From Sphingomonas sp. (GTDB lineage: Bacteria; Pseudomonadota; Alphaproteobacteria; Sphingomonadales; Sphingomonadaceae): DNA of 37,634 bases. The stretch is from contig NZ_JACDDV010000016.1 of NCBI RefSeq assembly GCF_013816785.1, positions 1 to 37,634 on the forward strand, written 5' to 3'. How positions within the stretch are numbered: the first letter of the stretch is position 1; the number at the start of each line of letters is the position of its first letter. The translations under genes were made by a program, and so were the position numbers. The notes below the pieces were generated by a model. That model had not been told where the DNA came from. It did not search any database and saw nothing but the letters and a program-made list of their open reading frames with translations. Shown in pieces: positions 1-37,634 of this stretch.

Positions 1-1613
1 CTCTTAACATCGGCGAAAGCCAGGTTCCGAAAGGGAAAACCTGGTATTGGGCCGGGGTGAGCCAGCCGGGGCGTAATCTGCTGGGCAGTTTCGTCGGACG
101 CGACGACGGCGGCGGCGGTTCCGATAGGCCGCGGGAGACCGGCGACTTTCGCCGCCCCGACTGGCAGGGGGCGGTCCAGGTCGAACATGGTCTCGACAAG
201 CGCACGTCGATTGGCGTGCTCGCGACCATGCTGCTCGCCGATAATGAACGGTTGACCTTCGTCGAAGGCTCGGTGCGCCGCTCAGTTGGATCTGCGCTAT
301 TGGAGGCCGCCGTGGCGCGCGACAGCAAGGGCGGTATCGCCGCGCGCGCCCAGGCGGTGGCGCGCCTCGGCGGCGTCAACCTCAGCGCCGACGCGCTGAT
401 GGCGAACAATTTCACTCTCAACGGCCGCCGTGAGGCTCGTTACCGTGACGCACGCGTGTCGCTTGACGCTCCCTTGCGCGTTGGGCACCAACGCCTGGCG
501 GCGCACGCCGACATGCGGATGGTCGACCGCAGCGTTGATGACCGCACGCTCAACGCGGCTGCCCGACTGTCGACAAACTTCAATGGCTTCAACTTGACCA
601 GCCTGGTAAATTGGCAGCACCGCCTCGGCCGCAACGTTTCGCCACAACCAGACCGGATCGATGTCGGGCTGATCGGTACCGGGCGGATCGGCGACGTGCG
701 CCTGCGCGGGGAGGCCGTCTGGGACGTGCGTCCCGATCGCCGGTTCCGCAACGCCGAACTATCCGCTTATTGGTCCGCTTCGGACCGTGCCGATTGGGAG
801 GGGACAATCGCCTACGATGCCGCCGAGCGTCGCGGTCGCGCGCGAGTGTCGCATATCCACCGCTTCAATTCGCTCGCGGCGGCGGCGTCGATTGAGGGCG
901 GCACCGACGGCAGCTTCGCCGCCGGCCTCAACCTTGCCTTTTCGCTCGACTCTTCACGAGGCGGGATCAATTTGACCAGCCAGCGACAGGCCTCGAGCGG
1001 CGCGGTTGAGGCGCGCATCTACCGAGACCTCAACGACAATGGGGCCCATGACCCGTCCGAGCCGTGGGAGCCTGGGGCCACTATCACCACCGGCCAGCGC
1101 GTATCGGACGCGGTCACCGACAAGCAAGGGATGATTCGGGTCGGCGGCCTGCAGCCCTATTTGCCGATCGCGGTCGGCATCGACACATCGACGCTGAGCG
1201 ACCCGAGCCTGACTCCGCGCAAGGCATTGCAGGTCGTCGTCCCCCGGCCCGGGATCGCTGCCAAAGTTGACATTGGGTTGGTCGGTGCGGGCGCCATCGA
1301 AGGTGCGCTGGTCCGTGGCGACGGCCGTGCTTTCGAAGGGCTCGACATCGAGCTGGTCGATGCGACCGGTAAGACTGTCGCCACCACGCGCACGGATTAC
1401 GATGGCTTCTTCCTGTTCGAGCGCGTTGCTTATGGCCGCTACACGCTCCGCCTCAGCACCGACTCGGCCCAGGCCGTGGCCAGCATCGCGGCGATCGGCG
1501 GTCCGATCGAAATCAGTTCGGTCCATAGTATCTCTCGCCTGGGCGCGATCCGGGTCGCGAAGGCCGCGCAGATCGCGGCCGTTGGCTCGTCGGTAGCTGG
1601 CGCCGAACGTTAA
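1..1613 (+). CDS. Outer-membrane beta-barrel / usher-like protein with C-terminal Ig-like modules, 3' part
   Basis: The reading frame is open from base 3, so the gene starts upstream of the window; the GTG at 57 is internal. About 536 residues are visible. The first ~320 alternate short amphipathic strands and turns, as in a large outer-membrane barrel (many hydrophobic/polar alternations, Arg/Asp-rich turns). The next part carries a Ca-binding-like turn RDLNDNGAHDPSEP (~residues 343-356), typical of SdrD-B/CNA-B-type modules. A last module (TRTDYDGFFLFERVAYGRYTLRL) has the carboxypeptidase-regulatory-like fold signature. Barrel plus Ig-like C-terminal modules fits chaperone-usher-type outer membrane ushers or an adhesin-like barrel; the sequence here does not decide. 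No downstream pilus gene is present; a tRNA follows on the other strand. The family is inferred, the Ig-like modules are well supported. Confidence 0.6.
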   Translation, partial: LNIGESQVPKGKTWYWAGVSQPGRNLLGSFVGRDDGGGGSDRPRETGDFRRPDWQGAVQVEHGLDKRTSIGVLATMLLADNERLTFVEGSVRRSVGSALLEAAVARDSKGGIAARAQAVARLGGVNLSADALMANNFTLNGRREARYRDARVSLDAPLRVGHQRLAAHADMRMVDRSVDDRTLNAAARLSTNFNGFNLTSLVNWQHRLGRNVSPQPDRIDVGLIGTGRIGDVRLRGEAVWDVRPDRRFRNAELSAYWSASDRADWEGTIAYDAAERRGRARVSHIHRFNSLAAAASIEGGTDGSFAAGLNLAFSLDSSRGGINLTSQRQASSGAVEARIYRDLNDNGAHDPSEPWEPGATITTGQRVSDAVTDKQGMIRVGGLQPYLPIAVGIDTSTLSDPSLTPRKALQVVVPRPGIAAKVDIGLVGAGAIEGALVRGDGRAFEGLDIELVDATGKTVATTRTDYDGFFLFERVAYGRYTLRLSTDSAQAVASIAAIGGPIEISSVHSISRLGAIRVAKAAQIAAVGSSVAGAER

Positions 1614-1672
1614 CCATAAGTCGTCTCGCACGACTTTCAGGGCCGCCCGAAGGCAAAATTATCCGGGAGATT

Positions 1673-1759
1673 TGGTGCGGTCGAGAAGACTCGAACTTCC
1701 ACGGGCTTTCGCCCACAACGACCTCAACGTTGCGCGTCTACCAGTTCCGCCACGACCGC
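1673..1759 (-). tRNA. tRNA-Leu (anticodon GAG)
   Basis: On the minus strand the acceptor stem GCGGTCG pairs with CGACCGC, followed by an encoded ACCA end. The D-arm GGCGGAACTGGTAGACGC is the typical leucine class II form. The anticodon stem CAACG/CGTTG encloses the loop TTGAGGT (anticodon GAG). There is a long variable arm (TGGGCGAAAGCCCGT) and a T-arm GGAAG-TTCGAGT-CTTCT. The length is 87 nt with CCA. It reads CTC/CTT leucine codons. Confidence 0.97.
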
Positions 1760-1770
1760 ACTTTTGAAAA

Positions 1771-1797
1771 GGCAGCGCACCGCGTGCGGCCGCTGCC
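1771..1797 (-). terminator. Hairpin with short U-tract upstream of tRNA-Leu
   Basis: GGCAGCG (1771-1777) pairs with CGCTGCC (1791-1797). Read on the minus strand the stem is followed by TTTTC, an intrinsic-terminator layout just before the tRNA. It could end transcripts arriving from the zinc-ribbon gene (minus strand, ends 2192). Between 1798 and 1886 I see no other gene or structure. Confidence 0.35.
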
Positions 1798-1886
1798 CCA
1801 GGTAGGGCGCGGCCTCTAGCAAAGCATGGTCACGCTGGCAACGGCCAAGGGTCGCACCAGGCGACCGGTCCATTTCGGGACAATCC

Positions 1887-1921
1887 TTAACAAGCCGGTA
1901 ACCATTTCAGCCGGAATGGTT
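1887..1921 (+). promoter_or_regulatory. CtrA-like site overlapping an inverted repeat
   Basis: TTAA (1887-1890), seven bases, then GTAACCAT matches the alphaproteobacterial CtrA consensus TTAA-N7-TTAA in 7 of 8 half-site bases and continues with the frequent CCAT extension. A perfect inverted repeat AACCATT-N8-AATGGTT (1900-1921) overlaps it and ends six bases before the ATG at 1928. CtrA binding is an inference. Confidence 0.35.
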
Positions 1922-1927
1922 TAAGCC

Positions 1928-2188
1928 ATGTTGATGACCGGCCCACTTTTGTTGCTCGCAATCATTACTGCGCCGGTCGACAGGGCGGGGACAGCGCTCA
2001 ATGTCTCGCCGGCTTTCATTCCCATTAGCGGGGCCTCGGCCCGAGCGACGGCCAGCGTGCGCGTCATAAGCGGGTTCGCATATGGCCCGGGCCGCTCGAC
2101 TTCGGCAGCAGGTGCTATGCACCGCGCAAGCAGCATCACCGACGCCGAAGGCACCAAGCGCTCTGCTCAACTCATTGAATTCCAATAG
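1928..2188 (+). CDS. Small exported hypothetical protein
   Basis: The product has 86 residues and a hydrophobic N-terminus (LLLLAIITAPV, residues 6-16) that could act as a signal peptide. The mature part is Ser/Ala/Arg-rich and ends in AQLIEFQ. I do not recognise a named family; short secreted proteins with this layout are common in sphingomonads (recollection, not a search). There is no strong Shine-Dalgarno before ATG 1928. It converges on the zinc-ribbon gene with a 3-bp gap, so it is tightly placed. An open frame also exists on the opposite strand (1907-2185), but its product is Cys/Arg-rich and lacks any secretion or domain logic. Moderately sure the plus-strand frame is real. Confidence 0.5.
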   Translation: MLMTGPLLLLAIITAPVDRAGTALNVSPAFIPISGASARATASVRVISGFAYGPGRSTSAAGAMHRASSITDAEGTKRSAQLIEFQ

Positions 2189-2191
2189 TTT

Positions 2192-3034
2192 CTAGCTGTT
2201 TCCACCAAGTGTAACGGTCAATTCGTCGCCGCCCTTGGGGACATCGATCTCGGCGCTGTTGAAGCTAGCGCTACTGCGCGGAGCAAGGATCCGAGCGGGC
2301 GACGCGATGATCCAGCGATGGATGATCGCGCGGCTCACTTTGTTACGGAGCTCGGCATGGATTGGCGGTACATTCTGCTGTTGGTCGGTCGGGTTGATCA
2401 CCCGCCCGCTGATCGCCACCAGTTCGTTGCCGCTTTCGAGCGGCTGGCGGTCGCTGGTGGTGATCATGAGCTGCAACGGCGTCGCCCCGGCCTCGGCGAT
2501 GCCGGCACGCGCCTTCCACTCGGCCGGCGCCAAATACCAGAAGGCGGCAGCCGCAACGACGATCAGAAGCACTAGGCCCAGCAGCAGCGGCCAGGCGCGG
2601 CGGCGAGGGCGTTCGTCGTCGTACCGGCCGACATAGCCGACGAAGCCCGAATCAGGTTCCTGAAACGCGGTTTCAGTCTCGACGGGGTCGACCGGGCGGT
2701 AGGACGCGACGTTCACCGGCTCTCCGTCCGGTCCCGGTTCGATATCGCTATACTCGGCGTCTTCGACCAACGGCTCGGCATAGTCAGTGATCATTGCTCC
2801 GGCTTCGGCTTCCGCCGGCACTTGGGCGACATGCTCCTCGCCCGGCGCATCGGGATCGGGCTCTGGCGGCCCGCCAAGGTCGGCGCCGCCCGGCACCTCA
2901 GCAAGCTCGAGCGTTTCGGGATCCTGGTGCCAACTGTGTTTGCACGACGCGCAGCGCACCTGTCGTCCGGCGGGCGGAATGGCGCCGTCCTTCACCACAT
3001 ATTTGGTGTCGCAGGCGGGACAGGTCAGGATCAT
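2192..3034 (-). CDS. Zinc-ribbon (MJ0042-type) single-pass membrane protein
   Basis: The 280-residue product opens with a zinc ribbon: C5-x2-C8 and C28-x2-C31 in MILTCPACDTKY and VRCASCKHSWHQ. An acidic, Pro-rich linker follows (residues ~40-145). One transmembrane helix sits at ~147-168, preceded by RRR, so the N-terminal ribbon is probably cytoplasmic. The C-terminal ~110-residue domain, probably beta-rich, resembles DUF3426-like domains of this family. Zinc-ribbon proteins of this kind are widespread in proteobacteria; their role is poorly defined. The ATG at 3034 has GGAAGG about 10 bases upstream. It is divergent from ftsE, with 107 bp between the starts. Confidence 0.85.
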   Translation of the reverse strand: MILTCPACDTKYVVKDGAIPPAGRQVRCASCKHSWHQDPETLELAEVPGGADLGGPPEPDPDAPGEEHVAQVPAEAEAGAMITDYAEPLVEDAEYSDIEPGPDGEPVNVASYRPVDPVETETAFQEPDSGFVGYVGRYDDERPRRRAWPLLLGLVLLIVVAAAAFWYLAPAEWKARAGIAEAGATPLQLMITTSDRQPLESGNELVAISGRVINPTDQQQNVPPIHAELRNKVSRAIIHRWIIASPARILAPRSSASFNSAEIDVPKGGDELTVTLGGNS

Positions 3035-3141
3035 GCGCGCGGGCCTTCCGGGGAATTAACTTGGATAAACAGCAATGCTCCCGCCTTGGCAAGGCGGCGC
3101 AAGCCGTGCCACATCGGGGCTGCGGGGAAGGGAGCGGCCTG

Positions 3142-3858
3142 TTGGCGGAGACGATCGTCGAATTCGACCGTGTGGGTCTTCGCTACGGCACCGGTAGCGA
3201 AGTGCTGCACGACCTCGAATTCCGGCTGGGAGCCGGTGGATTCTACTTTCTTACGGGGCCGTCGGGCGCGGGAAAGACCTCGCTGCTCAAATTGCTTTAT
3301 CTTGCCCAACGGCCGACGCGCGGGCGGATGCGGCTGTTTGGCGAGGAGCTGGGTGACGCGCCGCGCGAGGCGCTGCCGCCGTTTCGGCGCCGGATTGGGG
3401 TGGTGTTTCAGGATTTTCGCCTGATCCGGCACTTGTCGGCGTTCGACAATGTCGCCTTGCCCCTGCGAATTGCCGGGGCAAGCGAGGAGGAGGTCGAGGG
3501 GCCGGTGCGAGAAATGCTCGCTTGGGTCGGGCTGTCGGACCGAGCCAGCGCCCGGCCCCCGACGCTTTCCGGTGGGGAGCAGCAGCGGGTAGCGATCGCC
3601 CGCGCGGTAATCGCCCGGCCCGAGCTGGTCATCGCCGACGAGCCGACCGGCAATGTCGACGCGGCGATGGCCGAGCGCATCCTTCATTTGCTGACGGCCA
3701 TGAACCGGCTGGGCACGACGGTGATTGTCGCGACCCATGATCTCGGGCTGATCGCGGCGACTCCCGGCGCACAGCTGATTCGCCTTGAAAACGGCAATCT
3801 GGTCGATCCGACTGGAGCGCTCAAGAATCCGCCCCGCGCCGCGGGGTCGCGGCCATGA
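3142..3858 (+). CDS. ftsE: Cell division ATP-binding protein FtsE
   Basis: This is the ATPase of the FtsEX complex, which couples septal-ring assembly to activation of peptidoglycan hydrolases at the inner membrane. The 238-residue product has Walker A GPSGAGKT (39-46), the ABC signature LSGGEQQR (~141), Walker B LVIADEP (~163-169) and the switch histidine in VATHDLG. Lengths around 220-240 are normal. The TTG at 3142 is chosen because GGGAAGGGAG lies 7 bases upstream and the homologous region starts directly after it ([15 protein letters not shown]). The open frame continues upstream without domain support. The stop overlaps the ftsX start (ATGA). Confidence 0.92.
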
Positions 3859-4718
3859 GCCTGTTGTTCGCCTCTCCGCCCGAGCAAAGGCTGATCCCGA
3901 CCGGCGGCGTTCGCGGGCCGGTGCCGGTGCTAATTGCGATCATGATGTTCACCATGGTCGTGATCAGCGCGGCGGGACTGGCGCTCGGCAATATGGGCTC
4001 CTTGGTCAAGACCGGGGTCGAGCATCGCTATTCGATCCAGATCGCCGATGGCGCGACCAGGGCGCCCGCCGCCATGGCCGCGGCGCGCTCGGCGGCAGGA
4101 GTGGCGCGGGTCACGCAAGTGCCGCCCGCAGACCTCCGCCGGACGATCGAACGCTGGCTGGGCCCAGCCGGAGCCGAGGCCGATCTGCCGCTTCCGGCGA
4201 TTATCGACGTCGATTTGGTGCCAGGCGCCAATCCGACCGCATTGCGGCGCGCGATCGAAACGGTTCCCGGGGCCCGGCTGACCGCCCATCGCGACAGTCT
4301 CGCGCCGCTGCTGGGCGCGCTCAGCGGAATGATGTTGCTCGCCTTCACCTTGGTCGGCCTGATCGCGATGGCGACCGCTGCCGCGGTGGTGCTGGCGGCG
4401 CGCGGCGCGCTCGACACGCATCGCGGAACGATCGAGGTGATGCACGGCATCGGCGCGACCGACGAACAGGTGGCCCGGCTGTTCCAGCGTCAGATCGCGA
4501 TCGACGCGCTGATCGGCGGGCTGATTGGTGCGACGGCGGCGGGAGCGGTGCTTACGGCGGCGCTGGGCGGCGCTAGCGTAGCGGCGATGACTGGCGGAAC
4601 GCCGCCGCTTGGGCTGGGCGATCTTTTCATCCTCGCCGCACTGCCGTTCGCCGGCGCGCTTCTGGCGACGCTGGTTGCCAGGCGTGCGGTGCTTGGGGCA
4701 CTGCGCGAGCGCCTATGA
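3855..4718 (+). CDS. ftsX: Cell division protein FtsX (permease-like)
   Basis: This is the membrane partner of FtsE. The 287-residue product has a first transmembrane helix at ~27-50. A periplasmic segment follows (~50-165), the region that in the family contacts murein hydrolase activators. Three further helices lie at ~160-190, ~215-240 and ~250-278, the four-helix FtsX layout. It overlaps ftsE by ATGA and ydcF by 4 bases, so the genes are translationally coupled. Sequence similarity in this family is low, and the call rests on topology plus the FtsE neighbour. Confidence 0.88.
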   Translation: MSLLFASPPEQRLIPTGGVRGPVPVLIAIMMFTMVVISAAGLALGNMGSLVKTGVEHRYSIQIADGATRAPAAMAAARSAAGVARVTQVPPADLRRTIERWLGPAGAEADLPLPAIIDVDLVPGANPTALRRAIETVPGARLTAHRDSLAPLLGALSGMMLLAFTLVGLIAMATAAAVVLAARGALDTHRGTIEVMHGIGATDEQVARLFQRQIAIDALIGGLIGATAAGAVLTAALGGASVAAMTGGTPPLGLGDLFILAALPFAGALLATLVARRAVLGALRERL

Positions 4719-5248
4719 TCGCCAGATTCTTGTCCTTCGTCGCCATCCTTTATGCGCTCGGCTTCGCGCTGTTCGCGGTGACGCTTGGTACCCCCGCCCC
4801 GCTCGATGCCGGCGCGACCGACGCGATCGTCGCCATTACCGGCGGCCAGGGACGGATCGAGCATGCCGCCAAGCTATTGGCTGACGGCAAGGGCAAAAGG
4901 CTGCTGATCGCCGGGGCCGACCCCTCGGTGCGCAAGGAAGATCTGGTCCGCCGGATCGGCGGGCGGAAAAATCTGTTCGACTGCTGCGTCGACCTTGGCT
5001 CGGAATCGGTCGACACCCGCTCCAACGCCGAAGAAGCCATGCGCTGGCTGCAGCGGCGGCACTATAGCAGCATTCGCCTGGTCACCAGCGACTGGCACAT
5101 GCGGCGCGCCGCCTATGAATTCAATCGGCAGTTGGACGGGATCCGCATCGTTCCCGACGCGGTACGGACCGAGCCGGCGTTCATGACCCTGTTTGCCGAA
5201 TATAATAAATATCTGCTGCGGCGATTGAGTGTGTGGCTCGACATTTGA
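4715..5248 (+). CDS. YdcF/SanA family protein (DUF218)
   Basis: The 177-residue product has an N-terminal membrane anchor (residues ~4-24) and a DUF218 Rossmann-like domain: DAIVAITGGQGRIEHAAKLL, then SNAEEAMRWL and the C-terminal motif VTSDWHMRRA. Members such as SanA, ElyC and YdcF are tied to envelope integrity and lipid-carrier or peptidoglycan metabolism, but the reaction is not established for most. It overlaps ftsX by ATGA and plsC by one base. The position inside an ftsEX-plsC operon supports a cell-envelope role. The exact substrate is unknown. Confidence 0.85.
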   Translation: MIARFLSFVAILYALGFALFAVTLGTPAPLDAGATDAIVAITGGQGRIEHAAKLLADGKGKRLLIAGADPSVRKEDLVRRIGGRKNLFDCCVDLGSESVDTRSNAEEAMRWLQRRHYSSIRLVTSDWHMRRAAYEFNRQLDGIRIVPDAVRTEPAFMTLFAEYNKYLLRRLSVWLDI

Positions 5249-5931
5249 TGGCGCTCATTCGCTCGATCCTGTTCACGCTGCTGTTCTACTCGGGAACCCT
5301 TTTCTACGTGCTGGTAGTGATCGCCGTTGCGCCGATCGGCACGGCCCCGGTCCGGACGGTCGTTCACGCCTGGTCGGCGTATCACCATTGGCTGGTGCGC
5401 CATATCCTTGGTATTCGTATTGTCTGGGACGGCGCCATCCCTGACGGCCCCTTCCTCATCGCCGTCAAGCATAGTTCGATGATGGAGGCGGTCGACACAC
5501 TCCATTTCGCCGACAAGCCGGTGGTGGTGATGAAGCGCGAGCTAACCGCCATTCCGTTGTTCGGATGGGTGACGCGGCGCTACGGGGCGATTGGGGTCGA
5601 CCGGGACGCGGGGGCGAGCGCCCTGCGCGTCATGATGGCCGAGGCCAAGGCTGCCGTCGCCGGCGGCCGCCCCGTGATTATCTTCCCCGAGGGCACGCGC
5701 GTGCCATTTGGCCAGAAGCCGGCCATCAAGCCCGGGTTCGCCGGACTCTACCGCGCGATCGGCCTGCCGGTGGTGCCGGTCGCCCATGACGTCGGCAAGC
5801 TATGGCACAAGGGCTTCGTCAAGCGCTCGGGAACGGCCCATTTCAAGGTTGGCGAAACCATTCCCGCGGGCCTCAAGCGCGCCGACATCGAGGCGCGGGT
5901 GCATACCGCGATCAACGCCCTCAACCCCTGA
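5248..5931 (+). CDS. plsC: 1-acyl-sn-glycerol-3-phosphate acyltransferase (PlsC family)
   Basis: It transfers an acyl chain to lysophosphatidic acid, the second acylation of phospholipid synthesis, at the inner membrane. The 227-residue product has a hydrophobic N-terminus (~5-30). The catalytic box is H75-S-S-M-M-E80, an HX4E form in place of HX4D; as I recall this variant is frequent in alphaproteobacteria. The second box is FPEGTR (146-151). The start is ATG 5248, which overlaps the ydcF stop (TGATG); an in-frame GTG at 5233 is possible. The last 11 bases overlap the convergent pheT stop region. Confidence 0.88.
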   Translation: MALIRSILFTLLFYSGTLFYVLVVIAVAPIGTAPVRTVVHAWSAYHHWLVRHILGIRIVWDGAIPDGPFLIAVKHSSMMEAVDTLHFADKPVVVMKRELTAIPLFGWVTRRYGAIGVDRDAGASALRVMMAEAKAAVAGGRPVIIFPEGTRVPFGQKPAIKPGFAGLYRAIGLPVVPVAHDVGKLWHKGFVKRSGTAHFKVGETIPAGLKRADIEARVHTAINALNP

Positions 5932-8278
5932 GGCTCGCACCCAGTTTCTCGGCGGCCGCGACGATCTGTGCCGACAGCTCGCCAATCTCCGCATCGGTAA
6001 AGCTTTTCTCGCCCGGCTGCATCGTGACTTCGACGGCCAGGCTGAGCGCCTCGCCGTCGGGGCGGTAACGGTCGAAGATTCGCGCGGCGATGATCGCCGT
6101 CTCATCGACCCCCCGTATCGCACGGACCAGCGTGTCGGCGGCCAGCGTATCGGGCACGACGAACGCAAAGTCGCGTGCCACGGGCTGGAGCAGTGCGGGG
6201 GCGTAAGCGGGGCGAGCGCGCGCGCCGAGGCGGGCAGGAGGTATGGCGTCGAGAAAGAGCTCGGCCACCACCGTTCCCGCCGGCGCGTCGAGCGCCTTCG
6301 CGATACGCGGGTGAAGTTCTCCAAATGCAGCGAGGATCGTCTTGGCTCCGAGCCCGAGCTTGGCCGAGCGGCCGGGATGCCAGGTCGGCCCCGCGTCCAT
6401 CAGCAACTGCAGATTTGCAATTGGCGCCCCCGCGGCGTCGAGCAAGGCGAGCACCTCGGCCTTGGCATCGAACGCGCTGAAGCCCTGCCCCTTGCCCGAC
6501 TGCCAGTGGCGCGGATTGCGCTCGCCGGCCAGCAACAGGCCGACGGTCGGGCGCTCGCCCTCGGCCAGGTAACGGCGGCCGACCTCGAACAGGCGGATGG
6601 TGATTGCGCCGCGATCGGCGTTGCGCCGCGCGGCGGCGATCAGGCCGGGCAGCATCGACGGCCGCATCGCCTTCATCTCCTCGCTGATCGGGTTGGCGAG
6701 CATGTGGGGGGCGCCGCCGAAGTGCGCCGCTTCGTCCTCGCCGATAAAACTCCAAGTGACCGCCTCGTCCAGTCCGCGCGCGACCGCCGCGCGGCGAATG
6801 CGCCGCTCGACCTTCTGGGATCGCGTCGCGGTGGGCTTGGCCACTCCATTCGCGCGCGATAATGGCGTCGAAGGAATCGCATCATAGCCGACGATACGCG
6901 TGACTTCCTCGACCAGGTCAGCAGGTCCGTCGATGTCGCGCCGCCACGACGGGGCGACCACCTCTCCTCCGTCGACGATAAAACCGAGCCGTTCGAGAAT
7001 CGCCGTCTGTTCCGCTGCCGGTACATCGATTCCGCCCAACGCCAGCGTCCGCGCCGGATTGAAGGCTACGCGCTTGGCCCCGACCGGCGGCTCGCCGGCG
7101 CGGGTCACCCGGCTCGCTTCGCCGCCGCAAATGTCGAGAATCAGGCCCGTCAGCACCGCAAGCCCATCGTCCAGGAAGGTGGGATCGACACCGCGCTCGA
7201 AGCGGCTGCGCGCGTCGCTCGTCAGTCCGAGCTTCTGGCCGGTCCGGGCAATCCGTTCGGGCGTGAAATAGGCAACTTCGAGCAGCACCTCGGTCGTCGC
7301 CGGCGACATGCCCGAATGCTCGCCGCCCATGATCCCGCCAATGTCGTGGACGCCGTTGTCGTCGGCGATCACCGTCATCTCCGACGTCAGCGAATATTGC
7401 TTCCCGTTGAGCGCAACGACGGTCTCGCCGTCGTAGGCGCGGCGCCCGACGACCGCGCCCGACAGCGCCTTGACGTCATAAGCATGGCTCGGCCGGCCAA
7501 GATCGAACATGACATAGTTGGTGATGTCGATCAGCGCCGAGATCGGCCGCTGACCCGCCGCCTTCAACCGCCGCTGCATCCACTCGGGCGACGCGCCATT
7601 GGTCAGACCGCGCACGGTGCGACCGTGAAAAGCCGGGCAGCCGTCGGGATCCTCAATGCGGATCTCGACCGGGTTGTCGAAACTGCCCTCGATGTTCGGC
7701 ACGTCGAGCGGCTTCAGTGTGCCCAGCCCTGTGGCGGCGAGATCGCGGGCGATGCCACGCACGCCCATGCAATCCTGGCGGTTCGGAGTGACCGCGACGT
7801 CGAAAACCGCGTCGTCCAGACCGGCATATTCGGCAAAGCTGGATCCGACCGGCGCCTCGGATGGAAGCTCGACAATCCCGTCATGGTCGTCGCCCAACTC
7901 GAGCTCGCGCGAGGAACACATCATACCGTTTGATTCGACGCCACGGATCGTCGCTTTTTTGAGCGTAATTTCGCTGCCGGGCACATAGGTTCCCGGGCCA
8001 CCAAACACCCCGACTAGGCCGGCGCGGGCGTTAGGCGCGCCGCAGACGACCTGCAACGGCTCGCCGTCACCGGTGTCGACGGTCAGCACCTGAAGCTTGT
8101 CCGCCTGCGGATGGCGCTCGGCGGTCAGCACCCTGGCGATCTTGAACGGCTTAAGCGCATCGGCCGGATTGGCGACGCCTTCTACCTCCAGGCCGATGCG
8201 GGTCAGCGCTTCGGCGATGGTCCCCGCGTCGGCATCGGTGTCGAGGTGGGCTTTGAGCCAGCCAAGCGAGAACTTCAT
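5921..8278 (-). CDS. pheT: Phenylalanine--tRNA ligase beta subunit
   Basis: This is the beta subunit of the alpha2-beta2 cytoplasmic PheRS. It carries the tRNA-binding, editing and anticodon-recognition domains. The 785-residue product starts [14 protein letters not shown], followed by an EMAP-like tRNA-binding domain (~40-150, [27 protein letters not shown]). Next come B3/B4 editing, B5, and a C-terminal FDX-ACB domain (~690-785, [13 protein letters not shown]). The length is normal (~790). The start codon overlaps the pheS stop (ATGA), so translation is coupled. It converges with plsC. Confidence 0.97.
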
Positions 8279-9345
8279 GCACCCACTCCCCCGCTGAGCG
8301 TCGGCACGTCGAGAAAGCTGAAGCCGTAATGCTTGAGCCAGCGCAAGTCGCCGTCGAAGAAGGCGCGGAGATCGTCCATGCCATATTTGAGCATCGCCAG
8401 CCGGTCGACGCCGGTGCCGAAGGCGAAGCCCTGCCACTCGTCCGGGTCGAGGCCGCACGCCGCCATCACGCGCGGATGGACCATGCCGCTGCCCAGCACT
8501 TCCATCCAGCCCTCCGAGCCGCCCACGACGCGGCGGCCTTTCTCGATCGACCAGCCGACATCGACCTCGGCCGACGGCTCGGTGAACGGGAAATAGCTGG
8601 GGCGCAGCCGCAGCACCACGTCGTCGCGCTCGAAGAACGCTTTGAGGAAGGTCTCAAGCGTCCATTTGAGATGGCCCATATGGATGCCCTTGTCGATCAC
8701 CAGTCCCTCGATCTGGTGAAACATGGGCGTATGAGTGGCGTCGCTGTCGCTGCGATAGACCCGCCCCGGGGCGATGATCCGAATCGGCGGCGGTTCGGAC
8801 TGCATCGTCCGGATCTGCACCGGCGAGGTGTGGGTGCGCAGGACCATCGGCCGTTCATGCTCGCCGGCTATGTAGAACGTATCCATCATCGCCCGCGCCG
8901 GGTGGGTCTCGGGTATGTTGAGCGCGGTGAAATTGCGCCAATCGTCCTCGATCTCAGGACCTTCGGCGACGGCAAAACCCAAATCGGCGAAAATCTCGGT
9001 CAGCTCGTCCATCACCTGACTGACCGGGTGAACCGATCCTCGCGGCGCCACCGCCGCGGGTAGCGACAGGTCGACCCGCTCGGTCGCCAGCCGCCGGTCG
9101 AGCTCCGTATTCTCTAGTACAGATTTCCGTTTGGCGATTGCCGCCGTCACGCCTTCGCGCAGCGTATTCAGCCGCGGCCCCTCGACTCGTCGCTCTTCAG
9201 GCGTCATCCCGCCCAATGTCTTGAGCAACTGCGTCACCACCCCCAACTTGCCGATGGCGGCCACCCGCACGGCGTCGAGCGCGGCGAGGTCGGCGGCGGA
9301 GGCAATGTCCGCTTCGAAACGCGATTGCAGCGGATGGACGGTCAC
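8275..9345 (-). CDS. pheS: Phenylalanine--tRNA ligase alpha subunit
   Basis: This is the catalytic subunit of PheRS: it activates phenylalanine with ATP and charges tRNA-Phe. The 356-residue product has a coiled-coil N-terminus (~1-85) for tRNA binding. The class II motifs follow: motif 1 around the [18 protein letters not shown] region, motif 2 [20 protein letters not shown], and motif 3 [17 protein letters not shown]. The phenylalanine pocket sequence [16 protein letters not shown] is intact. Start GTG 9345 is chosen because AAGGA lies 7 bases upstream and the length then matches the family. No T-box or Phe-rich leader peptide is visible in the 287 bases between it and rplT. Confidence 0.97.
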
Positions 9346-9576
9346 GGCTTTTCCTTGGGGCCTTGGTGGGTGCGGGCTAAAGCAGGAATAAGGGGGCGAA
9401 GGCAAGGAGGCGCGATCTGGCCGGCGATTGGCCCCAATTCGACCAGGCCCGCGATTCGTCGACCTTCGCTCTGCTTTAACTCGCAACTCGCAAGATGCTC
9501 ATCGCGCGCTCAATTCGGGCGCAAGACGTTCTTGGCCAACATCAAGGGTTGGACCGCGCCGACTTGATCGACCGAC

Positions 9577-9618
9577 ACAAAAAAGGGCGCCGAAGTCGAT
9601 CCGGGCGCCCTTTTTTGT
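9577..9618. terminator. Intrinsic terminator after rplT (symmetric)
   Basis: AAAAAAGGGCGCC (9579-9591) pairs with GGCGCCCTTTTTT (9604-9616) around a 12-nt loop. Both flanks give a U-tract, so it can stop transcription in either direction. It lies 15 bases past the rplT stop and separates rpmI-rplT from pheST on the minus strand. The remaining ~230 bases to pheS hold no gene I can support. Confidence 0.92.
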
Positions 9619-9632
9619 TCGCTCAAGCCGCT

Positions 9633-10019
9633 TTACGCAGCCTTGGCTTCCTTGGCGCCTTCCTTCGGAAGAGCCGCCTTCGCCTGCGCGATGATCGCGC
9701 TGAACGCCTCGCCCTCGTGCATGGCGATGTCGGCCAGGACCTTTCGGTCGAGGTCGATGTGCGCCAGTTTCAGCGCGTGCATGAAGGTGCCGTAGGTTAG
9801 CCCTTCCGCACGCACCGCTGCGTTGATGCGCTGGATCCACAAGGCGCGGAAGCTGCGCTTCTTTACCTTGCGATCGCGATAGGCGTATTGCCCGGCCTTC
9901 TCGACGGCCTGGCGGGCGATGCGGATGGTGTTCTTGCGGCGGCCGTAATAGCCCTTCGCATTCTCCAAGATCCGCTTGTGTTTTGCGCGGGTGGTTACAC
10001 CCCGTTTGATGCGTGCCAT
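9633..10019 (-). CDS. rplT: 50S ribosomal protein L20
   Basis: This large-subunit protein binds 23S rRNA early and is needed for 50S assembly. The 128-residue product begins [28 protein letters not shown] and contains [16 protein letters not shown], both hallmarks of L20. It is slightly longer than the usual ~118 residues because of an Ala/Lys/Glu-rich C-terminal tail ([10 protein letters not shown]). It follows rpmI by 13 bases and precedes a strong terminator. In several bacteria L20 represses its own operon by binding the mRNA leader. Confidence 0.98.
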
Positions 10020-10032
10020 GTTCCGCTAGCTC

Positions 10033-10236
10033 CTAATTGAGGCCGTATGGCGCCCAAAGCTTAACCCGAGGCGTGTCGGCCCCGGACAAGACTTCGGTGC
10101 CGCGGTTCTGGCGGATATATTTGCTGTTGTGGCTGATCAGCCGGTGGCGCTTGCCGGCAACGCCGTGCTTCAGCTTGCCGGTCGCCGTGAGCTTGAAGCG
10201 CTTCTTGACGCCGCTCTTGGTCTTGAGTTTGGGCAT
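10033..10236 (-). CDS. rpmI: 50S ribosomal protein L35
   Basis: This small basic protein of the large ribosomal subunit has 67 residues, starting MPKLKTKSGVKKRFKLTATGK and containing KRHRLISHNSK, as in all L35. Start ATG 10236 has GGAG 8 bases upstream. The longer in-frame opening to 10326 has no family support. It is the first gene of the rpmI-rplT operon. infC, often placed before rpmI, is absent here: a VOC gene is divergent instead. Confidence 0.98.
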   Translation of the reverse strand: MPKLKTKSGVKKRFKLTATGKLKHGVAGKRHRLISHNSKYIRQNRGTEVLSGADTPRVKLWAPYGLN

Positions 10237-10251
10237 TTTCGTCTCCTTCAT

Positions 10252-10269
10252 GCGTGTCCTTCGACACGC
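10252..10269 (-). promoter_or_regulatory. Hairpin in the rpmI mRNA leader
   Basis: GCGTGTC (10252-10258) and GACACGC (10263-10269) form a perfect 7-bp stem with a GAAG loop on the minus strand. It lies 4 bases before the ribosome binding site region of rpmI. It may stabilise the leader or serve as an L20 binding element; only the stem is directly visible. Confidence 0.4.
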
Positions 10270-10342
10270 GACGTTTTCAACCCGCCACGGCAGCCCTACT
10301 GGCCGGACCGGTTGTTTTTCCACCAATTGCGGAAGGCGGCGC

Positions 10343-10371
10343 CTATAAGCGGCGAGTCCCTTCTTGGCAAG
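10343..10371 (-). promoter_or_regulatory. Putative sigma70-type promoter of rpmI-rplT
   Basis: On the minus strand TTGCCA (10371-10366) and TATAGG (10348-10343) are separated by 17 bases. Transcription would start about 100 bases before rpmI, leaving a leader with the hairpin at 10252-10269. Confidence 0.5.
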
Positions 10372-10381
10372 GAGAGTCGAT

Positions 10382-10798
10382 ATGGACGCAAGCGATCAAG
10401 GCCCGACCGGCGGCGTCACCGCCCATCTAACCATCGGCAACGGCCAGGCGGCCGATGCGATCGACTTCTATTCCCGGGCGTTTGGCGCCAGTGAAATCGG
10501 CCGTCACATGGCCGACGACGGAAGGCGCATCATGCACGCGCACCTGAAGCTCAATGGCGGTTCGCTGATGCTCAACGACGAATTTCCCGAATTTATGAGC
10601 GCACCGGCGACGCCTCCGGGCAGCATCGTCCTCCATCTCCAGGTGCCCGATGCCGACGCCGCTTGGGAAAGAGCGGTCGGCGCCAACGCCGAAGTGATGT
10701 TCCCGATGGCCGACCAATTCTGGGGCGACCGCTATGGGCAGGTGAAGGACCCGTTCGGCTTCACCTGGTCAATCGGCGCTCCGAGCGTGAACGCTTAG
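10382..10798 (+). CDS. VOC family protein (PhnB-like)
   Basis: The 138-residue product has the two beta-alpha-beta-beta-beta modules of the vicinal oxygen chelate fold. It matches the PhnB/3-demethylubiquinone-methyltransferase-like branch: TAHLTIGNGQAADAIDFYSRAFGA, then HAHLKLNGGSLMLNDEFPE and the C-terminal DRYGQVKDPFGFTWSI. Proteins of this branch often bind small molecules or metals, and function cannot be assigned. Start ATG 10382 has AAGGAG 8 bases upstream. It is divergent from rpmI and converges with the SRAP gene, overlapping its stop by 4 bases. Confidence 0.85.
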   Translation: MDASDQGPTGGVTAHLTIGNGQAADAIDFYSRAFGASEIGRHMADDGRRIMHAHLKLNGGSLMLNDEFPEFMSAPATPPGSIVLHLQVPDADAAWERAVGANAEVMFPMADQFWGDRYGQVKDPFGFTWSIGAPSVNA

Positions 10799-11367
10799 GC
10801 TCTTTCGACCGTCAGAAATCCACCGGGAGCGGGTTTGAGAAGCTCGTCGCTTTGCTCGCGGGGATCGAACCAGCGCCCCCACTCGCTTGGATCGAGCAGG
10901 ACGATCTGGCGCTGATGATAGGGCGCCACGTCGGGCCCCGGGCTGGTCGTGAGCATAGTGAAGGCTTCGCCGACCGGCGTTGAGCGAGCGATGCCGGCGA
11001 TGACGATCAAGCCTTGGGTGGCGGATGAAAAAAGCCAGCGATCCTTGCGCTTCTGCTTGGGATCGGCCGGCGTCGTATGCTCATAGAAGCCGTCGGCAAC
11101 AATCATGCAGCGCCCGTTCGGGAAATTCCTCCCTTCCGACCGAAAATTATAGACCGGCTTGCCATTGGTCGCTGGCCAGCTCCAGCGACGCTCGATCAGT
11201 TCGAAGCTCGATTGTGTAGCGCGGACGATCGGGGCGCGGTCGGTGATGCGGATGTCGCGCGGCTCGAAGTTGGGGATGCCTTCGGGGAAAGTCAGCTGGT
11301 GGCCGAGCTCGGCAAAGATGCGATGGATTTCGTCGGCGCTTTTGTAGAGGCGGTAGAGGTTGCACAT
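10795..11367 (-). CDS. SRAP/YedK (HMCES-like) abasic-site protein
   Basis: SRAP proteins cross-link to abasic sites in single-stranded DNA through the N-terminal cysteine and so shield them. The 190-residue product has Cys2 (MCNLYRLYKS), N74 in YNFRSEG, E96 in ADGFYEH and His in APYHQRQIVLL, corresponding to the active-site set Cys-Asn-Glu-His. It is shorter than the ~220-residue YedK, and the usual NARAET and WGLIP segments read NFRSEG and RWSWP. It follows prs by 15 bases, with GAGGG before its ATG, so it is probably co-transcribed with prs. I see no LexA site here. Confidence 0.88.
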   Translation of the reverse strand: MCNLYRLYKSADEIHRIFAELGHQLTFPEGIPNFEPRDIRITDRAPIVRATQSSFELIERRWSWPATNGKPVYNFRSEGRNFPNGRCMIVADGFYEHTTPADPKQKRKDRWLFSSATQGLIVIAGIARSTPVGEAFTMLTTSPGPDVAPYHQRQIVLLDPSEWGRWFDPREQSDELLKPAPGGFLTVERA

Positions 11368-11382
11368 TGCCCTCGGCGCCGC

Positions 11383-12315
11383 CTAGTCAAACAGACTCGA
11401 CACGCTGCTCTCGTCGGCAATTCGGTGGATCGCCTCGCCAAACAGCGGGGCGATGGTCAGGCGGCGGATCTTGGCCGATTCGTCCATGTCTTCATGGTAG
11501 ATGGTGTCGGTCACCATCAGCTCAGTCAGCACACTTGCCGCGACCCGCGCCACCGCCGCGCCTGACAGTACGCCATGGCTGCAATAGGCGATGACCTCGG
11601 TCGCACCCTGGTCCTTGAGCGCAGCCGCGGCGTTGCACAAAGTCCCTGCCGAATCGACGATATCGTCGACCAGCACGCAGCAATGGCCCTCGACATCGCC
11701 GATGATGTTCATCACTTCGGATTCGCCGGCCCGCTCGCGGCGCTTATCGACGATTGCCAGCGGAGCATTGTCGAGCCGCTTGGCAAGGCCCCGCGCGCGC
11801 ACCACCCCGCCGACGTCGGGAGACACGACCATCAACTTCTTGTCCGAATAGCGCGCCTGTATATCCGCCGCCATGACCGGAGCTGCCCACAGATTGTCGG
11901 TCGGGATATCGAAGAATCCCTGGATCTGCCCGGCATGCAAATCCATCGTCAGCACCCGGTCGGCGCCGGCGGTGGTAATGATGTTGGCAACCAGTTTGGC
12001 GGAAATCGGGGTGCGAGGCCCGGGTTTGCGGTCCTGCCGCGCATAGCCGAAATAGGGGATGACCGCGGTAATCCGCTTGGCCGAAGCGCGCTTCAGCGCG
12101 TCCATGCAGATTAGCAGTTCCATCAAATTGTCGTTGGTCGGGAAACTGGTCGACTGGATGACGAACACATCTTCGCCGCGAACGTTCTCATGGACTTCGA
12201 CGAACACTTCCTCGTCGGCGAAACGGCGCACGCTGGCGCCGGTCAGCGGCAGGTCGAGATAATCGGCGATCGCCTGGGCCAGCGGCAGGTTCGAATTCCC
12301 GGCGAGCAGCTTCAT
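11383..12315 (-). CDS. prs: Ribose-phosphate pyrophosphokinase
   Basis: It makes PRPP from ribose 5-phosphate and ATP for purine, pyrimidine, histidine, tryptophan and NAD synthesis. The 310-residue product has the class I PRS features: [22 protein letters not shown], the flexible-loop region [33 protein letters not shown], and the PRPP-binding motif [13 protein letters not shown]. The length is standard. It is divergent from nadE, whose product also belongs to nucleotide-cofactor metabolism, across 98 bp. The SRAP gene follows on the same strand. Confidence 0.97.
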
Positions 12316-12378
12316 CCCACGATCCCGTCTGGTGGCCCCTGATCGCCCCTCTGGCAGGAGCAGCCCGGCAGGGCAAGG

Positions 12379-12406
12379 TTGCGAAGGGCGGGGGGATCGC
12401 TACATC
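12379..12406 (+). promoter_or_regulatory. Putative promoter of nadE giving a leaderless mRNA
   Basis: TTGCGA (12379-12384), 16 bases, TACATC (12401-12406), then only 7 bases to the GTG start at 12414. There is no well-placed Shine-Dalgarno. If used, the transcript would begin at or next to the start codon. Confidence 0.45.
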
Positions 12407-12413
12407 GGCCGGC

Positions 12414-14060
12414 GTGACCGATCGCCTTCGCATCGCCTTGTGCCAGATGAATCAGCGCGTCGGCGATCTTGCCGCCAACGCCGCCGCGATACTTGAGTGG
12501 CGGGCCCGAGCTGCGGCCCAAGGCGCCGAGCTGGTGATGGTCCCGGAACTGCAACTGACCGGCTACCCGCCCGAGGACCTGGTGCTCAAGCCCGATTTCG
12601 TTCGCCGGACGATGGAGGCAGCCGAGCGCCTGGTCGACGCCACGGCCGACGGCGGCCCCGCGCTGCTGTTTGGATCGATCCATGCCGAGGCGGGATCGAA
12701 TTACAATGTTTTCATCCTGGCGGAGGGCGGTAAGCTCGTTGGCCGAACGCTCAAGCGCGAGTTGCCCAACTACGGCACCTTCGACGAGAAGCGTGTCTTC
12801 GCCGCGGGCCCACTACCGACGCCTTTCAGCTTCAAGGACGTGCGCATCGGCGTTCCGATCTGCGAAGACATCTGGCTCGAAAGCGTCTGCGCCGGGCTTG
12901 CAAAGGCGGGTGCCGACCTGCTGCTGGTGCCCAATGCCAGCCCCTACGAACTCGACAAGGACGAGATGCGCCAGAAACTGGCGCGGGCCCGCGCGGTCGA
13001 GACCGGCCTGCCGCTAGCCTACCTCAATCGCGTCGGCGGACAGGACGAATTGGCGTTCGACGGGTCGAGCTTCGTTGTCAATGACGATGGCGAGATCGCG
13101 GTTCAGCTGCCCGACTGGGAAGAGTCGATGGCGCTGACCGATTGGTTGCGAACTCCCAACGGATGGCGCTGCGAGCCGGGCGAATGCGCGCGCCTCTCGG
13201 CTTACCCCGAAGATATCTACCGCGCGATGATGATGGGGCTTAGCGACTATGTCGGCCGCAACGGCTTTCCCGGCGTGATCTTGGGCCTGTCAGGCGGAAT
13301 CGACAGCGCGCTGTCGGCCGCGGTGGCGGTCGATGCGCTTGGTGCCGACAAGGTGCGGTGCGTGATGCTGCCGTCCAAATACACGTCGGACGAAAGCTTG
13401 GAGGACGCCGCCGAATGCGCGCGCCTTCTCGGCGTTCGTCATGACGTCATGCCAATCGTTCCCGGTGTCGAAGCGCTCGACCGAATGCTGCCAGGCTTCG
13501 ACGGCCTGGCCGCCGAAAACATACAGTCGCGCATCCGCATGGTCCTGCTGATGGCGCTGTCCAACAAGCACGGCCCGATGTTGTTGACCACCGGGAACAA
13601 GAGCGAAATGAGCGTCGGCTACGCGACGCTCTATGGCGACATGGCGGGCGGCTATTCGGTCCTGAAGGACGCCTACAAGACGACCTGCTTCGCGCTGTCG
13701 CGCTGGCGCAACGAGCATCGACCTCAAGGCGCGCGAGGTCCAAAGGTGGCAGTGATGCCGCAACGGGTGATCGACAAGCCGCCGACGGCGGAGCTTCGCC
13801 CCAATCAGAAGGATGAGGACAGCCTGCCGCCCTACGCGATGCTCGACCGCATTCTGGAAGCATTGGTCGAACAGGAGTTGTCGGTAAGCGAGGCCGCCGC
13901 CGCGACCGGTGCCGATCCTGCGCTGATCGCCGACATTGAAAAAAAACTGCTCCGCGCCGAATATAAGCGACGCCAGGCTCCACCGGGGGTGAAGATCGGC
14001 AGTCGCAATTTCGGCCGTGACCGCCGTTACCCGATCACCAATGCCTTCCACACCAGCTGA
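12414..14060 (+). CDS. nadE: Glutamine-dependent NAD(+) synthetase
   Basis: It amidates nicotinate adenine dinucleotide to NAD+, using ammonia released from glutamine. The 548-residue product is a two-domain enzyme. The N-terminal nitrilase-type glutaminase (~4-245) has the triad E45 (VPELQLTGYPPEDL), K114 (RTLKRELPNYGTFDE) and C150 (GVPICEDIW). The C-terminal synthetase has the pyrophosphatase loop GLSGGIDSAL (~288-297) and TTGNKSEMSVGY. Start is GTG 12414, giving the usual VTDRLRIALCQMNQ opening. A lipoprotein gene follows after 12 bases. Confidence 0.96.
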   Translation: MTDRLRIALCQMNQRVGDLAANAAAILEWRARAAAQGAELVMVPELQLTGYPPEDLVLKPDFVRRTMEAAERLVDATADGGPALLFGSIHAEAGSNYNVFILAEGGKLVGRTLKRELPNYGTFDEKRVFAAGPLPTPFSFKDVRIGVPICEDIWLESVCAGLAKAGADLLLVPNASPYELDKDEMRQKLARARAVETGLPLAYLNRVGGQDELAFDGSSFVVNDDGEIAVQLPDWEESMALTDWLRTPNGWRCEPGECARLSAYPEDIYRAMMMGLSDYVGRNGFPGVILGLSGGIDSALSAAVAVDALGADKVRCVMLPSKYTSDESLEDAAECARLLGVRHDVMPIVPGVEALDRMLPGFDGLAAENIQSRIRMVLLMALSNKHGPMLLTTGNKSEMSVGYATLYGDMAGGYSVLKDAYKTTCFALSRWRNEHRPQGARGPKVAVMPQRVIDKPPTAELRPNQKDEDSLPPYAMLDRILEALVEQELSVSEAAAATGADPALIADIEKKLLRAEYKRRQAPPGVKIGSRNFGRDRRYPITNAFHTS

Positions 14061-14072
14061 CGAGGATTCCCT

Positions 14073-14522
14073 ATGTTCCGCACCGTCCTGATTGCCGCGT
14101 TGCTGTTCGCCGCGGGCTGCAGCCAGCAAGACAAATCTGGCGATGCCGTTTCGAACGAGGTTGCGATCGAACCTTCGTCGCATGCGACGCGGGCCGCGGT
14201 GCCGAGCGTGGAAGGTAGCTGGCGAGTGACGATGATCACGGGAGAGTCCGCGGGAGGAAGACTGACGGCAGCGATCGGGGGCGGAAAGGCCAGCCTCTCG
14301 AGCGGCTGCCTGCGCCGCGCCTGGACCTACACCCAAAGCCGCAATTTGGTCGGGTTCACTGCGTCGCCGGGCCAAAGCACCAACTGCGGCCGGACGCCGA
14401 GCGCGGCGGAAGAAACTGCCTTTGGCGCGCTCGGCGACGCGAACACGGCGATCTTCGGCAAGGACGGAAATGACGTCACCCTGTCGGGGCCGGGCGGGAC
14501 GCTGACCCTCGAGCGCCGCTAG
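14073..14522 (+). CDS. META/HslJ-like lipoprotein
   Basis: The 149-residue product has a lipoprotein signal peptide: LLFAAGC with Cys16 as the lipidation site. After a disordered linker, VEGSWRVTMITGESAGGRLTAAIGGGKASLSSGC and the C-terminal GTLTLERR resemble the META domain of HslJ-like envelope proteins. The function of this domain is not well established. Start ATG 14073 is preceded by GAGGA. It sits 12 bases after nadE and is probably co-transcribed with it, without an obvious functional link. The META assignment is moderate. Confidence 0.65.
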   Translation: MFRTVLIAALLFAAGCSQQDKSGDAVSNEVAIEPSSHATRAAVPSVEGSWRVTMITGESAGGRLTAAIGGGKASLSSGCLRRAWTYTQSRNLVGFTASPGQSTNCGRTPSAAEETAFGALGDANTAIFGKDGNDVTLSGPGGTLTLERR

Positions 14523-14556
14523 CCTTTGCGGCGCGGCCGATGGTAGGGCTCGGCCG

Positions 14557-15888
14557 ATGACCGTCGTCACCCGCTTCGCGCCTTCGCCCACCGGCCAGCT
14601 TCATGTCGGCAATATCCGCACGGCTCTTCACAACGCGCTGTTCGCGCGGCAGGAGGGGGGGCGCTTCCTGCTGCGGATCGACGACACCGACCTCGAGCGC
14701 AGCCGCGAGGAGTTCGTCGAGGCGATCCATGCGGACCTCGACTGGCTCGGGCTCCATCCCGATGCGGTCATTCGTCAGTCCGAGCGCTTTGCCCTCTACG
14801 AACGCGAGTTCGAGCGGCTGCAAGCGGCGGGCCGAGTCTATGCCTGTTATGAAACGCCCGAGGAGCTCGACCTTCGCCGCAAGGTGTTGCTCGGCCGTGG
14901 GCTGCCGCCCGTCTATGAACGCAAGCCGGAGGGCGAGCCCGCGCCTGAAGGTGTCGCGCCGCACTGGCGGTTCAGGCTCGACCATGGCGCGCCGATCGAA
15001 TGGAACGACCTCATTCGCGGCCACCAGAAATTCGATCCTGCGCTGATCAGCGATCCCGTTGTCCGCCGCGCCGACGGCAGCTGGCTCTATCTTTTGCCCA
15101 GCGTCATCGACGACATCGATGTGGCGGTCACGCACATCGTCCGTGGCGAGGATCATGTCACCAACAGCGCGGTGCAAATTCAGATGTTCGATGCGCTCGG
15201 CGCAGCCCCGCCGCATTTCGCCCATCAAGCGCTGCTGGTCGCCGGCGGTTCGGAAGGGGCTGGCGGCAAGCTTTCGAAACGGCTCGGCTCGACCGGCGTC
15301 GATGCCTTGCGCGCGGGCGGGATCGAGGCGATGGCGCTGTTGTCGCTCTTGGCGCGCCTCGGCACGTCGCAGCCGGTCGAGGCCCGAGCCTCTTTCGCCG
15401 ATCTGGCGGCCGGTTTCGATTTTTCGATTTTCGGCCGCGCGCCTGCTCATTTCGATCTAGCCGAGGTCGAGCAGCTGAGCGCGCGCCTGCTTCACCACCT
15501 CGACTATGCCGACGTTGCCGATCGCTTGCCCGATGCGATCGGCGAGGCCGAATGGCAGGCATTGCGCGGCAACCTTGCCCATCTCGGCGAAGCGGCGGCG
15601 TGGGTCCCCATCCTTCACGGCGAGATCGCCCCGCCCGAAGTCGTGCCAGACGACAAGGAGTTCCTCGGACGAGCGAGCCAGGCCGCGGCCCGGCTCGATT
15701 GGGCCGACGAACCATGGCGGGCGCTGACCGATGCGCTCAAGGCCGCGACCGGGCGCAAGGGCCGGGCGCTGTTTCATCCGTTGCGCGTTGCGCTGACGGG
15801 CCGCGACTCGGGACCGGAGATGGCGCTGCTCATCCGACTGATCGGCAAGCAGCGCACGGTCGAACGCCTGTTCCAGGCTTCGCGCTAA
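14557..15888 (+). CDS. gltX: Glutamate--tRNA ligase
   Basis: This class I synthetase charges tRNA-Glu, and in organisms without GlnRS also tRNA-Gln. The 443-residue product has the HIGH-type motif PSPTGQLHVGN (10-20) and the KMSKS-type motif GKLSKRLGS (~237-245). RIDDTDLERS and VIRQSERFALYE mark the active-site region. The length is on the short side of the family (~440-490). Alphaproteobacteria often have two GluRS, and the short form with LHVGNIRTALHNALF fits one of them; which tRNA it prefers cannot be read from the sequence. There is no clear Shine-Dalgarno. Confidence 0.93.
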   Translation: MTVVTRFAPSPTGQLHVGNIRTALHNALFARQEGGRFLLRIDDTDLERSREEFVEAIHADLDWLGLHPDAVIRQSERFALYEREFERLQAAGRVYACYETPEELDLRRKVLLGRGLPPVYERKPEGEPAPEGVAPHWRFRLDHGAPIEWNDLIRGHQKFDPALISDPVVRRADGSWLYLLPSVIDDIDVAVTHIVRGEDHVTNSAVQIQMFDALGAAPPHFAHQALLVAGGSEGAGGKLSKRLGSTGVDALRAGGIEAMALLSLLARLGTSQPVEARASFADLAAGFDFSIFGRAPAHFDLAEVEQLSARLLHHLDYADVADRLPDAIGEAEWQALRGNLAHLGEAAAWVPILHGEIAPPEVVPDDKEFLGRASQAAARLDWADEPWRALTDALKAATGRKGRALFHPLRVALTGRDSGPEMALLIRLIGKQRTVERLFQASR

Positions 15889-15930
15889 GGGAAAGGCACC
15901 GCCGTACCATTCCCGCTTGCCAAATGTATT

Positions 15931-15947
15931 ATGTTATGATGTAACAT
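15931..15947. promoter_or_regulatory. Zur-box-like operator upstream of tonB
   Basis: ATGTTATGATGTAACAT has perfect 6-bp arms (ATGTTA/TAACAT). It differs from the core of the proteobacterial Zur consensus ATGTTATANTATAACAT only at two symmetric inner positions. It overlaps a possible promoter (TTGCCA 15917-15922, 17 bases, TGTAAC 15940-15945), as a zinc-dependent repressor site would. Confidence 0.6.
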
Positions 15948-15974
15948 CGCTAGTGTCACGACAGGAGGCTCGTC

Positions 15975-16637
15975 ATGCTTGCATATGCCACCGACACCCG
16001 CCCCGCCCGCGCAAAGTCGCCCCGGCTCCTCGTCTTCGTCATCCTCGGCCACCTCGCCGCCGTCGGCGCCCTGCTGACGACCAAGATGGTCCTAGAAGGG
16101 CCGGTGATCTCGGACCCGATCGACGTCATCAATATCGACACCCCCAAGCCTCCTCCTCCCCCGCCGCCCGATCCCAGGCCGACGGCCAAGCCGCCGGCCG
16201 AGCCCAGCGTGACCCGGGCCGATCCAACCGTGAAAATACCCACTTGGGATCCGCCTATCTCGTTCGACCCGGTCATCAAGGAGCCGGCGTTGCCGACCGG
16301 CACCGGAAACGGCAATATCACCGCGATTGATCCGCCTAAGCCCGTGCCCGTCCGCGTCGCTGCCCGCTTCGCCACGCCAGATGCCCTGCTGCGCCCGCCC
16401 TACCCGGTGTCGAAAATCCGCAGCGAGGAAGAGGCCTCGCTTCGCCTCAAACTGTCGATCGATGCGCAGGGACGGGTGGTCGCGGTCGATCCGGTCGGCG
16501 CCGCCGATCCGATCTTCCTCGCGGCGGCACGACGTCATTTGCTTAGGGCCTGGCGCTACAAACCGGCGATGGATGACGGGGTCGCGGTTCCGTCGAGCGT
16601 GGTCATCACCCTGAGCTTCAAGCTCGACAACGCCTGA
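15975..16637 (+). CDS. tonB: Energy transducer TonB
   Basis: TonB passes proton-motive energy from ExbB/ExbD to outer-membrane TonB-dependent receptors. The 220-residue product has one N-terminal transmembrane helix (~19-41) and a Pro-rich periplasmic linker (PKPPPPPPPDPRPTAKPP, ~57-75). The C-terminal TonB domain (~125-220) contains PPYPVSKIRSEEEASLRLKLSIDAQGRV and AWRYKPAMDDG. Start ATG 15975 has AGGAGG upstream. exbB, exbD and a receptor are not in this window. The Zur-like palindrome 28 bases before the start suggests use in zinc uptake. A hairpin without U-tract follows at 16654-16673. Confidence 0.92.
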   Translation: MLAYATDTRPARAKSPRLLVFVILGHLAAVGALLTTKMVLEGPVISDPIDVINIDTPKPPPPPPPDPRPTAKPPAEPSVTRADPTVKIPTWDPPISFDPVIKEPALPTGTGNGNITAIDPPKPVPVRVAARFATPDALLRPPYPVSKIRSEEEASLRLKLSIDAQGRVVAVDPVGAADPIFLAAARRHLLRAWRYKPAMDDGVAVPSSVVITLSFKLDNA

Positions 16638-16653
16638 AGTGTCCCTGGCGCGG

Positions 16654-16673
16654 GGCTGGCGAACGAGCCAGCC
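16654..16673 (+). terminator. Hairpin between tonB and the riboflavin operon
   Basis: GGCTGGC (16654-16660), loop GAACGA, GCCAGCC (16667-16673): a perfect 7-bp stem 16 bases after the tonB stop. No U-tract follows, so it is at best a weak or factor-assisted terminator or a 3'-end stabiliser. Confidence 0.35.
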
Positions 16674-16692
16674 TCGCCCTAAATAGGCGGCG

Positions 16693-17013
16693 ATGGCCAT
16701 TCTTCCCCCCTCGGTCGGCCCGCGCGCCGCGCTCGCCGATCTGTTCGCCTTCATGCGCCAGCGCAGCCGCGAGCAGGTGCTCGGCCTGATCATGGCGGTC
16801 CTGGTGACGACCATCATCCTGATCATTTTCATCGTCGACGCGAAGGTCAATACGGCGCCTCCGCCGCGCGTGGTCTATATCGAAAGTTATGGGCCTGACC
16901 GGACCGATGCCGACATCATCGCCGACCAGAAGGAGGCGTCGGAAAGGAAGCACCAGGCCGCGGAAGCCAAAAAGGCCGAGTTCCGCAAACTGGAAAAGCA
17001 GCTCGGACTGTGA
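16693..17013 (+). CDS. Small single-pass membrane protein coupled to ribD
   Basis: The 106-residue product has a transmembrane helix at ~30-50 (LIMAVLVTTIILIIFIV). A Lys/Glu/Ala-rich helical tail follows (~70-106, QKEASERKHQAAEAKKAEFRKLEKQ), likely a coiled coil. I do not recognise a named family. The first ~28 residues look cytoplasmic, and the tail would be periplasmic if the helix is inserted N-in. Its stop overlaps the ribD start (GTGA), so it is translationally coupled to riboflavin synthesis. A TAAATA hexamer ends 7 bases before the ATG and no Shine-Dalgarno is seen. It is probably a conserved gene given the coupling; its role is unknown. Confidence 0.7.
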   Translation: MAILPPSVGPRAALADLFAFMRQRSREQVLGLIMAVLVTTIILIIFIVDAKVNTAPPPRVVYIESYGPDRTDADIIADQKEASERKHQAAEAKKAEFRKLEKQLGL

Positions 17014-18011
17014 GCGCCAAGGCCGGCGGCCCCGACCGGCACTGGATGGCCGAAGCGGTCCGGCTCGGCGGAAGTGTGCGCGGCCGCACCGCTCCCAATC
17101 CTAACGTCGGCTGCGTGATCGTGTCGGGCGGGAGGATCGTCGGCCAAGGCGCAACCGCGCCCGGCGGAAGGCCCCATGCGGAAGCCGTTGCGCTGGAGGC
17201 TGCGGGTGAAGCCGCACGCGGCGCTACCCTCTACGCCACGCTCGAACCCTGCGCGCATCCAAGCGACCGCGGCCCGACTTGCGCTGAACTGATCCCCGAG
17301 GCTGGCGTCACTCGCGTCGTGATCGGCCTGCGCGATCCCGACCCGCGCACCGCCGGTGAGGGGATCGCCATGCTGCGCGATGCCGGGATCGCGATCGATG
17401 TCCTCGACGAACCCGCCGCCCGCGCCAGCATGTCGGGCTATCTCATGCGCCTCACCGACGGCCGCCCGCGCATCACGCTCAAGCTGGCCCTGTCGATCGA
17501 CGGCAAGATTGCCCTTCCCTCGGGCGAATCCAGGTGGATCACCGGTGAGGATGCTCGCGCCCACGTCCATCTGGAGCGCGCCCATAGCGACATGATCCTG
17601 GTCGGCCGCGGCACCTATCTGGCGGATTCGCCCAAGCTCGATGTTCGCCTTCCGGGCCTCGAAGACTGGTCTCCGCGCCGTGCGCTGCTGACTCGCGGTG
17701 AGGCGGTCGAAGGGTGGGAAAAACTGTCGTCACCGCAGGATGTCTACCGGCTTCATGACGTCAACGACCTGCTGGTCGAGGGCGGGTCGGCCACTGCCAC
17801 CGCCTTCCTTGCCGCCGATCTGGTCGACCGCATTCTCATCTATCGCGCCCCGATCCTGGTCGGCGAGGGGAGAAACAGCATCGGCTATATCGGCCTCGAC
17901 TTGATCGCCGACGCCCACGGCCGCTGGCGCGCATCCGACGCCGCCCACCTTGGCATCGACCGGCTCGAAGTTTACGAGCGCGTGCGGAGCGAGAGCGGGG
18001 ACGAAGCCTAA
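17010..18011 (+). CDS. ribD: Bifunctional riboflavin deaminase/reductase RibD
   Basis: It catalyses the second and third steps of riboflavin synthesis: deamination of the diaminopyrimidine, then NADPH reduction of the ribosyl chain. The 333-residue product has a deaminase domain (~10-145). Its zinc site is HAE in GRPHAEAVALEAAG with the cysteines of TLEPCAHPSDRGPTCAEL. The reductase domain (~148-333) contains KLALSIDGKIA, SDMILVGRGTYLADSP and VEGGSATATAFL. It is slightly shorter than the ~365-residue E. coli enzyme. Start GTG 17010 overlaps the preceding stop (GTGA), and its stop overlaps the ribE start (TAATG). Confidence 0.95.
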   Translation: MSAKAGGPDRHWMAEAVRLGGSVRGRTAPNPNVGCVIVSGGRIVGQGATAPGGRPHAEAVALEAAGEAARGATLYATLEPCAHPSDRGPTCAELIPEAGVTRVVIGLRDPDPRTAGEGIAMLRDAGIAIDVLDEPAARASMSGYLMRLTDGRPRITLKLALSIDGKIALPSGESRWITGEDARAHVHLERAHSDMILVGRGTYLADSPKLDVRLPGLEDWSPRRALLTRGEAVEGWEKLSSPQDVYRLHDVNDLLVEGGSATATAFLAADLVDRILIYRAPILVGEGRNSIGYIGLDLIADAHGRWRASDAAHLGIDRLEVYERVRSESGDEA

Positions 18012-18613
18012 TGTTTACCGGGATCATCACCGATATCGGCACCGTTCGCTCCGCCGAGCAACGCGGGGACCTGCGCCTCGTCATCGGCTCGGCTTATGAC
18101 ATGGCGACGGTCGACCTTGGGGCTTCGATCGCCTGCTCGGGCGCCTGCCTGACGGTGGTCGACAAGGGAGCTGACTGGTTCGCAGTCGACCTCAGCAGCG
18201 AAAGCATCGCGCGCACCGCGCCCGGCCTGTGGGCGCCGGGCAGCCGCCTCAATCTCGAACGAGCGCTGCGCGTCGGCGACGAGCTTGGCGGCCATATCGT
18301 CACCGGCCATGTCGACACGGTCGCGACCGTCGCTTCGGCGATCGAGGTCGGCGGAAGCTGGGCGTTGGCGATTGACGCCCCCCGCGCGTTCGGCGGAGCA
18401 ATCGCCCCGAAGGGGTCGATCACGCTCGATGGCGTTTCGCTGACCGTCAACACCGTTGAGGACAAGCACGACGTGACCCGCTTCACCGTCAACATCATCC
18501 CCCACACCGCCGATCACACCACATTGGGAGTCCTCACTGCCGGGCGCGGTCTGAACCTCGAAATCGACGTGCTCGCGCGCTATCTGCAGCGCATGGCCGA
18601 CGCGCGAATGTGA
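18011..18613 (+). CDS. ribE: Riboflavin synthase (alpha subunit)
   Basis: It performs the dismutation of two 6,7-dimethyl-8-ribityllumazine molecules to riboflavin. The 200-residue product has the tandem lumazine-binding barrels: the first opens MFTGIITDIGTV and holds SIACSGACLTVVDKG, the second holds GGHIVTGHVDTVATV and KGSITLDGVSLTVNTV. The length is normal. It starts one base inside the ribD stop. Its own stop forms a GTGA overlap with a GTG at 18610 that is in frame with ribB, but ribB more likely starts at 18658. Confidence 0.95.
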   Translation: MFTGIITDIGTVRSAEQRGDLRLVIGSAYDMATVDLGASIACSGACLTVVDKGADWFAVDLSSESIARTAPGLWAPGSRLNLERALRVGDELGGHIVTGHVDTVATVASAIEVGGSWALAIDAPRAFGGAIAPKGSITLDGVSLTVNTVEDKHDVTRFTVNIIPHTADHTTLGVLTAGRGLNLEIDVLARYLQRMADARM

Positions 18614-18619
18614 AAACCT

Positions 18620-18649
18620 TTGCTCGAATATCACATTCCCGTGTGATAT
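18620..18649 (+). promoter_or_regulatory. Internal promoter with palindromic operator before ribB
   Basis: TTGCTC (18620-18625), 18 bases, TGATAT (18644-18649), then 8 bases to ATG 18658. The spacer and -10 are covered by a perfect inverted repeat ATATCACA-N6-TGTGATAT (18628-18649). This is a classical repressor position, and the downstream gene product begins with a helix-turn-helix. The repeat is seen directly; promoter activity and the bound protein are inferred. Confidence 0.6.
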
Positions 18650-18657
18650 CGGGAAGT

Positions 18658-19944
18658 ATGTCCGCCAATCTCATCGACCGAATCACATTGCTGGTGGAAA
18701 CCGGCGAGGCCAGCCGCAGCGGCCTAGCCCGCGCTGCCGGCCTCCACCCCAACAGCTTGCGCAAGCTTGGCGCCTCCGACTGGAACCCCACCGCGGACAC
18801 GCTCGGGCGGCTCGAGAAATTGCTCGACGGTGGGGTGCAAGAGCTGCTGGTCGGCACGCAGGCGATCATCGACGAGGCGCGCAACGGGCGGATGTTCATC
18901 CTGGTCGACGACGACGACCGCGAGAATGAGGGCGACCTCATCATCCCGGCCCAGATGGCGACCCCCGACGCGATCAACTTCATGGCCCGTCATGGCCGCG
19001 GCCTGATCTGCCTCGCGCTCGGCAAGGATCGGGTCGACCAGCTCGGCCTGCAGCCGATGGCGCTGATCAACGGCACCCAGCTGGAAACCGCTTTCACCGT
19101 CTCGATCGAGGCGCGCCAAGGGGTCACCACAGGTATTTCCGCCGCCGACCGCGCACGAACCATATCGGTGGCGATCGATGCCTCGAATGGGCCTGAGGCG
19201 ATCGTCTCGCCAGGCCATATTTTCCCCTTGGCGGCGCGCCCCGGCGGGGTACTGGTCCGGGCCGGCCATACCGAGGCGGCGGTCGATGTCGCGCGGCTCG
19301 CCGGCCTCAACCCTTCGGGCGTGATCTGCGAGATCATGCGGGAGGACGGCACCATGGCCCGGCTCGACGATCTGATGGAGTTCGCGCGTGCCCACAGCCT
19401 CAAGATCGGCACCATCCGCGATCTCATCGCCTACCGCCTCAAGAAAGATCATATGGTCGAGCGCGTTGCCGAAACGCGATTTGTAGCGCGGTCGGGCGCA
19501 ACCTGGACCGCACAGGTGTTCCGCGACAGTGCGAGCGGCGAGGAGCAGCTGGCGCTGGTTCATGGCGCGATCGATCCGTCGCGGCCGACGCTGGTCAGGA
19601 TGCATTCGATCGATCTCTTCGCCGACCTGCTCGGTGAAGCCAGCCCGCGCGCTGGGCTGCTCGACGGGGCGATGGCGATGATCGAGGCCGAGGGCGCAGG
19701 GGTGATCGTCGCGCTTCACGCTGCCGCGCCCGGTTCGCTGAGCCGCGCCACCGATCTCCGCTCGGGCAAGGGCGGCGAGGCGACGGCGGCGCTGCGCGGA
19801 TACGGCATCGGCGCGCAGATTCTCGCCGCGCTCGGCATCCACGACATGATCCTGCTGTCCAACACTCGCCACGCCCCAGTTGGCCTCAGCGCCTATGGTC
19901 TCGCAATTGTCGAGGAACGCTGCATCGCCAGTTGTGAGGATTGA
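18658..19944 (+). CDS. ribB: HTH-fused 3,4-dihydroxy-2-butanone-4-phosphate synthase with degenerate GCH II domain (RibBX-like)
   Basis: It converts ribulose 5-phosphate to the C4 unit of riboflavin. The 428-residue product has three parts. Residues ~1-57 are an XRE-like helix-turn-helix ([20 protein letters not shown], then [15 protein letters not shown]). Residues ~66-270 form the synthase, with [12 protein letters not shown] (84-95) and the conserved [14 protein letters not shown]. Residues ~275-428 resemble GTP cyclohydrolase II but lack the zinc cysteines: the segment HSECLTGDVFGS-RCDCG of active enzymes reads [18 protein letters not shown], so GTP cyclohydrolase activity is not expected. 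A separate ribA must lie elsewhere. Start ATG 18658 is preferred over GTG 18610 because the HTH begins right after it. The operator-like palindrome upstream suggests autoregulation. Confidence 0.93.
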
Positions 19945-19946
19945 GG

Positions 19947-20366
19947 ATGGCCCACCTCCTCATCGTCGAAGCGCGCTTCTATGCTCATTTGAATGACATG
20001 CTGCTCGCCGGCGCTCGCCGCGCGATCGAGGCCGCAGGGCACAGTCATGAGACGATCACGGTCCCCGGCGCGCTCGAATTGCCCGGCGCGATCGCGCTCG
20101 CGGCAGACAGCGGGCGGTTCGAGGCCTTTGTCGCGCTCGGCGTCGTAATTCGCGGTGAGACCTGGCATTTCGAAATCGTCGCCGGCGAAAGCGCGCGCGG
20201 ATTGATGGCGCTCACTCTGGACGGAATCCCCGTCGGAAACGGCATTTTGACGGTCCAGAACGAAGCTCAGGCGATCGTTCGCGCGGACCCTGCGCAAAAT
20301 GACAAGGGCGGTGGCGCGGCCGAGGCAGCGCTGGCGCTGCTTGCGCTCAAATCGACCTTCAGCTGA
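19947..20366 (+). CDS. ribH: 6,7-dimethyl-8-ribityllumazine synthase
   Basis: It condenses the RibB and RibD products to the lumazine precursor of riboflavin. The 139-residue product shows [11 protein letters not shown] (the strand and helix at the active site), [23 protein letters not shown] with the catalytic His, and [12 protein letters not shown]. The length is at the short end of the family. Start ATG 19947 is 2 bases after the ribB stop, with GAGG directly before it and GTGAGG further upstream. It is the last gene of the riboflavin set and converges with the SOUL gene (8-bp overlap). Confidence 0.95.
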
Positions 20367-20985
20367 GGCTCAACCACACTTCGTTGCGCCTTAATGGGCC
20401 CGGGATTATCGGCGAATTGTAGAAGGCATATTCGGGCTCGGCCTCGCTCGCTTCGCCGCGCCGGGCGAGCCAGCCGCGCAGCCGATCCTCCTGCGCCGCC
20501 AGTTCGCGGTCGTCGGGCCTTCCCGAGAAACTCACGATGGCCACCTTGCGCGGCGCCAGCTCGACCAAATCGATGCCGTCGGGCGGCTCGGGCAGATCGT
20601 CGGTCGTCCGGCCCGCGGTCATCACGAACCGTGTCCGCCAACCGCCTTCCAGATCGTCATCGAACAGCGGCGGGTCGCTCGCCATCGGGCTGCCGCCATC
20701 CTGCATCACCGGCACCGTCATCGGCAACTCCTCGCCGTCGCGAGACTTGGCGAAAATATAGTCGGCGAGCAGGCGAAAACCGTCTGCCAGTGCCCGCTTG
20801 CGCGGCCCCTCGACGACCGTTTCGGCGACTGTCATCGCCGGATAATCGCGGATCTGGTAATCGCCGTCGCTGATTAGCGCGCGATAGTCGGGCTCCTCGG
20901 TCTGTTTCTCGCGGAAATAATAAACCGCGGCGCCGCCGATCAGCGCCGCGCCGAGCGCAGCCCCTGCGAATATTTCCTTGCGCAT
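20359..20985 (-). CDS. SOUL family heme-binding-like protein
   Basis: The 208-residue product has an N-terminal signal anchor (~4-24, [18 protein letters not shown]) and a SOUL/HBP domain (~32-208). Recognisable segments are [46 protein letters not shown], the central RTRFVMTA and the C-terminal [21 protein letters not shown], which are family-diagnostic. SOUL proteins bind heme or tetrapyrroles in some eukaryotes; bacterial roles are unclear. Start ATG 20985 is 200 bp from the divergent EamA gene. Confidence 0.9.
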
Positions 20986-21185
20986 GCCCGTCCTCCATCC
21001 TTGCTGAAAGACGAACTGGTCAGGCGGCTTCCTGTTCCTTCATTGGCGGATAGTCGGTGCGGGCAGCGCGGTCGCGGGTCAGCGGAGCCCTAAAGACGCC
21101 TTGGGAACCTTGAGAGCCCCTATCTCGACCAGGCCCAACAGTCTCGCCATAAGACATTTTTTCAAACGGGCAGGAATGTAAGTTA

Positions 21186-22073
21186 GTGGCACATCGCGCT
21201 CTGCCAACCCCGCATCGTTGGGCGTTCGTCGCGCTGTTGGTCGGCAATGTCGCGCTCGCCTGCGGCCCGTTCCTCGTCCGCCATTCGGGGGTCGGGCCGG
21301 TGTCGGCGGGCTTCTGGCGCTTGGCCTTGGCGCTGCCTTTCCTGCTGATCATCGCGCGCATGGCGGGGCAGCCGCTGTACTGGCCCCGCCGCGCGCTGAC
21401 CATCGCCATCGCATTTGCCGCCTTCTTCTTCGCCGCCGATCTCGCTGCCTGGCACGCCGGCATCTTGTTGACCAAGCTCGGCAACGCGACCCTATTCGGC
21501 AATTTGTCGAGCTTTCTGTTCGCTGCCTGGGGCCTATGGCTGGCGCGCCGCTGGCCATCGGCGGTGCAATCGACGGCGCTGGCCCTGGCCGCGCTTGGCT
21601 GCGCGCTGTTGATGTGGGGCAGCGCCGAATTGTCGGCGGCACATCTGCGCGGCGACCTGCTCGCCGCCTTCGCCGGGCTGCTCTACACGGGCTATCTGAT
21701 CCTCGTCGAACGCACGCGCGGAGAGGTCCAGCCGCTCCCCCTCCTCGTCCTCGCCACAATGTTCGGCGCGGCGATGATCCTGCCGCTGGCGCTCGCTACC
21801 GGCGAGACGGTCGTCCCGGTCGACTGGAGCAGCGTGTTCGCCCTGGCACTGTGCAGCCAGGTAATCGGACAGGGTCTGCTGGTCTATGCGCTCGGTCATG
21901 TCCCGCCGCTGGTGGTAGGCGTGGCCATGCTGACCCAGCCGGCGCTGTCGGCTTTGCTCGGTTATCTCTATTATGGCGAGACGCTGACCGCGCTCGACGG
22001 CTTGGGCGCGGCGATGATCGTGATCGCTCTGATTCTCGTCCGCTTGCGCCAGCGCGGCGAGGCGCCCAAATGA
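21186..22073 (+). CDS. EamA/DMT-superfamily transporter
   Basis: The 295-residue product is almost wholly hydrophobic, with about ten transmembrane helices in two EamA repeats (~10-145 and ~150-290). Examples are WAFVALLVGNVALACGPFLVRHSGVGPVSAGFWRLALALPF in repeat one and GVAMLTQPALSALLGYLYYGETLTALDGLGAAMIV in repeat two, the latter a diagnostic DMT signature. The substrate is unknown; relatives export amino acids or metabolites. Start is GTG 21186. The stop overlaps the COQ9 gene (ATGA), so the two are co-translated. Confidence 0.9.
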   Translation: MAHRALPTPHRWAFVALLVGNVALACGPFLVRHSGVGPVSAGFWRLALALPFLLIIARMAGQPLYWPRRALTIAIAFAAFFFAADLAAWHAGILLTKLGNATLFGNLSSFLFAAWGLWLARRWPSAVQSTALALAALGCALLMWGSAELSAAHLRGDLLAAFAGLLYTGYLILVERTRGEVQPLPLLVLATMFGAAMILPLALATGETVVPVDWSSVFALALCSQVIGQGLLVYALGHVPPLVVGVAMLTQPALSALLGYLYYGETLTALDGLGAAMIVIALILVRLRQRGEAPK

Positions 22074-22732
22074 CACCAATGGCCGACCCGACTCCGCTCG
22101 AAGCAATTCGTCTGCGCCTGGCCCTCGCGGTCGGCGAACATGCGGTGTTCGACGGCTGGACCCCGGCGGCGGTCAACAGCGCGGCGGCCCAGCTCGGCAT
22201 CGACCCGGCCCAGGCACGCCTTGCCTTTCCCAAAAATCCGGCCGCGATGGTCGAAGCATGGATCGATGGCGTCGACGCGGCGATGGTCGCCCATTTCACA
22301 ACCGAAGTGATCGCGGCGATGAAGGTTCGCGACCGGATACGCTCGATGATCTGGTTCCGGCTCGAAACCGCGGGCGAAGCGCGCGAGGCGGTGCGCACGG
22401 CGCTCGCTGTCCTCGCCATGCCGCAAAACGCTGCGCTGGGGCTTCGCACCGCCTGGCGCTCGGCCGATTTGATGTGGCGGCTGGCGGGCGACACCGCGAC
22501 CGACTTCAATCATTATTCCAAGCGTCTAATCCTGTCGGGTGTCTATGGCTCGACCTTGGTCGCCTGGATCGACGACCAGTCCGAAGCCTGGTCCGACACT
22601 GCCGCCTTCCTCGACCGGCGGCTGGCAGGCGTGATGAGATTCGAGAAATGGAAGAGCCAATGGCGTGGTAGCGAGCTTCGCCGGCCGAGCCTCTCGCGCT
22701 TTCTGGGTCGGCTCCGATACCCTGCGCGCTGA
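22070..22732 (+). CDS. COQ9 family protein (ubiquinone biosynthesis)
   Basis: COQ9 is a lipid-binding helper of the ubiquinone hydroxylation step (with COQ7 in eukaryotes). The 220-residue product is helical with a TetR-like fold. Segments typical of the family are VFDGWTPAAVNSAAAQLGID, RDRIRSMIWFRLE and DFNHYSKRLILSGVYGSTLVAWIDD, which holds the signature Y-T/S-KR-x-IL. The C-terminus is helical and basic. Start ATG 22070 overlaps the transporter stop; an in-frame ATG at 22079 is an alternative. feoA starts 45 bases after its stop. Confidence 0.92.
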   Translation: MTPMADPTPLEAIRLRLALAVGEHAVFDGWTPAAVNSAAAQLGIDPAQARLAFPKNPAAMVEAWIDGVDAAMVAHFTTEVIAAMKVRDRIRSMIWFRLETAGEAREAVRTALAVLAMPQNAALGLRTAWRSADLMWRLAGDTATDFNHYSKRLILSGVYGSTLVAWIDDQSEAWSDTAAFLDRRLAGVMRFEKWKSQWRGSELRRPSLSRFLGRLRYPAR

Positions 22733-22755
22733 CTCCGGGCTTCCCTTTGCTCGCT

Positions 22756-22774
22756 GTTAATGATAATCAGTCGC
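22756..22774. promoter_or_regulatory. Fur-box-like operator at the feoA start
   Basis: GTTAATGATAATCAGTCGC matches the 19-bp Fur consensus GATAATGATAATCATTATC at 15 positions, with the left arm nearly intact. It includes a GATAAT -10-like hexamer (22762-22767) and ends two bases before ATG 22777, where an Fe-loaded repressor would block initiation. Confidence 0.6.
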
Positions 22775-22776
22775 AA

Positions 22777-23031
22777 ATGAAGCCTGCCATCTCCCTCGAC
22801 GAGCTCAAGCTTGGCCGCCGTGCACTTATCGCCAAGATCGATTGGGCGGCGCTGGAGGCGGGCGACGCCTCGCGACTCCGGCATTTCGGCTTCGACGAGG
22901 GTGTGGCGGTCGAGCCCTTGCATCTCGGGCCGTTCGGTAATGATCCGTTGGCGGTGCGGGTTGGGCGCATGACCGTCGCCATTCGCCGCGCCCATGCGCG
23001 CGCGGTCCGTGTGATTCCCGAGGCGGCGTGA
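22777..23031 (+). CDS. feoA: Ferrous iron transport protein A
   Basis: FeoA is a small SH3-like cytosolic protein that assists FeoB. The 84-residue product contains LDELKLGRRALIAKID, RLRHFGFDEGVAVEPL (the family's G-(F/L)-x-x-G region) and PLAVRVGRMTVAIRRAHARAV at the C-terminus. ATG 22777 is chosen over an in-frame TTG at 22747 because the family starts there and the upstream part overlaps the Fur-like box. No Shine-Dalgarno is evident. The stop overlaps the feoB start (GTGA). Confidence 0.92.
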   Translation: MKPAISLDELKLGRRALIAKIDWAALEAGDASRLRHFGFDEGVAVEPLHLGPFGNDPLAVRVGRMTVAIRRAHARAVRVIPEAA

Positions 23032-24875
23032 CCCCGCTCCCGCTGATCGCGGTGGTCGGCAATCCCAATGCCGGAAAGAGCGTGTTGTTCAACGCACTGA
23101 CCGGCGCGCGGCAGAAGGTCGGCAATTATCCCGGCGTTACCGTCGAGCGCCACGTCGGCAAGACCAGCCTGCCCGACGGCATGCCGGTCGAACTGGTCGA
23201 CCTGCCCGGCGCTTACGGCCTTGACCCGACCAGCCCCGACGAGGCGGTGACCCGCGACGTGCTGCTCGGCAAGCAGGCCGGCGAACGGCTGCCGCAGGCG
23301 TTGCTGATCGTGCTCGACGCGTCAAACCTCGACAATCATTTGCGCTTCACACTGCAACTGCTCGATCTCGGATTGCCGACGGTCATCGCCCTCAACATGG
23401 TCGACCTCGCCAAGCGCGACGGGCTGATCCTAGACCCGAAGAAACTCGAGGCCGAGCTTGGCGTGCCGGTGGTCGAGACGGTCGCGGTCCGCAAGCGCGG
23501 CATCGACGATCTCCTTGCACGGTTCGGCGAAATACTGGTCCAGCCGCGCAAGATTCGCGCCGGCGAAGGACCGAGCCACGACCCGCTCCAGCTCCAGCGC
23601 CGGGCGCGCGAGATCGCCCTTGCCGCCATCATTAGCGAGACGCCGACGCGGCGGTTGACCCACCGGCTCGACGGGCTGTTCCTCCATCCGCTGGCCGGTC
23701 CGATCATCCTCGCGGCGATATTGTTCGTGATGTTCCAGGCGGTGTTCGCATGGTCGGCGATCCCGGCCGATGCGCTCGAAGGGGTTACGCTAGCCACAGG
23801 CCAGTGGCTCGGCGCGGCGCTGCCCGACGGGGTGCTGCGCTCGCTGATCGTCGACGGCCTGTTCGCGGGGGTCGGCGCGGTGATCGTCTTCCTGCCGCAG
23901 ATCCTGATCCTGTTCCTGTTCATCCTGGTGCTCGAATCGACCGGCTACATGGTCCGCGCGGCCTTTCTGATGGACCGGCTGATGAGTCACGCCGGCCTTT
24001 CAGGCCGCGCCTTCATCCCTTTGCTGTCGAGCTTCGCCTGCGCCGTCCCCGGCATCATGGCGACCCGCACCATTGCCGACCCCAAGGACCGGCTAACGAC
24101 AATTCTGGTCGCGCCGCTGATGACATGTTCGGCCCGGCTGCCGGTCTATACGTTGGTCATCGGCGCCTTCATTCCCGCGCGAAACGTGCTTCCCGGCGTC
24201 GGACTGCAGGGCATCATTCTGTTCGGGCTGTACGTTATCGGCGTCGTCGGCGCCTTGCTCGCCGCGCTCGTGCTTCGCCGCACGGTGGTCAGGGGCGGTG
24301 GCGGCGCCTTCATGATGGAGCTGCCCAAATATCAGCTGCCGCGCGTTACCGACGTGGCCATTGGGCTGTGGCAGCGCGCGTTGATCTTTTTGAAACGGGC
24401 CGGCGGCATCATCCTCACCACTACGTTGATCCTTTGGGCGTTGGCCAGTTTTCCGCAGGCCGGACCGGGCCAGAAACAATCGGATGTATCGATCGCCGGT
24501 CATGTCGCCGACGGCATCCACTTCGTCGTCGCCCCGATCGGCTTCAACAAGGATATCAGCCTCGCGCTGCTTCCGGCGATGGCGGCGCGCGAAGTGGCGG
24601 TGGCGGCGATCGGTACCGTCTATGCGCTTGACGCCGGTAACCAGAAAGGGCTTGAAACGCTGAGCGATCGGCTGGCCGGCCGCTGGAGCCTGGCCACCGC
24701 GCTGGCCTTCCTCGCCTGGTTCGTGTTCGCGCCGCAATGCATCTCGACCATTGCCGTCACTCGGCGCGAGACCAACGGTTGGCGCTGGCCGCTGTTCATG
24801 GTCACTTATCTGTTCGTCCTAGCCTATCTCGCGGCAGGGGCGACCTATTGGCTGGCGGTCGCGGCGGGGCTTTAG
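23028..24875 (+). CDS. feoB: Ferrous iron transporter FeoB
   Basis: FeoB is an inner-membrane Fe(II) importer with an N-terminal G-domain. The 615-residue product has G1 GNPNAGKS (11-18), the switch region GVTVERHVG, G3 DLPGAYGL and G4 NMVD. Two Gate regions follow; the core carries SFACAVPGIMATR with the conserved Cys. The C-terminal part (GWRWPLFMVTYLFVLAYLAAGATYW) is the last helix. It is shorter than E. coli FeoB (773) because it lacks the long C-terminal extension, as in other alphaproteobacterial forms. Start GTG 23028 is coupled to feoA. feoC is not seen. Confidence 0.96.
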   Translation: MTPLPLIAVVGNPNAGKSVLFNALTGARQKVGNYPGVTVERHVGKTSLPDGMPVELVDLPGAYGLDPTSPDEAVTRDVLLGKQAGERLPQALLIVLDASNLDNHLRFTLQLLDLGLPTVIALNMVDLAKRDGLILDPKKLEAELGVPVVETVAVRKRGIDDLLARFGEILVQPRKIRAGEGPSHDPLQLQRRAREIALAAIISETPTRRLTHRLDGLFLHPLAGPIILAAILFVMFQAVFAWSAIPADALEGVTLATGQWLGAALPDGVLRSLIVDGLFAGVGAVIVFLPQILILFLFILVLESTGYMVRAAFLMDRLMSHAGLSGRAFIPLLSSFACAVPGIMATRTIADPKDRLTTILVAPLMTCSARLPVYTLVIGAFIPARNVLPGVGLQGIILFGLYVIGVVGALLAALVLRRTVVRGGGGAFMMELPKYQLPRVTDVAIGLWQRALIFLKRAGGIILTTTLILWALASFPQAGPGQKQSDVSIAGHVADGIHFVVAPIGFNKDISLALLPAMAAREVAVAAIGTVYALDAGNQKGLETLSDRLAGRWSLATALAFLAWFVFAPQCISTIAVTRRETNGWRWPLFMVTYLFVLAYLAAGATYWLAVAAGL

Positions 24876-24881
24876 GCACCG

Positions 24882-25241
24882 TCACTCGGGAAGTTGGCAG
24901 ACCAGCTCGACCAGCCGATTATCCGGATCGCGCAGATAGCCGGCGTAATAGTTCGGGTGAATGTGCGGCGCGAGAGCCGGTTCGAGGTCGGTAACGTGGC
25001 CGCCCGTGGCCCCCGCTTTCCAGCCCGCGTCGACGACCGCGCGGGTCGGCGCGGCAAAGGCGAAGTGGACGTTGGCCGATGGCTCGCCTTCGATCAGGAA
25101 AAGGTCCATTGCCTGTCCCGCGCCGAAGCCTTTCGTCGGCCCGTTCATTTTTAGGGAGTAGCCGAGCGGCGCAAGAACTTCCTCATAGAAGCGGACCGAA
25201 GCCTCCATTTTCAGCGTGCGTAGTTCCAAATGGTCGATCAT
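24882..25241 (-). CDS. VOC family (glyoxalase-like) protein
   Basis: The 119-residue product is one VOC unit: MIDHLELRTLKMEASVRFYEEVLAPLGYSL at the N-terminus, then VHFAFAAPTRAVVDAGWKAG and the C-terminal NYYAGYLRDPDNRLVELVCQ. Metal-ligand positions (H4 and E113 in the EL(V) motif) are present. Many relatives are annotated as lactoylglutathione-lyase-like, but the substrate is unknown. It is convergent with feoB (6 bp between stops) and divergent from the Lrp-type regulator gene. Confidence 0.88.
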   Translation of the reverse strand: MIDHLELRTLKMEASVRFYEEVLAPLGYSLKMNGPTKGFGAGQAMDLFLIEGEPSANVHFAFAAPTRAVVDAGWKAGATGGHVTDLEPALAPHIHPNYYAGYLRDPDNRLVELVCQLPE

Positions 25242-25327
25242 TCCGGCCTATGTCCTTTTCATCTAACTCGACCCTTACGTTTTAGCGCGCACTCCCGCGT
25301 GAGTTATGCAAATAAGCTGCAAAAGGC

Positions 25328-25350
25328 GCAGGATAATTGCCTCATCCTGC
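25328..25350. promoter_or_regulatory. Inverted repeat upstream of the Lrp/AsnC gene
   Basis: GCAGGAT (25328-25334), 9 bases, ATCCTGC (25344-25350): a perfect 7-bp repeat ending 17 bases before ATG 25368. Lrp/AsnC proteins commonly bind imperfect repeats in their own promoters, so this is a candidate autoregulatory site. Confidence 0.4.
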
Positions 25351-25367
25351 CGGAAAGCGAGCGAACC

Positions 25368-25838
25368 ATGCGCAATCCGCCTTGCGACAAACTGGATCGG
25401 GAACTGCTTGTCGCCGTCCAGCACGATGGCGCACTGACAAACGAGCAATTGTCCCGGAAAATTGGCCTATCGCCATCTGCCATTCAGCGGCGCCTCCGCC
25501 GCCTCGAGGCTACCGGGACAATCGAGCGCAGGGTCGCGATCGTCGACCCCTCAAAGGTCGGCTATGGCGCATTGTTCGTTGTCGCGGTGGAGGTCGAACG
25601 CGAACGGCAGGAGCTTGTTCAACCGCTGCGCGCCTGGCTGCGTTTCGAACCGGCGATTCAGCAGGCCTATTATGTGACCGGGGGTACCGATTATGTGCTG
25701 ATCGTTACCGCCCGCGATATCGGCGAGTTTGATTCCTTGATGTCCCGCATGATGGTCGAGAATAAGAATATCCGCCGATTCACCACCAATGTCGTGATGA
25801 GCGCGATCAAGCGAGGGTTGTTCGTCCCCGTCGCATAA
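25368..25838 (+). CDS. Lrp/AsnC family transcriptional regulator
   Basis: The 156-residue product has a winged helix-turn-helix (~6-55: LDRELLVAVQHDGALTNEQLSRKIGLSPSAIQRRLRRLEATGTIERRVAIVD) and a C-terminal RAM effector domain (~65-150: ALFVVAVEVERERQ, AYYVTGGTDYVLIVTARDI). These regulators usually sense amino acids and act as dimers or octamers. The ATG at 25368 starts the conserved domain; in-frame codons continue upstream without support. The divergent VOC gene is a possible target. The ligand is unknown. Confidence 0.93.
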   Translation: MRNPPCDKLDRELLVAVQHDGALTNEQLSRKIGLSPSAIQRRLRRLEATGTIERRVAIVDPSKVGYGALFVVAVEVERERQELVQPLRAWLRFEPAIQQAYYVTGGTDYVLIVTARDIGEFDSLMSRMMVENKNIRRFTTNVVMSAIKRGLFVPVA

Positions 25839-25905
25839 GCTTCGCCTTGCGGTCGGGGAATTGCCCGTCTAGCGATCGTGTGATCGAACGATGGAAGGTA
25901 CAGCG

Positions 25906-26412
25906 ATGGCCGGCGTGAACAAAGTGATTTTGGTCGGCAATTTGGGCCAGGATCCCGAATCGCGGTCGTTCGCCAACGGCGGCGAGGTCGTCAATTTGCG
26001 CATCGCGACGTCAGAGAATTGGAAGGACCGTGACGGCAACCGACAGGAACGGACCGAATGGCACTCGGTCGCGATCTTCAACGAGAATCTCGGCCGGGTC
26101 GCGAAATCCTATCTGCGCAAGGGCAGCAAAGTCTATATCGAAGGCCAGATTCAGACCCGCAAATGGCAGGATCAGTCGGGCGCCGACCGCTACACTACCG
26201 AAGTCGTGCTACAGAAATTTCGCGGCGAACTGGTCCTGCTCGATGCGCGCGGCGAAGGTGGCGGGGGCGGTGCATCGGGCGGCAGCTTTGACGACGCCGC
26301 GTCGGGCGGCGGGTTTGGCGGTTCGGCCTATGGTGGCGGCGGCTCGAAGCCCCAGTCGCGCCCGCAGCCTGCGGCGTTCGACACCGACCTCGACGACGAC
26401 GTGCCGTTCTAA
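25906..26412 (+). CDS. ssb: Single-stranded DNA-binding protein
   Basis: SSB coats single-stranded DNA in replication, repair and recombination. The 168-residue product has an OB-fold (~1-112: [18 protein letters not shown], then [51 protein letters not shown]). A Gly/Ser-rich linker follows (~118-155). The acidic C-terminal tip DDDVPF recruits partner proteins. Start ATG 25906 is favoured ([12 protein letters not shown]); GGAAGG lies upstream. A CGATC-N4-GATCG inverted repeat is at 25873-25886. A LexA site (GAAC-N7-GAAC) is not present. Confidence 0.97.
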
Positions 26413-26428
26413 GTCGGGCCGTTCCAGG

Positions 26429-26947
26429 TCAGGTTTCGCTCATCTTGCCCTTGAGCGCGGCCAAAGCGGCAAACGGGCCGGCTTCTTCCTCGCTCAGTAC
26501 ACCCGCCTCGTGCAGCGCCGTGTCGGCGTCGGCGCTTCGTGGATAGGGAGTGAGCGTCAGCGCGAGTGTGTCGGCGATGGCGCCGCCGAGGTCGATCGCC
26601 TGACCGTCATGGAACAGTGTGTCGAGTTCCGCGGCGCCCAATTCGATTTCCTCTGCGCTTCCCGGCGGGGGAGCCGGAACGAACAACAGGTCGAACGCCT
26701 CGTCGACATGCTCAGGAACCGGCTCGCCCGTAGCGACGCAGGCTTGAGCCAGCGACGCCTTCAATCGTCCGGAAGCGCGGATTCGCTCGCCGTCGCGAAA
26801 TACTACGACATGCGCATCGAGCCGGTCGAGCGACAACAGGCGCAACCGCTCGGCAATCGCCGCGCATTCAGCCTCGTCGGCGGTGATGTCGATCCGCTCG
26901 CCGTCGCGGATCCGGTCGAGCGTCAGCCGATGGGCGAAATCGCTCAC
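26429..26947 (-). CDS. DUF177/YceD family protein
   Basis: The 172-residue product belongs to the YceD/DUF177 family, implicated in 23S rRNA accumulation or processing. Recognisable segments are FAHRLTLDRIRDGERIDITADEAECAAIAERL, RASGRLKASLAQACVATGEPVPEHVDEAFDLLFVP (the conserved C-V-x-T-x-E/P-V) and the C-terminal GPFAALAALKGKMSET. It overlaps the upstream chaperone gene by ATGA. In many alphaproteobacteria plsX and fabH follow; here ssb converges instead. Confidence 0.9.
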   Translation of the reverse strand: MSDFAHRLTLDRIRDGERIDITADEAECAAIAERLRLLSLDRLDAHVVVFRDGERIRASGRLKASLAQACVATGEPVPEHVDEAFDLLFVPAPPPGSAEEIELGAAELDTLFHDGQAIDLGGAIADTLALTLTPYPRSADADTALHEAGVLSEEEAGPFAALAALKGKMSET

Positions 26948-27459
26948 GCGATACGGCCTTCAATCAGGTTCCGGTCGACGGCCCCGCCGAGCCCCTCGTC
27001 GAACCGGCGCAGCGCTTCGGTCGTATAGGTCACAGCGCTTTCCACCGATGGTGGCGAATCGCGATAGATGCTGAACGATACCGCCTCGTCCCAGCCGATC
27101 TCACCGCTACGGGCGCGTCGCCAGCGATCGACTCGGGCGGCCAGGGCCCCGACCATCGATCGCACCTGCTTGCCGATAGAGGGGTCGCCAAACCCTTCCT
27201 CGCGCATTTGCGCGTCCATGTCGGCGATGAAGCTTTCGGTTAGCGCGACCGAATGACGGACGGCCGCCTCGCCGCCCTCCTCCAGTCGCAAGATGGTCAG
27301 CGCCGTGAGGCTGGCCAGCACCGCGAATCGGCCGTCGAGCGAGTCGGCGACGCCGCCCTCGACATACCAGGCCGGGCGCCGGGCCTCGGCCACCACCGCG
27401 GCGTAGAGCGCTCCGGCATCGGCACCCTTGGGACGCAGCATGGCCATGATTGAGCGCAT
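26944..27459 (-). CDS. Ubiquinol-cytochrome c chaperone (CBP3-like)
   Basis: CBP3-type proteins assist assembly of cytochrome b into the bc1 complex. The 171-residue product is helical and contains RRPAWYVEGGVADSLDGRFAVLASLTALTILRL, ESFIADMDAQMREEGFGDPSIGKQVRSMVGALAARVDRW, and a C-terminal DSPPSVESAVTYTTEALRRFDEGL. The sequence D-x-Q-x-R-E-x-G-x-G-D is family-diagnostic. Start ATG 27459 has GGAG 8 bases upstream. It is divergent from bamE and co-translated with the DUF177 gene. Confidence 0.88.
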   Translation of the reverse strand: MRSIMAMLRPKGADAGALYAAVVAEARRPAWYVEGGVADSLDGRFAVLASLTALTILRLEEGGEAAVRHSVALTESFIADMDAQMREEGFGDPSIGKQVRSMVGALAARVDRWRRARSGEIGWDEAVSFSIYRDSPPSVESAVTYTTEALRRFDEGLGGAVDRNLIEGRIA

Positions 27460-27565
27460 CGCTTTTCTCCTTTTGGCGACAGCGGCTTGCGCGGGCCGCC
27501 TTGGTCCGCATATTGAGCGTCGGCGGGCAAGTGACAAGCCGCGCCGATCCTGTGGAGATGAATGA

Positions 27566-28021
27566 ATGGCCAAGCGCAGTTTTGCAGCGATTCTCGGGCT
27601 GGGACTGGCGCTGACCGCCTGCGCCGGGATTCGCGACCATCGCGGGTTCGTGCTCGACCAGGCGCTGGCCGACGGCATTCAGGTCGGCGTCGATAACAAG
27701 GATTCGGTGGCGAAAACGCTCGGCCGGCCAACCTTTACCGGCCAGTTCGACCCCAACGAATGGTATTATGTCTCCCGCGACACGTCGACGTTCGCGTTCC
27801 GCGAGCCGCGCGTTACCGAGCAGAAAGTGCTGCGCGTCAACTTCAACCAGGCCGGTAACGTCGTAGCCGTCAGCAAAAGCGGTAAGGAACTGATCGCGTC
27901 GGTAGATCCGGCGGGCGACAAGACCCCGACGCTGGGCCGCAAGAAGAGCTTCTTCAACGAACTGTTCGGGAATATCGGCACCATCTCGCAGCCGGGCCTT
28001 CCGGGATCGCAGAAACAGTAG
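27566..28021 (+). CDS. bamE: Outer membrane assembly lipoprotein BamE
   Basis: BamE is the small lipoprotein of the BAM complex, which inserts beta-barrels in the outer membrane. The 151-residue product has a lipobox LTAC with Cys19. The SmpA/OmlA domain (~35-115) contains VGVDNKDSVAKTLGRPTFTGQFDPNEWYYVSRDTSTFAF, with the family's G-x-P and W-Y-Y. A C-terminal extension (GRKKSFFNELFGNIG) follows. Start ATG 27566 has a GGAG-containing region upstream. It is divergent from the bc1 chaperone gene, a common alphaproteobacterial arrangement. Confidence 0.93.
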   Translation: MAKRSFAAILGLGLALTACAGIRDHRGFVLDQALADGIQVGVDNKDSVAKTLGRPTFTGQFDPNEWYYVSRDTSTFAFREPRVTEQKVLRVNFNQAGNVVAVSKSGKELIASVDPAGDKTPTLGRKKSFFNELFGNIGTISQPGLPGSQKQ

Positions 28022-28029
28022 AAGCGCTC

Positions 28030-28066
28030 GCGGCGCTTGTCGCCGCTCGGCGTCATCGCCTAAGCC
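28030..28066 (+). promoter_or_regulatory. Hairpin and putative kynA promoter
   Basis: GCGGCG (28030-28035), loop, CGCCGC (28041-28046) forms a stem 9 bases after bamE, without a U-tract. Overlapping it, TTGTCG (28037-28042), 18 bases, TAAGCC (28061-28066) is a promoter-like pair that ends 7 bases before the kynA ATG. No Shine-Dalgarno is present. Confidence 0.35.
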
Positions 28067-28073
28067 CGTCGGC

Positions 28074-28835
28074 ATGACCGCGACCCCAGCCGGCATGACC
28101 TATGCCGATTATTTGCACCTCGACGCGATATTGTCGGCCCAGCAACCGCGCTCCGAGCTGCATGACGAAATGTTGTTCGTCATCATTCATCAGACCAAGG
28201 AATTGTGGCTGAAGCAAATGCTTCACGAGGTGAAGCTGGCCTGCTTGCTGATCCGCGAAGACCGCTTTCCCGAGGCGTACAAGGCGCTGTCGCGGATCAG
28301 CCGCATCTGGACGGTGATGACCCTGTCCTGGGACGTGCTCGCGACCCTCACCCCGGTCGACTATAACGCGTTTCGCGATGTGCTCGGGACCTCGTCGGGT
28401 TTTCAGTCAGCGCAGTTCCGCGAGCTGGAGTTCCGGCTGGGGATCAAGGATCCCAAATATCTCGATTTTTTCGAAGGCGGCGTCGAATCACAGGGAAAGC
28501 TTCGAAACGCGCTCGCCGAGCCGTCGCTGTGGGAAGAGGCCAACGCGGCGCTCGCCCGGGCGGGTTTTGCGATTGCGGACGAAGGCTCGGTGCGGTACGC
28601 ATGGCTTGAGATTTATCGCCGTCCGGATGAATATTTCGGCCTCTATCAACTGGCCGAAAAGCTGGTCGATCTCGACGATGCCTTCGCCGCTTGGCGGCAC
28701 AAGCACATGCTGACGATCGAGCGGATCATCGGCATGAAGAAGGGCACCGGCGGGTCGGCCGGGGTCGCCTATCTCGCCTCTACCCTGACCAAGCGCGCCT
28801 TTCCCGAACTATGGTCGCTGAGGACCGAACTTTGA
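28074..28835 (+). CDS. kynA: Tryptophan 2,3-dioxygenase
   Basis: This cytosolic heme enzyme opens the indole ring of tryptophan to N-formylkynurenine. The 253-residue product contains MTYADYLHLDAILSAQ, ELHDEMLFVIIHQTKELWLKQMLHE with the substrate-contacting His39, and GFQSAQFRELEF. The C-terminal HKHMLTIERIIGMKKGTGGSAGVAYL holds the predicted heme ligand His211 and the GTGGS loop. The length is close to other bacterial TDOs (~260-290). The class V aminotransferase-fold gene overlaps its stop (TTGA). No kynurenine formamidase gene is present. Confidence 0.96.
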   Translation: MTATPAGMTYADYLHLDAILSAQQPRSELHDEMLFVIIHQTKELWLKQMLHEVKLACLLIREDRFPEAYKALSRISRIWTVMTLSWDVLATLTPVDYNAFRDVLGTSSGFQSAQFRELEFRLGIKDPKYLDFFEGGVESQGKLRNALAEPSLWEEANAALARAGFAIADEGSVRYAWLEIYRRPDEYFGLYQLAEKLVDLDDAFAAWRHKHMLTIERIIGMKKGTGGSAGVAYLASTLTKRAFPELWSLRTEL

Positions 28836-29995
28836 GTTTCAAGCCGCTCTTTTCAAAGAGCCTAGCCGCGGCACCGCAACGCCTTCACCTCGCCGCGCAC
28901 AGCCATCATCTGTGGCCCGACGCCTCGTTCGAAGGCCAGGTCGCATGTTGGGAGGATGCCGCGCGCCTTGTCGACCGCAAGTGGGATCGGGTGATGGGCG
29001 AGGTGTGGTCCGAGGCACAAGCCCATGTCGCCGCCGAGCTTGGCAGCGGCGACCCATCGGCGATCGTCTTCGCCGCCAATACCCACGACTTCCTCCTTCG
29101 CCTCGCCGCCGCCTGCCCGCGCCGGGACGGTCCGCCGCTGCGCGTCTTGATGAGCGACGGCGAATTTCACTCCGCGCGACGGCAGATGGCGAGGTGGGAA
29201 GAATCGGGCGACATCGTGCTCACCAAGATCGCCGCCGAGCCGTTCGACGATTTTTCGGCGCGCTTCCTCGCTGCGGCGTTGCGCGGCGGTCACGACCTGA
29301 TTTTGGTCAGCCAGGTTTTGTTCGGCAGCGGCCGCCTGTTCGATGAGGTGGCCAGTCTTGCGGGCCTCGCGGCGTCCGATGGGCCGTGGGTAGTGATCGA
29401 CGGCTATCACGCGTTTATGGCGATCGAGACGCCGGTTTCCGCCGAGATCGCCGCGTCCGCCTTCGTCCTCGCCGGCGGCTATAAATATGCGATGGCCGGC
29501 GAGGGGATGGCCTTCATGCATTGCCCGCCCGGCTTCGGCCCACGCCCGCCGCTGACCGGATGGTATGCCGAGTTCGACGATCTGACGCTGGCGCCCGGCC
29601 TGGTCGGCTATGCGCCGGACGCGATGCGGTTTATGGGCGCGACGTTCGACCCGTCGGCACTTTATCGTTTCAATGCGATTCAGCGAATGCTGGACGAAAA
29701 TGGTCTCGATACCGCTCGCATCTCGGCGCGTGTCGCGACGCTCCAGGGCCGGTTGCTCGACGTCATCGCCGACACCGCGCTGGGCCGGGCCGAGCTGCTG
29801 AACCCGCTCGGCGGCACGTCCCACGCCAGGTTTCTCGCCTTTCGCAGCCCCCGTGCTCAGCGCTGGTGCGGCGAGTTGATGAACGCCGACTGCATCACCG
29901 ATGTGCGCGGAGACGTGCTGCGCATCGGCCTTGGCCTCTACCATGACGAAGGTGATATCGACGCCTTTGCCACACTGGCGGCGGATCTCGACTAA
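28832..29995 (+). CDS. Class V aminotransferase-fold PLP enzyme (kynureninase-like)
   Basis: The 387-residue product is a fold-type I PLP enzyme: D190 in WVVIDGYHAF for the pyridine nitrogen and K218 in LAGGYKYAMAGEG for the Schiff base. The N-terminus RLHLAAHSHHLWPDASFEGQ is typical of a family often found next to kynA. A kynureninase role (kynurenine to anthranilate plus alanine) is likely from context but not proven by motif. Start TTG 28832 is chosen: GAGGA lies 7 bases upstream and it overlaps the kynA stop (TTGA). An in-frame ATG at 28811 is an alternative. It is not the canonical ~415-residue KynU by sequence layout. Confidence 0.8.
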   Translation: MSFKPLFSKSLAAAPQRLHLAAHSHHLWPDASFEGQVACWEDAARLVDRKWDRVMGEVWSEAQAHVAAELGSGDPSAIVFAANTHDFLLRLAAACPRRDGPPLRVLMSDGEFHSARRQMARWEESGDIVLTKIAAEPFDDFSARFLAAALRGGHDLILVSQVLFGSGRLFDEVASLAGLAASDGPWVVIDGYHAFMAIETPVSAEIAASAFVLAGGYKYAMAGEGMAFMHCPPGFGPRPPLTGWYAEFDDLTLAPGLVGYAPDAMRFMGATFDPSALYRFNAIQRMLDENGLDTARISARVATLQGRLLDVIADTALGRAELLNPLGGTSHARFLAFRSPRAQRWCGELMNADCITDVRGDVLRIGLGLYHDEGDIDAFATLAADLD

Positions 29996-30080
29996 CGAGC
30001 CGAAGTACAAATATGCCGCCAGCGGGCGGTGCTCGGCGGACCTTCACCCTGCGCCTCACCACGCGCTACTGAGGGCTCTC

Positions 30081-30110
30081 GCGACGGGCGGCTCTAGCGC
30101 CGCCCGTCGC
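30081..30110 (+). terminator. Strong hairpin after the kyn genes (no U-tract)
   Basis: GCGACGGGCGGC (30081-30092), loop TCTAGC, GCCGCCCGTCGC (30099-30110): a perfect 12-bp stem between the kynureninase-like gene and the MFS gene. The following bases are not T-rich. It is probably an RNA 3' end or a factor-dependent stop. Confidence 0.5.
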
Positions 30111-30144
30111 TCGCCGCTAGCACGGCGGTCAAGAGGAGCGCGAC

Positions 30145-31425
30145 GTGATCGACAGCGACGACACTCACGCGGTGCGTGGCCGCAATTTGATGATGGCGAT
30201 GCTGGTCCTCGCCTACACGCTCAACTTCGTCGACCGGCAGATCATCGGAATTCTCGCCGAGCCGATCAAGGCGGACTTGAAGTTGACCGATGCTGAGCTT
30301 GGCTGGATGGGGGGCACCGCTTTCGCATTATTTTACACCGCGCTGGCCATTCCGTTGGCGATGCTTGCCGACCGCAAGGACCGCAGCTGGATCATCGCCA
30401 TCGGCCTCGCCTTGTGGAGCGCGGCGACCGCGGCGTGCGGGTTGGCAGCCAATTTCTGGCAGTTGTTCGCCGCGCGGATGAGCGTCGGCATCGGCGAGGC
30501 GGCCGGGGTCGCCCCGGCCTATTCGCTGATTACCGACTATTACCCACCACAGCGCCGCGCCCGAGCCCTCGCCATCTTTTCGCTCGGCATTCCGCTGGGC
30601 GGTGCCGCCGGCGTGCTGTTCGGTGGGCTTATCGCGGCCCGGATCGACTGGCGCTACGCCTTCCTGATCATCGGTCTGCTCGGCGTCCTGTTCGCACCCT
30701 TGTTCAAATTCATCGTGCGCGACCCCGGTCATGGCCGCTCCGAGGAGGGTCCGCGCGTCGCCGCGCCCGCGCTCGGCCTGGTGTTCCGCACGATCGCCTC
30801 CAAGCCCGCCTTCTGGCTGCTCAGCTTCGGCGCCGGCACCGCCAGCCTGGTTTCCTACGGTCTCGCCTTCTGGATCCCGAGCATATTGGCGCGTAGCTAT
30901 GGCCTCGACCTCACCGAACGCTCCTTGCTGTTCGCCGCCATCCTGCTGATCGGCGGGGCCACCGGAATTTGGCTCGGCGGCGTCGCCGGCGACCGGCTTG
31001 GCAACGCCCATCCGCGGGGCTACGCGCTAGTCCCGGCGGTGGCTTTTGCCATCACCCTGCCTGCCTATCTTCTCGCGTTCTCCACTCAGACGTTATGGCT
31101 CTCGTCACTGCTGTTCCTCGTCCCCGGGGCGCTTGGGCTGATGTGGATTGGCCCGGTGGTGACCGCAATCACCAGGCTGGTCCCGCCGGAAATGCGCGCG
31201 ACCGCCGCGGCCCTGTACCTGTTCATCCTCAATCTTATAGGCCTCGGCCTCGGATCGACCGTCATCGGCGCTATCTCGGACGCGTTGACGGTCCGCTTCG
31301 GCGATGAGGCGTTGCGCTACTCGGCGATGGCAACGACCAGCCTTTACGCGCTTGCCGCGCTGCTGATGTGGCTCGCCTCGCGGCGGCTGTCGCGCGACCT
31401 TGAGCCCAGCCTTTCGCCAGCATGA
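30145..31425 (+). CDS. MFS transporter (spinster-like)
   Basis: The 426-residue product has 12 predicted transmembrane helices. Signature parts are YTLNFVDRQIIGILAEPIKADLKLTDAELGWMGGTAFALFYT (helix 1 and the 2-3 loop), ADRKDRSW, and RMSVGIGEAAGVAPAYSLITDYYPPQRRARALAIFSLGIPLGGA. These match the spinster-like MFS branch, often annotated as sugar/organic-acid or lipid transporters in sphingomonads. The substrate is unknown. Start GTG 30145 has AAGAGGAG about 5 bases upstream. Placement after the tryptophan-degradation genes is suggestive only, since a strong hairpin lies between. Confidence 0.9.
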   Translation: MIDSDDTHAVRGRNLMMAMLVLAYTLNFVDRQIIGILAEPIKADLKLTDAELGWMGGTAFALFYTALAIPLAMLADRKDRSWIIAIGLALWSAATAACGLAANFWQLFAARMSVGIGEAAGVAPAYSLITDYYPPQRRARALAIFSLGIPLGGAAGVLFGGLIAARIDWRYAFLIIGLLGVLFAPLFKFIVRDPGHGRSEEGPRVAAPALGLVFRTIASKPAFWLLSFGAGTASLVSYGLAFWIPSILARSYGLDLTERSLLFAAILLIGGATGIWLGGVAGDRLGNAHPRGYALVPAVAFAITLPAYLLAFSTQTLWLSSLLFLVPGALGLMWIGPVVTAITRLVPPEMRATAAALYLFILNLIGLGLGSTVIGAISDALTVRFGDEALRYSAMATTSLYALAALLMWLASRRLSRDLEPSLSPA

Positions 31426-31444
31426 ACGACGGAACGGAGCGCCT

Positions 31445-31468
31445 TTCGAGCCGTTGACCGGGCTCGAA
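31445..31468 (+). promoter_or_regulatory. Hairpin abutting the ribosome binding site of the RcnB-like gene
   Basis: TTCGAGCC (31445-31452), 8-nt loop, GGCTCGAA (31461-31468), followed directly by GGAG and ATG 31480. The 3' arm touches AAGGAG, so folding could limit ribosome access, or the stem could simply end the MFS transcript. Confidence 0.35.
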
Positions 31469-31479
31469 GGAGATTACTC

Positions 31480-32550
31480 ATGACCAAGTGGATGCTTGCT
31501 GCCGGCGCGGCTGCGCTGGCTATTTCTACGCCCGCCCTCGCTCAGAAGGGCGGCCACGGCGGCGACAAGGGACAGGGCGGCGGCCAGCCGGCCAAGGCGG
31601 AACATGGCGGCGGCGGCCAGGCCAAGGCTGATCGTGGCGGCGGCGACATGCGCGGTGGCGGTCAGGCGATGAAGGCCGACCGCGGCGGACATGGCGGTGG
31701 CGCTATGCAGCACGCCGATCGCCAAAAGGCGGCGCACATCCAGCGGCAGGAGTCGCGCGGGAATGGCAAGGTGTTTGCCGGGCGTGGCAACGATCACGTC
31801 AAAGTAAACGCTAAAAGCAACCGCGGTGCCGAACGCGTGCTCGTGGGCGACGTCAATCGTGGTAACGACCGCATTGCCGCTCGCGATTTCGACGGCGACC
31901 GCAGCTTCGTACCGCGCTGGAACGCGAATGGGCTCGTTCGCGGGTTCGACGATGGGTGCCCACCGGGCCTTGCCAAGAAGAACAACGGCTGCCTGCCTCC
32001 GGGCCAGGCGAAAAAGCTGGTCGGGACATTGCTGCCGGCCTCCATCCTCGGGCAGTCGCTCGTCGGGCCGTACCGTGACTGGTACCGCGATGACGCCAAC
32101 TACCTCTATCGCAGCGACGACAATTATATCTACCGGGTGCGCCGCAACGGCGGATTGATCGACGCATTGTTCCCGTCTTACGACCGCAACTATTATTATT
32201 ATCCGGTCGGGATGCAGTACCCGCAGGACTATAATTATTACAACATTCCCCAACAGTATCAGAGCTTTTACCCTGACGGTGGGGACTATTCGTATCGCTA
32301 TGGCGACGGCGCGATCTACCAGGTCAACCGCTCGAACGGGTTGATCGGCGGAATCGCCGCTCTGCTGGCAGGCGACCTTGCGGTCGGGCAGCAGCTGCCC
32401 CAGTCCTACGGCGCCTACAATGTGCCGTTGGACTATCGCGATCGCTATTTTGACACGCCGGACAACATGTACCGGTACAATGATGGCAACATCTATCGGG
32501 TCGATCCGACGACGCAGCTGATCACCGCGGTGATCAACGCGATCGTCTAA
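31480..32550 (+). CDS. Exported RcnB-like protein with ~60-residue repeats
   Basis: The 356-residue product has a signal peptide (cleavage after ALA, ~21). A Gly/His/Lys-rich segment follows (~22-85) with many GGH and GGG runs. The motif CPPGLAKKNNGCLPPGQAKK (~158-177) is the RcnB-type signature seen in periplasmic proteins. The C-terminal half holds three copies of a unit Y-R-(Y/S)-x-D-G-x-I-Y-x-V with a following L-I, beginning near residues 209, 271 and 330. Tyr is unusually frequent. GAAGGAG precedes the start. RcnB of E. coli links to nickel/cobalt homeostasis; metal binding here is only suggested by the His/Gly segment. Confidence 0.75.
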   Translation: MTKWMLAAGAAALAISTPALAQKGGHGGDKGQGGGQPAKAEHGGGGQAKADRGGGDMRGGGQAMKADRGGHGGGAMQHADRQKAAHIQRQESRGNGKVFAGRGNDHVKVNAKSNRGAERVLVGDVNRGNDRIAARDFDGDRSFVPRWNANGLVRGFDDGCPPGLAKKNNGCLPPGQAKKLVGTLLPASILGQSLVGPYRDWYRDDANYLYRSDDNYIYRVRRNGGLIDALFPSYDRNYYYYPVGMQYPQDYNYYNIPQQYQSFYPDGGDYSYRYGDGAIYQVNRSNGLIGGIAALLAGDLAVGQQLPQSYGAYNVPLDYRDRYFDTPDNMYRYNDGNIYRVDPTTQLITAVINAIV

Positions 32551-32559
32551 CGATCTAAG

Positions 32560-32593
32560 GTGCCGCGCGAGCGCATATCGGCTCGCGCGGCAC
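32560..32593 (+). terminator. 13-bp hairpin between the RcnB-like and FAS1 genes
   Basis: GTGCCGCGCGAGC (32560-32572), loop GCATATCG, GCTCGCGCGGCAC (32581-32593), a perfect stem 10 bases past the stop. No U-tract follows. Same style as the hairpin at 30081-30110. Confidence 0.5.
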
Positions 32594-32627
32594 AACTGTT
32601 CCCGCGACGCGAGATTGGAGAATATGA

Positions 32628-33185
32628 ATGATCCGTATCCGGATGACGACTGGTGGCGCGCTGGCGCTTCTGCTGGTGCTCGGTGCGTGCGATCAAAAAG
32701 CAGGCGAAGCCGCGCCCAAAACCGAGGCCGCCCAGGAAGCGGCGGGCAAGTCGACCCTCGCTGACGGACTTGGCGATGCGTCCAAATTCACCGCCGCGGC
32801 CAAGGCGGCCGGGCTCGACGGCACTTTGGCGGGGCCTGGTCCTTACACCGTGCTGGTGCCGAGCGACGCGGCGTTCGACAAGCTCCCAGCTGGGGCGCTC
32901 GACGGGTTGATGAAGGAAGACGCCCGGGCCGAACTGACCGGCGTCTTGACCTATCATATCCTGCCCGGGACGATCCTCGCAGCCGACATCGGCAAAGCAA
33001 TCGACGCCGGTAAGGGCAAGGCGCTGCTCGCGACGATGGCCGGCGGCACGCTGACCGCCACCCGCGACGGCAAGGATATCATCATCTCGGACGCGGCCGG
33101 GACCAAGGCGCGCATCACCGGCGCCGACGAGGAGAAATCCAACGGCATCATCCACCGCATCGATGCGGTGCTGATGCCGAGCTAA
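32628..33185 (+). CDS. Fasciclin (FAS1) domain lipoprotein
   Basis: The 185-residue product has a lipobox VLGAC with Cys21 and a linker rich in Ala/Glu/Lys. One FAS1 domain follows (~43-185): KFTAAAKAAGLDGTLAGPGPYTVLVPSDAAFDKLP, LTYHILPGTI (the conserved YH box), and NGIIHRIDAVLMP. FAS1 domains serve in adhesion or ligand binding at the cell surface in many organisms. Start ATG 32628 has GGAG 7 bases upstream; an ATG at 32624 is in another frame. Followed by dnaN after 90 bases. Confidence 0.93.
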   Translation: MIRIRMTTGGALALLLVLGACDQKAGEAAPKTEAAQEAAGKSTLADGLGDASKFTAAAKAAGLDGTLAGPGPYTVLVPSDAAFDKLPAGALDGLMKEDARAELTGVLTYHILPGTILAADIGKAIDAGKGKALLATMAGGTLTATRDGKDIIISDAAGTKARITGADEEKSNGIIHRIDAVLMPS

Positions 33186-33275
33186 TCGTCCCCGGCTACA
33201 CCGATTTTGCGCTTCCTCCCCCGCCCCGTCTCGCTATAACGAACCGGCAGACGCGGCGAAGGGGTTAGGTTCACA

Positions 33276-34379
33276 ATGAAGGCGACGATCGAACGGACGA
33301 CCCTCCTCAAAACCCTGGGCCATGTCCAGTCGGTGGTCGAGCGGCGCAACACCATCCCGATCTTGTCCAACGTGCTGATCGAGGCGCGCGACGACGGCTC
33401 ACTGCGGTTAATGGCCACTGACCTTGATCTGCAGGTCGACGAAAGCGTCCCCGCGCAGGTCAGCCAGGCCGGCGCGACGACCGTCTCGGCCCACACCTTC
33501 TTCGACATCGTCCGCAAGCTGCCCGAAGGCAGTCAGGTCGAAATCTCCGCCGCCGAGGGCAAGATGCAGGTTCTCGCCGGCCGCGCCCGCTTCAACCTGT
33601 CGACCCTGCCGCGCGACGATTTTCCGGTCATCGCCGAAGGCGAGCTTCCGACCCGCTTCGAGCTGCCCGCCCAGACGCTTCGCCAGATCATCGACAAGAC
33701 ACGCTTCGCCATCTCGAGCGAAGAGACACGCTATTATCTGATGGGCATCTTCCTCCACGTCGCCGACGAGAAGCTGAAGGCGGCCGCGACCGACGGCCAC
33801 CGACTCGCCCGCGTCACCGTCGACAAGCCCGACGGTGCCGACGGCATGCCCGACATCATCATCCCCAAGAAATGCGTGGGCGAATTGCGCAAATTGCTCG
33901 ACGAGGTCGAGGGCACGGTCGAAGTTTCGCTGTCGCCTACCAAGGTCCGCTTCGGCCTTGGCGCCGCGGTGCTGACCTCGAAGCTGATCGACGGCACCTT
34001 CCCCGACTATAATCGCGTCATCCCGACCGGGAACGACAAGCTGCTCAAGCTCGATCCGAAAAGCTTCATGGCCGGGGTCGATCGCGTCGCCACCATCGCC
34101 AGCGAGAAAACCCGCGCGGTCAAGATGGCGGTCGACCGCGACAAGGTGACGCTCAGCGTGACCAGCCCCGAAAACGGTCTCGCGGTCGAGGAACTCGCCG
34201 CCGATTATGGATCGGACGCGCTCGAAATTGGCTTCAACGCCCGCTACCTGATGGACATCCTTCATGAAATCGACGGCGACAGCGTCGAGGTCCATCTGGC
34301 CGACGCCGCCGCGCCGACCCTGCTGCGCGAAAACGACAAATCCAACGCGCTCTACGTGCTGATGCCGATGCGGGTATGA
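33276..34379 (+). CDS. dnaN: DNA polymerase III sliding clamp (beta subunit)
   Basis: DnaN is the ring-shaped processivity clamp of the replicative polymerase. The 367-residue product starts MKATIERTTLLKTLGHVQSVVERRNTIPILSNVLIEA. It has three ~120-residue clamp domains and ends with ALYVLMPMRV, the C-terminal partner-binding end. TDGHRLA and SKLIDGTFPDYNRVIP are family-diagnostic. GAAGGGG is upstream, and a TATAAC -10-like hexamer lies near 33235. dnaA is not adjacent. The stop overlaps the next gene (ATGA). Confidence 0.98.
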   Translation: MKATIERTTLLKTLGHVQSVVERRNTIPILSNVLIEARDDGSLRLMATDLDLQVDESVPAQVSQAGATTVSAHTFFDIVRKLPEGSQVEISAAEGKMQVLAGRARFNLSTLPRDDFPVIAEGELPTRFELPAQTLRQIIDKTRFAISSEETRYYLMGIFLHVADEKLKAAATDGHRLARVTVDKPDGADGMPDIIIPKKCVGELRKLLDEVEGTVEVSLSPTKVRFGLGAAVLTSKLIDGTFPDYNRVIPTGNDKLLKLDPKSFMAGVDRVATIASEKTRAVKMAVDRDKVTLSVTSPENGLAVEELAADYGSDALEIGFNARYLMDILHEIDGDSVEVHLADAAAPTLLRENDKSNALYVLMPMRV

Positions 34380-34696
34380 CGGTTTGCCGCCAGTGGCGCG
34401 GCTGGACCACGCCCGAAAACGCCGCGGTTTATGAGGGGATTGTTCGCGGCGAAGTCATCCCCGGCATCGAGACGCGCAAGATCCCCGGATTTCGCCATAT
34501 CGACCTGATGCGCCGCGACCTGGGCGACGAGGTCGAGTTCCAGACATTGATGTGGTTCGACAGCATCGACGCGATCGTCGCCTTCATGGGCGAGGATTAT
34601 ACGGTCAGTCACGTCCCCGCCGCTGCCCGCGCGGTCCTGACCCGCTTCGACGCCTATGCGGTCCATTATGAGGTGCTCGACCAGCGGACGCAGTAA
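34376..34696 (+). CDS. Antibiotic-biosynthesis-monooxygenase-like (ABM) fold protein
   Basis: The 106-residue product resembles the dimeric alpha/beta-barrel ABM family: CRQWRGWTTPENAAVYEGIV at the N-terminus, EFQTLMWFDSIDAIVAFMGEDY in the middle, and a C-terminal HYEVLDQRT. ABM-fold proteins include monooxygenases and heme-degrading enzymes, but no catalytic residue can be assigned here. It overlaps the dnaN stop by ATGA and is 55 bases from recF, so it sits in the dnaN-recF operon. Whether it functions there or is a passenger is unknown. Confidence 0.75.
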   Translation: MTVCRQWRGWTTPENAAVYEGIVRGEVIPGIETRKIPGFRHIDLMRRDLGDEVEFQTLMWFDSIDAIVAFMGEDYTVSHVPAAARAVLTRFDAYAVHYEVLDQRTQ

Positions 34697-34751
34697 GGCG
34701 AAGCGCAGTGCAATGCTGGGCATGCGCGGGCATCGGCTCTAAGCCGATCGT

Positions 34752-35834
34752 GTGCCGCTCACCCGCCTCTCGCTCACCGATTTCCGCAATCATCGCGACG
34801 CGTTGATCGAGCCGGGGCCGGGGTTTGTGCTGCTCTCGGGCCCAAACGGCGCGGGCAAGACCAATGTGCTGGAGGCGGTGTCGCTGCTGACGCCGGGGCG
34901 CGGGCTTCGTCAGGTTTCGATCTCGGACATGGCGCGCAGCGAGGGTCCGGGGGGTTTTGGAATAGCAGCCAAGCTCCAGTCGTTCGCCAACACGAACGGA
35001 GTTGTGGAGCTGGGGACCGGCGCATCCCCGACCGCCCCAGATCGCCGCCAGGTTCGCATCAACGGTACCCCAGCCTCGGTCAATTCTTTGAGCGAATGGC
35101 TCTCGGCTCTGTGGCTCACCCCGGCCATGGACCGTTTGTTCGCCGACAGCGCCGGGAATCGCCGCCGTTTTCTCGATCGCCTCACCCTTGCGCTCGATCC
35201 CGGTCACGCCACGCACGCGGCGCGTTACGAGGCGGCAATGCGGGCGCGCAACAAGTTGCTCGCCGAGCCAGAGGGGGCTGATCCGCACTGGCTTGCTGCG
35301 CTGGAGGTCGGCATGGCGGAGCATGGGGCGGCGCTTGGCAAAGCCCGCGCCTGCACCGTGGCAGCGTTGACCGAAGCGATGGCCGAGCTGCCCGACGACG
35401 ATTTCCCGCGCGCCGCCCTCGCGCTCGATGGCTGGAATGGCGGAGCGCTCGCTACCGACCTCAAGGCCAGCCGCGGCCGGGACGCCGCCGCCGGCCGCGC
35501 CACCGTTGGCCCGCACCGACAGGATCTCGCCGTCACCCATGTCGCCAAAGGCCAACGCGCCGCGCGCGGCTCGACCGGCGAGCAGAAGGCGCTGCTACTC
35601 GGCCTCGTCCTCGCTCATGCCGAGCTGGTGGCCGACTGTCGCGGGGCGCCGCCGATCCTGTTGCTCGACGAAGTCGCCGCACACCTCGACCCGGCGCGCC
35701 GCGCCGCGCTGTTCGCCCGCCTTGAGGGACGCGGCCAGGTGTGGATGACCGCGACGGAGCCCAACCTGTTCGCCGACATCGGCCCCTCGGCAAGCCGGTT
35801 TCATGTCGAGGCTGGAGCGATTTCACCCGCCTGA
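34752..35834 (+). CDS. recF: DNA replication/repair protein RecF
   Basis: RecF helps load RecA at gaps in the RecFOR pathway. The 360-residue product has Walker A GPNGAGKT (30-37) after [18 protein letters not shown], the signature [19 protein letters not shown], and Walker [13 protein letters not shown] (~302-313), all expected for this SMC-like ATPase. Start GTG 34752 lacks a Shine-Dalgarno. TAAGCC ends six bases before it, a possible leaderless promoter pattern. Confidence 0.95.
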
Positions 35835-35988
35835 CTGGACTTTTAATCTTTTCGCTCTATATCGCACTGCAACACGAGACGCCTAGCAAGCGGCGTGATC
35901 GGTCTCCCAGGAGGTCCCGGCCCGCGTCTCGACCCAGCTTTTCAAGCTTCCCATTTCACGCGGGGTGCTCAACCAACCCCGGATCGGA

Positions 35989-36018
35989 CCGCGCCTAAAA
36001 AGCGCGGCCGCTCTTTTT
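35989..36018 (+). promoter_or_regulatory. Overlapping hairpins / terminator-like element before the helicase gene
   Basis: CCGCGC (35989-35994) can pair with GCGCGG (36002-36007). Alternatively AAAAAGCGC can fold with GCTCTTTTT (35997-36005 with 36010-36018; one C-U mismatch), giving a terminator-like stem with a U-tract. The two share bases and cannot form together. It may be the recF terminator or an attenuator in the helicase leader. Confidence 0.4.
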
Positions 36019-36034
36019 GCATATTGGACTTTTT

Positions 36035-37634
36035 GTGACTCAATTCACCGACCTTGGGCTCTCGCAGCCGCTCCTCGACGCGCTCGCGACGAAGAATTAT
36101 TCGACGCCGACGCCGATCCAGGTGCAGGCCATCCCGACCGTGCTGACCGGACGCGACCTGCTCGGCATCGCCCAGACCGGGACCGGCAAGACCGCGGCGT
36201 TCATGCTGCCGTCGCTCGACCGGCTGGCCGCCAACCGCGTCCACCCGATCCCGGCGCGCATCCGCATGCTGGTGCTCGCCCCGACCCGCGAACTCGCCGC
36301 GCAAATCGCCGAAAGCGCTCGCACTTATGCGCGCAACATCAGCTTGACCGTCGGCGCGATCTACGGCGGCACCGCACCGCGCAAGAGCGTGCGTGACGTC
36401 GCCCGCGGCCTCGATGTGCTGGTTGCCACGCCCGGCCGGCTGCTCGACCTGGTCGATCAGCGCGCGATCGATTTGAGCCGCCTCGAGATCCTCGTCCTCG
36501 ACGAGGCCGACCAGATGCTCGACCTGGGCTTCATTCACGCCCTGAAGCGGATCGTTCAGCTCGTCCCCAAGCAGCGTCAGACTTTGTTCTTCTCGGCGAC
36601 CATGCCCAAGGCGATCCGTGCCCTGGCCGATGCCTACTTGACCAACCCGGCCGAAGTCGCGGTTCGCCCGTCGGCGACCACTGCCGAGCGTATTGCCCAG
36701 ACTGTCACTTACGTGAACCAGGCGGAAAAGGCCGCGCTGCTGACCTTGTTCCTCCAATCGGAAAAGCGCGAACGCACGCTGGTCTTCAGCCGCACCAAGC
36801 ATGGCGCCGACAAGATCGTCCGTCAGCTTATAGCGGCCGGGCTCCAGGCCTCCGCGATCCACGGCAACAAGTCGCAGCCGCAGCGCGAACGCGCTATCGC
36901 CGCGTTCAAGTCGGGTCACGCCCCGGTGCTGATCGCGACCGATATCGCCGCGCGCGGGATCGATATTCCGGGCGTCAGCCACGTCGTCAACTTCGACCTG
37001 CCCGACGTTCCCGAACAATATGTCCACCGCATCGGCCGCACCGCGCGCGCCGGGGCGGAAGGCATTGCCATCGCTTATTGCGCGCCCGACGAGCGGGTCA
37101 ATTTGCGCGACATTGAAAAGCTGACTCGATTGAAGCTCGATGTGGCCCCGCTGCCCGAGGGCTTCGTCGCGGCGGCCCAGGCCCTGAAGGCGCTTAAGCT
37201 GCCAGCCCCGGTGCGCGAAGAGCATGGCGGACGCGGCGGCGGCTATCGCGGCGATCGCAACGATCGCGGTGGCGAGCGTCGCTTCGCGCGTCCCTCGGAC
37301 CCGCGCGTTGCGATCCAGCCGACCGGCGATCGTCGTCCCGACGCTTCTGCTCGGCCAAAGCCCGCCTATCGTCCCGACCGTGCCGCTCGTCCCGACGATG
37401 CGCCGCGCCGCGAATATGGCGCGTTCGGGGAAGCGGCTCGCCGCGATCAGCCCGGCCAGCGCCGTGACGGCGCCCCGCGTTCAGATCATGGTTATCGTGG
37501 CGACCGCCCGGCCCGCCCGGCGCATGATGGCCAGCGCCGGGACAGCGCGCCGCGTGCCGATCACGGCCAGCGTTCGGACCAGGGCCAGCGCCGCGACGGC
37601 GCTCCGCGTACCGAGGGCCAGCGCCATCCGCAGC
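36035..37634 (+). CDS. DEAD-box RNA helicase (RhlE-like), 3' end cut by window
   Basis: This is an ATP-dependent RNA helicase of the kind used in ribosome assembly or RNA turnover. At least 533 residues; the frame is open to the last base. Core motifs: Q-motif region (PTPIQ, 25-29), Walker A AQTGTGKT (46-53), DEAD (156-159), SAT (187-189), ARGID and HRIGRTAR (331-338). After ~380 comes a basic, Arg/Gly/Asp-rich tail with repeats of GQRRD(G/S)APR from ~470 on, an RNA-binding type tail. Start GTG 36035 begins MTQFTDLGLSQPLLDAL; no Shine-Dalgarno is visible. Confidence 0.95.
   Translation, partial: MTQFTDLGLSQPLLDALATKNYSTPTPIQVQAIPTVLTGRDLLGIAQTGTGKTAAFMLPSLDRLAANRVHPIPARIRMLVLAPTRELAAQIAESARTYARNISLTVGAIYGGTAPRKSVRDVARGLDVLVATPGRLLDLVDQRAIDLSRLEILVLDEADQMLDLGFIHALKRIVQLVPKQRQTLFFSATMPKAIRALADAYLTNPAEVAVRPSATTAERIAQTVTYVNQAEKAALLTLFLQSEKRERTLVFSRTKHGADKIVRQLIAAGLQASAIHGNKSQPQRERAIAAFKSGHAPVLIATDIAARGIDIPGVSHVVNFDLPDVPEQYVHRIGRTARAGAEGIAIAYCAPDERVNLRDIEKLTRLKLDVAPLPEGFVAAAQALKALKLPAPVREEHGGRGGGYRGDRNDRGGERRFARPSDPRVAIQPTGDRRPDASARPKPAYRPDRAARPDDAPRREYGAFGEAARRDQPGQRRDGAPRSDHGYRGDRPARPAHDGQRRDSAPRADHGQRSDQGQRRDGAPRTEGQRHPQ

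Follow-up and report, generated by a model that had tools for sequence, protein, structure and literature searches.

The riboflavin locus and its enzyme

The window analysed here, a stretch of 37,634 nt from a Sphingomonas sp. contig, carries the riboflavin genes ribD, ribE, ribBX and ribH in that order, of which ribBX encodes a DHBP synthase followed by a GCHII-like X domain and preceded by a helix-turn-helix (HTH)-like region (Table 1). The catalytic motifs of the DHBP synthase domain, including HTEA, align with those of E. coli RibB (1g57) and of RibBX (6mnz). The segment of the X domain that matches the cysteine-bearing part of E. coli GCHII (2bz0), whose cysteines are the zinc ligands, contains no Cys, and the best fold matches in Foldseek are M. 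tuberculosis RibA2 (4i14) and then A. baumannii RibBX (6mnz). With a DHBP synthase, a GCHII-like domain lacking the cysteines of that segment and fold matches to these two structures, the protein is therefore RibBX-like. A second GCHII-like match lies elsewhere in the same genome (G000:C64:30055-30486, 40% identity), in a 384-aa frame, and is a candidate for the separate GTP cyclohydrolase II expected beside a RibBX. Among 30 genus loci, ribH follows ribBX in all 30, and ribD and ribE both precede it in 26 and are both missing from that position in four.

Table 1. Features of the ribBX locus, in coordinates of the window
Feature	Position	Strand	Basis and remarks
ribD, upstream neighbour	17010..18011	+	PF01872, PF00383
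ribE (riboflavin synthase), upstream neighbour	18011..18613	+	PF00677
Possible upstream half-site AATGTGAA	18607..18614	+	Weak; right arm of possible second operator O2; overlaps ribE stop codon
Candidate -35, TTGCTC	18620..18625	+	Weak; consensus scan finds no promoter
Putative operator O1	18628..18649		Perfect ATATCACA-N6-TGTGATAT; conserved core ATCACATNNNNATGTGAT at 18630-18647; counterparts in HTH-positive relatives
Candidate -10, TGATAT	18644..18649	+	Inside right arm; position only, poor consensus
HTH-RibBX gene, 428 codons	18658..19944	+	ORF, Pfam, conservation, AlphaFold2, Foldseek
Cro/C1-like HTH, residues 1-57	18658..18828	+	Conservation, weak Pfam matches, AlphaFold2 helices
DHBP synthase domain, residues 69-259	18862..19434	+	PF00926 E=5e-82; aligned to 6mnz, 1g57; HTEA motif
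X domain, GCHII-like, residues 268-420	19459..19917	+	PF00925; aligned to 2bz0; Foldseek 4i14, 6mnz
ribH (lumazine synthase)	19947..20366	+	PF00885; predicted co-regulated

The original prediction held that the enzyme begins with an XRE-like HTH of about 57 residues, and this stands as regards conservation, predicted helices and weak profile matches, if not as a Pfam match at gathering score. No Pfam model reaches its cut-off over the N-terminal ~57 residues of the window's protein, where HTH_3 scores 13.2 bits against a gathering score of 23 and, at E=0.095, is outranked by an unrelated model at 0.059. In relatives, matches below cut-off were found to HTH_3 in 27 of 35 (best 2e-4) and to HTH_26 likewise in 27 of 35 (best 6e-4). 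With a mean pLDDT of 74.9, the AlphaFold2 model of the full-length protein places N-terminal helices at residues 2-15, 20-26, 31-34 and 46-57, and the residues that are invariant across 42 full-length relatives (A24, G28, L29, H30, N32, L34, R35, W42, N43, P44, T48, L49 and L52) take in the predicted recognition helix. Sequence searches of the PDB for relatives of the HTH turned up none that convinces. Conservation and model together thus point to an HTH-like domain fused to the N-terminus of the pathway enzyme RibBX, for which DNA binding is predicted.

The palindrome before ribBX

Directly upstream of ribBX lies a perfect inverted repeat made up of ATATCACA (18628-18635), the spacer TTCCCG (18636-18641) and TGTGATAT (18642-18649), 8 nt from the ATG at 18658. 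The original prediction had this palindrome, the TTGCTC and TGATAT that flank it (18620-18625 and 18644-18649) and its distance to the ATG exact to the base. As a promoter, TTGCTC and TGATAT are a poor match, and a consensus promoter scan of the window finds none there. As regards chance, the window contains 34 perfect 8-bp inverted repeats with loops of 0-12, against a mean of 21.9 in ten surrogates, with five of loop 6 (surrogates 1.9), and 51 of 4000 surrogate stretches of 44 nt hold a repeat as good as this one. Because equally good repeats occur in surrogates, the palindrome taken alone is weak evidence against a chance origin; it is the comparison across genomes, given below, that makes the case strong. 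Within its own 2.28-Mb genome the 22-bp pattern occurs, at up to three mismatches, in a single place, which is this repeat.

The surroundings of the site vary among relatives. Counted from the palindrome, a TTG starts at position -6 or -5 at 30 of 48 family loci, at 5 of 26 genus loci the same holds, and in the window it starts at -10. Between the palindrome and the assigned start lie 2 to 58 nt, most commonly 11 nt (30 of 80 family loci, 15 of 30 genus loci). At 26 of 110 loci another site scores 6 bits or more, and in 20 of these 26 it is spaced by 30-33 bp; the logo of the genus has a AATGTGAT-like enrichment at -23 to -16, and nothing above 6 bits is seen at the upstream position in the window. 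By eye, a different palindrome, GGAACA-N4-TGTTCC, can be seen just 5' of the operator in three genus members (L019, L024 and L025). An assignment of the main site to the CRP/FNR type seems unlikely, its half-sites being opposite in direction to the CRP consensus.

The original prediction had also considered that translation might begin at GTG 18610. At 81 of 110 HTH-positive loci the frame is closed by a stop inside the palindrome or 3' of it, which supports ATG 18658 and argues against GTG 18610 as a conserved start; the test decides for these 81 and not for the other 29, and in the window the frame is open back to the GTG. As a general start, therefore, the GTG can be set aside.

Co-occurrence of the HTH and the palindrome

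The HTH (61 aa) is present in 239 of 298 family genomes and in 75 of 96 genera, and of the 59 family genomes that gave no HTH match, 50 encode a RibBX (E ≤ 1e-30). That the palindrome should accompany the HTH had been set beforehand as the test of the proposal, for which upstream regions were scored with ATCACATNNNNATGTGAT, the same pattern reversed serving as control. The outcome is clear-cut: at up to four of 14 mismatches within 200 nt of the start, the site is present in all 193 testable HTH-positive genomes, and at up to three in 191 of them, whereas none of 47 HTH-negative family genomes examined has it at up to three. In other words, HTH-positive genomes carry a conserved operator-like site at genes of the pathway. 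Since the residues of the predicted recognition helix are invariant and the site is conserved, the putative reader and its site appear to fit together.

These figures were assembled from several samples. The first HTH-positive set comprised 30 of the 71 genus genomes and the 80 family genomes that top the HTH ranking, and its 110 loci have 33, 44, 22, 10 and 1 sites at zero to four mismatches respectively (control 4-8, 200 nt); the corresponding 30 HTH-negative loci have 6-7 mismatches (control 6-8, 200 nt). A PWM built from the HTH-positive sites gives these a minimum of 7.7 bits and the 30 HTH-negative loci a maximum of -9.6 bits. As the 80 family genomes came from the top of the ranking, others of lower rank or newly listed were added. 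This second set of 82, which consists of 80 such loci together with L360 and L363 and shares no locus with the first, has 21, 22, 26, 12 and 1 sites at zero to four mismatches (control 5-8); three of its genomes (G472, G474 and G477) come from the order search. Among 20 further genomes, 17 are HTH-negative, with 4-7 mismatches in a 420-nt stretch (control 5-8), and one, L212, is HTH-positive, its perfect site lying 12 nt upstream of where the HTH begins. At L212 (G341) the RibBX matches continue in a second frame at about 1761-1800, a frameshift or an assembly error. In all, the HTH-positive genomes examined outside the genus are 160 of the 233 in the family sample. On the other side, 49 of the 50 RibBX genomes without an HTH match were examined, the fragmented G267 being left out; 47 of these are HTH-negative, and two, L197 and L200, are HTH-positive with the upstream region cut off by a contig end, and stand outside the testable count.

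The two HTH-positive loci that reach four mismatches at best are L119 and L360. Named contigs give a similar division: among the best 80 of at least 591 matches, 13 are HTH-positive, 12 with zero to two mismatches and one with four, and 67 are HTH-negative, with 4-8 mismatches in 400 nt (control 5-8). The HTH-positive ones in these 80 are from Sphingomonas daechungensis, Blastomonas, Novosphingobium, Sphingopyxis, Porphyrobacter, Allopontixanthobacter, Pelagerythrobacter and MAGs, and the HTH-negative ones include Sphingomonas jeddahensis, S. lenta and S. leidyi. The named contigs overlap with the family genomes and are thus not independent of them, since L283 (Allopontixanthobacter sediminis), the contig with four mismatches, is identical to L360 over 5501 bp. 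This locus also has a shorter palindrome, CACACATTAAAATGTGTA.

A ribE match within 700 nt upstream is absent from 45 of 110 HTH-positive loci and present at 29 of 30 HTH-negative loci, and all 45 loci in which ribE was not detected keep the site at up to three mismatches (one of them, L009, is a miss of the stricter ribE criterion that emerges in the longer genus loci). On this comparison of loci the palindrome belongs to ribBX, persisting where an upstream ribE is not found.

Gains and losses in the family

The history of the fusion was followed on a quick FastTree tree of 146 RibBX domains taken without the HTH part, for which the outgroup is unclean and from which four rows (L109, L154, L212 and L213) were left off as too short. 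The HTH state changes seven times on this tree, at least five of these changes being forced by supported branches. Of the 144 rows scorable for both, 143 show HTH and palindrome (up to three mismatches, 400 nt) in agreement and one, L119, does not; L197 and L200 are unscorable for the palindrome. Five independent pairs are available on supported branches, and in these the palindrome goes the same way as the HTH in 4.9 (mean of 200 random pairings) and the opposite way in none; the median p of a sign test is 0.0625, five pairs being unable to pass 0.05 in any case. As judged from this tree, the link between HTH and palindrome is not simple inheritance, in that the site follows the HTH through at least five supported gains or losses.

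FMN riboswitches

The original prediction had seen no FMN riboswitch in the window, and indeed no Rfam family reaches its gathering score there. Across the family, the FMN riboswitch RF00050 stays below cut-off in 297 of 298 genomes, a search whose filters lose some weak matches, with one genome (G232) above cut-off and a second matching below it. As a rule HTH-negative genomes have neither an FMN riboswitch nor the HTH and palindrome, so that the absence of the riboswitch is by itself no pointer to the HTH.

In G232, ribD, ribE, ribBX and ribH lie in one row behind the FMN riboswitch (L358:1251-4728). These genes are divergent, with 36-48% identity to those of the window, and neither HTH nor palindrome was found within 6.7 kb of the operon. 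A congener, G078, has an HTH-RibBX with a perfect site. We read G232 as a case in which the protein circuit was replaced by a riboswitch operon, the direction of the exchange and its donor being inferred. The same contig has a match to the sul1 RNA at 6367-6422 (-).

Other sites and relatives of the HTH

At up to one mismatch, sites occur somewhere in 161 of the 298 family genomes, compared with 10 for the reversed control (our own count of the table). All sites at this threshold were searched for again in 22 genomes, namely 16 with several sites, five without an HTH match, and G341. In the five without an HTH match (G075, G137, G232, G273 and G352) the single site lies elsewhere than at ribBX; no RibBX was found in G137. 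In G087 two tandem pairs of ATCACAT-like palindromes, 31 bp apart within the pair, are seen at G087:C1:215371-215419 (L193) and G087:C1:218150-218198, the first of them among small ORFs with no recognised rib gene, where another regulator may be at work.

Beyond the family, the HTH has matches in 6 of 42 genomes from other families of the order, none of which is taken for a RibB: the strong matches are the HTH-CoaBC proteins of G391 and G427 and a 94-residue frame in G373, and the rest are weak. At class level, 8 of 337 genomes match at 1e-4, four of these being in the window's own family, in a search that scored up to 19 candidates per genome and may have missed some. The related HTH at the N-terminus of CoaBC (Pfam DFP, Flavoprotein) occurs in 2 of 29 genomes of another family of the order, at L230:202-1677 (-) and L232:193-1677 (-); upstream of the gene, L232 has two copies of ATCACAAAT and L230 nothing alike. 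Two short frames, L244 (78 residues; G805, class) and L231:1417-1701 (-) (94 residues; G373, order), reach 1.9e-10 and 3.2e-13 respectively against the profile of the HTH and are possible stand-alone relatives.

Proposed mechanism and its alternatives

Taken together, the comparative evidence suggests that HTH-RibBX is a DHBP synthase with its own operator-binding domain, which binds its own promoter and represses ribBX-ribH, and we would put the probability of this reading at about 0.8. The co-occurrence of fusion and site implies that the enzyme probably controls its own production, which supports the original prediction of an autorepressor of ribB-ribH. DHBP synthase is a dimer, and the dimer would present two HTHs to the palindrome, in a geometry that we infer; from the centre of the half-site TCACA to that of TGTGA it is 11 bp, or one helical turn. 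From the spacing of TTG and ATG, the operator would sit within the promoter spacer with the start of the transcript near the ATG, such that binding would be expected to keep RNA polymerase out and reduce the transcription of ribBX-ribH. In some relatives the second site, some 30-33 bp or three turns upstream, may add cooperativity. More speculatively, binding could be tuned by substrate, product or flavin, perhaps via the X domain, which becomes a candidate sensor because it is reported to influence RibB activity (PMC10012899).

Three other readings of the same data deserve consideration. Were the HTH-RibBX to bind the site and activate the promoter, co-occurrence would look the same, and the distal second site of some loci would suit an activator. 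In most family loci tested, however, the proximal site lies between TTG and start, a position from which a protein on the DNA should obstruct polymerase, and activation seems to us an unlikely alternative to repression. A separate transcription factor might instead bind the palindrome, leaving the HTH of RibBX with some other role, and it may be said for this that the single site in the genome offers no wider regulon linking a regulator to its target. Yet the site tracks the HTH fusion and not RibBX itself, none of the 47 HTH-negative genomes having it at up to three mismatches, and loss of the site whenever the fusion is missing is not to be expected of a separate regulator, which makes this reading improbable.

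The palindrome could also act as an RNA hairpin, in a leader attenuator or in translational control. The centroid fold does pair the arms, read-through from ribDE would transcribe them, and with G-U pairs allowed the inner positions 6/11 and 7/10 pair in 92 and 89 of 109 sites. The bases next outward of ACA/TGT are complementary in 100 and 103 of the 109, and the outermost pair in 74. Since the inner pairs are kept to this extent, pairing alone would leave room for a role at the RNA level. The arm letters ACA/TGT, however, are invariant in all 109 sites, beyond the need of pairing; folding is no better than that of shuffled sequences (z -0.86), the minimum-energy fold leaving the arms unpaired; and the site tracks the HTH while its distance to the assigned start varies over 2-58 nt. 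In view of the fixed letters and the fold score, a hairpin is judged unlikely.

If HTH-RibBX does repress its own gene, control of vitamin B2 synthesis without FMN riboswitches would be predicted for a large family that includes Sphingomonas relatives, Novosphingobium, Sphingopyxis and Erythrobacter relatives, and the X domain of RibBX would gain a possible role as sensor. A more extended picture, put forward tentatively and with the odds against it, is that in much of the family a protein circuit takes the place that the FMN riboswitch holds in other bacteria. The enzyme would be its own sensor, in which substrate, product or flavin is read by the X domain or the active site and HTH binding at one promoter is set accordingly; the HTH could be a portable tag for autoregulation that has been attached to several cofactor enzymes, RibBX and CoaBC among them. 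Because fusion and operator have been gained or lost repeatedly, and one genome has an operon behind a riboswitch instead, the family amounts to a natural experiment on RNA versus protein regulation.

Comparison with known systems

BirA and NadR each combine a cofactor enzyme with an HTH and act as repressors of biosynthesis genes, and their ligands are known; the principle of enzyme and HTH is as here, and the cofactors that they serve are different. In RbkR the enzyme part is a riboflavin kinase and the protein is archaeal, whereas the present case is bacterial and built on DHBP synthase. In PMC10746257, RbkR is given as the archaeal riboflavin regulator and ThiR, also of archaea, as a regulator linked to thiamine phosphate synthase; ThiR is thereby tied to a vitamin enzyme, as is the HTH here, and differs in the vitamin. 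At rib operons the FMN riboswitch (RF00050) would do the same regulatory job, as an RNA aptamer where the window's candidate regulator is a protein domain.

RibBX itself is an established type. PMC10012899 describes it as DHBP synthase joined to a degenerate, GCHII-like X domain, gives an operon of ribD, ribE, ribBX and ribH in A. salmonicida, and reports that the X domain of S. oneidensis regulates RibB activity by a mechanism that it leaves unexplained. The RibBX proteins of Shewanella oneidensis, Aeromonas salmonicida and A. baumannii (6mnz, the second-ranked fold match) share the two-domain layout of the window's protein, which adds to it the N-terminal HTH; the description of the type in PMC10012899 mentions neither HTH nor operator. 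A word search of a 2025 review (PMC12542839) turned up none of the terms helix-turn-helix, RbkR, RibBX, DNA-binding and Sphingo, and no description of an HTH-fused DHBP synthase was recognised in the literature searched, which took in few subscription papers. The original prediction, which knew of no described case of this kind, accordingly survives for DHBP synthase within that literature and falls for the principle, which is familiar from the archaeal RbkR and ThiR. The joining of a vitamin enzyme to a DNA-binding domain that regulates its pathway is, on this comparison, a known principle, of which the HTH-DHBP synthase version appears to be new.
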